A stretch of 35,628 bases of DNA from a virus. Position 1 is the stretch's first letter; each line of letters begins with the position of its first letter. The stretch is taken from IMG/VR virus record IMGVR_UViG_3300046004_000234, positions 1 through 35,628 of that record; one strand, 5' to 3'. This document shows, one piece after another, positions 1 through 35,628 of the stretch. The translations under genes were made by a program, and so were the position numbers. The notes beneath the pieces are model-generated. The model was not told the DNA's origin, searched no databases, and saw only the letters and a program-made list of their open reading frames with translations.

Positions 1-615
1 AAAATCGTTAGACTCACCAACTGTGCTTAGACGATAAACTTGGCTATACATAGGAGGCGTGTATAGACCGTTTTTACCATTCAATTTAACTGACATCATC
101 ATTGAATTCCACTTACGTGATTTCTTCAATTGTGTTGATTTCATCACAATCAATGCTGGGCTAGGGACGCCGTTAGCATCCAATACCATTACGTAATGGT
201 TGGCAGTGTTTTCAATGTAATTGCCGTTATCTAAATAGTCACGGTTCTCACCTGTCTCACGATGTGTCTTAGACAAGATATCGCTAGTGCTTGGATAGAT
301 ATTAATAGGTGCGCCTGAGCCGCTACCACGTGGTGCCCACTCTATGTACTGACGGACATAAGCTGTAGGAATTACGAGGATGCCTTTCTTACCATCATAC
401 AACTCGCCTGTAACGCTGTTGTAAATCATACCTGGTAATGCGCCATCTACATCGCCCACTTCAGGTGAAGTGTTGGTTAATAGACGTAAGAACGGAAGCG
501 CAAAGTCTTCCTGATTCATCGTGTCAAAGCCGCTTAGTGCGTCGTCTTCAAATGATGAACCTAGTGCAACTGCTGTCGTGCCTTTTACTTCTGCTATTTC
601 TGATTTAGTAGCCAT
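1..615 (-). CDS. Conserved phage protein, replication-side module (3' part cut by window edge)
   Basis: Reading leftward from ATG at 615, the frame is open for 205 codons to base 1, so the C-terminus lies outside the window. A good ribosome binding site (AAGGAT, about 7 bases upstream) supports this start. The protein begins MATKSEIAEVKG, has an acidic stretch (FEDDALSGFD), then a compact mixed region with IYNSVTGELYDGKKGILVIP and later NHYVMVLDANGVPSPALIV followed by STQLKKSRKWN. No signal peptide or membrane segment is visible. It follows two other small non-structural genes on the same strand and lies close to the helicase and nuclease, so a role in DNA metabolism is possible. A single-stranded-DNA-binding function would fit the context, but I see no diagnostic motif. 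The coding call is firm; the function is unknown. Confidence 0.85.
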   Translation of the reverse strand, partial: MATKSEIAEVKGTTAVALGSSFEDDALSGFDTMNQEDFALPFLRLLTNTSPEVGDVDGALPGMIYNSVTGELYDGKKGILVIPTAYVRQYIEWAPRGSGSGAPINIYPSTSDILSKTHRETGENRDYLDNGNYIENTANHYVMVLDANGVPSPALIVMKSTQLKKSRKWNSMMMSVKLNGKNGLYTPPMYSQVYRLSTVGESNDF

Positions 616-635
616 GATGCTTTATCCTTTTTTCG

Positions 636-1190
636 TTATGCTGATTTAATTACTGCTTTTTGGCCAATGTATGCGCCGAACAATTCGCTGGGGAACTCGT
701 TACCGCGTTCAACCTGCTCTTTAACCCATGCCTTTAAGGTCATCGGTTCTATCTTCTCGGCTTGATCAGCTGGATAGCCGGTCTCACCAAGTAGATTCAA
801 TAGACGTGCACAAAGCTCGTCTTCGCCACGTCCGAAACGGACACTGACTGTGTTCTTAATGATGTCATCAAAGCCGTGGTCCCTGAGCCATTGGTAGGCT
901 TCAGCTCTACGTGCTTCTGAAATCGAGGCACTGTAGAAGGCTTTAATTTCAATGGATGAACCGTCATCCATACGGAACGCTTTCATGCCCATACCGGACA
1001 ATGCCTCAGGGATAGACTCCTCAGTCAATTTACGGTACTGCTCTTTACGTTCTTTAAATACTGTCTCTAGGTCTAGTATTTCTTTTTCTAAATGCTTAGC
1101 ACGTTTTGCTAGATTAGCGATGCCTTGAATATCGTCATCTTTAACCTGAAGCGCACCTGCGTCTTCCTCAAATATATTCGTCAAACTCAT
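636..1190 (-). CDS. Conserved phage protein with N-terminal coiled coil (DUF7173-like)
   Basis: A 184-residue soluble protein. Residues about 25-60 are a heptad-like helix rich in K, E, L and R (RAKHLEKEILDLETVFKERK). A compact domain follows with GMGMKAFRMDDGSSIEIKAF, then WLRDHGFDDIIKNTVSVRFG and a C-terminal helical part ending KAVIKSA. The strand-turn-strand core after a coiled coil, with the motif around the tryptophan and GFDDIIKN, matches my memory of a phage family catalogued as DUF7173; I could not check this. The start has AAAGGAG upstream. The first 23 bases overlap the end of the 1168-1515 gene, indicating translational coupling. Only 20 bases separate its stop from the next gene, so the three leftward genes are probably one operon. 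Function unknown; replication or recombination accessory by context only. Confidence 0.85.
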   Translation of the reverse strand: MSLTNIFEEDAGALQVKDDDIQGIANLAKRAKHLEKEILDLETVFKERKEQYRKLTEESIPEALSGMGMKAFRMDDGSSIEIKAFYSASISEARRAEAYQWLRDHGFDDIIKNTVSVRFGRGEDELCARLLNLLGETGYPADQAEKIEPMTLKAWVKEQVERGNEFPSELFGAYIGQKAVIKSA

Positions 1191-1515
1191 CTATTTCTCC
1201 TTTCTTAGGGAACAAATCAACCTGAATTGGAATGTAACGTTTTTCTAGTTTATCCCATTTCAAGCACTTAAATCTACCATTATTTTTACTCGCTGCAATA
1301 GCGCTGATGATTCCAATGGCAGTAGGATCACCTATAAAGAGGAGATAATCCTCATCTGTAAACTTCTCTAACTTACGCTGTATTCTACGAACAGTAGGAT
1401 ACACTGAAAAAGCAATTTGCGCATTAGGCGGCAAAATTGTTTCTATGTCTCCGTAGTTTAAAGCAGACGTAATGTTATGTGAACCCGTCTCAGAGACGAC
1501 AAAAACTGTTGGCAC
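1168..1515 (-). CDS. Small conserved phage protein, first gene of the leftward operon
   Basis: A 115-residue protein starting at GTG (1515) with AGGGAG about 7 bases upstream. The N-terminus reads PTVFVVSETGSHNITSALNY. The middle holds the most conserved-looking part, DEDYLLFIGDPTAIGIISAIA, a strand-Gly-helix arrangement reminiscent of a small alpha/beta fold, then NNGRFKCLKWDK and an acidic tail. No membrane segment or signal peptide. It is the first gene leftward from the 83-base divergent control region, so it is likely expressed opposite to the helicase operon. I recall similar short proteins in metagenomic marine phages without an assigned function. The N-terminus could be a nucleotide-binding strand-loop, but no Walker motif is present, so I assign no function. 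Confidence 0.78.
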   Translation of the reverse strand: MPTVFVVSETGSHNITSALNYGDIETILPPNAQIAFSVYPTVRRIQRKLEKFTDEDYLLFIGDPTAIGIISAIAASKNNGRFKCLKWDKLEKRYIPIQVDLFPKKGEIDEFDEYI

Positions 1516-1598
1516 TATATTTCTCCCTTTCTAAATTCGAAAAGACAGTGTACACTCACAGTTATGGGAATGCAACCCCTTAACTAGAAAGAAAGATT
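1516..1598. promoter_or_regulatory. Divergent control region with a 10-bp perfect palindrome
   Basis: The 83 bases separate the GTG of the leftward 115-residue gene from the ATG of the rightward helicase. The perfect inverted repeat AGTGTACACT lies at 1547-1556, almost midway, a typical position for a dimeric repressor or activator site serving both directions. No sigma70 promoter is convincing. On the plus strand AAGACA (1542-1547) and TATGGG (1563-1568) are weak -35/-10 look-alikes with a short 15-base spacer. The helicase ribosome binding site is only a purine run (AGAAAGAAAG). A divergent promoter pair is required by gene orientation; the exact start points are inference. Confidence 0.5.
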
Positions 1599-3053
1599 AT
1601 GACAACTGAATTTTTACATAGCTATCCTTTTAAGAACAAACCATTTTTACATCAACAGGCTTACCTAGAGCGCTTTTGGAACCATCGTGTGGCAGCGTTA
1701 TTTGCTGATATGGGTACCGGAAAAAGCTTTATGGTCATCAATAATATAGCCATGCTATACGACCAGGGCAATATAAATGCTGTATTAATTGTCGCGCCCA
1801 AGGGTGTATACCGCAACTGGCTCGATACTGAAATACCTAAGCATTTACCGTTACATGTAATATTTAGAATGGCAATATGGAACCCGTCGCCTAAGAAGGC
1901 AGAGAAAGATGCGATGGATAGACTGTTTGATGTGACCGAAGACTTAAAGGTCTTAATCATGAACATTGAGGCGTTGTCCACGGAAAAAGGTGTTAAGTTC
2001 GCGAGCCGTTTCCTCATGTCGCATGAAGCCTATATGGCCATCGACGAGAGCACTACAATCAAGACGCCTACTGCTGCGCGGGCCAAGAACGCTGTGAAGG
2101 TAGGCAAGCTTGCTAAGTATCGCCGCATTATGACTGGCTCGCCTGTTACAAAGAGTCCCATGGACTTATACCAGCAGTGCGCCTTCTTGTCTGAGGATTG
2201 TTTAGACGCTCGTAGCTTCTATGCTTTCCAAGCGCGGTACGCGGTCACTGTAGAACGAAGCCTTGCTACGCACTCGTTTAAACAGGTCGTTGGATACCGT
2301 CACCTGGACGAGCTGCAGGATAAAATCAATCGCTTTGCTTTCCGCGTTACTAAAGAGGAATGCCTGGACTTGCCAGACAAGATGTACACAAAGCGTGAAG
2401 TGGACTTAACCGACGAGCAGATTAAAGCGTACAACGAAATGAAGACCATGGCCCTGGCTATGTTCAAGGAGGGCATGGCGTCTACGGTCAATGCGCTTAC
2501 GCAGATTATGCGCTTGCATCAGATAGTGTGCGGTCACTTAAAGCTTGATGATGGCACGGTAAAGGAACTGCCTAACAACAGGGTAAAAGAACTGCTTAGC
2601 ATCGTCGAAGAGACCAGCGGCAAGATTATCATCTGGGCGAACTACCGCCATGACATCGAGGCAATTAAGATTGCGCTACAGAAGGAATACGGCATGAACT
2701 CCGTCGCCACGTACTACGGTGACACGGTGTCCGAAGACAGGCAGAAGATTGTCATTGACTTCCAAGACCCTGAATCGGAGCTGCGTTTCTTTGTTGGCAA
2801 CCCTAGGACAGGCGGCTATGGCTTGACTTTAACGGCTGCCAGCGTGGTCGTGTACTTCAGCAATAGCTTTGACTTAGAGGTACGCCTGCAATCAGAAGAC
2901 CGTGCGCATCGTATTGGTCAGACAAAGAACGTGACATACATTGACTTGATATCGCCTAAGACCGTGGACGAGAAGATTGTGCAGGCCCTGCGAGCTAAGA
3001 TTGACATCGCAAACCAAGTAATGGGCGAGGAGCTAAAAGAATGGTTGATTTAA
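1599..3053 (+). CDS. SNF2-family (superfamily 2) DNA helicase/ATPase
   Basis: A 484-residue protein with the full set of SNF2/SF2 motifs. HQQ at 18-20 is the Q-motif region. The Walker A loop is ADMGTGKS (36-43). Motif II is DEST at 149-152, in place of DEAH but common in phage SNF2 proteins, followed by IKTP. Motif III is TGSP (179-182). In the second RecA-like lobe, GYGLTLTAAS (from 406) is motif V and QSEDRAHRIGQ (431-441) is the motif VI arginine finger region characteristic of SNF2 proteins. Length fits compact phage SNF2 helicases without accessory domains. It should translocate on double-stranded DNA using ATP, probably in replication or recombination. The stop overlaps the downstream nuclease gene by 13 bases, so the two are co-translated. 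It is the first rightward gene after the divergent control region. Confidence 0.93.
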   Translation: MTTEFLHSYPFKNKPFLHQQAYLERFWNHRVAALFADMGTGKSFMVINNIAMLYDQGNINAVLIVAPKGVYRNWLDTEIPKHLPLHVIFRMAIWNPSPKKAEKDAMDRLFDVTEDLKVLIMNIEALSTEKGVKFASRFLMSHEAYMAIDESTTIKTPTAARAKNAVKVGKLAKYRRIMTGSPVTKSPMDLYQQCAFLSEDCLDARSFYAFQARYAVTVERSLATHSFKQVVGYRHLDELQDKINRFAFRVTKEECLDLPDKMYTKREVDLTDEQIKAYNEMKTMALAMFKEGMASTVNALTQIMRLHQIVCGHLKLDDGTVKELPNNRVKELLSIVEETSGKIIIWANYRHDIEAIKIALQKEYGMNSVATYYGDTVSEDRQKIVIDFQDPESELRFFVGNPRTGGYGLTLTAASVVVYFSNSFDLEVRLQSEDRAHRIGQTKNVTYIDLISPKTVDEKIVQALRAKIDIANQVMGEELKEWLI

Positions 3054-3748
3054 TCCCGATTAAAAAGTTATATAAATATGAAACATTGCAGCGTGTCGAC
3101 GCACCGGAAGGACGTCGCTATGTCTACGGTGAACAGAAGCTACCAAGCGTAACGACTGTCCTGTCCAAGACTAAAGACCAGTCTCATCTTGACGCGTGGG
3201 CCGCGAGGGTTGGTGCGTCAGAAGCGGAGCGTATAAAGAACGAGGCCGCTACAGTAGGCACGCACATGCACAACGTGATGGAGCGCATGATAGCCTATCG
3301 CAGCCTACCTAGGCCAACGAATTGGCTTATGTGCAAGGGCTACGAGATGGGGTATAAGTTAATCAATACTTACTTCAAGAATATAGACGAGATATGGGGC
3401 TCTGAGGTCGCATTGTATTACCCGGAGAAATATGCAGGGACCACGGATTTAGTAGGCGTGTATCGTGGCAAGCCTGCCATTGTGGACTTCAAGCAAAGCG
3501 TTAAGCCTAAGAAGCGCGAGTGGATTGACGATTACTTTCACCAGTTGGCAGCGTATGCGTTAGCGCATGATGTTGTTCACGGCACCAACATTGAATACGG
3601 TGTGGTGTTGATGGCAGTACAAGACGGCACGACCATGGAGTATTCCACGGCCGGCCAGGAGTTTGTACGATATAAAGAAGAGTGGTTAAGGCGCGTCGAA
3701 AAGTACTACGCCATGGACGAGATTGTGTCCATTGGGAAAAGTGACTGA
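3041..3748 (+). CDS. PD-(D/E)XK exonuclease, RecB/MGME1-like
   Basis: A 235-residue nuclease of the RecB/Cas4-like PD-(D/E)XK superfamily. Visible motifs are GTHMH (73-77, the upstream His motif), E122 in GSEVALY, D136 in GTTDLVG, the core DFKQ with D149 and K151, and the helix QLAAYALAHD after it (motif IV, Q and Y). This order matches the exonucleases phage annotators often call mitochondrial genome maintenance exonuclease 1-like. It should degrade or process DNA ends during replication or recombination. Translation starts inside the helicase 3' end (ATG 3041, overlap 13 bases), so dosage is tied to the helicase. Its 3' end overlaps the oppositely oriented ejection-type protein gene by 43 bases (3706-3748) with no terminator between. 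The family call is firm; the exact substrate is unknown. Confidence 0.9.
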   Translation: MVDLIPIKKLYKYETLQRVDAPEGRRYVYGEQKLPSVTTVLSKTKDQSHLDAWAARVGASEAERIKNEAATVGTHMHNVMERMIAYRSLPRPTNWLMCKGYEMGYKLINTYFKNIDEIWGSEVALYYPEKYAGTTDLVGVYRGKPAIVDFKQSVKPKKREWIDDYFHQLAAYALAHDVVHGTNIEYGVVLMAVQDGTTMEYSTAGQEFVRYKEEWLRRVEKYYAMDEIVSIGKSD

Positions 3749-6700
3749 AGCATTTTACGACTAGCAGTAGGCTCACCTTCTGGTCCTTGAGGCGTGGCCA
3801 TTGATACAGGGCCCGGTGCTGGTGCAGCCGGGGCAGGCGCTGCAGGTGCACGAGAAGAGGACGTGCCACGAGTGCTAGGCGCAGGGGGCATTCTGCGTAG
3901 TTGTTGTCTGGCAGGCACCTCTGCAGCCCTTGCTTGGGCTCGTTCCTTAGCGTCAAATTCCTCAAGGGCTCTGTCATCCTCGGCCATCAATTGTCTAAAG
4001 GCAGCAGTAGAGGTTACGCCAGGGGAATACATACGGCGAAGAAGCGATAGATTTAATGCTTTACGATCTCCCTCTGTCTTACCCTTGGCTAAAAATGCGG
4101 CTGTTACTTCATCATCCAAAGCAGCTTCTTCAAGCATTTTCATGGCTTGACGAGCAGGTGTTTTACTAAAGAAGTTGGATGTAGCACGAGATACTTTAGC
4201 TGCCCATGCAAGGCTGCCCGGACCTCCTGGTTTAGTTGCAGCGGCAAGTTTTAATCCTAGCTGATTTATTGCAAGGGATTCTACTTCGTTTACAACGCCT
4301 CCTGGCATAGTATTCTCTAGCCTGCCTGCTTTTGCAGCTTCTGATATTCTGCTCATTGGATCAAGTAGGCGTTTCATGTTCTTAAGCTGTGTTAATGACA
4401 TTAGGCCATTGGCACGCATTATATTTACTACGGAAGGTTGACCACTTCTAATGGGTTTAAACAACGCATCTTCGTATGCTTGCACGTCAAAGTTGCCGTT
4501 TTTTGAGGCCTGTTCAAAAGCATGCTGGAATACCATTGAAACAAGGCCTTTTTCCGCGTCGGCCCTAACCTTTGGATCAGCTTGTTTAGCAATTTTGACC
4601 ATACTGCGCATAGCACTAACAGGGTTATCACTATTAAGGGCATCAGTTAATGCGCGAGTCGGGTCGTCAGTGAAGCGTAAAAGATTAGAAAAGGCCTCTT
4701 CCTCTCTTAAAGATTTATTTAAAGCACTTTGAGTATCTTTTACAGACAGATAGGTATGTTGTGCAGCCGCTACATTTGAAAGCTCATTAGTTAGGCCTAG
4801 TCTTTCAATTAAATCCGCATTTTTAGCAACGTACCTAGCCAGCCTGTCTGGCTTAATTAGACCCGTATTAGGGTCTGCCATATCAGCCACGGCAAGCTTA
4901 ATGACGCGAGACTGAGCATCGCGTACAGAATTAAACTGTTGCGTAGACAAGTCTTTATATTTAAAAAGGGCTTCTGCTTGAGGACTATCAATACCAAACT
5001 TAGCCACAGCATCATCGTATTGATTGCCCATGAATTTCACGGCATCTTCAATCTCCCCCATTCTTAAGGCGGCGACATCCCCTGCCCTTGCAAACGCCTT
5101 GTTTACAAGGATTTCGGGTTGATAACGGGCTCCGCCTCTTTTATTGGTGGCGTTTAATTCTCCACCAAACTTACGGGTAAACTCTTCGTTCAGTTTAAAA
5201 GAGAAAGCACGCGCATTCGCGTACGCTGTTCCAGGAAGTGTACTTAGATCGTCTAGTACACTGGACGCTAAATGGCTGTATTTTTGCGCAGCACCGGCTT
5301 CCCCTGCAGCATCTGCTTTACGGGCAGCGTCTAATAAAGAGCTTCTAAACGCGATTAAGTCATAGGCAGGAACTTGTTTTATTTTAATCTTAGCAAGGAA
5401 TTCAGCAGGGATACGACCTGTGTCTATGAACTCCTGCGTCTGCATGCCTTGTCGGTATATTTTCAACGAATCTGCACTAACCCCAAACCGTTTTAATGCG
5501 GAATTTACGGCACTAAAATTTCCATTTAAATCTTCAGGGGTAAGGTCATGGGCTATTTCTAAAAACGCTTCTTTGGTGTTTTGTGGAGCTAGTTTTACAG
5601 GAATAATTTTTCCTGTTGCAGTTTTCTTAAATCCTTCTGCACGCACTCCAGCGCCCCATAGGGAACTTTCCATTTCACGCGCATTAGATAAAGCACTATC
5701 TACTGATTTACGAAGAATAGAACCAATCTCTTCTCTTGAAGCAGACCCAGATTTACCTAGGGTTGCCACGGCATTGGCAGCACGGACTTCTGCCCCATTG
5801 ATAGCAGAAGTAAGTAGGTCGGTGTAATGCGCGTCACGTAGTTTAGCGGCAGCAGTCATGGCCGCTGGATCGCCGCTTGACTGAAGTCTTGAAATAAGTG
5901 TTTTATAGGCAACTAAAGCATCGGTTGCCATCTTATTAGATTGATTAGCAAAATCCACGCTGTTATTAACAAGCGTACGCTCCAAAGAGGTAAACGGTGA
6001 AATACCTAGCTTTTGAGCAGCCGTAAGCTTAATTGGTTTTCCATTTACATCTAACGCATCAGGCGCATTTAACTTCTTAATTAAGGTCTCTACATCAAGG
6101 CCTGTATCCTCTAAAAGAGACGCATAGTAGTTGGCTACGTTCCTAGAGGCAGTGCCTGAACTAATAGCCGTATTAGCTTGGTTTCTTAAGTTTGAAACGG
6201 CCGAATTAGCATCAAAAGCAAATTTACCAGGGCTGAGTGTCCCGAAGGTTATTTCCATACCTGTACGTAGCCAAGGACTGTTTGGGTCAGCGTCTACTGC
6301 CAATGATCCGCCTAAAGCGGCATATGCATTTGAAAGGACTTCTTTTTTGAAAAAAGGCTTTGGATTAGCACGTGCATACACCCCTATGGCGCTAATAGCA
6401 CGGCTTAATGTGCCCGACCCGGCTTGTGCTTCAGGGAATAATTTAGCAGAAGGAGAGGCTACCAGGCCTGAGACAAAGGTCTCAAACCATGCTTCGTGGG
6501 CCTTGGTCCCTTTAGGGGGCTCCGGTAGATACTGCATCAACGCATCTGCAAGGGTAGCACCGCCAAGTAGGCTTGCGCCCACCCCACCTACATAGCCTGC
6601 ACCTACGGCATAAGGCGCTACTTTAGGGGGAAGTTTACTTAGCGTAGGCGCTAATGCTTCTCCAATTTTAAGCCCTGCTTTAATGCCCGCATAAGCCCCC

Positions 6701-7029
6701 GCACCTTCTACTGCACCTTTAGATGCACCAATGCCTGAAGCAATAGTGTAATCTGTAGCCGAAGGACTAGTATTCGTCTCTAGGCCTAAAGCCCTTAGAT
6801 TTTCAACTGTAAAAGGTGTTTTAGTAGGATCGCCTGACCATTCTGGAATAGGAAGAGCCTCTTTAGAAAGCCCTGGAGGGGCATTCTTCTCAAGAGATTT
6901 AAGATTGTCTAGGGTAAAAGGGGCATCACTAGGGGCCGCTGGCGCTGCATCTTCTGGCGCATCCTCAGACGAGCCAAACTCTACTGATACAACCTGACCA
7001 GGGGTCCAAGATGGGTCTTTTTCTGCCAT
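3706..7029 (-). CDS. Very large putative internal virion/ejection protein (1107 aa)
   Basis: The last gene of the late cluster, with start ATG 7029 preceded by AGGAAG. The N-terminus is acidic and proline-rich and has a duplicated motif: PFTLDNLKSL near residue 37 and PFTVENLRAL near residue 72. Residues about 95-165 are a long Gly/Ala-rich hydrophobic stretch that could insert in a membrane. The remainder is a long alpha-helical body rich in Ala, Leu, Lys and Asp. The last 90 residues are a Pro/Ala/Ser linker and a short conserved-looking tail, RKMLQSLFPMDT. I see no lytic transglycosylase or peptidase motif. Size, helical low-complexity composition and position after the tail hub match phage proteins ejected with DNA (T7 gp15/gp16-like in role, not shown in sequence). 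Function is inference. Confidence 0.85.
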   Translation of the reverse strand: MAEKDPSWTPGQVVSVEFGSSEDAPEDAAPAAPSDAPFTLDNLKSLEKNAPPGLSKEALPIPEWSGDPTKTPFTVENLRALGLETNTSPSATDYTIASGIGASKGAVEGAGAYAGIKAGLKIGEALAPTLSKLPPKVAPYAVGAGYVGGVGASLLGGATLADALMQYLPEPPKGTKAHEAWFETFVSGLVASPSAKLFPEAQAGSGTLSRAISAIGVYARANPKPFFKKEVLSNAYAALGGSLAVDADPNSPWLRTGMEITFGTLSPGKFAFDANSAVSNLRNQANTAISSGTASRNVANYYASLLEDTGLDVETLIKKLNAPDALDVNGKPIKLTAAQKLGISPFTSLERTLVNNSVDFANQSNKMATDALVAYKTLISRLQSSGDPAAMTAAAKLRDAHYTDLLTSAINGAEVRAANAVATLGKSGSASREEIGSILRKSVDSALSNAREMESSLWGAGVRAEGFKKTATGKIIPVKLAPQNTKEAFLEIAHDLTPEDLNGNFSAVNSALKRFGVSADSLKIYRQGMQTQEFIDTGRIPAEFLAKIKIKQVPAYDLIAFRSSLLDAARKADAAGEAGAAQKYSHLASSVLDDLSTLPGTAYANARAFSFKLNEEFTRKFGGELNATNKRGGARYQPEILVNKAFARAGDVAALRMGEIEDAVKFMGNQYDDAVAKFGIDSPQAEALFKYKDLSTQQFNSVRDAQSRVIKLAVADMADPNTGLIKPDRLARYVAKNADLIERLGLTNELSNVAAAQHTYLSVKDTQSALNKSLREEEAFSNLLRFTDDPTRALTDALNSDNPVSAMRSMVKIAKQADPKVRADAEKGLVSMVFQHAFEQASKNGNFDVQAYEDALFKPIRSGQPSVVNIMRANGLMSLTQLKNMKRLLDPMSRISEAAKAGRLENTMPGGVVNEVESLAINQLGLKLAAATKPGGPGSLAWAAKVSRATSNFFSKTPARQAMKMLEEAALDDEVTAAFLAKGKTEGDRKALNLSLLRRMYSPGVTSTAAFRQLMAEDDRALEEFDAKERAQARAAEVPARQQLRRMPPAPSTRGTSSSRAPAAPAPAAPAPGPVSMATPQGPEGEPTASRKMLQSLFPMDTISSMA

Positions 7030-7038
7030 GTTACTTCC

Positions 7039-9114
7039 TTATCTTTTTTTAGGGGACCACGGAATCGTTTTAATTTTTGGAGTCCACGTACGATTTTCCG
7101 CATCGTAAATTAAATACTCAGAATTCATGGGCAAATCAGCATACTCTTGTTGCGTAGAGACAGGAGGAGGTGCTCCAAGCATTTTAATGACCTTGTCTAC
7201 TTCTGCTGCTTTTGCAGCCGCTTCATTAGTCACAGTAACATCTAAATTCTTATCTAGCGCGGTTTTTTCTGCATCTTTACGAATAGTGTATAACGTACGG
7301 GCAAGTCCAATAACGCTATTTTTCGCTGCTGATTCACTTTTAAAAGCTGAAATACCCAAGTCGGTATACTTATCAATTGCGACCCGTTCACCTTCAGTTA
7401 GTTTTGTTGTTGCGCGTAATGCCTCTTTAATTCTAGGTGCTAGATTTTCTACTATCGCCGTGTCTTGTTGCGCTCTAACTGCAATCTCACCTGCCGGATT
7501 ATATGGTATTTTTTTAGATACCATGTCCCCTATGTAACTGCCTAATCCAAATGCCCCTTCAATAGCGCCATAGTAAGTAGGTTCATTAAAGGGTTCATAC
7601 GCTATTTTAGGTGTATTTTTTTTCAGTGATCTTTCATAGGCTAATAATGCATCTTGTGCATCCTTATCCCCATTTTGAGCCGCTGTCCTAAGTTGGTTAA
7701 GTTGTTTTTCAGGTATTATACCCCCTGTCCATTCTGCTTGGCCAGTCGGTTCCGCAGAAGTAGCACCGGGAACAGGTGCAGGTGCAGGTGCAGGTGCTTT
7801 GCCTGTGCCACTATATTTTCCAGCGAGTGATTGGCGCAATTGATCCATAGTACCCCTAGTCATAAAGGCATCAACCACCTCAGGGTGTTCTGTTCCAGGA
7901 ACAACTGTTTCAACAACTCGACCTTTGTCATCCGTATATCTACTGATAGTAGGTTTAAACAGCTCCAATGCAGCCATCATAACCGCTCTATTTTCATCGA
8001 CTGAAGTATTACCCTGTCCGTATCTTTCCAATAAACCCGGAGTGCTTATTATAGAATTAGCCCACTCACTCTTTGGTAAAGCAGAGGCGCTACCTGCTTT
8101 AAGGGCGGCTACATCGTATTTTTGCTGAGTTGCAGCAAGTTTAGCATTGTAGTCACGTACGTTTTCAATGTCTTTTTCAGACGCAGAAATAGCCAGAGCA
8201 CGAATTGCACGTTTTTGTTTAGCGTCCTCTGCAGTTATTGCACCCACTGCCGTAGGAAGGGTACGAACAGCACCCGCTAGACGCGCCGCTTGAGAACCCC
8301 GAAGAGGACGACCTTGGTCGTCCACGTTGGCAGCGTAGTTAAACGCACGATTGCCTAACTCAAACAAGAGTTGTGCTTGAGTCTGATTTTTGTCCGACCC
8401 TAATAAGCGTTCATACAAAGCGGTACGGGAATCAACCCCTGCCTCTAGGCCAGGCATTGCCTGAGGCTGTTGCCTTGCAGTTGCTAATACTCTCGCACGA
8501 GCCTTTGCAAGCATGTCGTCATCATACAGGCCTGCTGGAAATGAGGATGTATCTTCAATAGGGGTCACGCCATCCTCGTCGGTCCCGTCTTTAAAATTTT
8601 GAACATATCCACCCATGGCCATGGCCACTGGTTCTTGAGGCATTGCTCCTTGGTCCGTGGGCAATGCACCGATACCCCCCATACCCGCTTCAGCAGGCAT
8701 GGCTTCTGGCATCATGCCTGGCATTGGTTGTGGCATACCTTGTGGCATTGCAGCAGGAATACCGCCTTGTGGAGGCATAGTCGCTGCTTGTTGTTGAGCA
8801 AATACTGGTTGTAGTAAGGCAAGCACATCTTCTGGGGTATCCGCCGCAGCGTTGTAACCCACTAAATCAGCAAGCTCCTCGACCCGCGCATCGATAGAGC
8901 GCATGTCACCACGAAGGTTATTCATTAAGATTTCAGGTGAATTAGGACGACGATCCGCTACTTTTGTCGCTTCGTTATCGTCCATCTCGTATTCGTCTTC
9001 GCTGTCGTCCTCGTTCATTGAATCCATAAAGCCTTGCATAATGCCAACGTTTTCTACGTCAGTCTCATCCGTTGGTTTTTTAAACATAGGTCGATCTGAT
9101 ATTTTAGCTTTCAT
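7039..9114 (-). CDS. Putative internal virion protein with Met/Pro-rich linker (691 aa)
   Basis: The start ATG 9114 has AAGGAA upstream, overlapping the stop of the previous gene's region, and 9 bases separate its stop from the next start. The N-terminal 70 residues are very acidic (EDDSEDEYEMDD near 35-46). Residues about 112-170 are a flexible Met/Pro/Gly/Ala segment. The motif AMGGYVQNFKDGTDEDG then resembles Gly-Gly motifs in other proteins of this cluster. The C-terminal two thirds are alpha-helical, with a second Pro/Ala linker (APAPAPAPVPGATS, about residue 440) before a helical C-terminal domain. There is no catalytic motif or clear membrane span. By position between the A/Q-rich protein and the 1107-residue protein it is probably part of the ejected or internal protein set. 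The coding call is strong; the role is inferred. Confidence 0.85.
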   Translation of the reverse strand: MKAKISDRPMFKKPTDETDVENVGIMQGFMDSMNEDDSEDEYEMDDNEATKVADRRPNSPEILMNNLRGDMRSIDARVEELADLVGYNAAADTPEDVLALLQPVFAQQQAATMPPQGGIPAAMPQGMPQPMPGMMPEAMPAEAGMGGIGALPTDQGAMPQEPVAMAMGGYVQNFKDGTDEDGVTPIEDTSSFPAGLYDDDMLAKARARVLATARQQPQAMPGLEAGVDSRTALYERLLGSDKNQTQAQLLFELGNRAFNYAANVDDQGRPLRGSQAARLAGAVRTLPTAVGAITAEDAKQKRAIRALAISASEKDIENVRDYNAKLAATQQKYDVAALKAGSASALPKSEWANSIISTPGLLERYGQGNTSVDENRAVMMAALELFKPTISRYTDDKGRVVETVVPGTEHPEVVDAFMTRGTMDQLRQSLAGKYSGTGKAPAPAPAPVPGATSAEPTGQAEWTGGIIPEKQLNQLRTAAQNGDKDAQDALLAYERSLKKNTPKIAYEPFNEPTYYGAIEGAFGLGSYIGDMVSKKIPYNPAGEIAVRAQQDTAIVENLAPRIKEALRATTKLTEGERVAIDKYTDLGISAFKSESAAKNSVIGLARTLYTIRKDAEKTALDKNLDVTVTNEAAAKAAEVDKVIKMLGAPPPVSTQQEYADLPMNSEYLIYDAENRTWTPKIKTIPWSPKKR

Positions 9115-9123
9115 GGTATTTCC

Positions 9124-10563
9124 TTAGAATAAACCGGCTCTACTTGCCGCAGCAGCTGTGGTAACACCCCCTACTACAGTCCCTAGTGCTGACTGTAGTG
9201 GAGAAGCAGAAGGAGCACTAGCTGAAGTCAGTGTCATTTGTGAAGAAGGAGCGCCTTTGTATATATCAGACACAAACGCTAGTTGCTGATAGGGCGTCAT
9301 CGCTTCTTGCAAACGAGTAGCACGAGACGCGTCTAGTTGCGCTTGAGCATTTTGTTGTTCAAGAGCACCAATACCTGATAGTAATGACACGTCGGCGGTG
9401 TTTAGTTGCTGACCGGCTTGACCTAATGCTGCTTGTTGCATGCCCATGGCGCCCATGCTGCTGCCTAACTGACCTAACGTAGAAGCACGTTGAGTATCAA
9501 CACCTGCTTGTTGTGCTGCTAAGGAGCCAATGCCTTGTCCCGCTTGGCCATATAAAGAAGCTTGTTGTCCAGCTAGGTTTCCCATAGTAGATGCCCCTGC
9601 CTGCCCTAATTGGGCCTGGGAAAGTGCTTGTTGACCATATGTAGTGCCTATATTTCCCAACTGCTGTCCTGCCTGACCATAGATATTTGCCGCATTGGTA
9701 CCCAGTGCACCTAGTGCAGTACCCGCAGAAGTAATACCCTGTGACGCTGCCAACTGTCTTTGTTGTTGCTGCTCTGCACTAGTCATCGCAGCAGTTTGGG
9801 CTTGGCCATAATTAGCCGCATAGTCTTGGAAAGTACGCTGAGACATCAGGTCCTGAAGATTACGTTCCTGTTCTGCACGTTGAACACCTTCTCGTGTTCC
9901 ACCAAATGCACCTGATTTAACCGCCTGAGCCGCAGTACCCTGTGCCGCTATGTCACTTTGACGACGCATTTCAGCCAGAGCCTTGTCTGTTACCTGCGAC
10001 TGATACGGATTCATAAAGGCCGCTGCTTGTGTTGGATCATATGCACGAGTAGCTTGTTGCAGCCCAGAAATCCCTTGCTGAACGGCGCTTAACCCCTGCT
10101 GTTGAGCTCCTACGCCTGCCCCTACCATTTGGTTGGCCATCCCTGCAGCCTGTCCTAACATCCCTTGAGAAGGAGCTAAATTAGCCTGTAAATAGTTTCC
10201 TGCAATGTTGGCAGCACTTCCTACCCCGCCTGCGGCTTGAATACCTGCCTGAGTTGCATTTTGAGCCGCGTTAAATTGAGGAGCGACATTCATTCCCCCT
10301 ACTATACCTGCTCCTTGGGACGCGAGCTGTTGTCCTTGTGTTACGCCCGCAGTACCGGCAGCCATATACGGCTTCCATTGACCAATGCCTTGCCCAGCAA
10401 GTGAGGCCGCTTGCCCTTGTGTAGCGGACAATTGAGCCGCTTGAACAGCAGGAAGGTTTAAAGGAGTGCCATAAAGACCTTGCGCTTTTTGTAATAGACC
10501 TAGTTTATAAGCCTCAATCTCTGGGGCTTCCCTGACTATCTGGGTGCTGATTTCCTCGGCCAT
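9124..10563 (-). CDS. Ala/Gln/Gly-rich repetitive putative ejection protein (479 aa)
   Basis: The start ATG 10563 abuts the TAA of the upstream gene, with AAGGGG inside that gene as ribosome binding site. About half the residues are A, Q or G. A non-repetitive central island, FMNPYQSQVTDKALAEMRRQ (about 183-202), followed by SGAFGGTREGVQRAEQERNL, looks like the conserved core; I recall this core in many marine podovirus genomes. Flanking segments show loose repeats of 17-22 residues with GQAG and QQA, such as YGQAGQQLGNIG, GQAGASTMGNL and YGQAGQGIGSL. They predict long amphipathic helices with alanine stripes. The C-terminus is a Gly/Ala/Val hydrophobic stretch. This composition is typical of phage DNA-injection proteins (T7 gp14-like or P22 gp7/16/20-like in role). 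No enzyme motif is visible. Confidence 0.87.
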   Translation of the reverse strand: MAEEISTQIVREAPEIEAYKLGLLQKAQGLYGTPLNLPAVQAAQLSATQGQAASLAGQGIGQWKPYMAAGTAGVTQGQQLASQGAGIVGGMNVAPQFNAAQNATQAGIQAAGGVGSAANIAGNYLQANLAPSQGMLGQAAGMANQMVGAGVGAQQQGLSAVQQGISGLQQATRAYDPTQAAAFMNPYQSQVTDKALAEMRRQSDIAAQGTAAQAVKSGAFGGTREGVQRAEQERNLQDLMSQRTFQDYAANYGQAQTAAMTSAEQQQQRQLAASQGITSAGTALGALGTNAANIYGQAGQQLGNIGTTYGQQALSQAQLGQAGASTMGNLAGQQASLYGQAGQGIGSLAAQQAGVDTQRASTLGQLGSSMGAMGMQQAALGQAGQQLNTADVSLLSGIGALEQQNAQAQLDASRATRLQEAMTPYQQLAFVSDIYKGAPSSQMTLTSASAPSASPLQSALGTVVGGVTTAAAASRAGLF

Positions 10564-12513
10564 TTATTTCCCCTTCGATTCAAGTTGTTTCATTAGTTTG
10601 TACATACGCTTCGCGCCTTTTCTACGTGATCCTTGGCCCATGGCCCGTACTGCTCTGGCCGTAAATACAAACTCGCCGTCTGATAGCATTGCTGGAACAG
10701 AATCAGAAGTCCCTGTGCCCGGACCGTCAATAGGACCGTTTTTACGAGGGAAGTCTTCTAATGAGGCAATACCACCCGCAGCTAATCTTGCGGTAGGATA
10801 AGGAGCAGACGAATTGCTGTAGATGTTATCGTATGGATTACCTTGGTATGTAGTCGTGTTAGCAAGACCTGCAGAATACATATTATTATAGGGATTAGGT
10901 GCATAGGTAGTGCTTCCACCACCATAAGTAAGGCCATAGGTCGACGGATCACGGGCAAGTAAGTCTTTACCCGTTGTAGTAAATTGATCTATGTTAGACG
11001 GAGGTGCAACAGGCTCCGGTTTAAATGCACCACCTAAATAGGCTGCACCTAGGCCGACCGCTGCTATTGGACCGTATGTAGACAACACGCCAGGCATTGC
11101 TGCTGTGTAGGCTTTTTCATACACACTACTAATCACTGCGTTTGGAGTATTAGCAGGTAAGGTGCTGATTGCGTCCATACCTGCTTTTTGCGCTGCTGCA
11201 GAACCTTCTGCTTGAATAGCAGAAGGAGAAATAGTTTTGTATGCAGCAGAAGCAGCATCGCCATAGCGCCCTTCTTTGACCAAGTCCATCACGCCAGGAG
11301 GAGGAGGAGGGACATAGCCTGCATTAGGTGTAAAACCGCCTTCCACAATAGGAGCAGGAGTCGCGCCTATTGTAGGAGCCGTTGGCATTGGTGCTTGGAC
11401 CGTGGGCATTGGTGCGGGAGCCGCTGGCATTGGAATACCTTGGATACCTTGAAGGCCCTGGGCGCCTTGAACACCTTGAGATATATCAAAGGTAGATACA
11501 TCAGGAACTGCCGAAGGAGGAATAGCGCTAATGCCTTGGCCCGTGGTCGGTGTAAAGCTTCCCTCTACTACTGGAGCAGGGCCAGAAGGTGGTGGGGCTG
11601 AAGGCGATAGGGCATAAGAGGCAACACCTGCCATGGCACCGGCTATTGCACCGCCTTTAATTGCCTGACCTAGTTTTTGGCCCGAAGCAAGATTGACAAG
11701 GGTGCTACCTGCAAAAGTATTTACGCCCATGGCAGTTGCACCCGTAAGTCCCATGCCACCTGCTAGGTTAAATCCTGCCGGGCCCATGAAATATACAGCG
11801 GCTGCTGTAAGTATAATTTTACCAATAGGGCTCTTTGCAACCTTCTTCACTACCGCGGCAACTTTTTTAACCACCTTAGCTACCGTCTTCACTACTTTAC
11901 CAACGGCTTTTTTAATTTTCTTAAACAAACCAAATTCAGGCAAGCCTGTGTCAGGATTGATGGTGCCACTACCACCGCGACTACGTAATAGACGCATTTC
12001 TTCAGGCGTAATGTGCGCGAGCATTGTATCGCCGCCACGGCCCATGTCAGATAGTTCTTTAGAAATTGTTTTAACATTAATAATGCCACCGTCCGCAAAG
12101 GTAGGAACGGCTGGTTCTTTGTTAATGTCTAGCTGGTCTAAGGCAAGATTGAATGCTGCAAAATACGCAGGGTCAAACTGGTCTGGAAGTAGTTCCTCTG
12201 GAACGCCTTCTTGAATGAATTCTGCTCGGTCTACTGCATAGGTTTCAGGGTTAGCTAGGATGTTGTCTATCATCAACTGAAGTGCATCAATCACTTCTGG
12301 AGGCAGCTTCATCGCTGCCAGTTCGCGAATGAACTGGTCCGTCATCGCAGGATCGGCTTCCGCCATTCCACCCAATATGTCTCGTCCAAATTCACGAGGG
12401 CTATTCTTAGCATAGCTCTCCACTACTGGACTAAATTTAGAAGGGTCAATTTGACCCATCGGCTCCTGTTGTCCTTCAGACAACGCCATAATTCCTTGCA
12501 TTTCTTCTGCCAT
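10564..12513 (-). CDS. Mosaic virion-associated protein with cationic amphipathic segment and SDGEF C-terminal motif (649 aa)
   Basis: The start ATG 12513 has AAAGG 6 bases upstream. Domain order: a helical acidic N-terminus (1-135), FADGGIINVK (139-148), GDTMLAHITPEEMRLLRSRG (161-180), then a lysine-rich amphipathic stretch (196-228, KK and VVK repeats) running into a hydrophobic segment (229-244). A Gly/Ala-rich membrane-like region follows, then a Pro/Ala linker with five collagen-like GXY triplets (GVQGAQGLQGIQGIP). The C-terminus (from 579) holds AGGIASLEDFPRKNGP and GTGTSDSVPAMLSDGEFVFT before a basic helix. I recall this C-terminal motif in many phage virion proteins. The basic-plus-hydrophobic centre suggests membrane interaction during DNA entry. 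The virion role is inferred from position and composition. Confidence 0.86.
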   Translation of the reverse strand: MAEEMQGIMALSEGQQEPMGQIDPSKFSPVVESYAKNSPREFGRDILGGMAEADPAMTDQFIRELAAMKLPPEVIDALQLMIDNILANPETYAVDRAEFIQEGVPEELLPDQFDPAYFAAFNLALDQLDINKEPAVPTFADGGIINVKTISKELSDMGRGGDTMLAHITPEEMRLLRSRGGSGTINPDTGLPEFGLFKKIKKAVGKVVKTVAKVVKKVAAVVKKVAKSPIGKIILTAAAVYFMGPAGFNLAGGMGLTGATAMGVNTFAGSTLVNLASGQKLGQAIKGGAIAGAMAGVASYALSPSAPPPSGPAPVVEGSFTPTTGQGISAIPPSAVPDVSTFDISQGVQGAQGLQGIQGIPMPAAPAPMPTVQAPMPTAPTIGATPAPIVEGGFTPNAGYVPPPPPGVMDLVKEGRYGDAASAAYKTISPSAIQAEGSAAAQKAGMDAISTLPANTPNAVISSVYEKAYTAAMPGVLSTYGPIAAVGLGAAYLGGAFKPEPVAPPSNIDQFTTTGKDLLARDPSTYGLTYGGGSTTYAPNPYNNMYSAGLANTTTYQGNPYDNIYSNSSAPYPTARLAAGGIASLEDFPRKNGPIDGPGTGTSDSVPAMLSDGEFVFTARAVRAMGQGSRRKGAKRMYKLMKQLESKGK

Positions 12514-12600
12514 GTTTAACCTTTCCCAAATACATAAATGGCCTCACAGGGCCGCACCTTAGTAAAGAAGGCGAAGATGTTGTAATTATGAGCTATTTTA
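12514..12600 (-). other. Intergenic spacer with weak hairpin
   Basis: These 87 bases lie between the stop of the 112-residue gene and the start of the 649-residue gene, an unusually wide gap for this cluster. On the minus strand a GGCC-CTGTGA-GGCC hairpin (12553-12540) is followed by ATTTATG, too weak to call a terminator. The segment ends with the AAAGG ribosome binding site of the next gene. An A/T-rich stretch near 12590-12600 could hold a promoter -10 element, but no -35 element is evident. Confidence 0.3.
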
Positions 12601-12939
12601 CTAGTTTCTGTCTACAAGTAAAGCAGAAACAGTTACGTCTAACCCCGTTGCGGATGATGTTATTTTTAATATATCCGTTGATTCCAGTATCAAAGGCCCT
12701 GCCACTTTTCCTGCTAATAAGTCGATGTATGAGTTGGCAGCTACTGCTAAGGCAGGCGCAACTGACACTGTTCCCGTCCCAAGAGGAGAAAACACTGCCG
12801 TTACATTAATAGAACCCCCTGTAGCATTAGCTACAATAATGGACCTTACAATAGCCGTTGTAGCGGCAGGTACCGTCAAGATATTCTCTGTAGCAGCTCC
12901 TGTAAAAGCTTTATAGTATCTTTTATATAGGTTTGCCAT
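12601..12939 (-). CDS. Small beta-rich putative virion protein (112 aa)
   Basis: Its ATG (12937-12939) shares one base with the TAA of the upstream 58-residue gene (TAATG), so it is coupled to it. The N-terminus MANLYKRYYKAFTGAATENI is followed by alternating hydrophobic and Thr/Ser/Val residues, predicting a beta sandwich with TVPAATTAIVRSIIVANATG and DILKITSSATGLDVTVSALL. No signal peptide or membrane span. Such short beta-rich proteins beside a tail hub gene are usually minor tail or decoration components; I recall similar annotations of virion structural protein in metagenomic phages. Placement in the late cluster supports a structural role; the precise site in the particle is unknown. 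Confidence 0.75.
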   Translation of the reverse strand: MANLYKRYYKAFTGAATENILTVPAATTAIVRSIIVANATGGSINVTAVFSPLGTGTVSVAPALAVAANSYIDLLAGKVAGPLILESTDILKITSSATGLDVTVSALLVDRN

Positions 12940-13115
12940 TATTTTCCATAAAACCAGGCTAGTGCCTCGGCTTTATCCTCAGTTATGTTAGGTGTGTAAT
13001 TGCTGTTTAATTGCAATACAATCTGTTCTATAGAACGAATCAACTGGTTTATTTGATCAGGGCTATATTGAACCGTGGCAGCATTAGGCAGACGAACGTT
13101 ATTGATTTTACTCAT
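12939..13115 (-). CDS. 58-residue helical protein downstream of the tail hub gene
   Basis: I choose ATG 13115 because it overlaps the TGA of the tail hub-like gene as ATGA, and because a longer in-frame reading would run 48 bases deeper into that gene. The stop overlaps the next ATG (TAATG). The product begins MSKINNVRLPNAATVQYSPD, has a single predicted helix IRSIEQIVLQLNSNY, and ends with EALAWFYGK. This order of a short loop, a helix with heptad spacing and an aromatic end fits a small oligomeric virion or chaperone-like component, but I do not recognise a family with confidence. The tight coupling on both sides suggests stoichiometry set by re-initiation with the hub-like protein and the 112-residue protein. 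Confidence 0.72.
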   Translation of the reverse strand: MSKINNVRLPNAATVQYSPDQINQLIRSIEQIVLQLNSNYTPNITEDKAEALAWFYGK

Positions 13116-14974
13116 CGTAGGCCATCCGGTTGAATATCCACGCGCAACGTACCGAAGCGCCAATTACTGTCAAGCGTGTTACTTTCCATACTGACAGATA
13201 TCTGTCTGCCTCGCGCCCTTGTGTCCACTTTCTCTATAGTAGGATTGATTACATAAGGGTCAAGCGAGCTAGGGCTGGCTGTGGCTGAAGGGAATGCACG
13301 AAGCAATAGTCGCATTGTAATATCCCCTACAAAGTTGTTGAAGTCAGGAATAAAACGTTTCATAAACAGCATTTGATCACCGTCGCCGATATCAAAATAA
13401 CCAGATCTCAAGAATGCCGTAATAGGTTGGTCAATCGCATTGACACCTATTTCTTGGTAATACAATACAGAACGCCCTGCTGAGAGGCCATTTACAGTGT
13501 TGCCTATAGGAGTGGCAGTACTGGTCAAGGAGTACTCTGACGCAATAGGGTATTCATATGCTCCGGTGTCAATCCAAGCGGTCCTTGGCATAGTACCAAT
13601 AGACCATACGCCCTCTAAATAGTCATAGGTAACGTACCTGTCAATGTAATCTGACGTAAAGGAGCAATACCACCATGTGACTTCGTTGTATTCAGCGTTA
13701 ACGCCAATATGAATCTTAGGGCCTTGTATCTTATTCAAGTCCTTAAATACATAATCTTGAACGGTACACGGTATTTTCTTAACGGTACCATCAAACAAGT
13801 AGAACGCGCCTTGGCTCATCCACATGGCCACGCCGTTAACATCTGCTGCTGCGTGGGCCCCGATCAATCCACAGTTAGACCCTAATTGAGAGAACCCAAA
13901 AGTGTACGGAGGACCTACGTATTGCATTCCATGCAAAGAGGTATCCGTTAAAATAAGAATCTGGCCACGTGAACGTAAGGCCGACACAATATGACTACCG
14001 TCCGTGAGCCGTTGTCCGCCGGCCGTGTTGGTTGCAGTAGCGACAAAGTCCGCGATGTTTTCTTGGTCAGAGAAGCGCACAAACATAGGGTCTTGAGAAG
14101 TGGAAGTGCCTATGACATCCTCTGTACCAAAGCACACAAGATGACGATCAGGCGTAGAGACTAATGCGTATTTACTTTTTGTTGGTGCACCGGCTATCTG
14201 TGCAGCAGGGGTTGCTCCACCTACACTGGTATCCCACAGGTATGTGCCACCGTCTACCAGTTGACATACAACGTCCTCGCCATAACTATCTAACTGCCAT
14301 ACGCGAGAACTTAAAGAACTACCCGTTATAGCAGAAGTGCTACGTGGTGTGCCCCAAGTAGAAAGACCCCAGGTGCCTATGCCCCAGCCTAAGTCAAAGT
14401 AGCTTACATCTACCCCTACGCTTATTTGATACACGATAGTGGCTGTACCTACAAGGTTCGCGGTACTAGTTGCATTGACCGAGGCTTTAATAGTATATGT
14501 AGAAGCACTTAATACTTCTTGTACTTCGTATTCGCCGTTTAACGTAGCATTAGGAATGCCGCCCGGATTACCAGTAGCGTTAGAGATGATAATAAAATCA
14601 CCTTCTTGAATAGCAAGGGTAGTGTCTGTGACCGTGACTATGTCGGTGCTTATTACAGTTGAAAAGACGGCCGTAGTGGTCGTTTCCTTGATGGGGGTAA
14701 TGTCATACCAGTCACCGCTTTGCTGAACGTATAGCTTTTTAGTGGTGCCTATCATGATATAAGGAGCACCTGACAGGGCATTCCAGGTAAAGACCTCACT
14801 CACTATTCCTATGAAATACTGCTCGGCCTCAAGGAAGTATTGCCAGCCCCCTACCTTTTCAGGTAGGCCATCTTGAAAGCGTACATAGTCCCCATCCACC
14901 CAGCCACCTTCAGCGCCGTATTCGGTGTTTTGTTTGTCTATCCCAGGTTTTAATGCCAGTTTTAAAAGGGCCAT
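13112..14974 (-). CDS. Tail hub/DNA-stabilisation-type protein, P22 gp10-like in layout (620 aa)
   Basis: I choose ATG 14974 because it follows the lysozyme TAA by one base, has AGGAAAGAG upstream, and gives the N-terminus MALLKLALKPGIDKQNTEYG. A longer in-frame start at 15022 would add 16 residues overlapping lysozyme. The next residues, GGWVDGDYVRFQDGLPEKVG, and the repeated blade-like segments (YIMIGTTKKLYV, YGEDVVCQLVDGGTYLWD, LVCFGTEDVIG, QILILTDTSLHGMQYVGPPY, GAFYLFDGTVKKIPC, VTYDYLEGVWSIG) look like a beta-propeller of W/Y/F-containing strands. This layout is that of phage tail hub or DNA-stabilisation proteins such as P22 gp10, known to close the connector beneath the portal. Homology to gp10 is from memory of the pattern, not a search. 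Confidence 0.8.
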   Translation of the reverse strand: MALLKLALKPGIDKQNTEYGAEGGWVDGDYVRFQDGLPEKVGGWQYFLEAEQYFIGIVSEVFTWNALSGAPYIMIGTTKKLYVQQSGDWYDITPIKETTTTAVFSTVISTDIVTVTDTTLAIQEGDFIIISNATGNPGGIPNATLNGEYEVQEVLSASTYTIKASVNATSTANLVGTATIVYQISVGVDVSYFDLGWGIGTWGLSTWGTPRSTSAITGSSLSSRVWQLDSYGEDVVCQLVDGGTYLWDTSVGGATPAAQIAGAPTKSKYALVSTPDRHLVCFGTEDVIGTSTSQDPMFVRFSDQENIADFVATATNTAGGQRLTDGSHIVSALRSRGQILILTDTSLHGMQYVGPPYTFGFSQLGSNCGLIGAHAAADVNGVAMWMSQGAFYLFDGTVKKIPCTVQDYVFKDLNKIQGPKIHIGVNAEYNEVTWWYCSFTSDYIDRYVTYDYLEGVWSIGTMPRTAWIDTGAYEYPIASEYSLTSTATPIGNTVNGLSAGRSVLYYQEIGVNAIDQPITAFLRSGYFDIGDGDQMLFMKRFIPDFNNFVGDITMRLLLRAFPSATASPSSLDPYVINPTIEKVDTRARGRQISVSMESNTLDSNWRFGTLRVDIQPDGLR

Positions 14975-14975
14975 G

Positions 14976-15497
14976 TTACTCTTTCCTAAACAGTGCTGCT
15001 TCGTCTTTGCGGCGATTGTCAAGCCCTTTTAGGACTTTGCCACCGGCTTTATTATACTTGAGAAGACTTTGCATAGCCATGACTTTATCCCCGCGCAAAA
15101 GCGCCTGACGGAGTGTTGACCGCTGAAGTACACCAAGACCAAGGTTAAAGCTAAAACTAACCAGAGCATCAAATTCATTCTGTGAAAGTCGTATAGGTAA
15201 ATAACGGGCAACCCCTCGTTCAAATCGTACGACATCCTTAGCCAGTATTGAGTCAACTTCTTCTTCGCTCCATCTACGGTTATCTTGTGGTTTTAGTGGG
15301 CATGCTTTACGAGTAGCCATACCTTCTGGAGTAGACGGTATCTTAGCTTGCTCTGGGTACATCACATGGCCAACACCAACTGTCCAAAGTCCTGCTGGGC
15401 ATTTATACGGTTTGTATCTGACGCCCTCATGGTGTTTCAACAATTTAATTAATTCTTTACTTACCTTCACGATGCTTTTCCCACTGGCGTGAACCAA
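14976..15497 (-). CDS. GH24 lysozyme (T4-type endolysin, muramidase)
   Basis: A 173-residue endolysin of glycoside hydrolase family 24, which cleaves the beta-1,4 bond between MurNAc and GlcNAc. The catalytic motif is E24 in HHEGVRYKPYKC, then C33 and T39 in GLWTVGVGH, giving E-8aa-C-5aa-T. Cys occupies the position that is Asp20 in T4 lysozyme; this D/C variant is known in the family. The C-terminal helices include LSQNEFDALVSFSFNLG and KGLDNRRKDEAALF, both typical. There is no signal peptide or SAR anchor, so it should need a holin. The start is uncertain: ATG 15497 overlaps the holin-like gene by 41 bases, while an in-frame GTG at 15470 has a purine-rich stretch ahead and would drop nine residues without touching the domain. 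Confidence 0.94.
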   Translation of the reverse strand: MVHASGKSIVKVSKELIKLLKHHEGVRYKPYKCPAGLWTVGVGHVMYPEQAKIPSTPEGMATRKACPLKPQDNRRWSEEEVDSILAKDVVRFERGVARYLPIRLSQNEFDALVSFSFNLGLGVLQRSTLRQALLRGDKVMAMQSLLKYNKAGGKVLKGLDNRRKDEAALFRKE

Positions 15498-15954
15498 AGT
15501 AGAAGCCGATTATGCTACTTACAATTGCCATTTCATCATCAGAAAATACTAAGCTCATAGCAGTGCCAAACTCTACACCAGTATATATTGCCCAACCTAG
15601 ACCAACAAGATCTACTATTACAAGCAAGCCCACAAACGTAAAGGCTATTATAGGACGCACCTTAGCATTTAAATCTACTGTACCTTGTGATGCCTTGTCC
15701 ATCATCTTCATGTCGTGAGCATACAAAGCCTCGCGCTCTTGTGCATAGGTCTGCACTTCAATCTCGTCTAGCTTGATGGCTTCAATCTTTTCTTGTGATG
15801 CAAAGCCAGCGGCAGCCATAGCGGCTTCTCGTTCTGTCTGCAAACGAGCCATAGCCATCTCATGCTTCTGATCGCCCTTCTGTTGAAAGAAGCCTAAGAT
15901 ACTTGGTAGTGCTGATGAGCCTATGCCTAATAGGCCTGATATGATAGATAACAT
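15457..15954 (-). CDS. Holin-like membrane protein (GTA_holin_3TM-like)
   Basis: A 165-residue protein. The N-terminus MLSIISGLLGIGSSALPSIL is hydrophobic and could be an amphipathic or membrane helix. A charged helical middle follows (residues 26-92, rich in E, K, A and M), then VRPIIAFTFVGLLVIVDLVG (about 99-118) and a second hydrophobic segment around MAIVSSIIGFYFGS near 143-156. It ends SRQWEKHREGK. The RP before the first strong span and the FYFGSRQWEK end match my memory of the holin-of-3TMs family found in gene transfer agents and many phages. It lies directly before lysozyme and overlaps it, where a holin is expected. A holin role is the best reading, short of proof. Confidence 0.72.
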   Translation of the reverse strand: MLSIISGLLGIGSSALPSILGFFQQKGDQKHEMAMARLQTEREAAMAAAGFASQEKIEAIKLDEIEVQTYAQEREALYAHDMKMMDKASQGTVDLNAKVRPIIAFTFVGLLVIVDLVGLGWAIYTGVEFGTAMSLVFSDDEMAIVSSIIGFYFGSRQWEKHREGK

Positions 15955-15956
15955 AA

Positions 15957-16427
15957 TTAATTCCCCAGTGGATTTGACGTTGCCCGTTTAAGGGCTTTTA
16001 GTTGTGATTCAATGCCTTCGCGGGTGGCTTTCATCTCTTCCCGCACACCCATTAAAGACGCGGCAGTTTCACGTACATTGCCGTTAGTAATTGCTTTAGC
16101 TTCGTTAGCAGTGCCAATGGCGTTTGATACCTTCTCTTGCATGGACACCAATTGGTTTGATGTTTGCACCATCGAGTCTTTAACTACGTTTACTGAAGCT
16201 TGCTGTGCAGACAACTGCACCTTTAGTGCGTTGACTTCTGCTTTTAACTCGGCATCGTCGTAGGGTTTAGCAGCTTCAATCGCTTCAGTCGCCGCTATAA
16301 CTCGGTTGTAGGTCGTTATGCCGACGTAGATTGTTCCACCTATCGGCGCTAATACTCCAAAAAGAACTACTAATAGCGTTTTCGCTGAGTAGTTCGAGTA
16401 AGATTCCTTGGTTTCCTTTAAGCTCAT
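15957..16427 (-). CDS. Single-span coiled-coil protein, candidate inner-membrane spanin
   Basis: I choose ATG 16427 because AGGAG sits 7 bases upstream; an in-frame ATG ten codons earlier has no such site. The 156-residue product has a polar N-terminus (MSLKETKESYSNYSAK), one membrane span at about residues 17-37 (LLVVLFGVLAPIGGTIYVGI), then a long helix with heptad spacing (residues 50-145, AELKAEVNALKVQLSAQQAS and onwards) and a short tail. N-in topology with a periplasmic coiled coil is the architecture of i-spanins such as lambda Rz. Its place just before the holin-like and lysozyme genes fits a lysis cassette. No partner lipoprotein with a lipobox is evident, so a structural or regulatory membrane role remains possible. 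Its first 143 bases overlap the 3' end of the cysteine-rich protein gene. Confidence 0.75.
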   Translation of the reverse strand: MSLKETKESYSNYSAKTLLVVLFGVLAPIGGTIYVGITTYNRVIAATEAIEAAKPYDDAELKAEVNALKVQLSAQQASVNVVKDSMVQTSNQLVSMQEKVSNAIGTANEAKAITNGNVRETAASLMGVREEMKATREGIESQLKALKRATSNPLGN

Positions 16428-17577
16428 ATGGTAACTCCTGCTGGTATGCCAGTGCATCGTTCAATTGAATCTCTTGAATCTGCATAGGCTTGTTTAAAAT
16501 CTCTAGGCTCAACACAATCCCAAAGCCTGGCACTAGTTCCTTGCCCTTCGGAACTTCTGGCTGCGATGTAGTCGGTGTTTGTGTTGTCTCTTGGGTCGTA
16601 GTCGTTGCAGTGGGCGCAGGGGAAGCTGGTATGCTCGGCATCTCCATTGCTGGTTGCTCTTGTTGCTGTACTACTGTCTCCTGCATCGTTGGTGCTATTG
16701 GACTGACTGGATTCAACGGACTGCTCATGTTCGTTACGTTGGTTGGACTCTTGGTGCAGGTATCCTGAGTCACCATCCAGCTGCTCCACACAGGCTCGCT
16801 GTAAGGTGTCGCGCAACTCGACATCCTGTTTTCCGTTACTGCTCCGATGTAATCTTCCTGACATGCTAAAGTCCTAACCTGCGTTGATACTGAACACGTT
16901 GCCGGGTCTGGTGTGCATGAATTTGACACCGTTGTCCACACGCCTTCCGTTGGTTGTCCATACGGGTCCGAGCAAACGCTTGTCTTGGTTTGCTGTATTG
17001 AGCCTGAAAAGTTTTGTGGACATACTAAGCTTTGGCTTTCAACGGCTGTTTGGCAGGTTGGCGGAGCGGCTTGGCAAGACCTGCTGATTTCAAACCATCC
17101 TGAGTCGACTGGAGAGCCGTAGGGGTCGGGACAGTTTTGTTCTCTTTTAAACGTGACCGAGCCGATTTGGTTACTCCCACAGGCCTGCCTCTCTTCGGTG
17201 ACGGCGCTGTAGGTGCAGCTTGCTTGGTTGGGTGTACAATTGTCAGAAGTAGTTGTCCAAGGGGTAAAACTCTGGCTTTGACACTGATAAGTGCGACTTT
17301 GATTGACTGAACCGCTGTGATTAGGGGCACAAGCAAGACTTTGATATTCAACATGGTCTGTACAGCTAGGCGGTACAGGTTGACCACATTCTGGAATACC
17401 TGGGTAATACTGGCAAGCAATTGCTTGGCACTGGGCAAGATCCGTTCCTTGACCAACGTAGAGACTCGAATATACCGGGCCATAACTAGTCCATTGACTT
17501 GCTGCACAATACGCGTAAACATAGCTACTCCTTATGAGAATCAGGCAGAGGAGTGATAAGGACAAAGTTTTTGCCAT
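16285..17577 (-). CDS. Exported cysteine-rich four-repeat protein, thrombospondin type 1-like
   Basis: ATG 17577 has GAGGCG upstream and gives a clean Sec signal peptide (MAKTLSLSLLCLILIRSSYV, cleavage likely after YVYA). The mature part starts YCAASQW and has a short Cys-rich head (IACQYYPGIPECG). Four tandem repeats of about 50 residues follow, with the pattern C-x4-6-E/Q-x-L/A-C-x5-G-x-V/I-x4-R/K-x3-C-x8-12-W-x6-C. Examples are EERQACGSNQIGSVTFKREQ and SQSLVCPQNFSGSIQQTKTS. A Pro/Thr/Gln stalk comes next, then a hydrophobic C-terminus GFGIVLSLEILNKPMQIQEI. Spacing and Trp placement recall thrombospondin type-1 or related disulfide modules. It is probably periplasmic or surface-exposed. The signal peptide is coded inside the upstream gene's 3' end (53-base overlap), and the stop lies 143 bases inside the next gene. 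Function unknown. Confidence 0.78.
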   Translation of the reverse strand: MAKTLSLSLLCLILIRSSYVYAYCAASQWTSYGPVYSSLYVGQGTDLAQCQAIACQYYPGIPECGQPVPPSCTDHVEYQSLACAPNHSGSVNQSRTYQCQSQSFTPWTTTSDNCTPNQASCTYSAVTEERQACGSNQIGSVTFKREQNCPDPYGSPVDSGWFEISRSCQAAPPTCQTAVESQSLVCPQNFSGSIQQTKTSVCSDPYGQPTEGVWTTVSNSCTPDPATCSVSTQVRTLACQEDYIGAVTENRMSSCATPYSEPVWSSWMVTQDTCTKSPTNVTNMSSPLNPVSPIAPTMQETVVQQQEQPAMEMPSIPASPAPTATTTTQETTQTPTTSQPEVPKGKELVPGFGIVLSLEILNKPMQIQEIQLNDALAYQQELPYELKGNQGILLELLSENAISSSFWSISADRWNNLRRHNDLQPSYSGD

Positions 17578-18043
17578 AAATCGCCTCAAACCAATCTGGG
17601 TGTAAGTCATACCATGCCTTTCTTGCTGCATCGCCAATAGCGCCGCCTATAGGACAGGGACTGCCCGACATCTCCATAGCAACCCAGTTTTCATGTGTGG
17701 CTGCACAAGCAAGAGATACTGCCGCAACCTTTAAGCCGCTGTCACTTAAGAACTTAGCCCAGCGTAAACGTACGCAGTTGTTGTCCGTAACCATAGTGCC
17801 ACCTGCTACAGAAAATACGCCCCCGTTAACAGCACCGCTGATACCAATACCGCAAACATCTTGACTGAAAGCTGACATCGAAGGAGCCATAGCAGAGGGG
17901 ACAGGTTGACCCTTATAATTAATTGTTGTTTCGTCCGCATACGCTACTCCTACGGCTAATAGACCGCCGATTAAAAAACCTAGTAGTAAGTACCCTAGGC
18001 TTTTTATATTTGATCGGCAGTGTCTGTGATGAGGTAAATTCAT
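17525..18043 (-). CDS. Exported protein of unknown function with paired cysteines (172 aa)
   Basis: ATG 18043 has AGGAAG 7 bases upstream. The N-terminus is basic and His-rich (MNLPHHRHCRSNIKS), followed by a hydrophobic span YLLLGFLIGGLLAVGVAYA and a likely cleavage site AYA/DE, so it is a Sec-exported protein or an N-anchored one. The mature domain contains MAPSMSAFSQDVCGIGISGA, GGTMVTDNNCVRLRWAKFLS and VSLACAATHENWVAMEMSGS followed by PCP. The Cys residues are well placed for disulfides in the periplasm. I recall similar proteins in freshwater and marine phages as unassigned secreted proteins. There is no lipobox, so it is not an obvious o-spanin. Its 3' end overlaps the start and whole signal peptide of the cysteine-rich repeat protein, which suggests coupled expression of two exported products. 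Confidence 0.78.
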   Translation of the reverse strand: MNLPHHRHCRSNIKSLGYLLLGFLIGGLLAVGVAYADETTINYKGQPVPSAMAPSMSAFSQDVCGIGISGAVNGGVFSVAGGTMVTDNNCVRLRWAKFLSDSGLKVAAVSLACAATHENWVAMEMSGSPCPIGGAIGDAARKAWYDLHPDWFEAIYGKNFVLITPLPDSHKE

Positions 18044-18054
18044 CTACAAGCTTC

Positions 18055-18336
18055 CTAAACTAATGCGACTACAACAAAACCAACCACGCCACCTAATACA
18101 GTAGCCACCCAGTCCATGAAATCGGCGGTGTGTTTGTCAGGGTGACGGGCATCGTATATTTCTTTTAAGGCTGCAATTACAGCCACCACTAGGATGGAGT
18201 AAGCGCCAATGAACGGTGTTAATACTGCTGCAATAATGAAACCTGATAGGAAATGCATTTGCTTGTCACAAGGCACTTTGCACACAATGCAGAACTGGCT
18301 CAAAAAAGCGTTTACTTTAGCTATCAGGTTTTCCAT
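18055..18336 (-). CDS. Small multi-span membrane protein (YfiM/DUF2279-like motif)
   Basis: A 93-residue protein; ATG 18336 follows the previous stop by two bases with AGAGGAA upstream. After a short N-terminal helix with three cysteines (FCIVCKVPC), the motif DKQMHFLSGF leads into a hydrophobic span, a second span (SILVVAVIAALKE) with KEIYDARHPDKHTADFMDWV after it, and a third hydrophobic end (TVLGGVVGFVVVALV). The spaced D-K-x2-H, K-E-x-x-D, D-F-x-D-W-x-A-T and Gly residues resemble the YfiM/DUF2279 membrane family from memory. Position just ahead of two exported proteins and the lysis genes makes an accessory holin or pinholin-like role conceivable. Membrane location is firm; function is open. 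Confidence 0.75.
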   Translation of the reverse strand: MENLIAKVNAFLSQFCIVCKVPCDKQMHFLSGFIIAAVLTPFIGAYSILVVAVIAALKEIYDARHPDKHTADFMDWVATVLGGVVGFVVVALV

Positions 18337-18338
18337 TG

Positions 18339-18548
18339 TTATTCCTCTTTAGGTTCTAGTGCTGCTTTTAACATCTTAACAAAGGCGTCTTTACCCACGT
18401 TAAGCTGGTCTAAATTAAACTGACTTGTACCTATCTTACGGTCTAGGTCAGATATGTGGTTGACCATCGCTTGTTGCTGCGGTGTCATGTCTTCAAAAAC
18501 GTAGTCTACATTGTCAAGCGTAATGGTGGTTTTTTTGGTTTCAGCCAT
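18339..18548 (-). CDS. DUF6447-like small protein
   Basis: A 69-residue acidic protein with TAGGAG upstream of ATG 18548. The sequence starts MAETKKTTITLDNVDYVFED and continues with MTPQQQAMVNHISDLDRKIG, then NLDQLNVGKDAFVKMLKAAL. The pattern is a short beta hairpin with a Y-x-x-E/D-M/L-x-x-Q turn, then two helices with Q/L/A spacing. It matches the DUF6447 family from memory, which is frequent beside tail fibre genes in T4-like and other marine phages. Its role there is unknown, possibly a chaperone or a small tail component. It sits directly after the S74 fibre gene and before the membrane protein gene, with 2 and 17 bases spacing. Confidence 0.75.
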   Translation of the reverse strand: MAETKKTTITLDNVDYVFEDMTPQQQAMVNHISDLDRKIGTSQFNLDQLNVGKDAFVKMLKAALEPKEE

Positions 18549-18565
18549 TATGTTCTCCTATAAAA

Positions 18566-19486
18566 TTAAGCAGCTTCTAAGGCAGCCACTTTAGCCTTTA
18601 ATTCGTCTATCATTGCTTGTTGTTCTTGCATAGCTTTAATCATTGCTGGAACAAGTGCAGATGTATCAACAGACCATGTTTTTTCTATGGTTTCCCCAGT
18701 GTCACCTTGAACAACGGCATCTGGCTCTACGTCAAAAAACTCTTGAGCAATAACACCATATTTAACTTGATGACCGCCATCAATCCAATTGTAAGAACGA
18801 ACTTTGACTGCGTTGATGTGAGCAATAGCAGATGGTGCATCAACAATGTTTTCTTTTAACCTGCGGTCTGATGTTGCTGTGTAAACAACGGCAGATGTAG
18901 TTCCAATCCTATCAATAACTCCACATTGTGTGCCTGCTGAAGCAAACAACATAAACCTAGAACCAGACACACTTGAGGATGTGTTTAACGCAAAGCCATT
19001 ATAAGTACCTGAATCATATTGAAAAGTTGAAAAACAAGAACCGACAGGACTTGTTACACCAACTAATAATCGACCGCTTGAGTCAATACGCATACGTTCC
19101 GTGCCATTTGTATAGAATATCTGTTTAGTATTTGCCCCAGTCATGTAAAATTCAAGAGCTTCACGTCTAGTAGTTGTAGCAAACGTAGAGCCAATATATT
19201 GAATAACAGCACCCGAAGCGTCAGTATCATTACCTAAACCAAAGTTAGTTGCACCTGCTGAACCTGCTATAGATAGATTTAATCTTTGGGCGGGACTAGC
19301 AGTGCCAATACCCACGTTACCCGAAGCATCCTTAACTAAGCCACCGTTGCCTACGTTTAGGGTGTCTGTGCTTGCGTCACCGAGTATGGTGTTCCCCGTT
19401 GTGGTGAGGTTTACGATGGTCTCTGTACCTGTGTTGGTAAGACCCGGAGTGGTGATGCCCGTGGTGCCGTCTAGCGTGATTGCCAT
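18566..19486 (-). CDS. Tail fibre protein with C-terminal S74 intramolecular chaperone
   Basis: A 306-residue protein with AAAGGA upstream of ATG 19486. The N-terminus (MAITLDGTTGITTPGLTN) is a Thr/Gly/Asn-rich fibre shaft typical of beta-structured phage fibres. The middle includes NGGLVKDASGNVGIGTASPA and GTERMRIDSSGRLLVGVTSP. The C-terminus is a peptidase S74 chaperone domain: SDRRLKENIVDAP begins at residue 206, giving the Ser206-Lys211 catalytic pair, followed by KVRSYNWIDG, YGVIAQEF and a trimeric coiled coil (QEQQAMIDELKAKVAALEA). S74 domains trimerise the fibre and then cut themselves off. It is the last of the fibre block, so it may be the distal receptor-binding fibre; which fibre contacts the host cannot be told. 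Confidence 0.9.
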   Translation of the reverse strand: MAITLDGTTGITTPGLTNTGTETIVNLTTTGNTILGDASTDTLNVGNGGLVKDASGNVGIGTASPAQRLNLSIAGSAGATNFGLGNDTDASGAVIQYIGSTFATTTRREALEFYMTGANTKQIFYTNGTERMRIDSSGRLLVGVTSPVGSCFSTFQYDSGTYNGFALNTSSSVSGSRFMLFASAGTQCGVIDRIGTTSAVVYTATSDRRLKENIVDAPSAIAHINAVKVRSYNWIDGGHQVKYGVIAQEFFDVEPDAVVQGDTGETIEKTWSVDTSALVPAMIKAMQEQQAMIDELKAKVAALEAA

Positions 19487-19496
19487 AATTTTTCCT

Positions 19497-21047
19497 TTAA
19501 GCTACTTTTACAATTATTCTTGCACGACCATCGGCTTCAATCGCAATGACTTTACCTACGGCTGCTTGATACTGCTCAAAGGTTGGGCTTGTCACTGCCT
19601 CGCCTTTAATTGCACCGTTGTCGTTTACAGGGATGATATATTGCCCTGCTGTTGCACCTAATACATTAACAGGCACTTGACCAGCAAATGCTATACGGTC
19701 TACTAACTGACGAGCTGCTTCTATTGTTTCATCAAATATTTCTTTTTCTGCATCGTATTGAGCTTCTTTATCTGCAAATGTTTCGTCTGTATCATCTTCT
19801 GCACGAACTGGTCGTTCAGGGATTATTAAATTAATAGCTTCTGCTGAACCCCAAGTGTCACCACCAACATAAGATGGGTCTGTGGATTTAACTACAAATG
19901 AAACTGCATCTGCATATACATTAGTTAATTTACCATCTGAATTAATACCAACCACATCGCCTTTGGCTAAGACAAAATCATCTGCTTTAGTCATGTATTC
20001 AGCATAGTCAGCACCAGACGCGTTAATTGTACCGCCAGCATTTATAGACCTACTTGTTACACTATCTTTACCTACTAGAAATGCTGTGTCTGCTGTACTT
20101 GCGCCCCCATAGCTTGCAGTGGACAATCCATTATTTGATGAAGCCAATATAGCGCAAAACCTTGTTCCAGCAGTTACAGCAATTGGGTTGTATCCGTTTC
20201 CTTGTGATACGACAGAAAGTCTACGGTTTGCATCTAATGCCATTCCTGCTGTGAATGTTATAGCGTTACCTGCTGTACCTGATGGGGCTGTGTACCAGTT
20301 ATGTGTACCACCATTTTGATAGTAATACGAGGCTAATGATGTTTGGTTATAAATGAAATTAGTTCCATTGTAATAAGCATTTTGAGTCATACCCATAGTA
20401 TTAGTAGCGTTATAGACTGACCCATACGTAAAATCAATTGCCCTAAATCCACTAGCACTTGTCCATGCTCTAGGCGTTACACCTAGACCTAAATTCCCAC
20501 TAGCATCTAGTGTCATTGCTGGGCTTGACCAAGTTACGGTATTACCAGCAGTGCCAGATGCCGTTGATGTGCGCCAATATGTACCACCTGTTGACTTGTC
20601 AAAGTAGTTCTGTGCAGCATATCCAGTTCCGTAGAACTTATATCCAGATAGGTATTGAAAGTTAGAGCAAAGGTTTATTCCATCATCAGTATATAAACTA
20701 CCAGCTATTGCAATATTCCCACTTCCTCCCCCTGTACTGACCAAAGCACTAGGAGTTATACCAACCCCCACGTTGCCTGATGAGTCAAGGCGCATTGACT
20801 CCGTACCCCCCTCAGCAAACGCTATGGTATCGGCAGCAGGGAAGAATATACCTGTGTTGGTATCGCCTGAGTTGGTAATGGATGGGGCTGAGGCAGAGCC
20901 GTCTGCGAACTCTATGGTCTGTGCGCCACTATTTACAACAAGCGTGCCAGTTGTAGTAGGCAGGGTTAGTACCGTTGAACCTGATACTGCTGGGGCTTGT
21001 AAGGTAACGCTCCCGCTGGTGTCACCAGCTACAATTACACTTGACAT
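19497..21047 (-). CDS. Tail fibre protein with Peptidase_G2-like C-terminal domain
   Basis: A 516-residue fibre protein with GGGAG upstream of ATG 21047. The N-terminal shaft has TLQAPAVSGSTVLTLPTTTG followed by a module (about residues 57-92, DTNTGIFFPAADTIAFAEGG) that is also present in the 491-residue fibre. A long Gly/Asn/Ser/Tyr shaft follows. The C-terminal domain starts near residue 344 with SGADYAEYMTKADDFVLAKG, a hallmark of Peptidase_G2/IMC autoproteolytic fibre domains, and ends with GQVPVNVLGATAGQYIIPV and KVIAIEADGRARIIVKVA. An acidic helical insert (RAEDDTDETFADKEAQYDAE) lies between. It probably folds as a trimer with self-processing. It lies between two S74 fibres, so three processed fibres follow one another. 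Confidence 0.85.
   Translation of the reverse strand: MSSVIVAGDTSGSVTLQAPAVSGSTVLTLPTTTGTLVVNSGAQTIEFADGSASAPSITNSGDTNTGIFFPAADTIAFAEGGTESMRLDSSGNVGVGITPSALVSTGGGSGNIAIAGSLYTDDGINLCSNFQYLSGYKFYGTGYAAQNYFDKSTGGTYWRTSTASGTAGNTVTWSSPAMTLDASGNLGLGVTPRAWTSASGFRAIDFTYGSVYNATNTMGMTQNAYYNGTNFIYNQTSLASYYYQNGGTHNWYTAPSGTAGNAITFTAGMALDANRRLSVVSQGNGYNPIAVTAGTRFCAILASSNNGLSTASYGGASTADTAFLVGKDSVTSRSINAGGTINASGADYAEYMTKADDFVLAKGDVVGINSDGKLTNVYADAVSFVVKSTDPSYVGGDTWGSAEAINLIIPERPVRAEDDTDETFADKEAQYDAEKEIFDETIEAARQLVDRIAFAGQVPVNVLGATAGQYIIPVNDNGAIKGEAVTSPTFEQYQAAVGKVIAIEADGRARIIVKVA
20491..20520. repeat. 30-bp direct repeat shared by two fibre genes, copy 1
   Basis: Bases 20491-20520 are identical to 21935-21964 in the neighbouring 491-residue fibre gene. 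Both copies code for the Ala-Met-Thr-Leu-Asp-Ala-Ser-Gly-Asn-Leu-Gly shaft motif in the same frame. Surrounding sequence differs, so this is an island of identity in otherwise diverged genes. Confidence 0.8.
20821..20855. repeat. 35-bp direct repeat shared by two fibre genes, copy 1
   Basis: Bases 20821-20855 are identical to 22268-22302, coding for the TGIFFPAADTIA part of the fibre module in both genes. Flanking bases continue to resemble each other with scattered changes. Third codon positions are also conserved, which suggests recent exchange or duplication rather than protein-level selection alone. Confidence 0.8.
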
Positions 21048-21048
21048 A

Positions 21049-22524
21049 TTATTTAACTCCCTTGAGTAAATCTATTTCTGCTTTTAATTCTTTAATAGCG
21101 TTAAGCATTAACCATGTAATTTCAGTTGCGTCAAACTTCTTAATGTATGTATCAGCTTCGTCATCTGCGTTTAATTTGGCTTGGTAAGTGTCAACGGTAT
21201 CAGGCAATACTGTCATAATCTCATCGGCAATAACACCAAGACCTTTCATGCCTTCAGTAGTACCACCCTTACCATTGTATGTCCACTCTTTAACATTAAC
21301 TTGCATTAGCTCTGCAAGACCTTTTGAGTAGTCTGTTACATTGTCTTTTAGGCGAATGTCTGATGGATTAGCCCAAGTAGTTCCAGATGCTTTTGTTGCA
21401 GTTGCACCTGTAATAGTTAAATTACCTGCTGTACTGAGCGAGCCTGTAGAAACCCCATTGGCTGAGTTAAAGAAAAGTCCACCACTATATAAATATAATG
21501 GTTTCCAAGCAACACTTGGGGCCATGGATATAATTTCTGCTGAATCATTAGATGTATTATAAGCTAATCCAAGACCTGCGCCAGTAGTAGACCCTGCATT
21601 AGGACTTATTACAGCATAAGATGAATTCCAAGTTCCTATAGAAGCTCCTTGTCCTGATGTTGTTACGACTGATAAATTACCTGTTGGAGTGCCTGTAGCA
21701 ATTCCTAATTTTCCATCAGCATCAATACGAATACGTTCGCCACTTGCATTATTAAAACGCAATCCACTAGAAACAGCATTGCCAGTTTGTATTATCCAAT
21801 CTCCCTCTGTGGCAGTTTTTATTTTAAGTGCAGCATTTGCTCCTGAACCTGAAGAAGTAGACTGAATAGTTGTTTTTATGTCGCCTGTACCTGATACATC
21901 TAATTTATTGCTAGGACTAGCAGTACCAATCCCCAAATTCCCACTAGCATCTAGTGTCATTGCTTGGGTGAAGGTAATAGCATTTCCTGCTGTTCCTGAT
22001 GGTGCTGTGAACCATTGGTGTTGACCTGCGTATTGTCTGTAATGCGTGGCCGCTGCAGTTGTTTTATAAGTCCAATTGTAAGAAGAATTTAAATAGGCGT
22101 TTGTAGCCAACTCCATTGAAGCAGCATCCGTTTGCCCAAACAAAGAAACCCCAAAAGGGAATTCAATAACTCGATATGAACTTGATTGCCAAGCACTAGG
22201 AGTTGTACTAATACCTACGTTGCCAGAAGAGTCAATTCTCATAGCCTCAGCACCACCTTCAGCAAAGGCTATGGTATCGGCAGCAGGGAAGAATATACCT
22301 GTATTAGTGTCACCAGTCGTTGTTATGGCTGGAGCAGCGGCGGAGCCTGCTGGGAATGTGGTAGCGCCACTAGCACTTAATGTGCCTGTTACCGCAGCGC
22401 CAGCGGATGTGATGGAGACGATGGTTGTTGTGCCGCTCTTGATGTCTAAGCTGCCGCTGGTGTCGACGGAGCTTATCTGTACTCCACCTACGCCAGCCGT
22501 TAATGATGATAGTGAGTTTGCCAT
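21049..22524 (-). CDS. Tail fibre protein with C-terminal S74 intramolecular chaperone (second copy)
   Basis: A 491-residue fibre protein. The N-terminal shaft MANSLSSLTAGVGGVQISSV leads into the shared module (about residues 70-105, DTNTGIFFPAADTIAFAEGG). The shaft has repeated short motifs such as MTLDASGNLGIGTASP and RIRIDADGKLGIATGTP. The C-terminal S74 domain starts with SDIRLKDNVTDYSKG (Ser388, Lys393), then LMQVNVKEWTYNGKGG, LGVIADEI and a closing helix ELKAEIDLLKG. The two S74 domains here (306- and 491-residue proteins) differ in sequence, so they are not a recent duplication of that domain. Upstream lies a duplicated ribosome binding site (two AAGGGAAACAT units) before ATG 22524. 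Confidence 0.9.
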   Translation of the reverse strand: MANSLSSLTAGVGGVQISSVDTSGSLDIKSGTTTIVSITSAGAAVTGTLSASGATTFPAGSAAAPAITTTGDTNTGIFFPAADTIAFAEGGAEAMRIDSSGNVGISTTPSAWQSSSYRVIEFPFGVSLFGQTDAASMELATNAYLNSSYNWTYKTTAAATHYRQYAGQHQWFTAPSGTAGNAITFTQAMTLDASGNLGIGTASPSNKLDVSGTGDIKTTIQSTSSGSGANAALKIKTATEGDWIIQTGNAVSSGLRFNNASGERIRIDADGKLGIATGTPTGNLSVVTTSGQGASIGTWNSSYAVISPNAGSTTGAGLGLAYNTSNDSAEIISMAPSVAWKPLYLYSGGLFFNSANGVSTGSLSTAGNLTITGATATKASGTTWANPSDIRLKDNVTDYSKGLAELMQVNVKEWTYNGKGGTTEGMKGLGVIADEIMTVLPDTVDTYQAKLNADDEADTYIKKFDATEITWLMLNAIKELKAEIDLLKGVK

Positions 22525-22525
22525 T

Positions 22526-22547
22526 ATGTTTCCCTTATGTTTCCCTT
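22526..22547. repeat. 11-bp tandem duplication carrying two ribosome binding sites
   Basis: ATGTTTCCCTT occurs twice back to back (22526-22536, 22537-22547). On the minus strand this reads AAGGGAAACAT twice directly before ATG 22524, so the fibre gene has two Shine-Dalgarno sites, at short and long spacing. The upstream gene's TAA (22548-22546) touches the first unit. Confidence 0.75.
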
Positions 22548-23574
22548 ATAATACTAACCAGCTATAGCCTGCCGGGATCGTGACTACCGCACCCGCATTT
22601 ATCGTGATTGGCCCCTTGCTCATAGCAGACTTGCCTGTGGATAGTGTGTAGCTTGTGGTAACAATTAGTTGGTTCTCTTGGAACACTTGGTCACCACCTG
22701 CACCTGTTGCACCACCCCCAATAGATCCCCAATCGGTGCCGTTATAGCCTTCAAAATCACCCGTGCTACTATTAAGACGAACCATGCCACTTGCAGCCGC
22801 AGGGCGTTGGCCTGTCGTACCGACAGGCGTAATGAGCGCACCTGTTGCAGCCGTGCCTACAAAAGCAGAGAATGTACCCGTCGTAGCAGATACAGCCGCA
22901 GGGGTTGTTGCGCCTAGAGTGCCATTTAATGCGGCATTTACTGTAGTGGCAGTCAGGGAAGTAGCCGTTGCCGCACCTAAAGCAGGGGTTACTAGCGTAG
23001 GTGAGGTGCTGAATACTAAGTTAGTGCTGGTTGTACCCGTAGCACCAGAGGCCGTGTAGCCTGTAATATTATTAAATGCTGTAATGCCTGCAGAGGAAGC
23101 GTTGGTACCGCCAGAAGCTACTGGAAGCGCTGTGGCAAGAGTAAGAGATGCAAGATGCGTAATCGCGTCCACTACATTCGTACCATTATTAAACACAAAC
23201 ATAGACTTGCCTGCAGGTACTATCACACCCGTTCCCGTGGTGTTCTTAACGGTCTTAGCCGCAGTGGTAGTGTTGTTTACCAAATATAACTTTTCAATCT
23301 GACAGCCTGCTCCAAGGATTAAACTGCCTACATAACCAATGCCCGCGCCGCTCTCTGTAATATTTAAACGTAAGTTACGCGCAGTTTGGGCAGCATTAGT
23401 ATCCGTTAAAGTAACCGTAACATCGGCAGCAGAACTATAGGCCACGTCCGCAGATCCTGTGATAGCCTCGGTTAAGGCTGTTCCAAGGTTGACATTTGTG
23501 GTCGCGCCCCACGTACCCGCTTGGGCACCCGTAGGGATGAGCTCTATTTTTAATGATGAATAGGTTGAAGCCAT
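22546..23574 (-). CDS. Fibre-type structural protein with conserved attachment N-terminus (342 aa)
   Basis: ATG 23574 has AAGGA upstream. The N-terminus MASTYSSLKIELIPTGAQAG, then TWGATTNVNLGTALTEAI, is a recurring attachment module seen in many marine phage fibre proteins from memory. A beta-rich, Thr/Ala/Gly shaft follows, with repeated LTLATALPVASGGTNASSAG and TPALGAATATSLTATTVN. The last 45 residues (QLIVTTSYTLSTGKSAMSKG, then PITINAGAVVTIPAGYSWLV) resemble the end of the 247-residue fibre protein, so both carry the same C-terminal cap. No chaperone domain is present. It probably forms a stable fibre or adapter on which the processed fibres are built; the arrangement is inferred. Confidence 0.84.
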   Translation of the reverse strand: MASTYSSLKIELIPTGAQAGTWGATTNVNLGTALTEAITGSADVAYSSAADVTVTLTDTNAAQTARNLRLNITESGAGIGYVGSLILGAGCQIEKLYLVNNTTTAAKTVKNTTGTGVIVPAGKSMFVFNNGTNVVDAITHLASLTLATALPVASGGTNASSAGITAFNNITGYTASGATGTTSTNLVFSTSPTLVTPALGAATATSLTATTVNAALNGTLGATTPAAVSATTGTFSAFVGTAATGALITPVGTTGQRPAAASGMVRLNSSTGDFEGYNGTDWGSIGGGATGAGGDQVFQENQLIVTTSYTLSTGKSAMSKGPITINAGAVVTIPAGYSWLVL

Positions 23575-23610
23575 GTTTTAGTCCTTCAGATTTGAGTCCA
23601 TTTTACAGTA

Positions 23611-24570
23611 TTATTGGTTATCGTCAACCACATTCCACCCTGGGGATTGCGTGTCATTTACGGGGGTCCACGTTATTGTCTGTGCATCATTTATAGCTAC
23701 CCAATCAGGGGTTTGACCATCATTTACTTGGAACCATCCACGAGCATATTGCAGATCCAGCAGCGTCATCAATTCCAACACCGTTCCAACAAACTCAACC
23801 GATCCAGACTGGGTATCGGTCATTGTAAATAATTCAAAACTATTGGCTAAAAAGGCCGCGTTTACACTTTGCGTATCGGCTAGTGTGGTGACTTCATCTC
23901 GCACGGCCACAAACGCAGCAAGTACATCCTGTGAGTCCGTTACCGTTTCTGTTTCAGTGACTAATCCTATAAAATCAGCCAATACATCTTGTGCTTCAGT
24001 AACAGTTATGGTATCTACCACAAAGCCTAAGAAGCTGCCTGTAGACGAGCTTGCTTCTAGCATTACTACCTGTTCTTCCTGACTTGCTAGGAAGTCCGCA
24101 TTTACATCATCATTGGTCGACAATGTGATGTTGTTATATTGAGCTGCTACGAAGTCTGCCTGTACTGCCTGTGAATCGGTTAAGGTTTGTGACTCGCTTA
24201 CTGACCCTACAAAATCCGCTTGCACCGCTTGTGAATCAGTTAGTGTTACTTCTTCTGTTTGAGAAGATAAAAAGTCTGCTGCAGCACTTTGTGCTTCGGA
24301 TAGCGATATTGTCTCTGCCTGTGCAGATAGATAATCAGCGAGGGCACTTTGCGTCTCAGACAGTAACAGGCTTTCATCTCTTGCTGCAATAAATCCTGCA
24401 AGCACATCCTCTGCGCTTGATACTGTTAGGCTTTCATCTCGTAGGCATAAGAAATCAGCTGATACAATTTGTACTTCGGTCAGTGTAATGGATTCAGCTA
24501 TGTCTACAGGATAAGCAGTTCCCCCTAGTGCGGCAAACGGTATCTGAGCAAAAGATGCAAATCCAAACAT
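23611..24570 (-). CDS. Repeat fibre protein: thirteen 20-residue repeats and a Trp-rich C-terminus (319 aa)
   Basis: I choose ATG 24570 because it lies one base after the TAG of the upstream fibre gene, implying re-initiation; an in-frame ATG at 24618 would read 16 codons of that gene in another frame. After MFGFASFAQIPFAALGG, residues 26-284 form thirteen tandem repeats of 20 residues (the last is 19), with consensus E-x-x-T-L-T-D-x-Q-x-V-x-A-D-F-V/L-x-x-x-x. Residues 278-319 give four 11-residue units W-x-x-V/I-N/D-D-x-Q-S/T. Constant length, hydrophobic phase and lack of Cys suggest a beta-solenoid or triple-beta shaft. No enzyme motif is present. Position among fibre genes makes it a fibre or spike. 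Function and receptor are unknown. Confidence 0.85.
   Translation of the reverse strand: MFGFASFAQIPFAALGGTAYPVDIAESITLTEVQIVSADFLCLRDESLTVSSAEDVLAGFIAARDESLLLSETQSALADYLSAQAETISLSEAQSAAADFLSSQTEEVTLTDSQAVQADFVGSVSESQTLTDSQAVQADFVAAQYNNITLSTNDDVNADFLASQEEQVVMLEASSSTGSFLGFVVDTITVTEAQDVLADFIGLVTETETVTDSQDVLAAFVAVRDEVTTLADTQSVNAAFLANSFELFTMTDTQSGSVEFVGTVLELMTLLDLQYARGWFQVNDGQTPDWVAINDAQTITWTPVNDTQSPGWNVVDDNQ
23614..23739 (-). repeat. Four 11-residue Trp repeats at the fibre C-terminus
   Basis: Units GWFQVNDGQTP, DWVAINDAQTI, TWTPVNDTQSP and GWNVVDDNQ are aligned with Trp every 11 residues and a V/I-N/D-D-x-Q core. They end at the stop codon. Confidence 0.85.
23719..24495 (-). repeat. Thirteen tandem 60-bp/20-residue coding repeats
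   Basis: The units are diverged in DNA but constant in length, with E at position 1, T/L/S near 4-6, D/E-x-Q at 7-9, A-D-F at 13-15. Adjacent units EEVTLTDSQAVQADFVGSVS and ESQTLTDSQAVQADFVAAQY are nearly identical, pointing to recent unit duplication. The unit beginning EQVVMLEASSS is the most diverged. Confidence 0.85.
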
Positions 24571-24571
24571 G

Positions 24572-25315
24572 CTACAATACAACCCATCTACTACCTGACG
24601 GCACGGTAATCGTAACACCCCCTGAAATTACCACCGGCCCAACTGAACTAGCAGAGTAGCCTGATGGGATTGCGTAGGTAGTACCTATGGTCATGTTATT
24701 AATAACTAGTCCATTTGAAGCTAGTAACTCCGCACCTGTAACTGTAGCTGATACAGAAAGACTTGTGCCGGTTGCAGCGCCTATAACGGGCGTGATTAAG
24801 GTTGGAGTGTTATCTACTACAAACTTAGTACCCGTACCTGTCTGGCTTGCTATGCTTGTAGCATTACCTACTGAAGTGATCGGACCAGTTAAATTGGCAT
24901 TGGTGGTAACGTTTCCTGCTGTTAAACCTGAAGCGGTACCCGTAATGTTAGTACCTACCAAGGAGGCCGGAGTACCTAGTCCAATAGCATTACCAGATGC
25001 ATCTAGCCACAAGCCTTTTTCAGCAGGGTATGTAACAAATACATCCTGTGTGCCTGAACTAAAATTAGTAAGTGAACCACCGTTAGAGGAAGATAACACC
25101 GTTGTTCTAGCTAGTGTAGTACCCGATAGCGTATACGTGCCAATACCCACTTCCCAGTTTGGACCACCCTGATCTGAGATAGTGTAGTAACAAGTATTGC
25201 CATTACCGACAACAGAAAAAGCCTGGAAGCCCGTGGAGGCTCCAAGCAGTGTAACCGTGCCCGTACCTGGCGAGTTCGCGGTCTCTTTTACTCTATCTTT
25301 AAGGACGAGAGCCAT
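24572..25315 (-). CDS. Fibre-type structural protein with conserved N-terminal module (247 aa)
   Basis: ATG 25315 has AGGAG 6 bases upstream. The N-terminal module is MALVLKDRVKETANSPGTGT, then GFQAFSVVGNGNTCYYTISD and EVGIGTYTLSGTTLARTTVL. I recall this module at the N-terminus of many phage tail fibre or base proteins. Residues 100-130 contain LWLDASGNAIGLGTPASLVG, a shaft motif similar to those of the other fibres. The C-terminus, GPVVISGGVTITVPSGSRWV, parallels the end of the 342-residue protein. The protein is beta-rich with no Cys pair or enzyme motif. It is followed by the repeat fibre with a single base between stop and start, so the two are probably made in fixed ratio. Confidence 0.84.
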   Translation of the reverse strand: MALVLKDRVKETANSPGTGTVTLLGASTGFQAFSVVGNGNTCYYTISDQGGPNWEVGIGTYTLSGTTLARTTVLSSSNGGSLTNFSSGTQDVFVTYPAEKGLWLDASGNAIGLGTPASLVGTNITGTASGLTAGNVTTNANLTGPITSVGNATSIASQTGTGTKFVVDNTPTLITPVIGAATGTSLSVSATVTGAELLASNGLVINNMTIGTTYAIPSGYSASSVGPVVISGGVTITVPSGSRWVVL

Positions 25316-25328
25316 TTGCGGCTCCTAA

Positions 25329-25895
25329 TTAAGCGGCAGTTGCAGCGTATGTAACGGATAAAGTGTCGCCTGATGTTACAACCTTATTGCCGGCAGTAAA
25401 GTCACCAGCACTAAATAATGTGCCTGTTGTATCGTCTTTAGTAGCTGAACCACCAATATTAATGAAACAACCTGCTACTGTACCTGAGCCTGTCATTGAA
25501 AACACCACGGCTGAGCTAGTGGTTTTAACACCGCCTGAAGCTGCACCAAACACTGGAGTTTTACGAGTACCTGTGTATGTCGGAGCATTAGTGCCGCCTA
25601 CTTCATTCCAAGACGCGTGTGAAGCTTGTGTATCGCCTACAGCCGCTGTACCAGTACCTTTTAGGCCCATAACAACTGCACCTGCAGCTGAGTTGCCTAG
25701 AATAGTGTCCATGGTTAGGTCTTTACCTACTGTGGTCACTAGATTGTGGATGTCGTCTTTCCACTTCAAAACACCGCTGGCGTCATGACACTCAACAGTG
25801 TAGTAACCTGAAATGCTGGTTGATTCGGAATGATTAGCGCCTCGGTCAACTGAAGCCTCGCATACATCCGCCATTTGTACTTTTTCTTTAAACAT
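25329..25895 (-). CDS. Putative minor virion protein (188 aa)
   Basis: ATG 25895 has AAGGAG upstream. The protein begins MFKEKVQMADVCEASVDRGA and then has ISGYYTVECHDASGVLKWKD, followed by NLVTTVGKDLTMDTILGN. The second half is a Gly/Thr/Ser beta-rich domain (VGGTNAPTYTGTRKTPVFGA, AVVFSMTGSGTVAGCFINIG). I recall this family in marine phage genomes in the same neighbourhood, next to the MAITQ protein, usually as a structural protein of unknown role. There is no signal peptide or catalytic motif. Its position between the adaptors and the fibre block suggests a tail or fibre-base component. Confidence 0.78.
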   Translation of the reverse strand: MFKEKVQMADVCEASVDRGANHSESTSISGYYTVECHDASGVLKWKDDIHNLVTTVGKDLTMDTILGNSAAGAVVMGLKGTGTAAVGDTQASHASWNEVGGTNAPTYTGTRKTPVFGAASGGVKTTSSAVVFSMTGSGTVAGCFINIGGSATKDDTTGTLFSAGDFTAGNKVVTSGDTLSVTYAATAA

Positions 25896-25906
25896 AAAAT
25901 AACTCC

Positions 25907-26338
25907 TTAGATGATTCTAATAATAGCACTTGACGCATTATTTGGTGGAAAACGAATGGTAAATGTATTATTTACTGAAACCTTTTCTGATCCAAAATTT
26001 AACACAGCTACGGCCCGATTGCCATTTGATGCATTATATACTAAAGCCCCAAATGCTGTAATAGTTGATGCGGTAAATGAAATATCACTGAAGCTGGTGT
26101 AGCCAATCGTTCCAGATACCGAAGTACCTACTTTTGTTAGAGTACCCCCTCCTGCAGTATATGACCCGCTTGCAGGCACTTCCCCTACTGTTGTATAGAC
26201 AGTAGTGGATGCATTAAGCGTTGCCGTATCTGTATATAAGGCAATCTTAAAGGTATCGCCTCCCACAACATCGAAATCATGCAATGCCTGCAAAAGTTCT
26301 TGTTTAAAGGAGGAGCATAGTGTTTGTGTAATAGCCAT
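25907..26338 (-). CDS. Putative tail/fibre-base virion protein (143 aa)
   Basis: The start ATG 26338 is preceded by AAGGTAAGG. The product begins MAITQTLCSSFKQELLQALH, with GDTFKIALYTDTATLNAS, GSYTAGGGTLTKVG and, near the end, ITAFGALVYNASNGNRAVAV and NFGSEKVSVNNTFTIRFPPN. The order of a short helix followed by a beta sandwich is a frequent marine phage protein seen next to tail fibre genes, from memory. It has no enzyme motif. Presence of a single Cys (position 8) is unremarkable. It likely belongs to the tail. The confidence concerns coding and family type, not a precise role. Confidence 0.78.
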   Translation of the reverse strand: MAITQTLCSSFKQELLQALHDFDVVGGDTFKIALYTDTATLNASTTVYTTVGEVPASGSYTAGGGTLTKVGTSVSGTIGYTSFSDISFTASTITAFGALVYNASNGNRAVAVLNFGSEKVSVNNTFTIRFPPNNASSAIIRII

Positions 26339-26347
26339 TTATGTACC

Positions 26348-27004
26348 TTACCTTGGAGAAGGGGACTGGACAACCAGTCTTGCCATACCGTCACGGTATT
26401 CATCGCGACGACGACGGCCTTGTTGTTCAACGCCAAGCCCTTGAATAGCTTGTTTGTAGCTGTTCTCAAAGTATGCCATCATGTCAGGCGGTCCTTTTGT
26501 ATAGCTATAGGCTTGTATCAAGCAAGCATATAAAAGCGCTTCAGGGGCGTTAATACTGACCCATGTTTCGGTATTAGTAGAAGATAATGTAGTAGGCTTG
26601 CGAATATATCCTATTTCTACTGAAAAGTTGGCATTAGGGGTAGGGGCAATGTAAAACGTGTTTTGATCCCATACGGAATAAAATTTAGGAACACCCGTTG
26701 TAGTGCCGTCTACCCAATATTCTTTTAAGAAAGAAGTATCTCTAAATTCTAGGAAAATTTGATCACCGGCTGCATCTGTTAAGATTAGGTAACGGTGTGT
26801 AAGCAAGTCAGTCGGAGCCGTTAAAAACCTATTACCACTTGTCATCGTTCCGGTAGATTCTTTTTTAAAGTCATCAAGGTCGATGTCTCTAAGAATCCTA
26901 TTTTCAGACATTGTAATAAATGTATTAATCACAGGCTCCGTAAATACATTACTGCCCACTTCGGTGTAGTTTCTAATATTTGTTACTAGTTCATCATATG
27001 TCAT
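26348..27004 (-). CDS. Head-tail adaptor protein (SU10-adaptor-like)
   Basis: A 218-residue protein; ATG 27004 overlaps the TGA of the 116-residue gene (ATGA). The N-terminus MTYDELVTNIRNYTEVGSNV, then FITMSENRILRDIDLDDFKK, is a helical pair typical of head-tail connectors. It continues with RFLTAPTDLLTHRYLILTDA, FLEFRDTSFLKEYW, GVPKFYSVWDQNTFYIAPTP and a C-terminal helix (EALLYACLIQAYSYTKGPPD, MAYFENSYKQAIQGLGVEQQ). The pattern of E-R near 34-37, a Leu-Pro-type site and the final helices matches the SU10-type adaptor family from memory. It should bind below the portal or the first connector. The tail is basic (GRRRRDEYRDGMARLVV). Function is supported by position between capsid and fibre genes. 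Confidence 0.78.
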   Translation of the reverse strand: MTYDELVTNIRNYTEVGSNVFTEPVINTFITMSENRILRDIDLDDFKKESTGTMTSGNRFLTAPTDLLTHRYLILTDAAGDQIFLEFRDTSFLKEYWVDGTTTGVPKFYSVWDQNTFYIAPTPNANFSVEIGYIRKPTTLSSTNTETWVSINAPEALLYACLIQAYSYTKGPPDMMAYFENSYKQAIQGLGVEQQGRRRRDEYRDGMARLVVQSPSPR

Positions 27005-27351
27005 GTTATTTCCACCGTAACTGTTCCTAGCGCACTTACTGCATATAAATCCCTATCTTCTGTAGCAGGGCGCATATCTATGGTATTCGTTGCACTTCCT
27101 CTACTCTGAAACGCAGTGTCTCCAGGAGCTCCTACAAACACAACCAGCGGCTCTACTCGATCGGGCCTAGGTTGCTCAAGGGCTTGGGCATCTGCCACAA
27201 ACTGCAAGGGCTCTAGCTGAGGCTCTTTTGGTTCATAGTCGTCTGGGCAGACTTTAAATCCACGCCAGTTTTTTCTTAATACGTTGTACGGGTACCGCTG
27301 GCCGCAGTAGTCACATAACCCAAACGCGTACTTACCAGAAGCATATGCCAC
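27001..27351 (-). CDS. Small conserved virion protein with three-cysteine putative metal site (116 aa)
   Basis: The start is GTG 27351. The first part reads MAYASGKYAFGLCDYCGQRY, PYNVLRKNWRGFKVCPDDYE, then PKEPQ. In related marine phages I recall the same family with a Ser/Asp-Arg-Ser pattern in place of the Cys-x2-Cys and with Gly-Pro-Asp after the helix. Here C13, C16 and C35 appear together, suggesting a zinc ribbon with three Cys and a fourth ligand (perhaps D37 or D38). The second half is a Pro/Ala-rich linker and a beta-like end (LYAVSALGTVTVEIT). The gene is coupled to the adaptor gene by an ATGA overlap and to the 224-residue gene by one base spacing. It is probably a connector accessory; function not shown. 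Confidence 0.75.
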   Translation of the reverse strand: MAYASGKYAFGLCDYCGQRYPYNVLRKNWRGFKVCPDDYEPKEPQLEPLQFVADAQALEQPRPDRVEPLVVFVGAPGDTAFQSRGSATNTIDMRPATEDRDLYAVSALGTVTVEIT

Positions 27352-27352
27352 A

Positions 27353-28027
27353 TTAATATCCCATTACGTCTGGTACAAAGTGGGCGCTTGCGGTATCCCT
27401 ATCCTCTGCCGCTGCACGTGCGAACTCTTCTTCATATAGCGCTTTTAAAGCGGGCGTACGATCAGGAGTAAATTTAAGGGACAAGTAGTAAGCCAATCCA
27501 GCAGCTAGACAAGGCAAGAAACGGAAGTTTACGTCCGCTGTATTGGAGTATTCCCCCGCATCGTCCATTCGTTTAATACGATAGTACCTAAGTTGATATA
27601 AATTGGAGGCACTAGGCGTTGGGTACAGGTATACTTTAGGAATGTTGGTACGTTCCACATATAACTGGGCAGGCCTTGCCTGGGTTGTCTTATCGGGTAT
27701 GTGCAAATACTCGGCACGACTAACCCTGTCTATTACAATGTCTACAGAAGGGCTTTGGGACAAATCTCTGATAACGGCTGAAAGCACGTTTACAGTATCC
27801 GTATCCAATACCACTTCTATTTGACCGACCGTTAGGTTAGCTGTTGCAAGTTCAATAGTCCAAAGGTTCAGGCCACGATTCGCCCACTCTAAAAACATTA
27901 GATTGAGTGAACGACGAGCTGTTTTAAGCTGATTACCGTTGGTCATTTGCATGCCGCAACGTTCAAAAGATTCTTCTATAAGCTCGTCGATCTGTAGATC
28001 AAATATCGTGGTACCTGAAGTAGCCAT
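27353..28027 (-). CDS. Connector/tail accessory protein, P22 gp4-like in role (224 aa)
   Basis: The start ATG 28027 abuts the upstream TAA, with AAGGTGG in the previous gene as ribosome binding site. The protein opens with MATSGTTIFDLQIDELIEES, then FERCGMQMTNGNQLKTARRS and NLMFLEWANRGLNLWTIEL, a helix pair of a type I recall widely in marine podovirus-like genomes. It continues with INRVSR-like DIVIDRVSRAEYLHIPDKTT, RPAQLYVERTNIPKVYLYPT and YYRIKRMDDAGEYS. The closing helix is LAAGLAYYLSLKFTPDRTPA. This order matches proteins annotated as tail accessory factor or tail tubular protein (P22 gp4 type). It should sit between portal and tail. The assignment is pattern-based from memory. Confidence 0.78.
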   Translation of the reverse strand: MATSGTTIFDLQIDELIEESFERCGMQMTNGNQLKTARRSLNLMFLEWANRGLNLWTIELATANLTVGQIEVVLDTDTVNVLSAVIRDLSQSPSVDIVIDRVSRAEYLHIPDKTTQARPAQLYVERTNIPKVYLYPTPSASNLYQLRYYRIKRMDDAGEYSNTADVNFRFLPCLAAGLAYYLSLKFTPDRTPALKALYEEEFARAAAEDRDTASAHFVPDVMGY

Positions 28028-28531
28028 TTAGCAGGCGCCACCTTTTTTCATTTTTTTAGGGTGTTTTTTACCCTTCATCATAGTGCCGTCAGGCATCATG
28101 TGATAGCCTGCTTTTACATTACCGCCGTCTTTCATGCCCATGCCTTTTTTTGCTGCTACTGCTGCTTTTGTTACTGCTTTACGCAAAAGCCCACTGCCTT
28201 GACTTGGGGCAGTTGCAGGCATGCCTTTAATAGCTTTTGCTGCTGCACGCATAAACCCACTGCCTTGATTTGGGGCAGTTGCAGGCATGTCTTTAGTAAC
28301 TTGTTGTGCTGCTTGCGCAACTTTACGCATGACTCCACCAAATGCCATTTTCACAGGACTACCGCCGTCTTTCATGCCCATTGCCATGCGTTTGCGAGGA
28401 CTTACGTCACCACCGTCCGCTAAAAACACAGGACCCGTAGTTTTACTTGTTTGTGATACCATTTTATTGCGGGAGCCTTTTTCAACACAACCACCACCAG
28501 CAGTTGCTGCACCCATACCTTTTCCAGCCAT
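28028..28531 (-). CDS. Lysine/glycine-rich repeat protein with KDGG motifs (167 aa)
   Basis: ATG 28531 has AAGGAG upstream. The protein is strongly basic and contains the motifs FLADGGDVSPRKR, GMKDGGSPVKMAFGG, GMKDGGNVKAG and the end KKMKKGGAC. Two 22-residue repeats with MPATAPNQGSG and MPATAPSQGSG match a 66-bp direct repeat in DNA. A putative Lys/Gly C-terminal tail finishes with a terminal Cys. No folded domain is recognisable; it looks disordered and DNA- or RNA-compatible. It is located between the 80-residue coiled coil and the connector genes, so a virion or packaging accessory role is likely. The KDGG-type motif recurs in other putative virion proteins of this phage (see findings). 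I assign no function. Confidence 0.75.
   Translation of the reverse strand: MAGKGMGAATAGGGCVEKGSRNKMVSQTSKTTGPVFLADGGDVSPRKRMAMGMKDGGSPVKMAFGGVMRKVAQAAQQVTKDMPATAPNQGSGFMRAAAKAIKGMPATAPSQGSGLLRKAVTKAAVAAKKGMGMKDGGNVKAGYHMMPDGTMMKGKKHPKKMKKGGAC
28190..28289. repeat. 66-bp direct repeat unit (two copies) in the KDGG protein gene
   Basis: Bases 28190-28223 and 28256-28289 match over 34 positions with one mismatch, coding for M-P-A-T-A-P-x-Q-G-S-G in both. A separate exact 20-bp repeat lies at 28121-28140 and 28361-28380, coding for MGMKDGG. Confidence 0.85.
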
Positions 28532-28549
28532 AATAGTTCTCCTTAATTA

Positions 28550-28792
28550 TTACTTTTCAGCAAGTTTATCAATTTTTGCTTCCAGACGGTTAATCCCATC
28601 TTCAAAGCGTTCCATAATTCTTTCAATGTCTGCCCTAACTTCTGCACGAGTGATATGGTCACGCGCTATCTCCTCTCTGGTACGGTTAAGCAAAATACTA
28701 AGCCTATCAAGGTCTTCAAACTTAGATTTAAGTAAAAACCCCATAATGGCTACCATAAAAGATAGCACGATATTCCATACCATCATCTCCAT
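28550..28792 (-). CDS. Small membrane-anchored coiled-coil protein (80 aa)
   Basis: Its ATG shares one base with the stop of the 261-residue gene (TAATG). Residues 1-20 (MEMMVWNIVLSFMVAIMGFL) form a single membrane span with the N-terminus probably outside or very short. A charged helix follows: KSKFEDLDRLSILLNRTREE, IARDHITRAEVRADIERIME and RFEDGINRLEAKIDKLAEK, with heptad-like Leu/Ile spacing. I recall similar short proteins in cyanophage and marine phage genomes, without function. It is unlikely to be an i-spanin because a holin-lysozyme set lies elsewhere, though a second membrane protein in a connector region is unusual. Function unknown. Confidence 0.75.
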   Translation of the reverse strand: MEMMVWNIVLSFMVAIMGFLLKSKFEDLDRLSILLNRTREEIARDHITRAEVRADIERIMERFEDGINRLEAKIDKLAEK

Positions 28793-29577
28793 TATGCAGC
28801 GCTTCCATCGTTCTTAATTAGTACGATATTAAAAAACGCACTGGCAGAGTTATTAGCAGCAGAACCTAATGCCGATGCTCCAATGCAATTTTTTTCCGCT
28901 ACTGTAATTGGGTAAGTAAAAACATAGCTAACAGACCCATTATTTAATGTAGAAACCGCTGCAACCCGTAGAATACCGTCTGGACCGTGTTGCTTTAAAA
29001 ATGCTGTAACTGAAGTAGAGCCTGACGCCTGTCCTGCCGTTATGGCCCCTTGTACTAAATAAGCAGTGTATCCAGCTGGAACACAATAATGCGCGGTGGT
29101 ACGGGTGTTATAGCCGATAGCAATCAGGTCATATAGAACGGCTGGAACACCAGCGGTAACTACACCTGTCCCTACGTTAATTACACCTGCATTCTCACCA
29201 CCAGAACCGACTGTTACAACGTATAGTTGGTTAACATACATGTATGAGTTTGTGGTGTTTACGGCAGTTTGCCCGTTTAGTATTACCGTTTCACTAACAA
29301 CGTTATAACTACCATTTAGCCCTTCGATGTATACCGTACGGGCGCCTGTACCTGCAGAAGTGTCATCTGCACTTGTAGAGCTTACTTTTAAAACAGAAGC
29401 AGTAGTAGGATGAACAATAGTGCCACCATCTGGCCATATTGTCTCTTCCGTCGTATCTACATCGGGGTTGTATCCAAATACAGTGATACTAGTGTGGCCC
29501 ATGATCTGGCCTCTAGACACCTGTAACTCAAACGGTTCGTATGTACCTACACGAGTAATTGATGAGACCGTAGACAT
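28792..29577 (-). CDS. Beta-rich virion protein (261 aa), possible head decoration or fibre
   Basis: ATG 29577 has AAAGGAG upstream. The protein starts MSTVSSITRVGTYEPFELQV, then SRGQIMGHTSITVFGYNPDV, DTTEETIWPDGGTIVHPTTA and SVLKVSSTSADDTSAGTGAR. The rest is beta-rich, including TVYIEGLNGSYNVVSETVIL and YVVTVGSGGENAGVINVGTG. I recall the block of IWPDGG, then DDTSAGTGARTV and LNG in many T7-like and marine phages as a structural protein of the virion; in those genomes it lies between capsid and connector genes, as here. No enzyme motif, Cys pair or membrane span. A head fibre or decoration role is plausible; tail location is not excluded. Confidence 0.8.
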   Translation of the reverse strand: MSTVSSITRVGTYEPFELQVSRGQIMGHTSITVFGYNPDVDTTEETIWPDGGTIVHPTTASVLKVSSTSADDTSAGTGARTVYIEGLNGSYNVVSETVILNGQTAVNTTNSYMYVNQLYVVTVGSGGENAGVINVGTGVVTAGVPAVLYDLIAIGYNTRTTAHYCVPAGYTAYLVQGAITAGQASGSTSVTAFLKQHGPDGILRVAAVSTLNNGSVSYVFTYPITVAEKNCIGASALGSAANNSASAFFNIVLIKNDGSAA

Positions 29578-29608
29578 AATTTAACTCCTTTAAAGTTAGA
29601 AGTTAAAA

Positions 29609-29890
29609 TTAAGATGCTGCGATAGCTGTACCGGCTGGTGAAATCCAGTTTGTACCATTGCCAACAGCAATACATGGATTGCCTGCTAAGCCGTTTGATA
29701 CGTAGATGATTTTGCCTGCTGGTTTAGTGGCCAAAGCGTTAGCTGATGTCACAGTGTAAGTAGGAAGTGTTGCAAAGCCTACTAAGCTGCCTGTTACAAC
29801 GCCTGTTACGTCGCCTACTACATTACCTGTAGTTGTGCCGATAAAACCATTTGTGGATGTGACTGGACCCGAAAAGGTGGTTGATGCCAT
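29609..29890 (-). CDS. Small virion-type protein after the capsid terminator (93 aa)
   Basis: I choose ATG 29890 because AAGGA lies 9 bases upstream. The open frame extends further up (to 29995), but that part runs through the structured leader and has no ribosome binding site. The product begins MASTTFSGPVTSTNGFIGTT and continues with TGNVVGDVTGVVTGSLVGFA, TLPTYTVTSANALATKPAGK and ends NGTNWISPAGTAIAAS. Repeats of T/V/G/S residues suggest a beta-structured shaft or decoration protein. It is the first gene after the intrinsic terminator that follows the major capsid gene, so it needs read-through or its own promoter. Function is inferred from composition and position. Confidence 0.75.
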   Translation of the reverse strand: MASTTFSGPVTSTNGFIGTTTGNVVGDVTGVVTGSLVGFATLPTYTVTSANALATKPAGKIIYVSNGLAGNPCIAVGNGTNWISPAGTAIAAS

Positions 29891-29916
29891 GATGTGATTT
29901 CCTTCATACAAAGTTA

Positions 29917-29961
29917 AGCCTATTAGTCTCGTATGCGTCTGCCGGGACAGTCTAATAAGCC
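29917..29961 (-). promoter_or_regulatory. Structured 5' leader hairpin
   Basis: On the minus strand GGCTTATTAG (29961-29952) can pair with CTAATAGGCT (29926-29917) to form a 10-bp stem, including G-U pairs, with a loop of about 25 bases. A competing CCGGGA/TCCCGG stem overlaps it. The hairpin lies 27 bases before ATG 29890. It could regulate translation or protect a processed end. No promoter is convincing; TATATT near 29987 is the best -10 candidate. Confidence 0.45.
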
Positions 29962-30024
29962 GGATAATTCCCGGAATACTCACAATATACACCATCTACA
30001 GAAAAATAAAAGGGGTTTTTGCAA

Positions 30025-30052
30025 CAAAAAAGCCACCCGAAGGTGGCTTTCC
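30025..30052 (-). terminator. Rho-independent terminator after the major capsid gene
   Basis: Minus-strand RNA forms a 9-bp stem AAAGCCACC/GGTGGCTTT (30050-30042 and 30037-30029) closed by the extra-stable UUCG tetraloop (30041-30038), then a U tract. It sits 22 bases past the capsid stop. It is not a terminator on the plus strand, where only three T residues follow. Confidence 0.93.
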
Positions 30053-30073
30053 ATTCTACGTATTACCGTTGAA

Positions 30074-30982
30074 TTAAGGTGTACCTGGGCAACCGAAGAT
30101 ACCGCGTGGATCGCTGTAGCCAAAGCTATAACGCTCACGTGCTTTGTAACGTACGTTACCTGTATCAAAATCACCTTCAAAACCAGTTTTGAACGCAACA
30201 CGTTCAAACATTTTCATGCCGTTAGGAGCATCAGTTTTGATGAACCAAGCGTCTGGGTCTGTTAGGTAATGGTTTACTGTGTAGCCTTGTGGAACCATAC
30301 CCATGTTTTTGATAGCATTGATATCGTTATCAGCAGTACCAACACGTAGAGTAGATTTCAAAATACGATCTGAGGTAAATTGTAGTTCTTTTGGAACAAT
30401 CAATTTTAAACCACGAACCGCGATTTTCAAACCACGCTCATCAGTGAATGCTGCGATGTCAATCAAAGCTTGCTCAAGTGAAGTTTCACTTAAGTCAGCT
30501 GGAGTTGTCAACTCGTTGCGTAGATCTGGACCAGACAATGTTGGATGGTCAGTTGCACACAAAGGTTTGCCGTCGCCGCCGATTGCTGTAGTAAACGCGT
30601 TGTTTAATACGGCTGCTGCTTTGATTTGTTTTGTTGTTGCCATTGAACGAGCTAATGCTTTAGTGTAACGAGCAGCAAGTGATGCGTACAAGTTATCTTC
30701 AACAGCTTCTTCAGTTAATGAATAAGCCAAAGCAATGGTTTCGTGTGTGTAGCGAGCTGTGTAAACTTCTTGAGCATTGTCGTATGAAACGCCAGCACCC
30801 TCAGTTTTAACAGGAGCTTCACCGAAGCCTGATAACATTACTTCTTCTTCAAACGCACGGTCAGAAGTTTCAGTGTCGTATATTTGCTCGTGCTCTTTTT
30901 CGTAACCCTTGTATTCCATGCCGAACAATGCGTTCAGACCTGGCTCAAGTTCTTTTACTAGTTGGGAACGTGAAATTGCCAT
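30074..30982 (-). CDS. Major capsid protein, Mu gpT-like HK97-fold type
   Basis: A 302-residue protein with AAGGAG upstream of ATG 30982. The N-terminus MAISRSQLVKELEPGLNALF is followed by EYKGYEKEHEQIYDTETSDR and AFEEEVMLSGFGEAPVKTEG, a signature I know from Mu gpT-type heads. Next are EVYTARYTHETIALAYSLTE (an E-loop-like strand and turn) and TTKQIKAAAVLNNAFTTAIG. The end contains FKTGFEGDFDTGNVRYKARE then RYSFGYSDPRGIFGCPGTP. Length and the closing RYKARERYSFGYSDPRGIFG signature are typical. It is expressed after the scaffold and probable decoration genes and before a strong terminator, as expected for the most abundant structural product. Confidence 0.93.
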   Translation of the reverse strand: MAISRSQLVKELEPGLNALFGMEYKGYEKEHEQIYDTETSDRAFEEEVMLSGFGEAPVKTEGAGVSYDNAQEVYTARYTHETIALAYSLTEEAVEDNLYASLAARYTKALARSMATTKQIKAAAVLNNAFTTAIGGDGKPLCATDHPTLSGPDLRNELTTPADLSETSLEQALIDIAAFTDERGLKIAVRGLKLIVPKELQFTSDRILKSTLRVGTADNDINAIKNMGMVPQGYTVNHYLTDPDAWFIKTDAPNGMKMFERVAFKTGFEGDFDTGNVRYKARERYSFGYSDPRGIFGCPGTP

Positions 30983-30984
30983 GA

Positions 30985-31566
30985 TTAAGCTCCTTGACCA
31001 GCAACGCCAGCGCTGCCGAATAGATGTTCATTGATTTTTACAACCGCAACGGCGTTAGTGCCGAATTCGTTGCCTGGAACGTTGTATAAACCAACGATTT
31101 TCACATTCAAAGCTGCTGTGTTGGCGATAGTTGAAGAATCTAACTCCATTGCAGATTGACCTGTGGTTGTGTTGCCTGTACCAGCGACTATGTCAGCATT
31201 CTTACCAATGTCAGCTTGTACAAGGTCTTCATCACATTGAATGATGAATAATTGTGCTGGATCATCGATAACATCAGCTTGGATAGTGCCTTGAGTGATG
31301 TTAACGCTACCTGGATAGTAGTTCTTCCATACAGGTTTGCCTGTGGTTGGATCAATGTAGTTACAACCGTTGAACACGCCTACTGCTGCAGTGTGTGTTG
31401 CTGGTGCAAATGCCACTAAATAACCATCATAAACTGTTACCAAGTCACCTTGGAAAATTGCGCCTGCTTGGTTGTCCGCGATTGTGAAACCGTACTGAGC
31501 TTGCGCACCAGTAGCTGAAAGGTTTCCTAATGCACGAAGACCAAAGGCTTTATCTATATTTGCCAT
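30985..31566 (-). CDS. Probable capsid decoration/stabilisation protein (193 aa)
   Basis: ATG 31566 has AAGGAA upstream, and 2 bases separate its stop from the capsid ATG. The protein begins MANIDKAFGLRALGNLSATG and has FTIADNQAGAIFQGDLVTVY, YLVAFAPATHTAAVGVFNGC, GTIQADVIDDPAQLFIIQCD and KIVGLYNVPGNEFGTNAVAV. The beta-rich composition with VKINEHLFG at the end is like phage head decoration proteins placed directly before the major capsid gene in Mu gpT-type and uncultured marine phages, from memory. It has no enzyme motif. Being tightly coupled to the capsid gene favours a capsid role in fixed ratio, e.g. outer decoration or inner lining. Confidence 0.8.
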   Translation of the reverse strand: MANIDKAFGLRALGNLSATGAQAQYGFTIADNQAGAIFQGDLVTVYDGYLVAFAPATHTAAVGVFNGCNYIDPTTGKPVWKNYYPGSVNITQGTIQADVIDDPAQLFIIQCDEDLVQADIGKNADIVAGTGNTTTGQSAMELDSSTIANTAALNVKIVGLYNVPGNEFGTNAVAVVKINEHLFGSAGVAGQGA

Positions 31567-31588
31567 TTTGTCATTTCCTTAAATTAAG

Positions 31589-32074
31589 TTATTCGGAGGA
31601 TTTAGGTCCGCCGAACGATACACGGGTCTGACGAGTTGGATTTTGAATTCTCATGGACGAATGCCCATTTGATTTACTTAAATCGTTATCGACAGCCAAT
31701 AGTTGGTCATGGGTGCGTGATTCGTAATACTCACGTCGCTCGTTTGCTGTTTCCTCTGGGATTCGTGCAAGCAATAAACCTCCCACGCTGATAACACCAG
31801 CATGTCGGCCATCGTCTACTGAAGGACTGCTAAAATCGGGGTACTCGTCGGCACGTACTAATTCATAACCTTCACGCATCTTGCCCATGACGTTAATACG
31901 GTCTTCTTGTCCACCAGATTCTGATCTAATCCAACGGTGCTTGTATCCTGGAGGCGCAGGAGGCGCATCCAATCGTGAAGGAGGGGCCCAAGATTTACGG
32001 CGCGCAGTTTTATCACGTGAATCTGTCTCACGTGCATTGCGGTTTAGTTTTGGTACAGCTTGTTCTTGATCCAT
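31589..32074 (-). CDS. Accessory protein of the head module (161 aa)
   Basis: ATG 32074 has AAGGAG upstream. The protein begins MDQEQAVPKLNRNARETDSR with a basic, disordered N-terminus (KTARRKSWAPPSRLDAPPAP, then PGYKHRWIRSESGG). The centre holds NVMGKMREGYELVRADEYPD and VISVGGLLLARIPEETANER with a helix containing YYESRTHDQLLAVDNDL. I recall a protein of this kind, with the PPGYKHRWIR and VGGLLLARIPEE elements, between scaffold and capsid genes in metagenomic phages; it has no known function. It may bind scaffold or capsid through the acidic and basic patches. No enzyme or membrane motif. Confidence 0.78.
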   Translation of the reverse strand: MDQEQAVPKLNRNARETDSRDKTARRKSWAPPSRLDAPPAPPGYKHRWIRSESGGQEDRINVMGKMREGYELVRADEYPDFSSPSVDDGRHAGVISVGGLLLARIPEETANERREYYESRTHDQLLAVDNDLSKSNGHSSMRIQNPTRQTRVSFGGPKSSE

Positions 32075-32078
32075 TTTA

Positions 32079-32981
32079 TTACTCCTTAACGTATTTGGCG
32101 TATTCTTCTAACGGAACACCCAATTTTTTAGCGATCGCAACTTGACTCGGTGATAACCGGACAGTGCGGCGTGCATTGTTTACTCCAGAAGATCTGGAAG
32201 CAGGCGCAACCGTTTGCACGGGTCGATTGGTCCTGGTTTTTACATTAAATTGCGTAGGAAAAGCCTCGCGCAATCTATTATTAAGCTCATCATAATACTC
32301 ATCTGAGTTTGGGTCAAATCTTTCTGCTAAAACTAATTGCTTATGAATGCCCTGAGCTGCATGTGTCATTGCCACGTTTTTGCCATACCATTCGTTTTCC
32401 TCGGCCCATGCTTCGGCTTTAGGATCGTATGAAGGACGCTGTTGTTGCACAGGTTGCTGCACTTGTTGTGGAGCTTGCTGGGCTTGTTCCTGGTCATACT
32501 GACGGCGTGACGCCACTTCAGAGAGACTGCGTTGTTCCATTTGAATTTCAGTCAAACGTTCTTGCGCTTCTATCTCCGTGTCGTAGTCACCTTCTTCACG
32601 TGCCTTACGGATAATCTGTTTTAGGGCAACAGCTTGTGTTTCAATACGACTCTTAGCTTCGCCTAGGCGAGCATTGTCAGAATTGTACGCTTGTTGCTCA
32701 TAGGCCTGTGCTTTTTGTTGTACGTTTTTAGCGTACTCTAGCGCAGCCTGTTCGCGACGTTCTGTTTCGCGTAGACGAGCAGTAAGCTTGTCAATGCGTT
32801 TCTTTACTTTGTCGCTGTATACATCTAATTCCTCGCCTTGCGCCTGTGTTGATTGTGTCTCAACAATAGGGGCCGCGTTGGATTCGTTTTCAATCAGTTC
32901 CGAACCACCGTCTTCATCAAGCTCGACAGTAGCCGGACTTTCGTCTTCCTCGCCTACTTTAAAGTCTAAATCTTCAGCCAT
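32079..32981 (-). CDS. Scaffolding protein
   Basis: ATG 32981 has AAGGAG 8 bases upstream. The N-terminus is very acidic (MAEDLDFKVGEEDESPATVE, then LDEDGGSELIENES). Residues about 52-165 form a long coiled coil with YSDKVKKRIDKLTARLRETE and later RKAREEGDYDTEIEAQERLT. A Gln/Pro linker (QAPQQVQQPVQQQRPSYDPK) follows, then a structured part with AEAWAEENEWYGKNVAMTHA and a basic C-terminal helix (TVRLSPSQVAIAKKLGVPLE, EYAKYVKE), the usual capsid-binding end. This layout is characteristic of scaffolding proteins and position before the capsid genes agrees. There is no visible protease domain, so release rather than cleavage may occur during maturation. Confidence 0.9.
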   Translation of the reverse strand: MAEDLDFKVGEEDESPATVELDEDGGSELIENESNAAPIVETQSTQAQGEELDVYSDKVKKRIDKLTARLRETERREQAALEYAKNVQQKAQAYEQQAYNSDNARLGEAKSRIETQAVALKQIIRKAREEGDYDTEIEAQERLTEIQMEQRSLSEVASRRQYDQEQAQQAPQQVQQPVQQQRPSYDPKAEAWAEENEWYGKNVAMTHAAQGIHKQLVLAERFDPNSDEYYDELNNRLREAFPTQFNVKTRTNRPVQTVAPASRSSGVNNARRTVRLSPSQVAIAKKLGVPLEEYAKYVKE

Positions 32982-32994
32982 AACTTTCTACTCC

Positions 32995-33465
32995 TTACAT
33001 ATGCAAGATGTCTTCAGGGGAATTTACAATACCCAAGATTTCATCATCGTTTAAAAATCGGATTTCACCACCATCGATAGAAATACGTGAACCTGCGTAC
33101 CTGCCAAAGATAATCCAGTCGCCTTCTTTGCACCATGCGCCGAATGGGAATTTGGATTCGTCCTTGTAGGCTAAATCACCCAAACTTATTACATAGCCGC
33201 AATTCGTAGCCAGCTGTGTACGTTTCTGAGTTTCTTCTGCTATCACAATACCGCTCTTCGTGCGTTCTGCGCCACGATAAGGCAATATTGCTACCCGCCA
33301 TCCTGTAGGTCGAGGAATACGGCTTATGGCCTCCTCTGGTATCAGTGTTGGGTCGAACTGGCCTTGTTCATCGTAAGCATCGTCAATAGATGACGGCTTA
33401 TTCTGCTCATTCTCAAGCCACTTCTTTTCTAGCGCTGTTAGGTTCTTTACTTCTTCTTCTGCCAT
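32995..33465 (-). CDS. GroES-like co-chaperonin (Cpn10)
   Basis: A 156-residue protein from ATG 33465 (GGAG 6 bases upstream; an ATG four codons earlier itself contains that GGAG). About 45 residues form a polar N-terminal extension, KKWLENEQNKPSSIDDAYDE. The Cpn10 fold begins at IPRPTGWRVAILPYRGAERT with SGIVIAEETQKRTQLATNCG, the expected mobile-loop tail and the IVI triplet matching the GroEL-binding tripeptide. It continues GYVISLGDLAYKDESKFPFG, KEGDWIIFGRYAGSRISI and GEIRFLNDDEILGIV, all typical. It lies upstream of the scaffold and capsid genes, the order seen with T4 gp31 in role: adjusting host GroEL for capsid folding. The Cpn10 call is strong. Confidence 0.92.
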   Translation of the reverse strand: MAEEEVKNLTALEKKWLENEQNKPSSIDDAYDEQGQFDPTLIPEEAISRIPRPTGWRVAILPYRGAERTKSGIVIAEETQKRTQLATNCGYVISLGDLAYKDESKFPFGAWCKEGDWIIFGRYAGSRISIDGGEIRFLNDDEILGIVNSPEDILHM

Positions 33466-33479
33466 AAGGGTCTCCACGG

Positions 33480-33674
33480 TTAAAAATCTATGTCATCAGG
33501 ATTAGAATTCAAGGAGTCCTTGATCATATCCTCTACGAGTTTTAAGCCTTCTAGACGCCCCATCATAAAGCGATAACGCTCCATGTTAGCAATGGTTCCG
33601 TTCAGCACAATGCCTTCGGAGTCCGACTGTAACTTTCTAACTTCCTTAAGAAGTCTTTCTGCATATTCAAGCAT
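33480..33674 (-). CDS. Small helical protein of the head module (64 aa)
   Basis: ATG 33674 has GGAAG upstream. The sequence is MLEYAERLLKEVRKLQSDSE, GIVLNGTIANMERYRFMMGR and LEGLKLVEDMIKDSLNSNPD, ending DDIDF. Two helices flank a short strand turn containing NGTIANMERYR, and the motif YRFMMGRLEGL resembles small phage proteins placed next to portal or terminase genes in many siphoviruses and podoviruses, from memory. The role is unknown. It is 58 bases downstream of the DUF6321-like gene, across a short hairpin, and 14 bases before the co-chaperonin start, so it is expressed with the head genes. Confidence 0.78.
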   Translation of the reverse strand: MLEYAERLLKEVRKLQSDSEGIVLNGTIANMERYRFMMGRLEGLKLVEDMIKDSLNSNPDDIDF

Positions 33675-33697
33675 GGTTCAATCTTCCATGTAAAAGG

Positions 33698-33721
33698 CAG
33701 ACGATCAAGAGCCCTCGTCTG
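33698..33721 (-). terminator. Weak intrinsic terminator or attenuator hairpin
   Basis: On the minus strand CAGACGA (33721-33715) pairs with TCGTCTG (33704-33698) across a 10-base loop, followed by CCTTTTACA. The 7-bp stem is good but the U tract is only four, so partial termination or RNA processing is more likely than full stop. It lies between the DUF6321-like and 64-residue genes. Confidence 0.5.
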
Positions 33722-33732
33722 TAGGCTTAAAA

Positions 33733-34005
33733 CTATTTACAATTCCAGCGTTTTAATGACGCTGCTTTCCTTGTTGGGCGGCCTTTCTCATCGACCATAG
33801 GGCCAGGCATGCCTGACATCCTTGCGCAGAAGGACTTACGTCGTGCTGCGTCTTTCTTTGTCTTAGGATTAGGAGCAGGCGCCTTTAAGTTAGAGCCTGT
33901 TGCCTTGTTGTAGACAGCTCGGCCTTTAGCAGTAAGTCCTGCGCCTTTAGACACAGGAAGCTTTTCACCACGGCCCACGGCTAACGAAACGGTTTTCTTT
34001 GCCAT
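33733..34005 (-). CDS. DUF6321-like basic protein (90 aa)
   Basis: The start ATG 34005 follows the previous stop by one base. The protein is basic, beginning MAKKTVSLAVGRGEKLPVSK and GAGLTAKGRAVYNKATGSNL, then KAPAPNPKTKKDAARRKSFC and ARMSGMPGPMVDEKGRPTRK, ending ASLKRWNCK. The elements GLTAKGRAVYNKATGSNLKA and RRKSFCARMSGM match the DUF6321 family from memory, which is common in phages of this kind, near portal genes. There are two Cys (in SFCARM and near the end, WNCK) that could bind metal with nearby residues. Nucleic-acid binding is plausible by charge, unproven. There is no recognisable enzyme motif. Confidence 0.85.
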   Translation of the reverse strand: MAKKTVSLAVGRGEKLPVSKGAGLTAKGRAVYNKATGSNLKAPAPNPKTKKDAARRKSFCARMSGMPGPMVDEKGRPTRKAASLKRWNCK

Positions 34006-34006
34006 G

Positions 34007-34249
34007 TTAGCAAATCTTTACCGGACGGTTGCCGTCTTTTTTCTTAACGTAAGTGACGCTGCTCGCCATGGCATCGCCACCTTTTTTCATCTTAACAGGC
34101 TTAACCTTGGCCGTCTTAGCTGATTGCTTAAACGCCTTTGCAGTAGGAGCGCCCTTAGTGCCAGGCTTCCTCATCGTCTCGCCAGAGCCTTCTGCTATGC
34201 GCTCACGCTTAGCATTAATATTTGCATACAAACCTTGTTTAGCTGCCAT
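34007..34249 (-). CDS. Small basic phage protein downstream of the portal gene (80 aa)
   Basis: ATG 34249 overlaps the portal stop by 11 bases with AAGGAG upstream. The sequence begins MAAKQGLYANINAKRERIAE and GSGETMRKPGTKGAPTAKAF, followed by a Lys-rich stretch KQSAKTAKVKPVKMKKGGDA and the end SSVTYVKKKDGNRPVKIC. The first half (AKQGLYANINAKRxRIAxGS, MRKPGxKGAPTAKAF) is a pattern I know from many metagenomic phages. It ends in Cys, and KMKKGG is also near the end of the 167-residue protein. High positive charge suggests nucleic-acid contact or a head-internal role. Function unknown. Confidence 0.82.
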   Translation of the reverse strand: MAAKQGLYANINAKRERIAEGSGETMRKPGTKGAPTAKAFKQSAKTAKVKPVKMKKGGDAMASSVTYVKKKDGNRPVKIC

Positions 34250-35628
34250 TGTTTTCTCCTTGAGCCTGCTGTTGTTGGCCTAACATCTGTTGTTCCATAA
34301 TGGCCAACCGCTCACGGGCAATAGCAGCACGTTCCTCTGCAATTGCATCCTGCGATGCAATACTGGCCTTGTCATCTTGCGCTTCTTGGTTCAATTTTTC
34401 TTGCTGGAGTGCCAAGCTCTTCTCTTTAGCCGCTGCATCCGCCGCGTCAGCCTTAGCACGTTGATCCAACTCTTGTTTCTTAAGCTCAACGACTGGGTCT
34501 GTAGGGGGTTGATTAGCACCAGAGATTTCATCTTGCATTGCTTTAACGTCAGCCATGGATTGCGCTACCTTCAACGCAATCATACCCTCTTTTTGGATAA
34601 TAGACACCATGCCGTCTGGGTCTGTTCCGTATGCCATGAACAATTCCGCTTCCACGTCCTCTTCTGCTTTGATTCGGATGTGTTGTAGGATGTGTTTCTG
34701 CAAGATAGCGGCAGACATAGGATTCGCTTGCAACATCGGTGACATACCCATGCGTAAGTGCGCTTCAATGTGTGCATCATGCTGTTGGCCAGCAAATGCT
34801 TTCAATTCCATCGTATCCAACACGTCAGCATTCTCTGTCGCGGGGTCCTTGGGCATTTGTGAGCTCTGTGGACGCAATATGCCGTCGATATCACGCACGT
34901 TCAGGGCTGTGTAGACCCGGTAGTATGCCTCGTACATGTTATGCATCTGTGGGGCCGCCTGCGCAAGCTGTAGCTGTGTTTGTGCAAGGGTTATACGCTG
35001 TGCTGTAGAGAATATGTTAGGGTCGGCAACAGGAAGTACTGCCACCATGTTGTCAAAGTCTGATTTTTTAATCTTACGACTAGCGCCAGGTACGTCATAT
35101 GGGTACTCTTTAGGTAAGTACTCACCAAAGCCCTGTGCAAGCAATTGGAATTCTAGTTTTTGAGCGTAATGCAAGCGTTTATGGATGGCAGACATCACCA
35201 TTGAGCCGCGCTCTAGCAATGCAATAGTCGTTCCGACCGCTGCGTTCTGATTGCCATCACCAACTTGCATGTCCGCGATGCTTGCAAGGCGTTTACCAGC
35301 GTCTACAGTGAAGCCTAATAACTGGAACAGTGTTTGGCTAGGCTCTTTATAAGGTAATGGCAGTAAGGATGACTGCAATTCAGCACCACCAGCGTCAATA
35401 TCACGCCATTCGCCTGGTTGGATAGGTGTATCCGTGTCCGCGATCCGTGCGCCTTTGGCCTTGAAGCCTGCTGGTAGGTTAGAGAACGTACCCGCGTCAA
35501 TTAATTGACGTAATGCAGACGTTGCAGTCTTCGATAAGCTGCCGATTAAGTGAACAAAGCCCAAGCCATACGCACCAAGGCCCTCGATCAACACATAATG
35601 CACAAAATAATTGCGACGACGTTTCAAT
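34239..35628 (-). CDS. Portal protein, C-terminal part (5' part cut by window edge)
   Basis: The frame is open to the right edge of the window, so the N-terminal part is missing; the visible 463 codons end at TAA 34241-34239. The first visible residues include YVLIEGLGAYGLGFVHLIGS, SALRQLIDAGTFSNLPAGFK and GEWRDIDAGGAELQSSLLPL, then GDGNQNAAVGTTIALLERGS. The C-terminal 130 residues are a Gln/Ala/Glu coiled coil (VVELKKQELDQRAKADAADA, SLALQQEKLNQEAQ, ERAAIARERLAIMEQQMLGQ). This is the pattern of a large podovirus portal of the P22 or SU10 type, with an Ala/Gln-rich end. The portal forms the dodecameric ring through which DNA is packaged. It is first in the visible late order, with the terminase presumably to the right. 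Confidence 0.9.
   Translation of the reverse strand, partial: LKRRRNYFVHYVLIEGLGAYGLGFVHLIGSLSKTATSALRQLIDAGTFSNLPAGFKAKGARIADTDTPIQPGEWRDIDAGGAELQSSLLPLPYKEPSQTLFQLLGFTVDAGKRLASIADMQVGDGNQNAAVGTTIALLERGSMVMSAIHKRLHYAQKLEFQLLAQGFGEYLPKEYPYDVPGASRKIKKSDFDNMVAVLPVADPNIFSTAQRITLAQTQLQLAQAAPQMHNMYEAYYRVYTALNVRDIDGILRPQSSQMPKDPATENADVLDTMELKAFAGQQHDAHIEAHLRMGMSPMLQANPMSAAILQKHILQHIRIKAEEDVEAELFMAYGTDPDGMVSIIQKEGMIALKVAQSMADVKAMQDEISGANQPPTDPVVELKKQELDQRAKADAADAAAKEKSLALQQEKLNQEAQDDKASIASQDAIAEERAAIARERLAIMEQQMLGQQQQAQGENNGS

Follow-up and report, generated by a model that had tools for sequence, protein, structure and literature searches.

Genes and domains of the lysis block

The window, meaning the whole 35,628-nt stretch of viral DNA analysed here (IMG/VR record IMGVR_UViG_3300046004_000234), carries on its minus strand a lysis block in which an exported 172-aa protein with conserved Cys residues (A, 17525..18043) is followed by an exported Cys-repeat stalk protein of 430 aa (B, 16285..17577), a 156-aa protein with an N-terminal transmembrane (TM) helix, a coiled coil and the C-terminal residues SNPLGN (C, 15957..16427), a holin-like protein (15457..15954; GTA_holin_3TM, E 6e-4, below the cutoff, and PHROG holin, E 5e-4) and an endolysin with the phage lysozyme fold (14976..15497). 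No N-terminal TM or SAR segment was seen in the endolysin. Protein A has a weak match to PHROG 20531, whose function is unknown, and none in Pfam. Protein C is predicted to be oriented N-in/C-out, an orientation that the positive-inside rule gives for 50/67 and 53/55 C proteins in two sets; its coiled coil and conserved end would thus share a compartment with A and B. The gene order is constant among relatives, the exceptions being genes lost at contig ends, genes too diverged to match and an occasional endonuclease insertion. The neighbouring genes confirm the original prediction that B lies in a lysis block beside another exported protein, and its homologues likewise always adjoin lysis genes. 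Elsewhere in the window, several tail-fibre-like genes in a row occupy positions 18566-24618; one of them has a significant Peptidase_S74 match at its end, and the protein at 23611-24618 contains repeats of about 20 residues (LTDSQAVQADF...).

Gene B was delimited by its open reading frame from the ATG at 17577 and by IMG/VR homologues; in-frame starts upstream at 17613 (ATG) and 17637 (TTG) may be alternatives. All of its features lie on the minus strand. The product begins with a signal peptide (residues 1-22, 17512..17577), MAKTLSLSLLCLILIRSSYVYA^YC, in which the SPase I-type cleavage site (A^YC) is of the AxA type and conserved among relatives. This is followed by a Cys-rich head (residues 23-71, 17365..17511) and four Cys repeats comprising residues 72-114, 121-168, 175-221 and 228-274 (17236..17364, 17074..17217, 16915..17055 and 16756..16896, respectively). 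The motif N-x-x-N-x-x-S-P-x-x-P then leads into a Pro/Thr/Gln stalk (together residues 275-342, 16552..16755) and a conserved C-tail lacking a TM segment (residues 343-430, 16288..16551). The predicted layout of a Sec-exported protein with signal peptide, Cys-rich head, four repeats and Pro/Thr stalk agrees with both the open reading frame and the repeat analysis, with the exception of its hydrophobic C-terminus. In this region the highest Kyte-Doolittle mean over 19 residues is 0.99 vs 1.58 for the signal peptide, and the C-terminus does not form a membrane segment. Three of the four repeats match the strict C-C-G-C-W-C pattern and the remaining one has one extra residue; residue shuffles gave no match in 19,999 of 20,000 cases and a single match in one. 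Loss of the Cys pattern among homologues, which would have counted against the original prediction, did not occur: 97 distinct repeats from relatives keep C1, C2, G, C3, W and C4 with next to no variation.

The gene overlaps both of its neighbours on the minus strand, by 53 nt at the A 3' end (17525..17577) and by 143 nt at the C 5' end (16285..16427). A synonymous-site test with 14 relatives clearly detected both overlaps, synonymous change falling to 0.03-0.66 of expectation in the former and 0.45 in the latter, whereas the head, repeats and stalk showed no reduction (ratios of about 1.0-1.35). These rates bear on the reading that a gene in another frame, starting from ATG 17522, is real and that the main product does not come from the Cys frame. 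This ATG stands behind a good Shine-Dalgarno sequence (AAGGAG) and opens a frame of 165 codons underlying the repeats. The two alternative frames under B exceed codon-shuffle lengths (p ~0.01), but the Shine-Dalgarno sequence is absent from several relatives. Because synonymous rates fall in the two known overlaps and not across the head, repeats or stalk, a hidden gene, whether starting at ATG 17522 or lying beneath the stalk, was rejected as extremely improbable. The 143-nt overlap is kept within the close clade and measures just 4, 20 or 83 nt in distant relatives; the B C-tail therefore seems to have been lengthened by overprinting into C.

The Cys-repeat family and its distinction from thrombospondin repeats

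AlphaFold2 modelled the B repeats fairly confidently as a rod of three-stranded modules (pLDDT 83, pTM 0.35); the C-tail gave no usable fold (pLDDT 52, not confident). The original prediction likened these repeats to thrombospondin type 1 (TSP1, PF00090), with which they share Cys and Trp residues, a length of about 45-55 residues and extended arrays. The TSP1 fold is three-stranded with Cys-Trp-Arg layers, and the model predicts three strands per repeat. However, each unit has four Cys rather than the six expected of TSP1, and the signature CxxxCGxG is found in 0/130 family members. None of 41 members scanned gave a TSP1 match in Pfam or NCBIfam, a sequence comparison with PDB was negative as well, an HMM made from TSP1 sequences in PDB matched none of 130 family proteins, and profile-profile comparison (hhalign) gave probabilities of 0.9-2.3%, against 99.5% for a TSP1-vs-TSP1 control. 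In a Foldseek search of PDB the repeat model matched nothing at E <= 0.001, and TSP1 was absent from the 50 best matches listed; the only significant structural match in BFVD is the viral protein H6BJ76 (E 1.4e-4, 41% identity, 81 columns). TSP1 membership was rejected on these sequence, profile and structure comparisons, and a true TSP1 repeat protein is very unlikely.

The claim that such proteins are rare in phage holds for named phage records, of which 1/50,697 encodes one (MW202481, from Manatee Spring), and fails for uncultivated phage contigs in IMG/VR, where a first scan found 60 loci and an alignment-based scan 287 encoding stretches, giving a family of up to ~290 loci. The single named record, Podoviridae sp. 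ctXG6705, encodes a direct homologue of B (UOF77515, 44% identity over 86%) in the same synteny, differing from the window protein in having two repeats. UOF77515 is annotated 'transport protein tonB', a label without domain support here and probably a reflection of the Pro-rich stalk; TonB identity was rejected, as neither the C-terminal domain with N-terminal TM anchor nor a TonB Pfam match was found. No homologues were detected in bacterial genomes, which were scanned twice using a small number of peptide patterns, no significant match in plasmids, and none at a meaningful E-value in the PADLOC comparison. The Cys-repeat proteins thus form a real, well-conserved family, apparently unnamed in the libraries and open-access text searched.

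The number of repeats per protein ranges from 2 to 5 among 66 distinct sequences, and repeats have been gained and lost by whole units, producing architectures that include abcd, abe, ae, be, bd, acd, bcd and abccd. Within the close freshwater clade the head, repeats and stalk of B (pN/pS of 0.35, 0.41 and 0.58, the stalk being the fastest part) evolve faster than its C-tail (0.12), A (0.19), C (0.14) and the holin (0.18); the value for the lysozyme is 0.25. Homing endonuclease ORFs occur between A and B in loci L033, L045, L075, L105 and L400, and are of the GIY-YIG type in L033 and L105 and of the HNH type in L045 and L075. Despite this insertion, B in L033, L045, L075 and L105 retains a signal peptide, of different sequence, and export is therefore under selection.

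The A-B-C cassette in freshwater and marine phages

Homologues of A are present in pelagiphages (freshwater-marine homology E 1e-40), and C is likewise homologous between freshwater and marine phages (E 6e-10 over 103 columns). Among usable freshwater A-loci, 66/69 encode an exported Cys-repeat B and a TM-containing C, which ends in N-P-L in 65. In the first marine set (best 80 A-loci, 55 usable), 54/55 have an exported B next and 52/55 a C that terminates in N-P-L, and the second set has an exported B next in 56/56, a TM C in 44/56 and the N-P-L end in 38/56; the freshwater and marine sets are best-hit lists rather than independent samples. In the pelagiphage records examined, A is always followed by a protein of 430-610 aa, usually with an N-terminal signal sequence (the annotated B start of HTVC115P leaves this sequence out, and it is present in the related L291 ORF), and B by at most one small ORF and then a TM/coiled-coil protein ending mostly in ...NPLxx. 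The module is carried by podoviruses, a T4-like myovirus (Mosig) and an Autographivirus. In the T7-like S28-C10 it lies between tail fibre and terminase; the spanin genes of T7 are also located between these genes.

The marine loci, exemplified by Pelagibacter phages HTVC202P (gp24-26), HTVC023P (gp45/46/48) and HTVC115P (gp54-52), share with the freshwater loci their gene order, homologous A and C, and the B layout of signal, ectodomain, stalk and C-tail. They differ in the Glu-rich stalk of B, in often not adjoining the endolysin, a homologue of which (five queries) was near just 20/80 marine A-loci, and in the remainder of B itself. More specifically, freshwater and marine C-tails are not alignable and the ectodomains have no detectable relationship, 60/61 marine ectodomains forming one cluster that lacks Cys repeats; in two marine phage records, B carries its depositors' label 'putative carbohydrate binding domain'. 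Since A and C are homologous across lineages and the B ectodomain is unrelated, the B slot is interchangeable. As judged by these sequence comparisons, freshwater phages fill this slot of an A-B-C envelope module with the Cys-repeat protein. A narrow search of open-access text found no description of the module, which is apparently an unnamed, conserved three-gene cassette in hundreds of lake and ocean phages. Some marine C proteins (L204 6990-7349, L206 5734-6075) have a His-rich stretch, HSHDMPKHSHEVGEHQHDEHGH, between the TM segment and the C-terminal helix, and this stretch is possibly metal-binding.

Possible roles of the cassette

The reading preferred here, and put forward tentatively, is that B tethers C to the outer envelope and aids outer-membrane disruption at lysis, a spanin-like role without a lipoprotein. 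In the three-gene envelope module A is the small exported Cys protein; B combines an N-terminal ectodomain, in freshwater phages a predicted rod of 2-5 disulphide repeats, with a long low-complexity stalk and a C-tail; and C is placed in the inner membrane by its single TM helix, with its coiled coil predicted to be periplasmic. B would fold in the periplasm, its C-tail docking on C or A and its ectodomain binding the outer membrane or wall, and its stalk may be long enough to cross much of the periplasm. The complex would then link the inner membrane with the outer envelope and help to break the outer membrane after lysozyme has degraded the wall. The constant order of A, B, C, holin and lysozyme, the homologous A and C, the conserved C-tail, the predicted topology of C and the T7-spanin-like position of the module in S28-C10 argue for such a tether; against it count the lack of a membrane anchor in B, whose binding partner is putative, the unalignable freshwater and marine C-tails and the low frequency of a nearby endolysin homologue at marine loci.

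Screening the window, the loci of relatives and four complete genomes of A-B-C phages for a lipobox o-spanin gave no convincing candidate; formal lipobox matches were few, and these are antisense or unconserved. The scanned lysis regions of SAR11 phages lacking A-B yielded no candidate either, and the missing lipoprotein is thus not specific to A-B-C. A C-like protein persists near the lysis genes of these phages, and A-B may accordingly be an addition acting through C rather than a spanin substitute. Such C-like TM/coiled-coil proteins, near holin-like or lysozyme genes, are found in the SAR11 T7-like phages HTVC200P (L375 8641-9000), HTVC019P (L377 6974-7339) and HTVC031P (L378 7237-7602), with no A-B in the stretch. 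A more sweeping reading, and an unlikely one, is that A-B-C represents an undescribed and very common tripartite envelope machine, spanin-like and lipoprotein-free, whose receptor-like ectodomain is exchanged wholesale and, within a lineage, shuffled by repeat; freshwater phages would carry a disulphide rod, and those of SAR11 and other marine phages a domain of carbohydrate-binding-like type.

The main rival is superinfection exclusion or receptor masking, in which A and B would act late in the envelope and the B ectodomain would bind a surface receptor or glycan, so that re-infection is blocked or released progeny are not trapped on cell debris. T5 Llp prevents progeny trapping in this way. 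Fast evolution, shuffling and exchange between lineages all affect the ectodomain of B, a pattern that fits exclusion equally well and counts against preferring the tether, and the depositors' carbohydrate-binding label for marine B points in the same direction. Exclusion would not, however, require the lysis-cassette position or the constant pairing with C; B lacks the lipobox of known exclusion lipoproteins, and its pN/pS remains <1. This role is therefore regarded as doubtful.

It is improbable that A and/or B regulate lysis timing as a periplasmic antiholin or sensor of the adjacent holin. T4 RI, the model for such a role, carries a cleavable signal peptide (PMC8385771), and the exported Cys protein A and B adjoin a holin-like gene in freshwater loci, but these proteins are much larger than RI and the module does not adjoin an identified endolysin in some marine phages. 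Quite improbable as well is a secreted or cell-surface adhesin for aggregation or debris attachment with no part in lysis itself: the rod-like repeats and stalk are adhesin-like, the marine ectodomain is annotated carbohydrate-binding and genes for other kinds of envelope export (T8SS/curli; PMC9599517) are known from some pelagiphages, but B has no surface anchor and is tightly coupled to the TM protein and holin genes.

What appears to be new is the A-B-C cassette itself. Few biological entities are as abundant as the phages of SAR11 and of freshwater bacteria. The records scanned here yielded no convincing outer-membrane disruption lipoprotein in these phages, a gap that the cassette could fill; otherwise it would reveal a widespread phage means to alter or guard the host envelope. 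Some of the marine phages with A-B-C have been grown on SAR11 strains in culture, which makes the question testable.

Returning to the tether, known lysis proteins offer partial parallels. C resembles the releasin gp25 of phage Mu (DUF2730; PMC9239132) in having an N-terminal TM segment and a helical domain near an endolysin, and the deposited record of one C homologue carries a DUF2730 annotation. The Mu protein, however, has the opposite topology, N-out/C-in, and the endolysin here has no visible SAR segment; DUF2730 identity was not confirmed, no profile match being found for the window C or six marine C proteins. A unimolecular spanin was rejected for B, in which the combination of an N-terminal lipobox and a C-terminal TM segment was not found. 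There is also a likeness to two-component spanins such as lambda Rz/Rz1 (PMC6139136), with which the cassette shares its lysis-region location, overlapping genes and a Pro-rich exported partner, B. C is predicted to have the features of an i-spanin, namely an inner-membrane N-in/C-out orientation and a periplasmic coiled-coil helix. On the o-spanin side, A-B-C shows no convincing outer-membrane lipoprotein with a lipobox, B having an SPase I-type site; it has a third exported protein, A, and a B that is ~10 times larger than mature Rz1 and carries a folded ectodomain.
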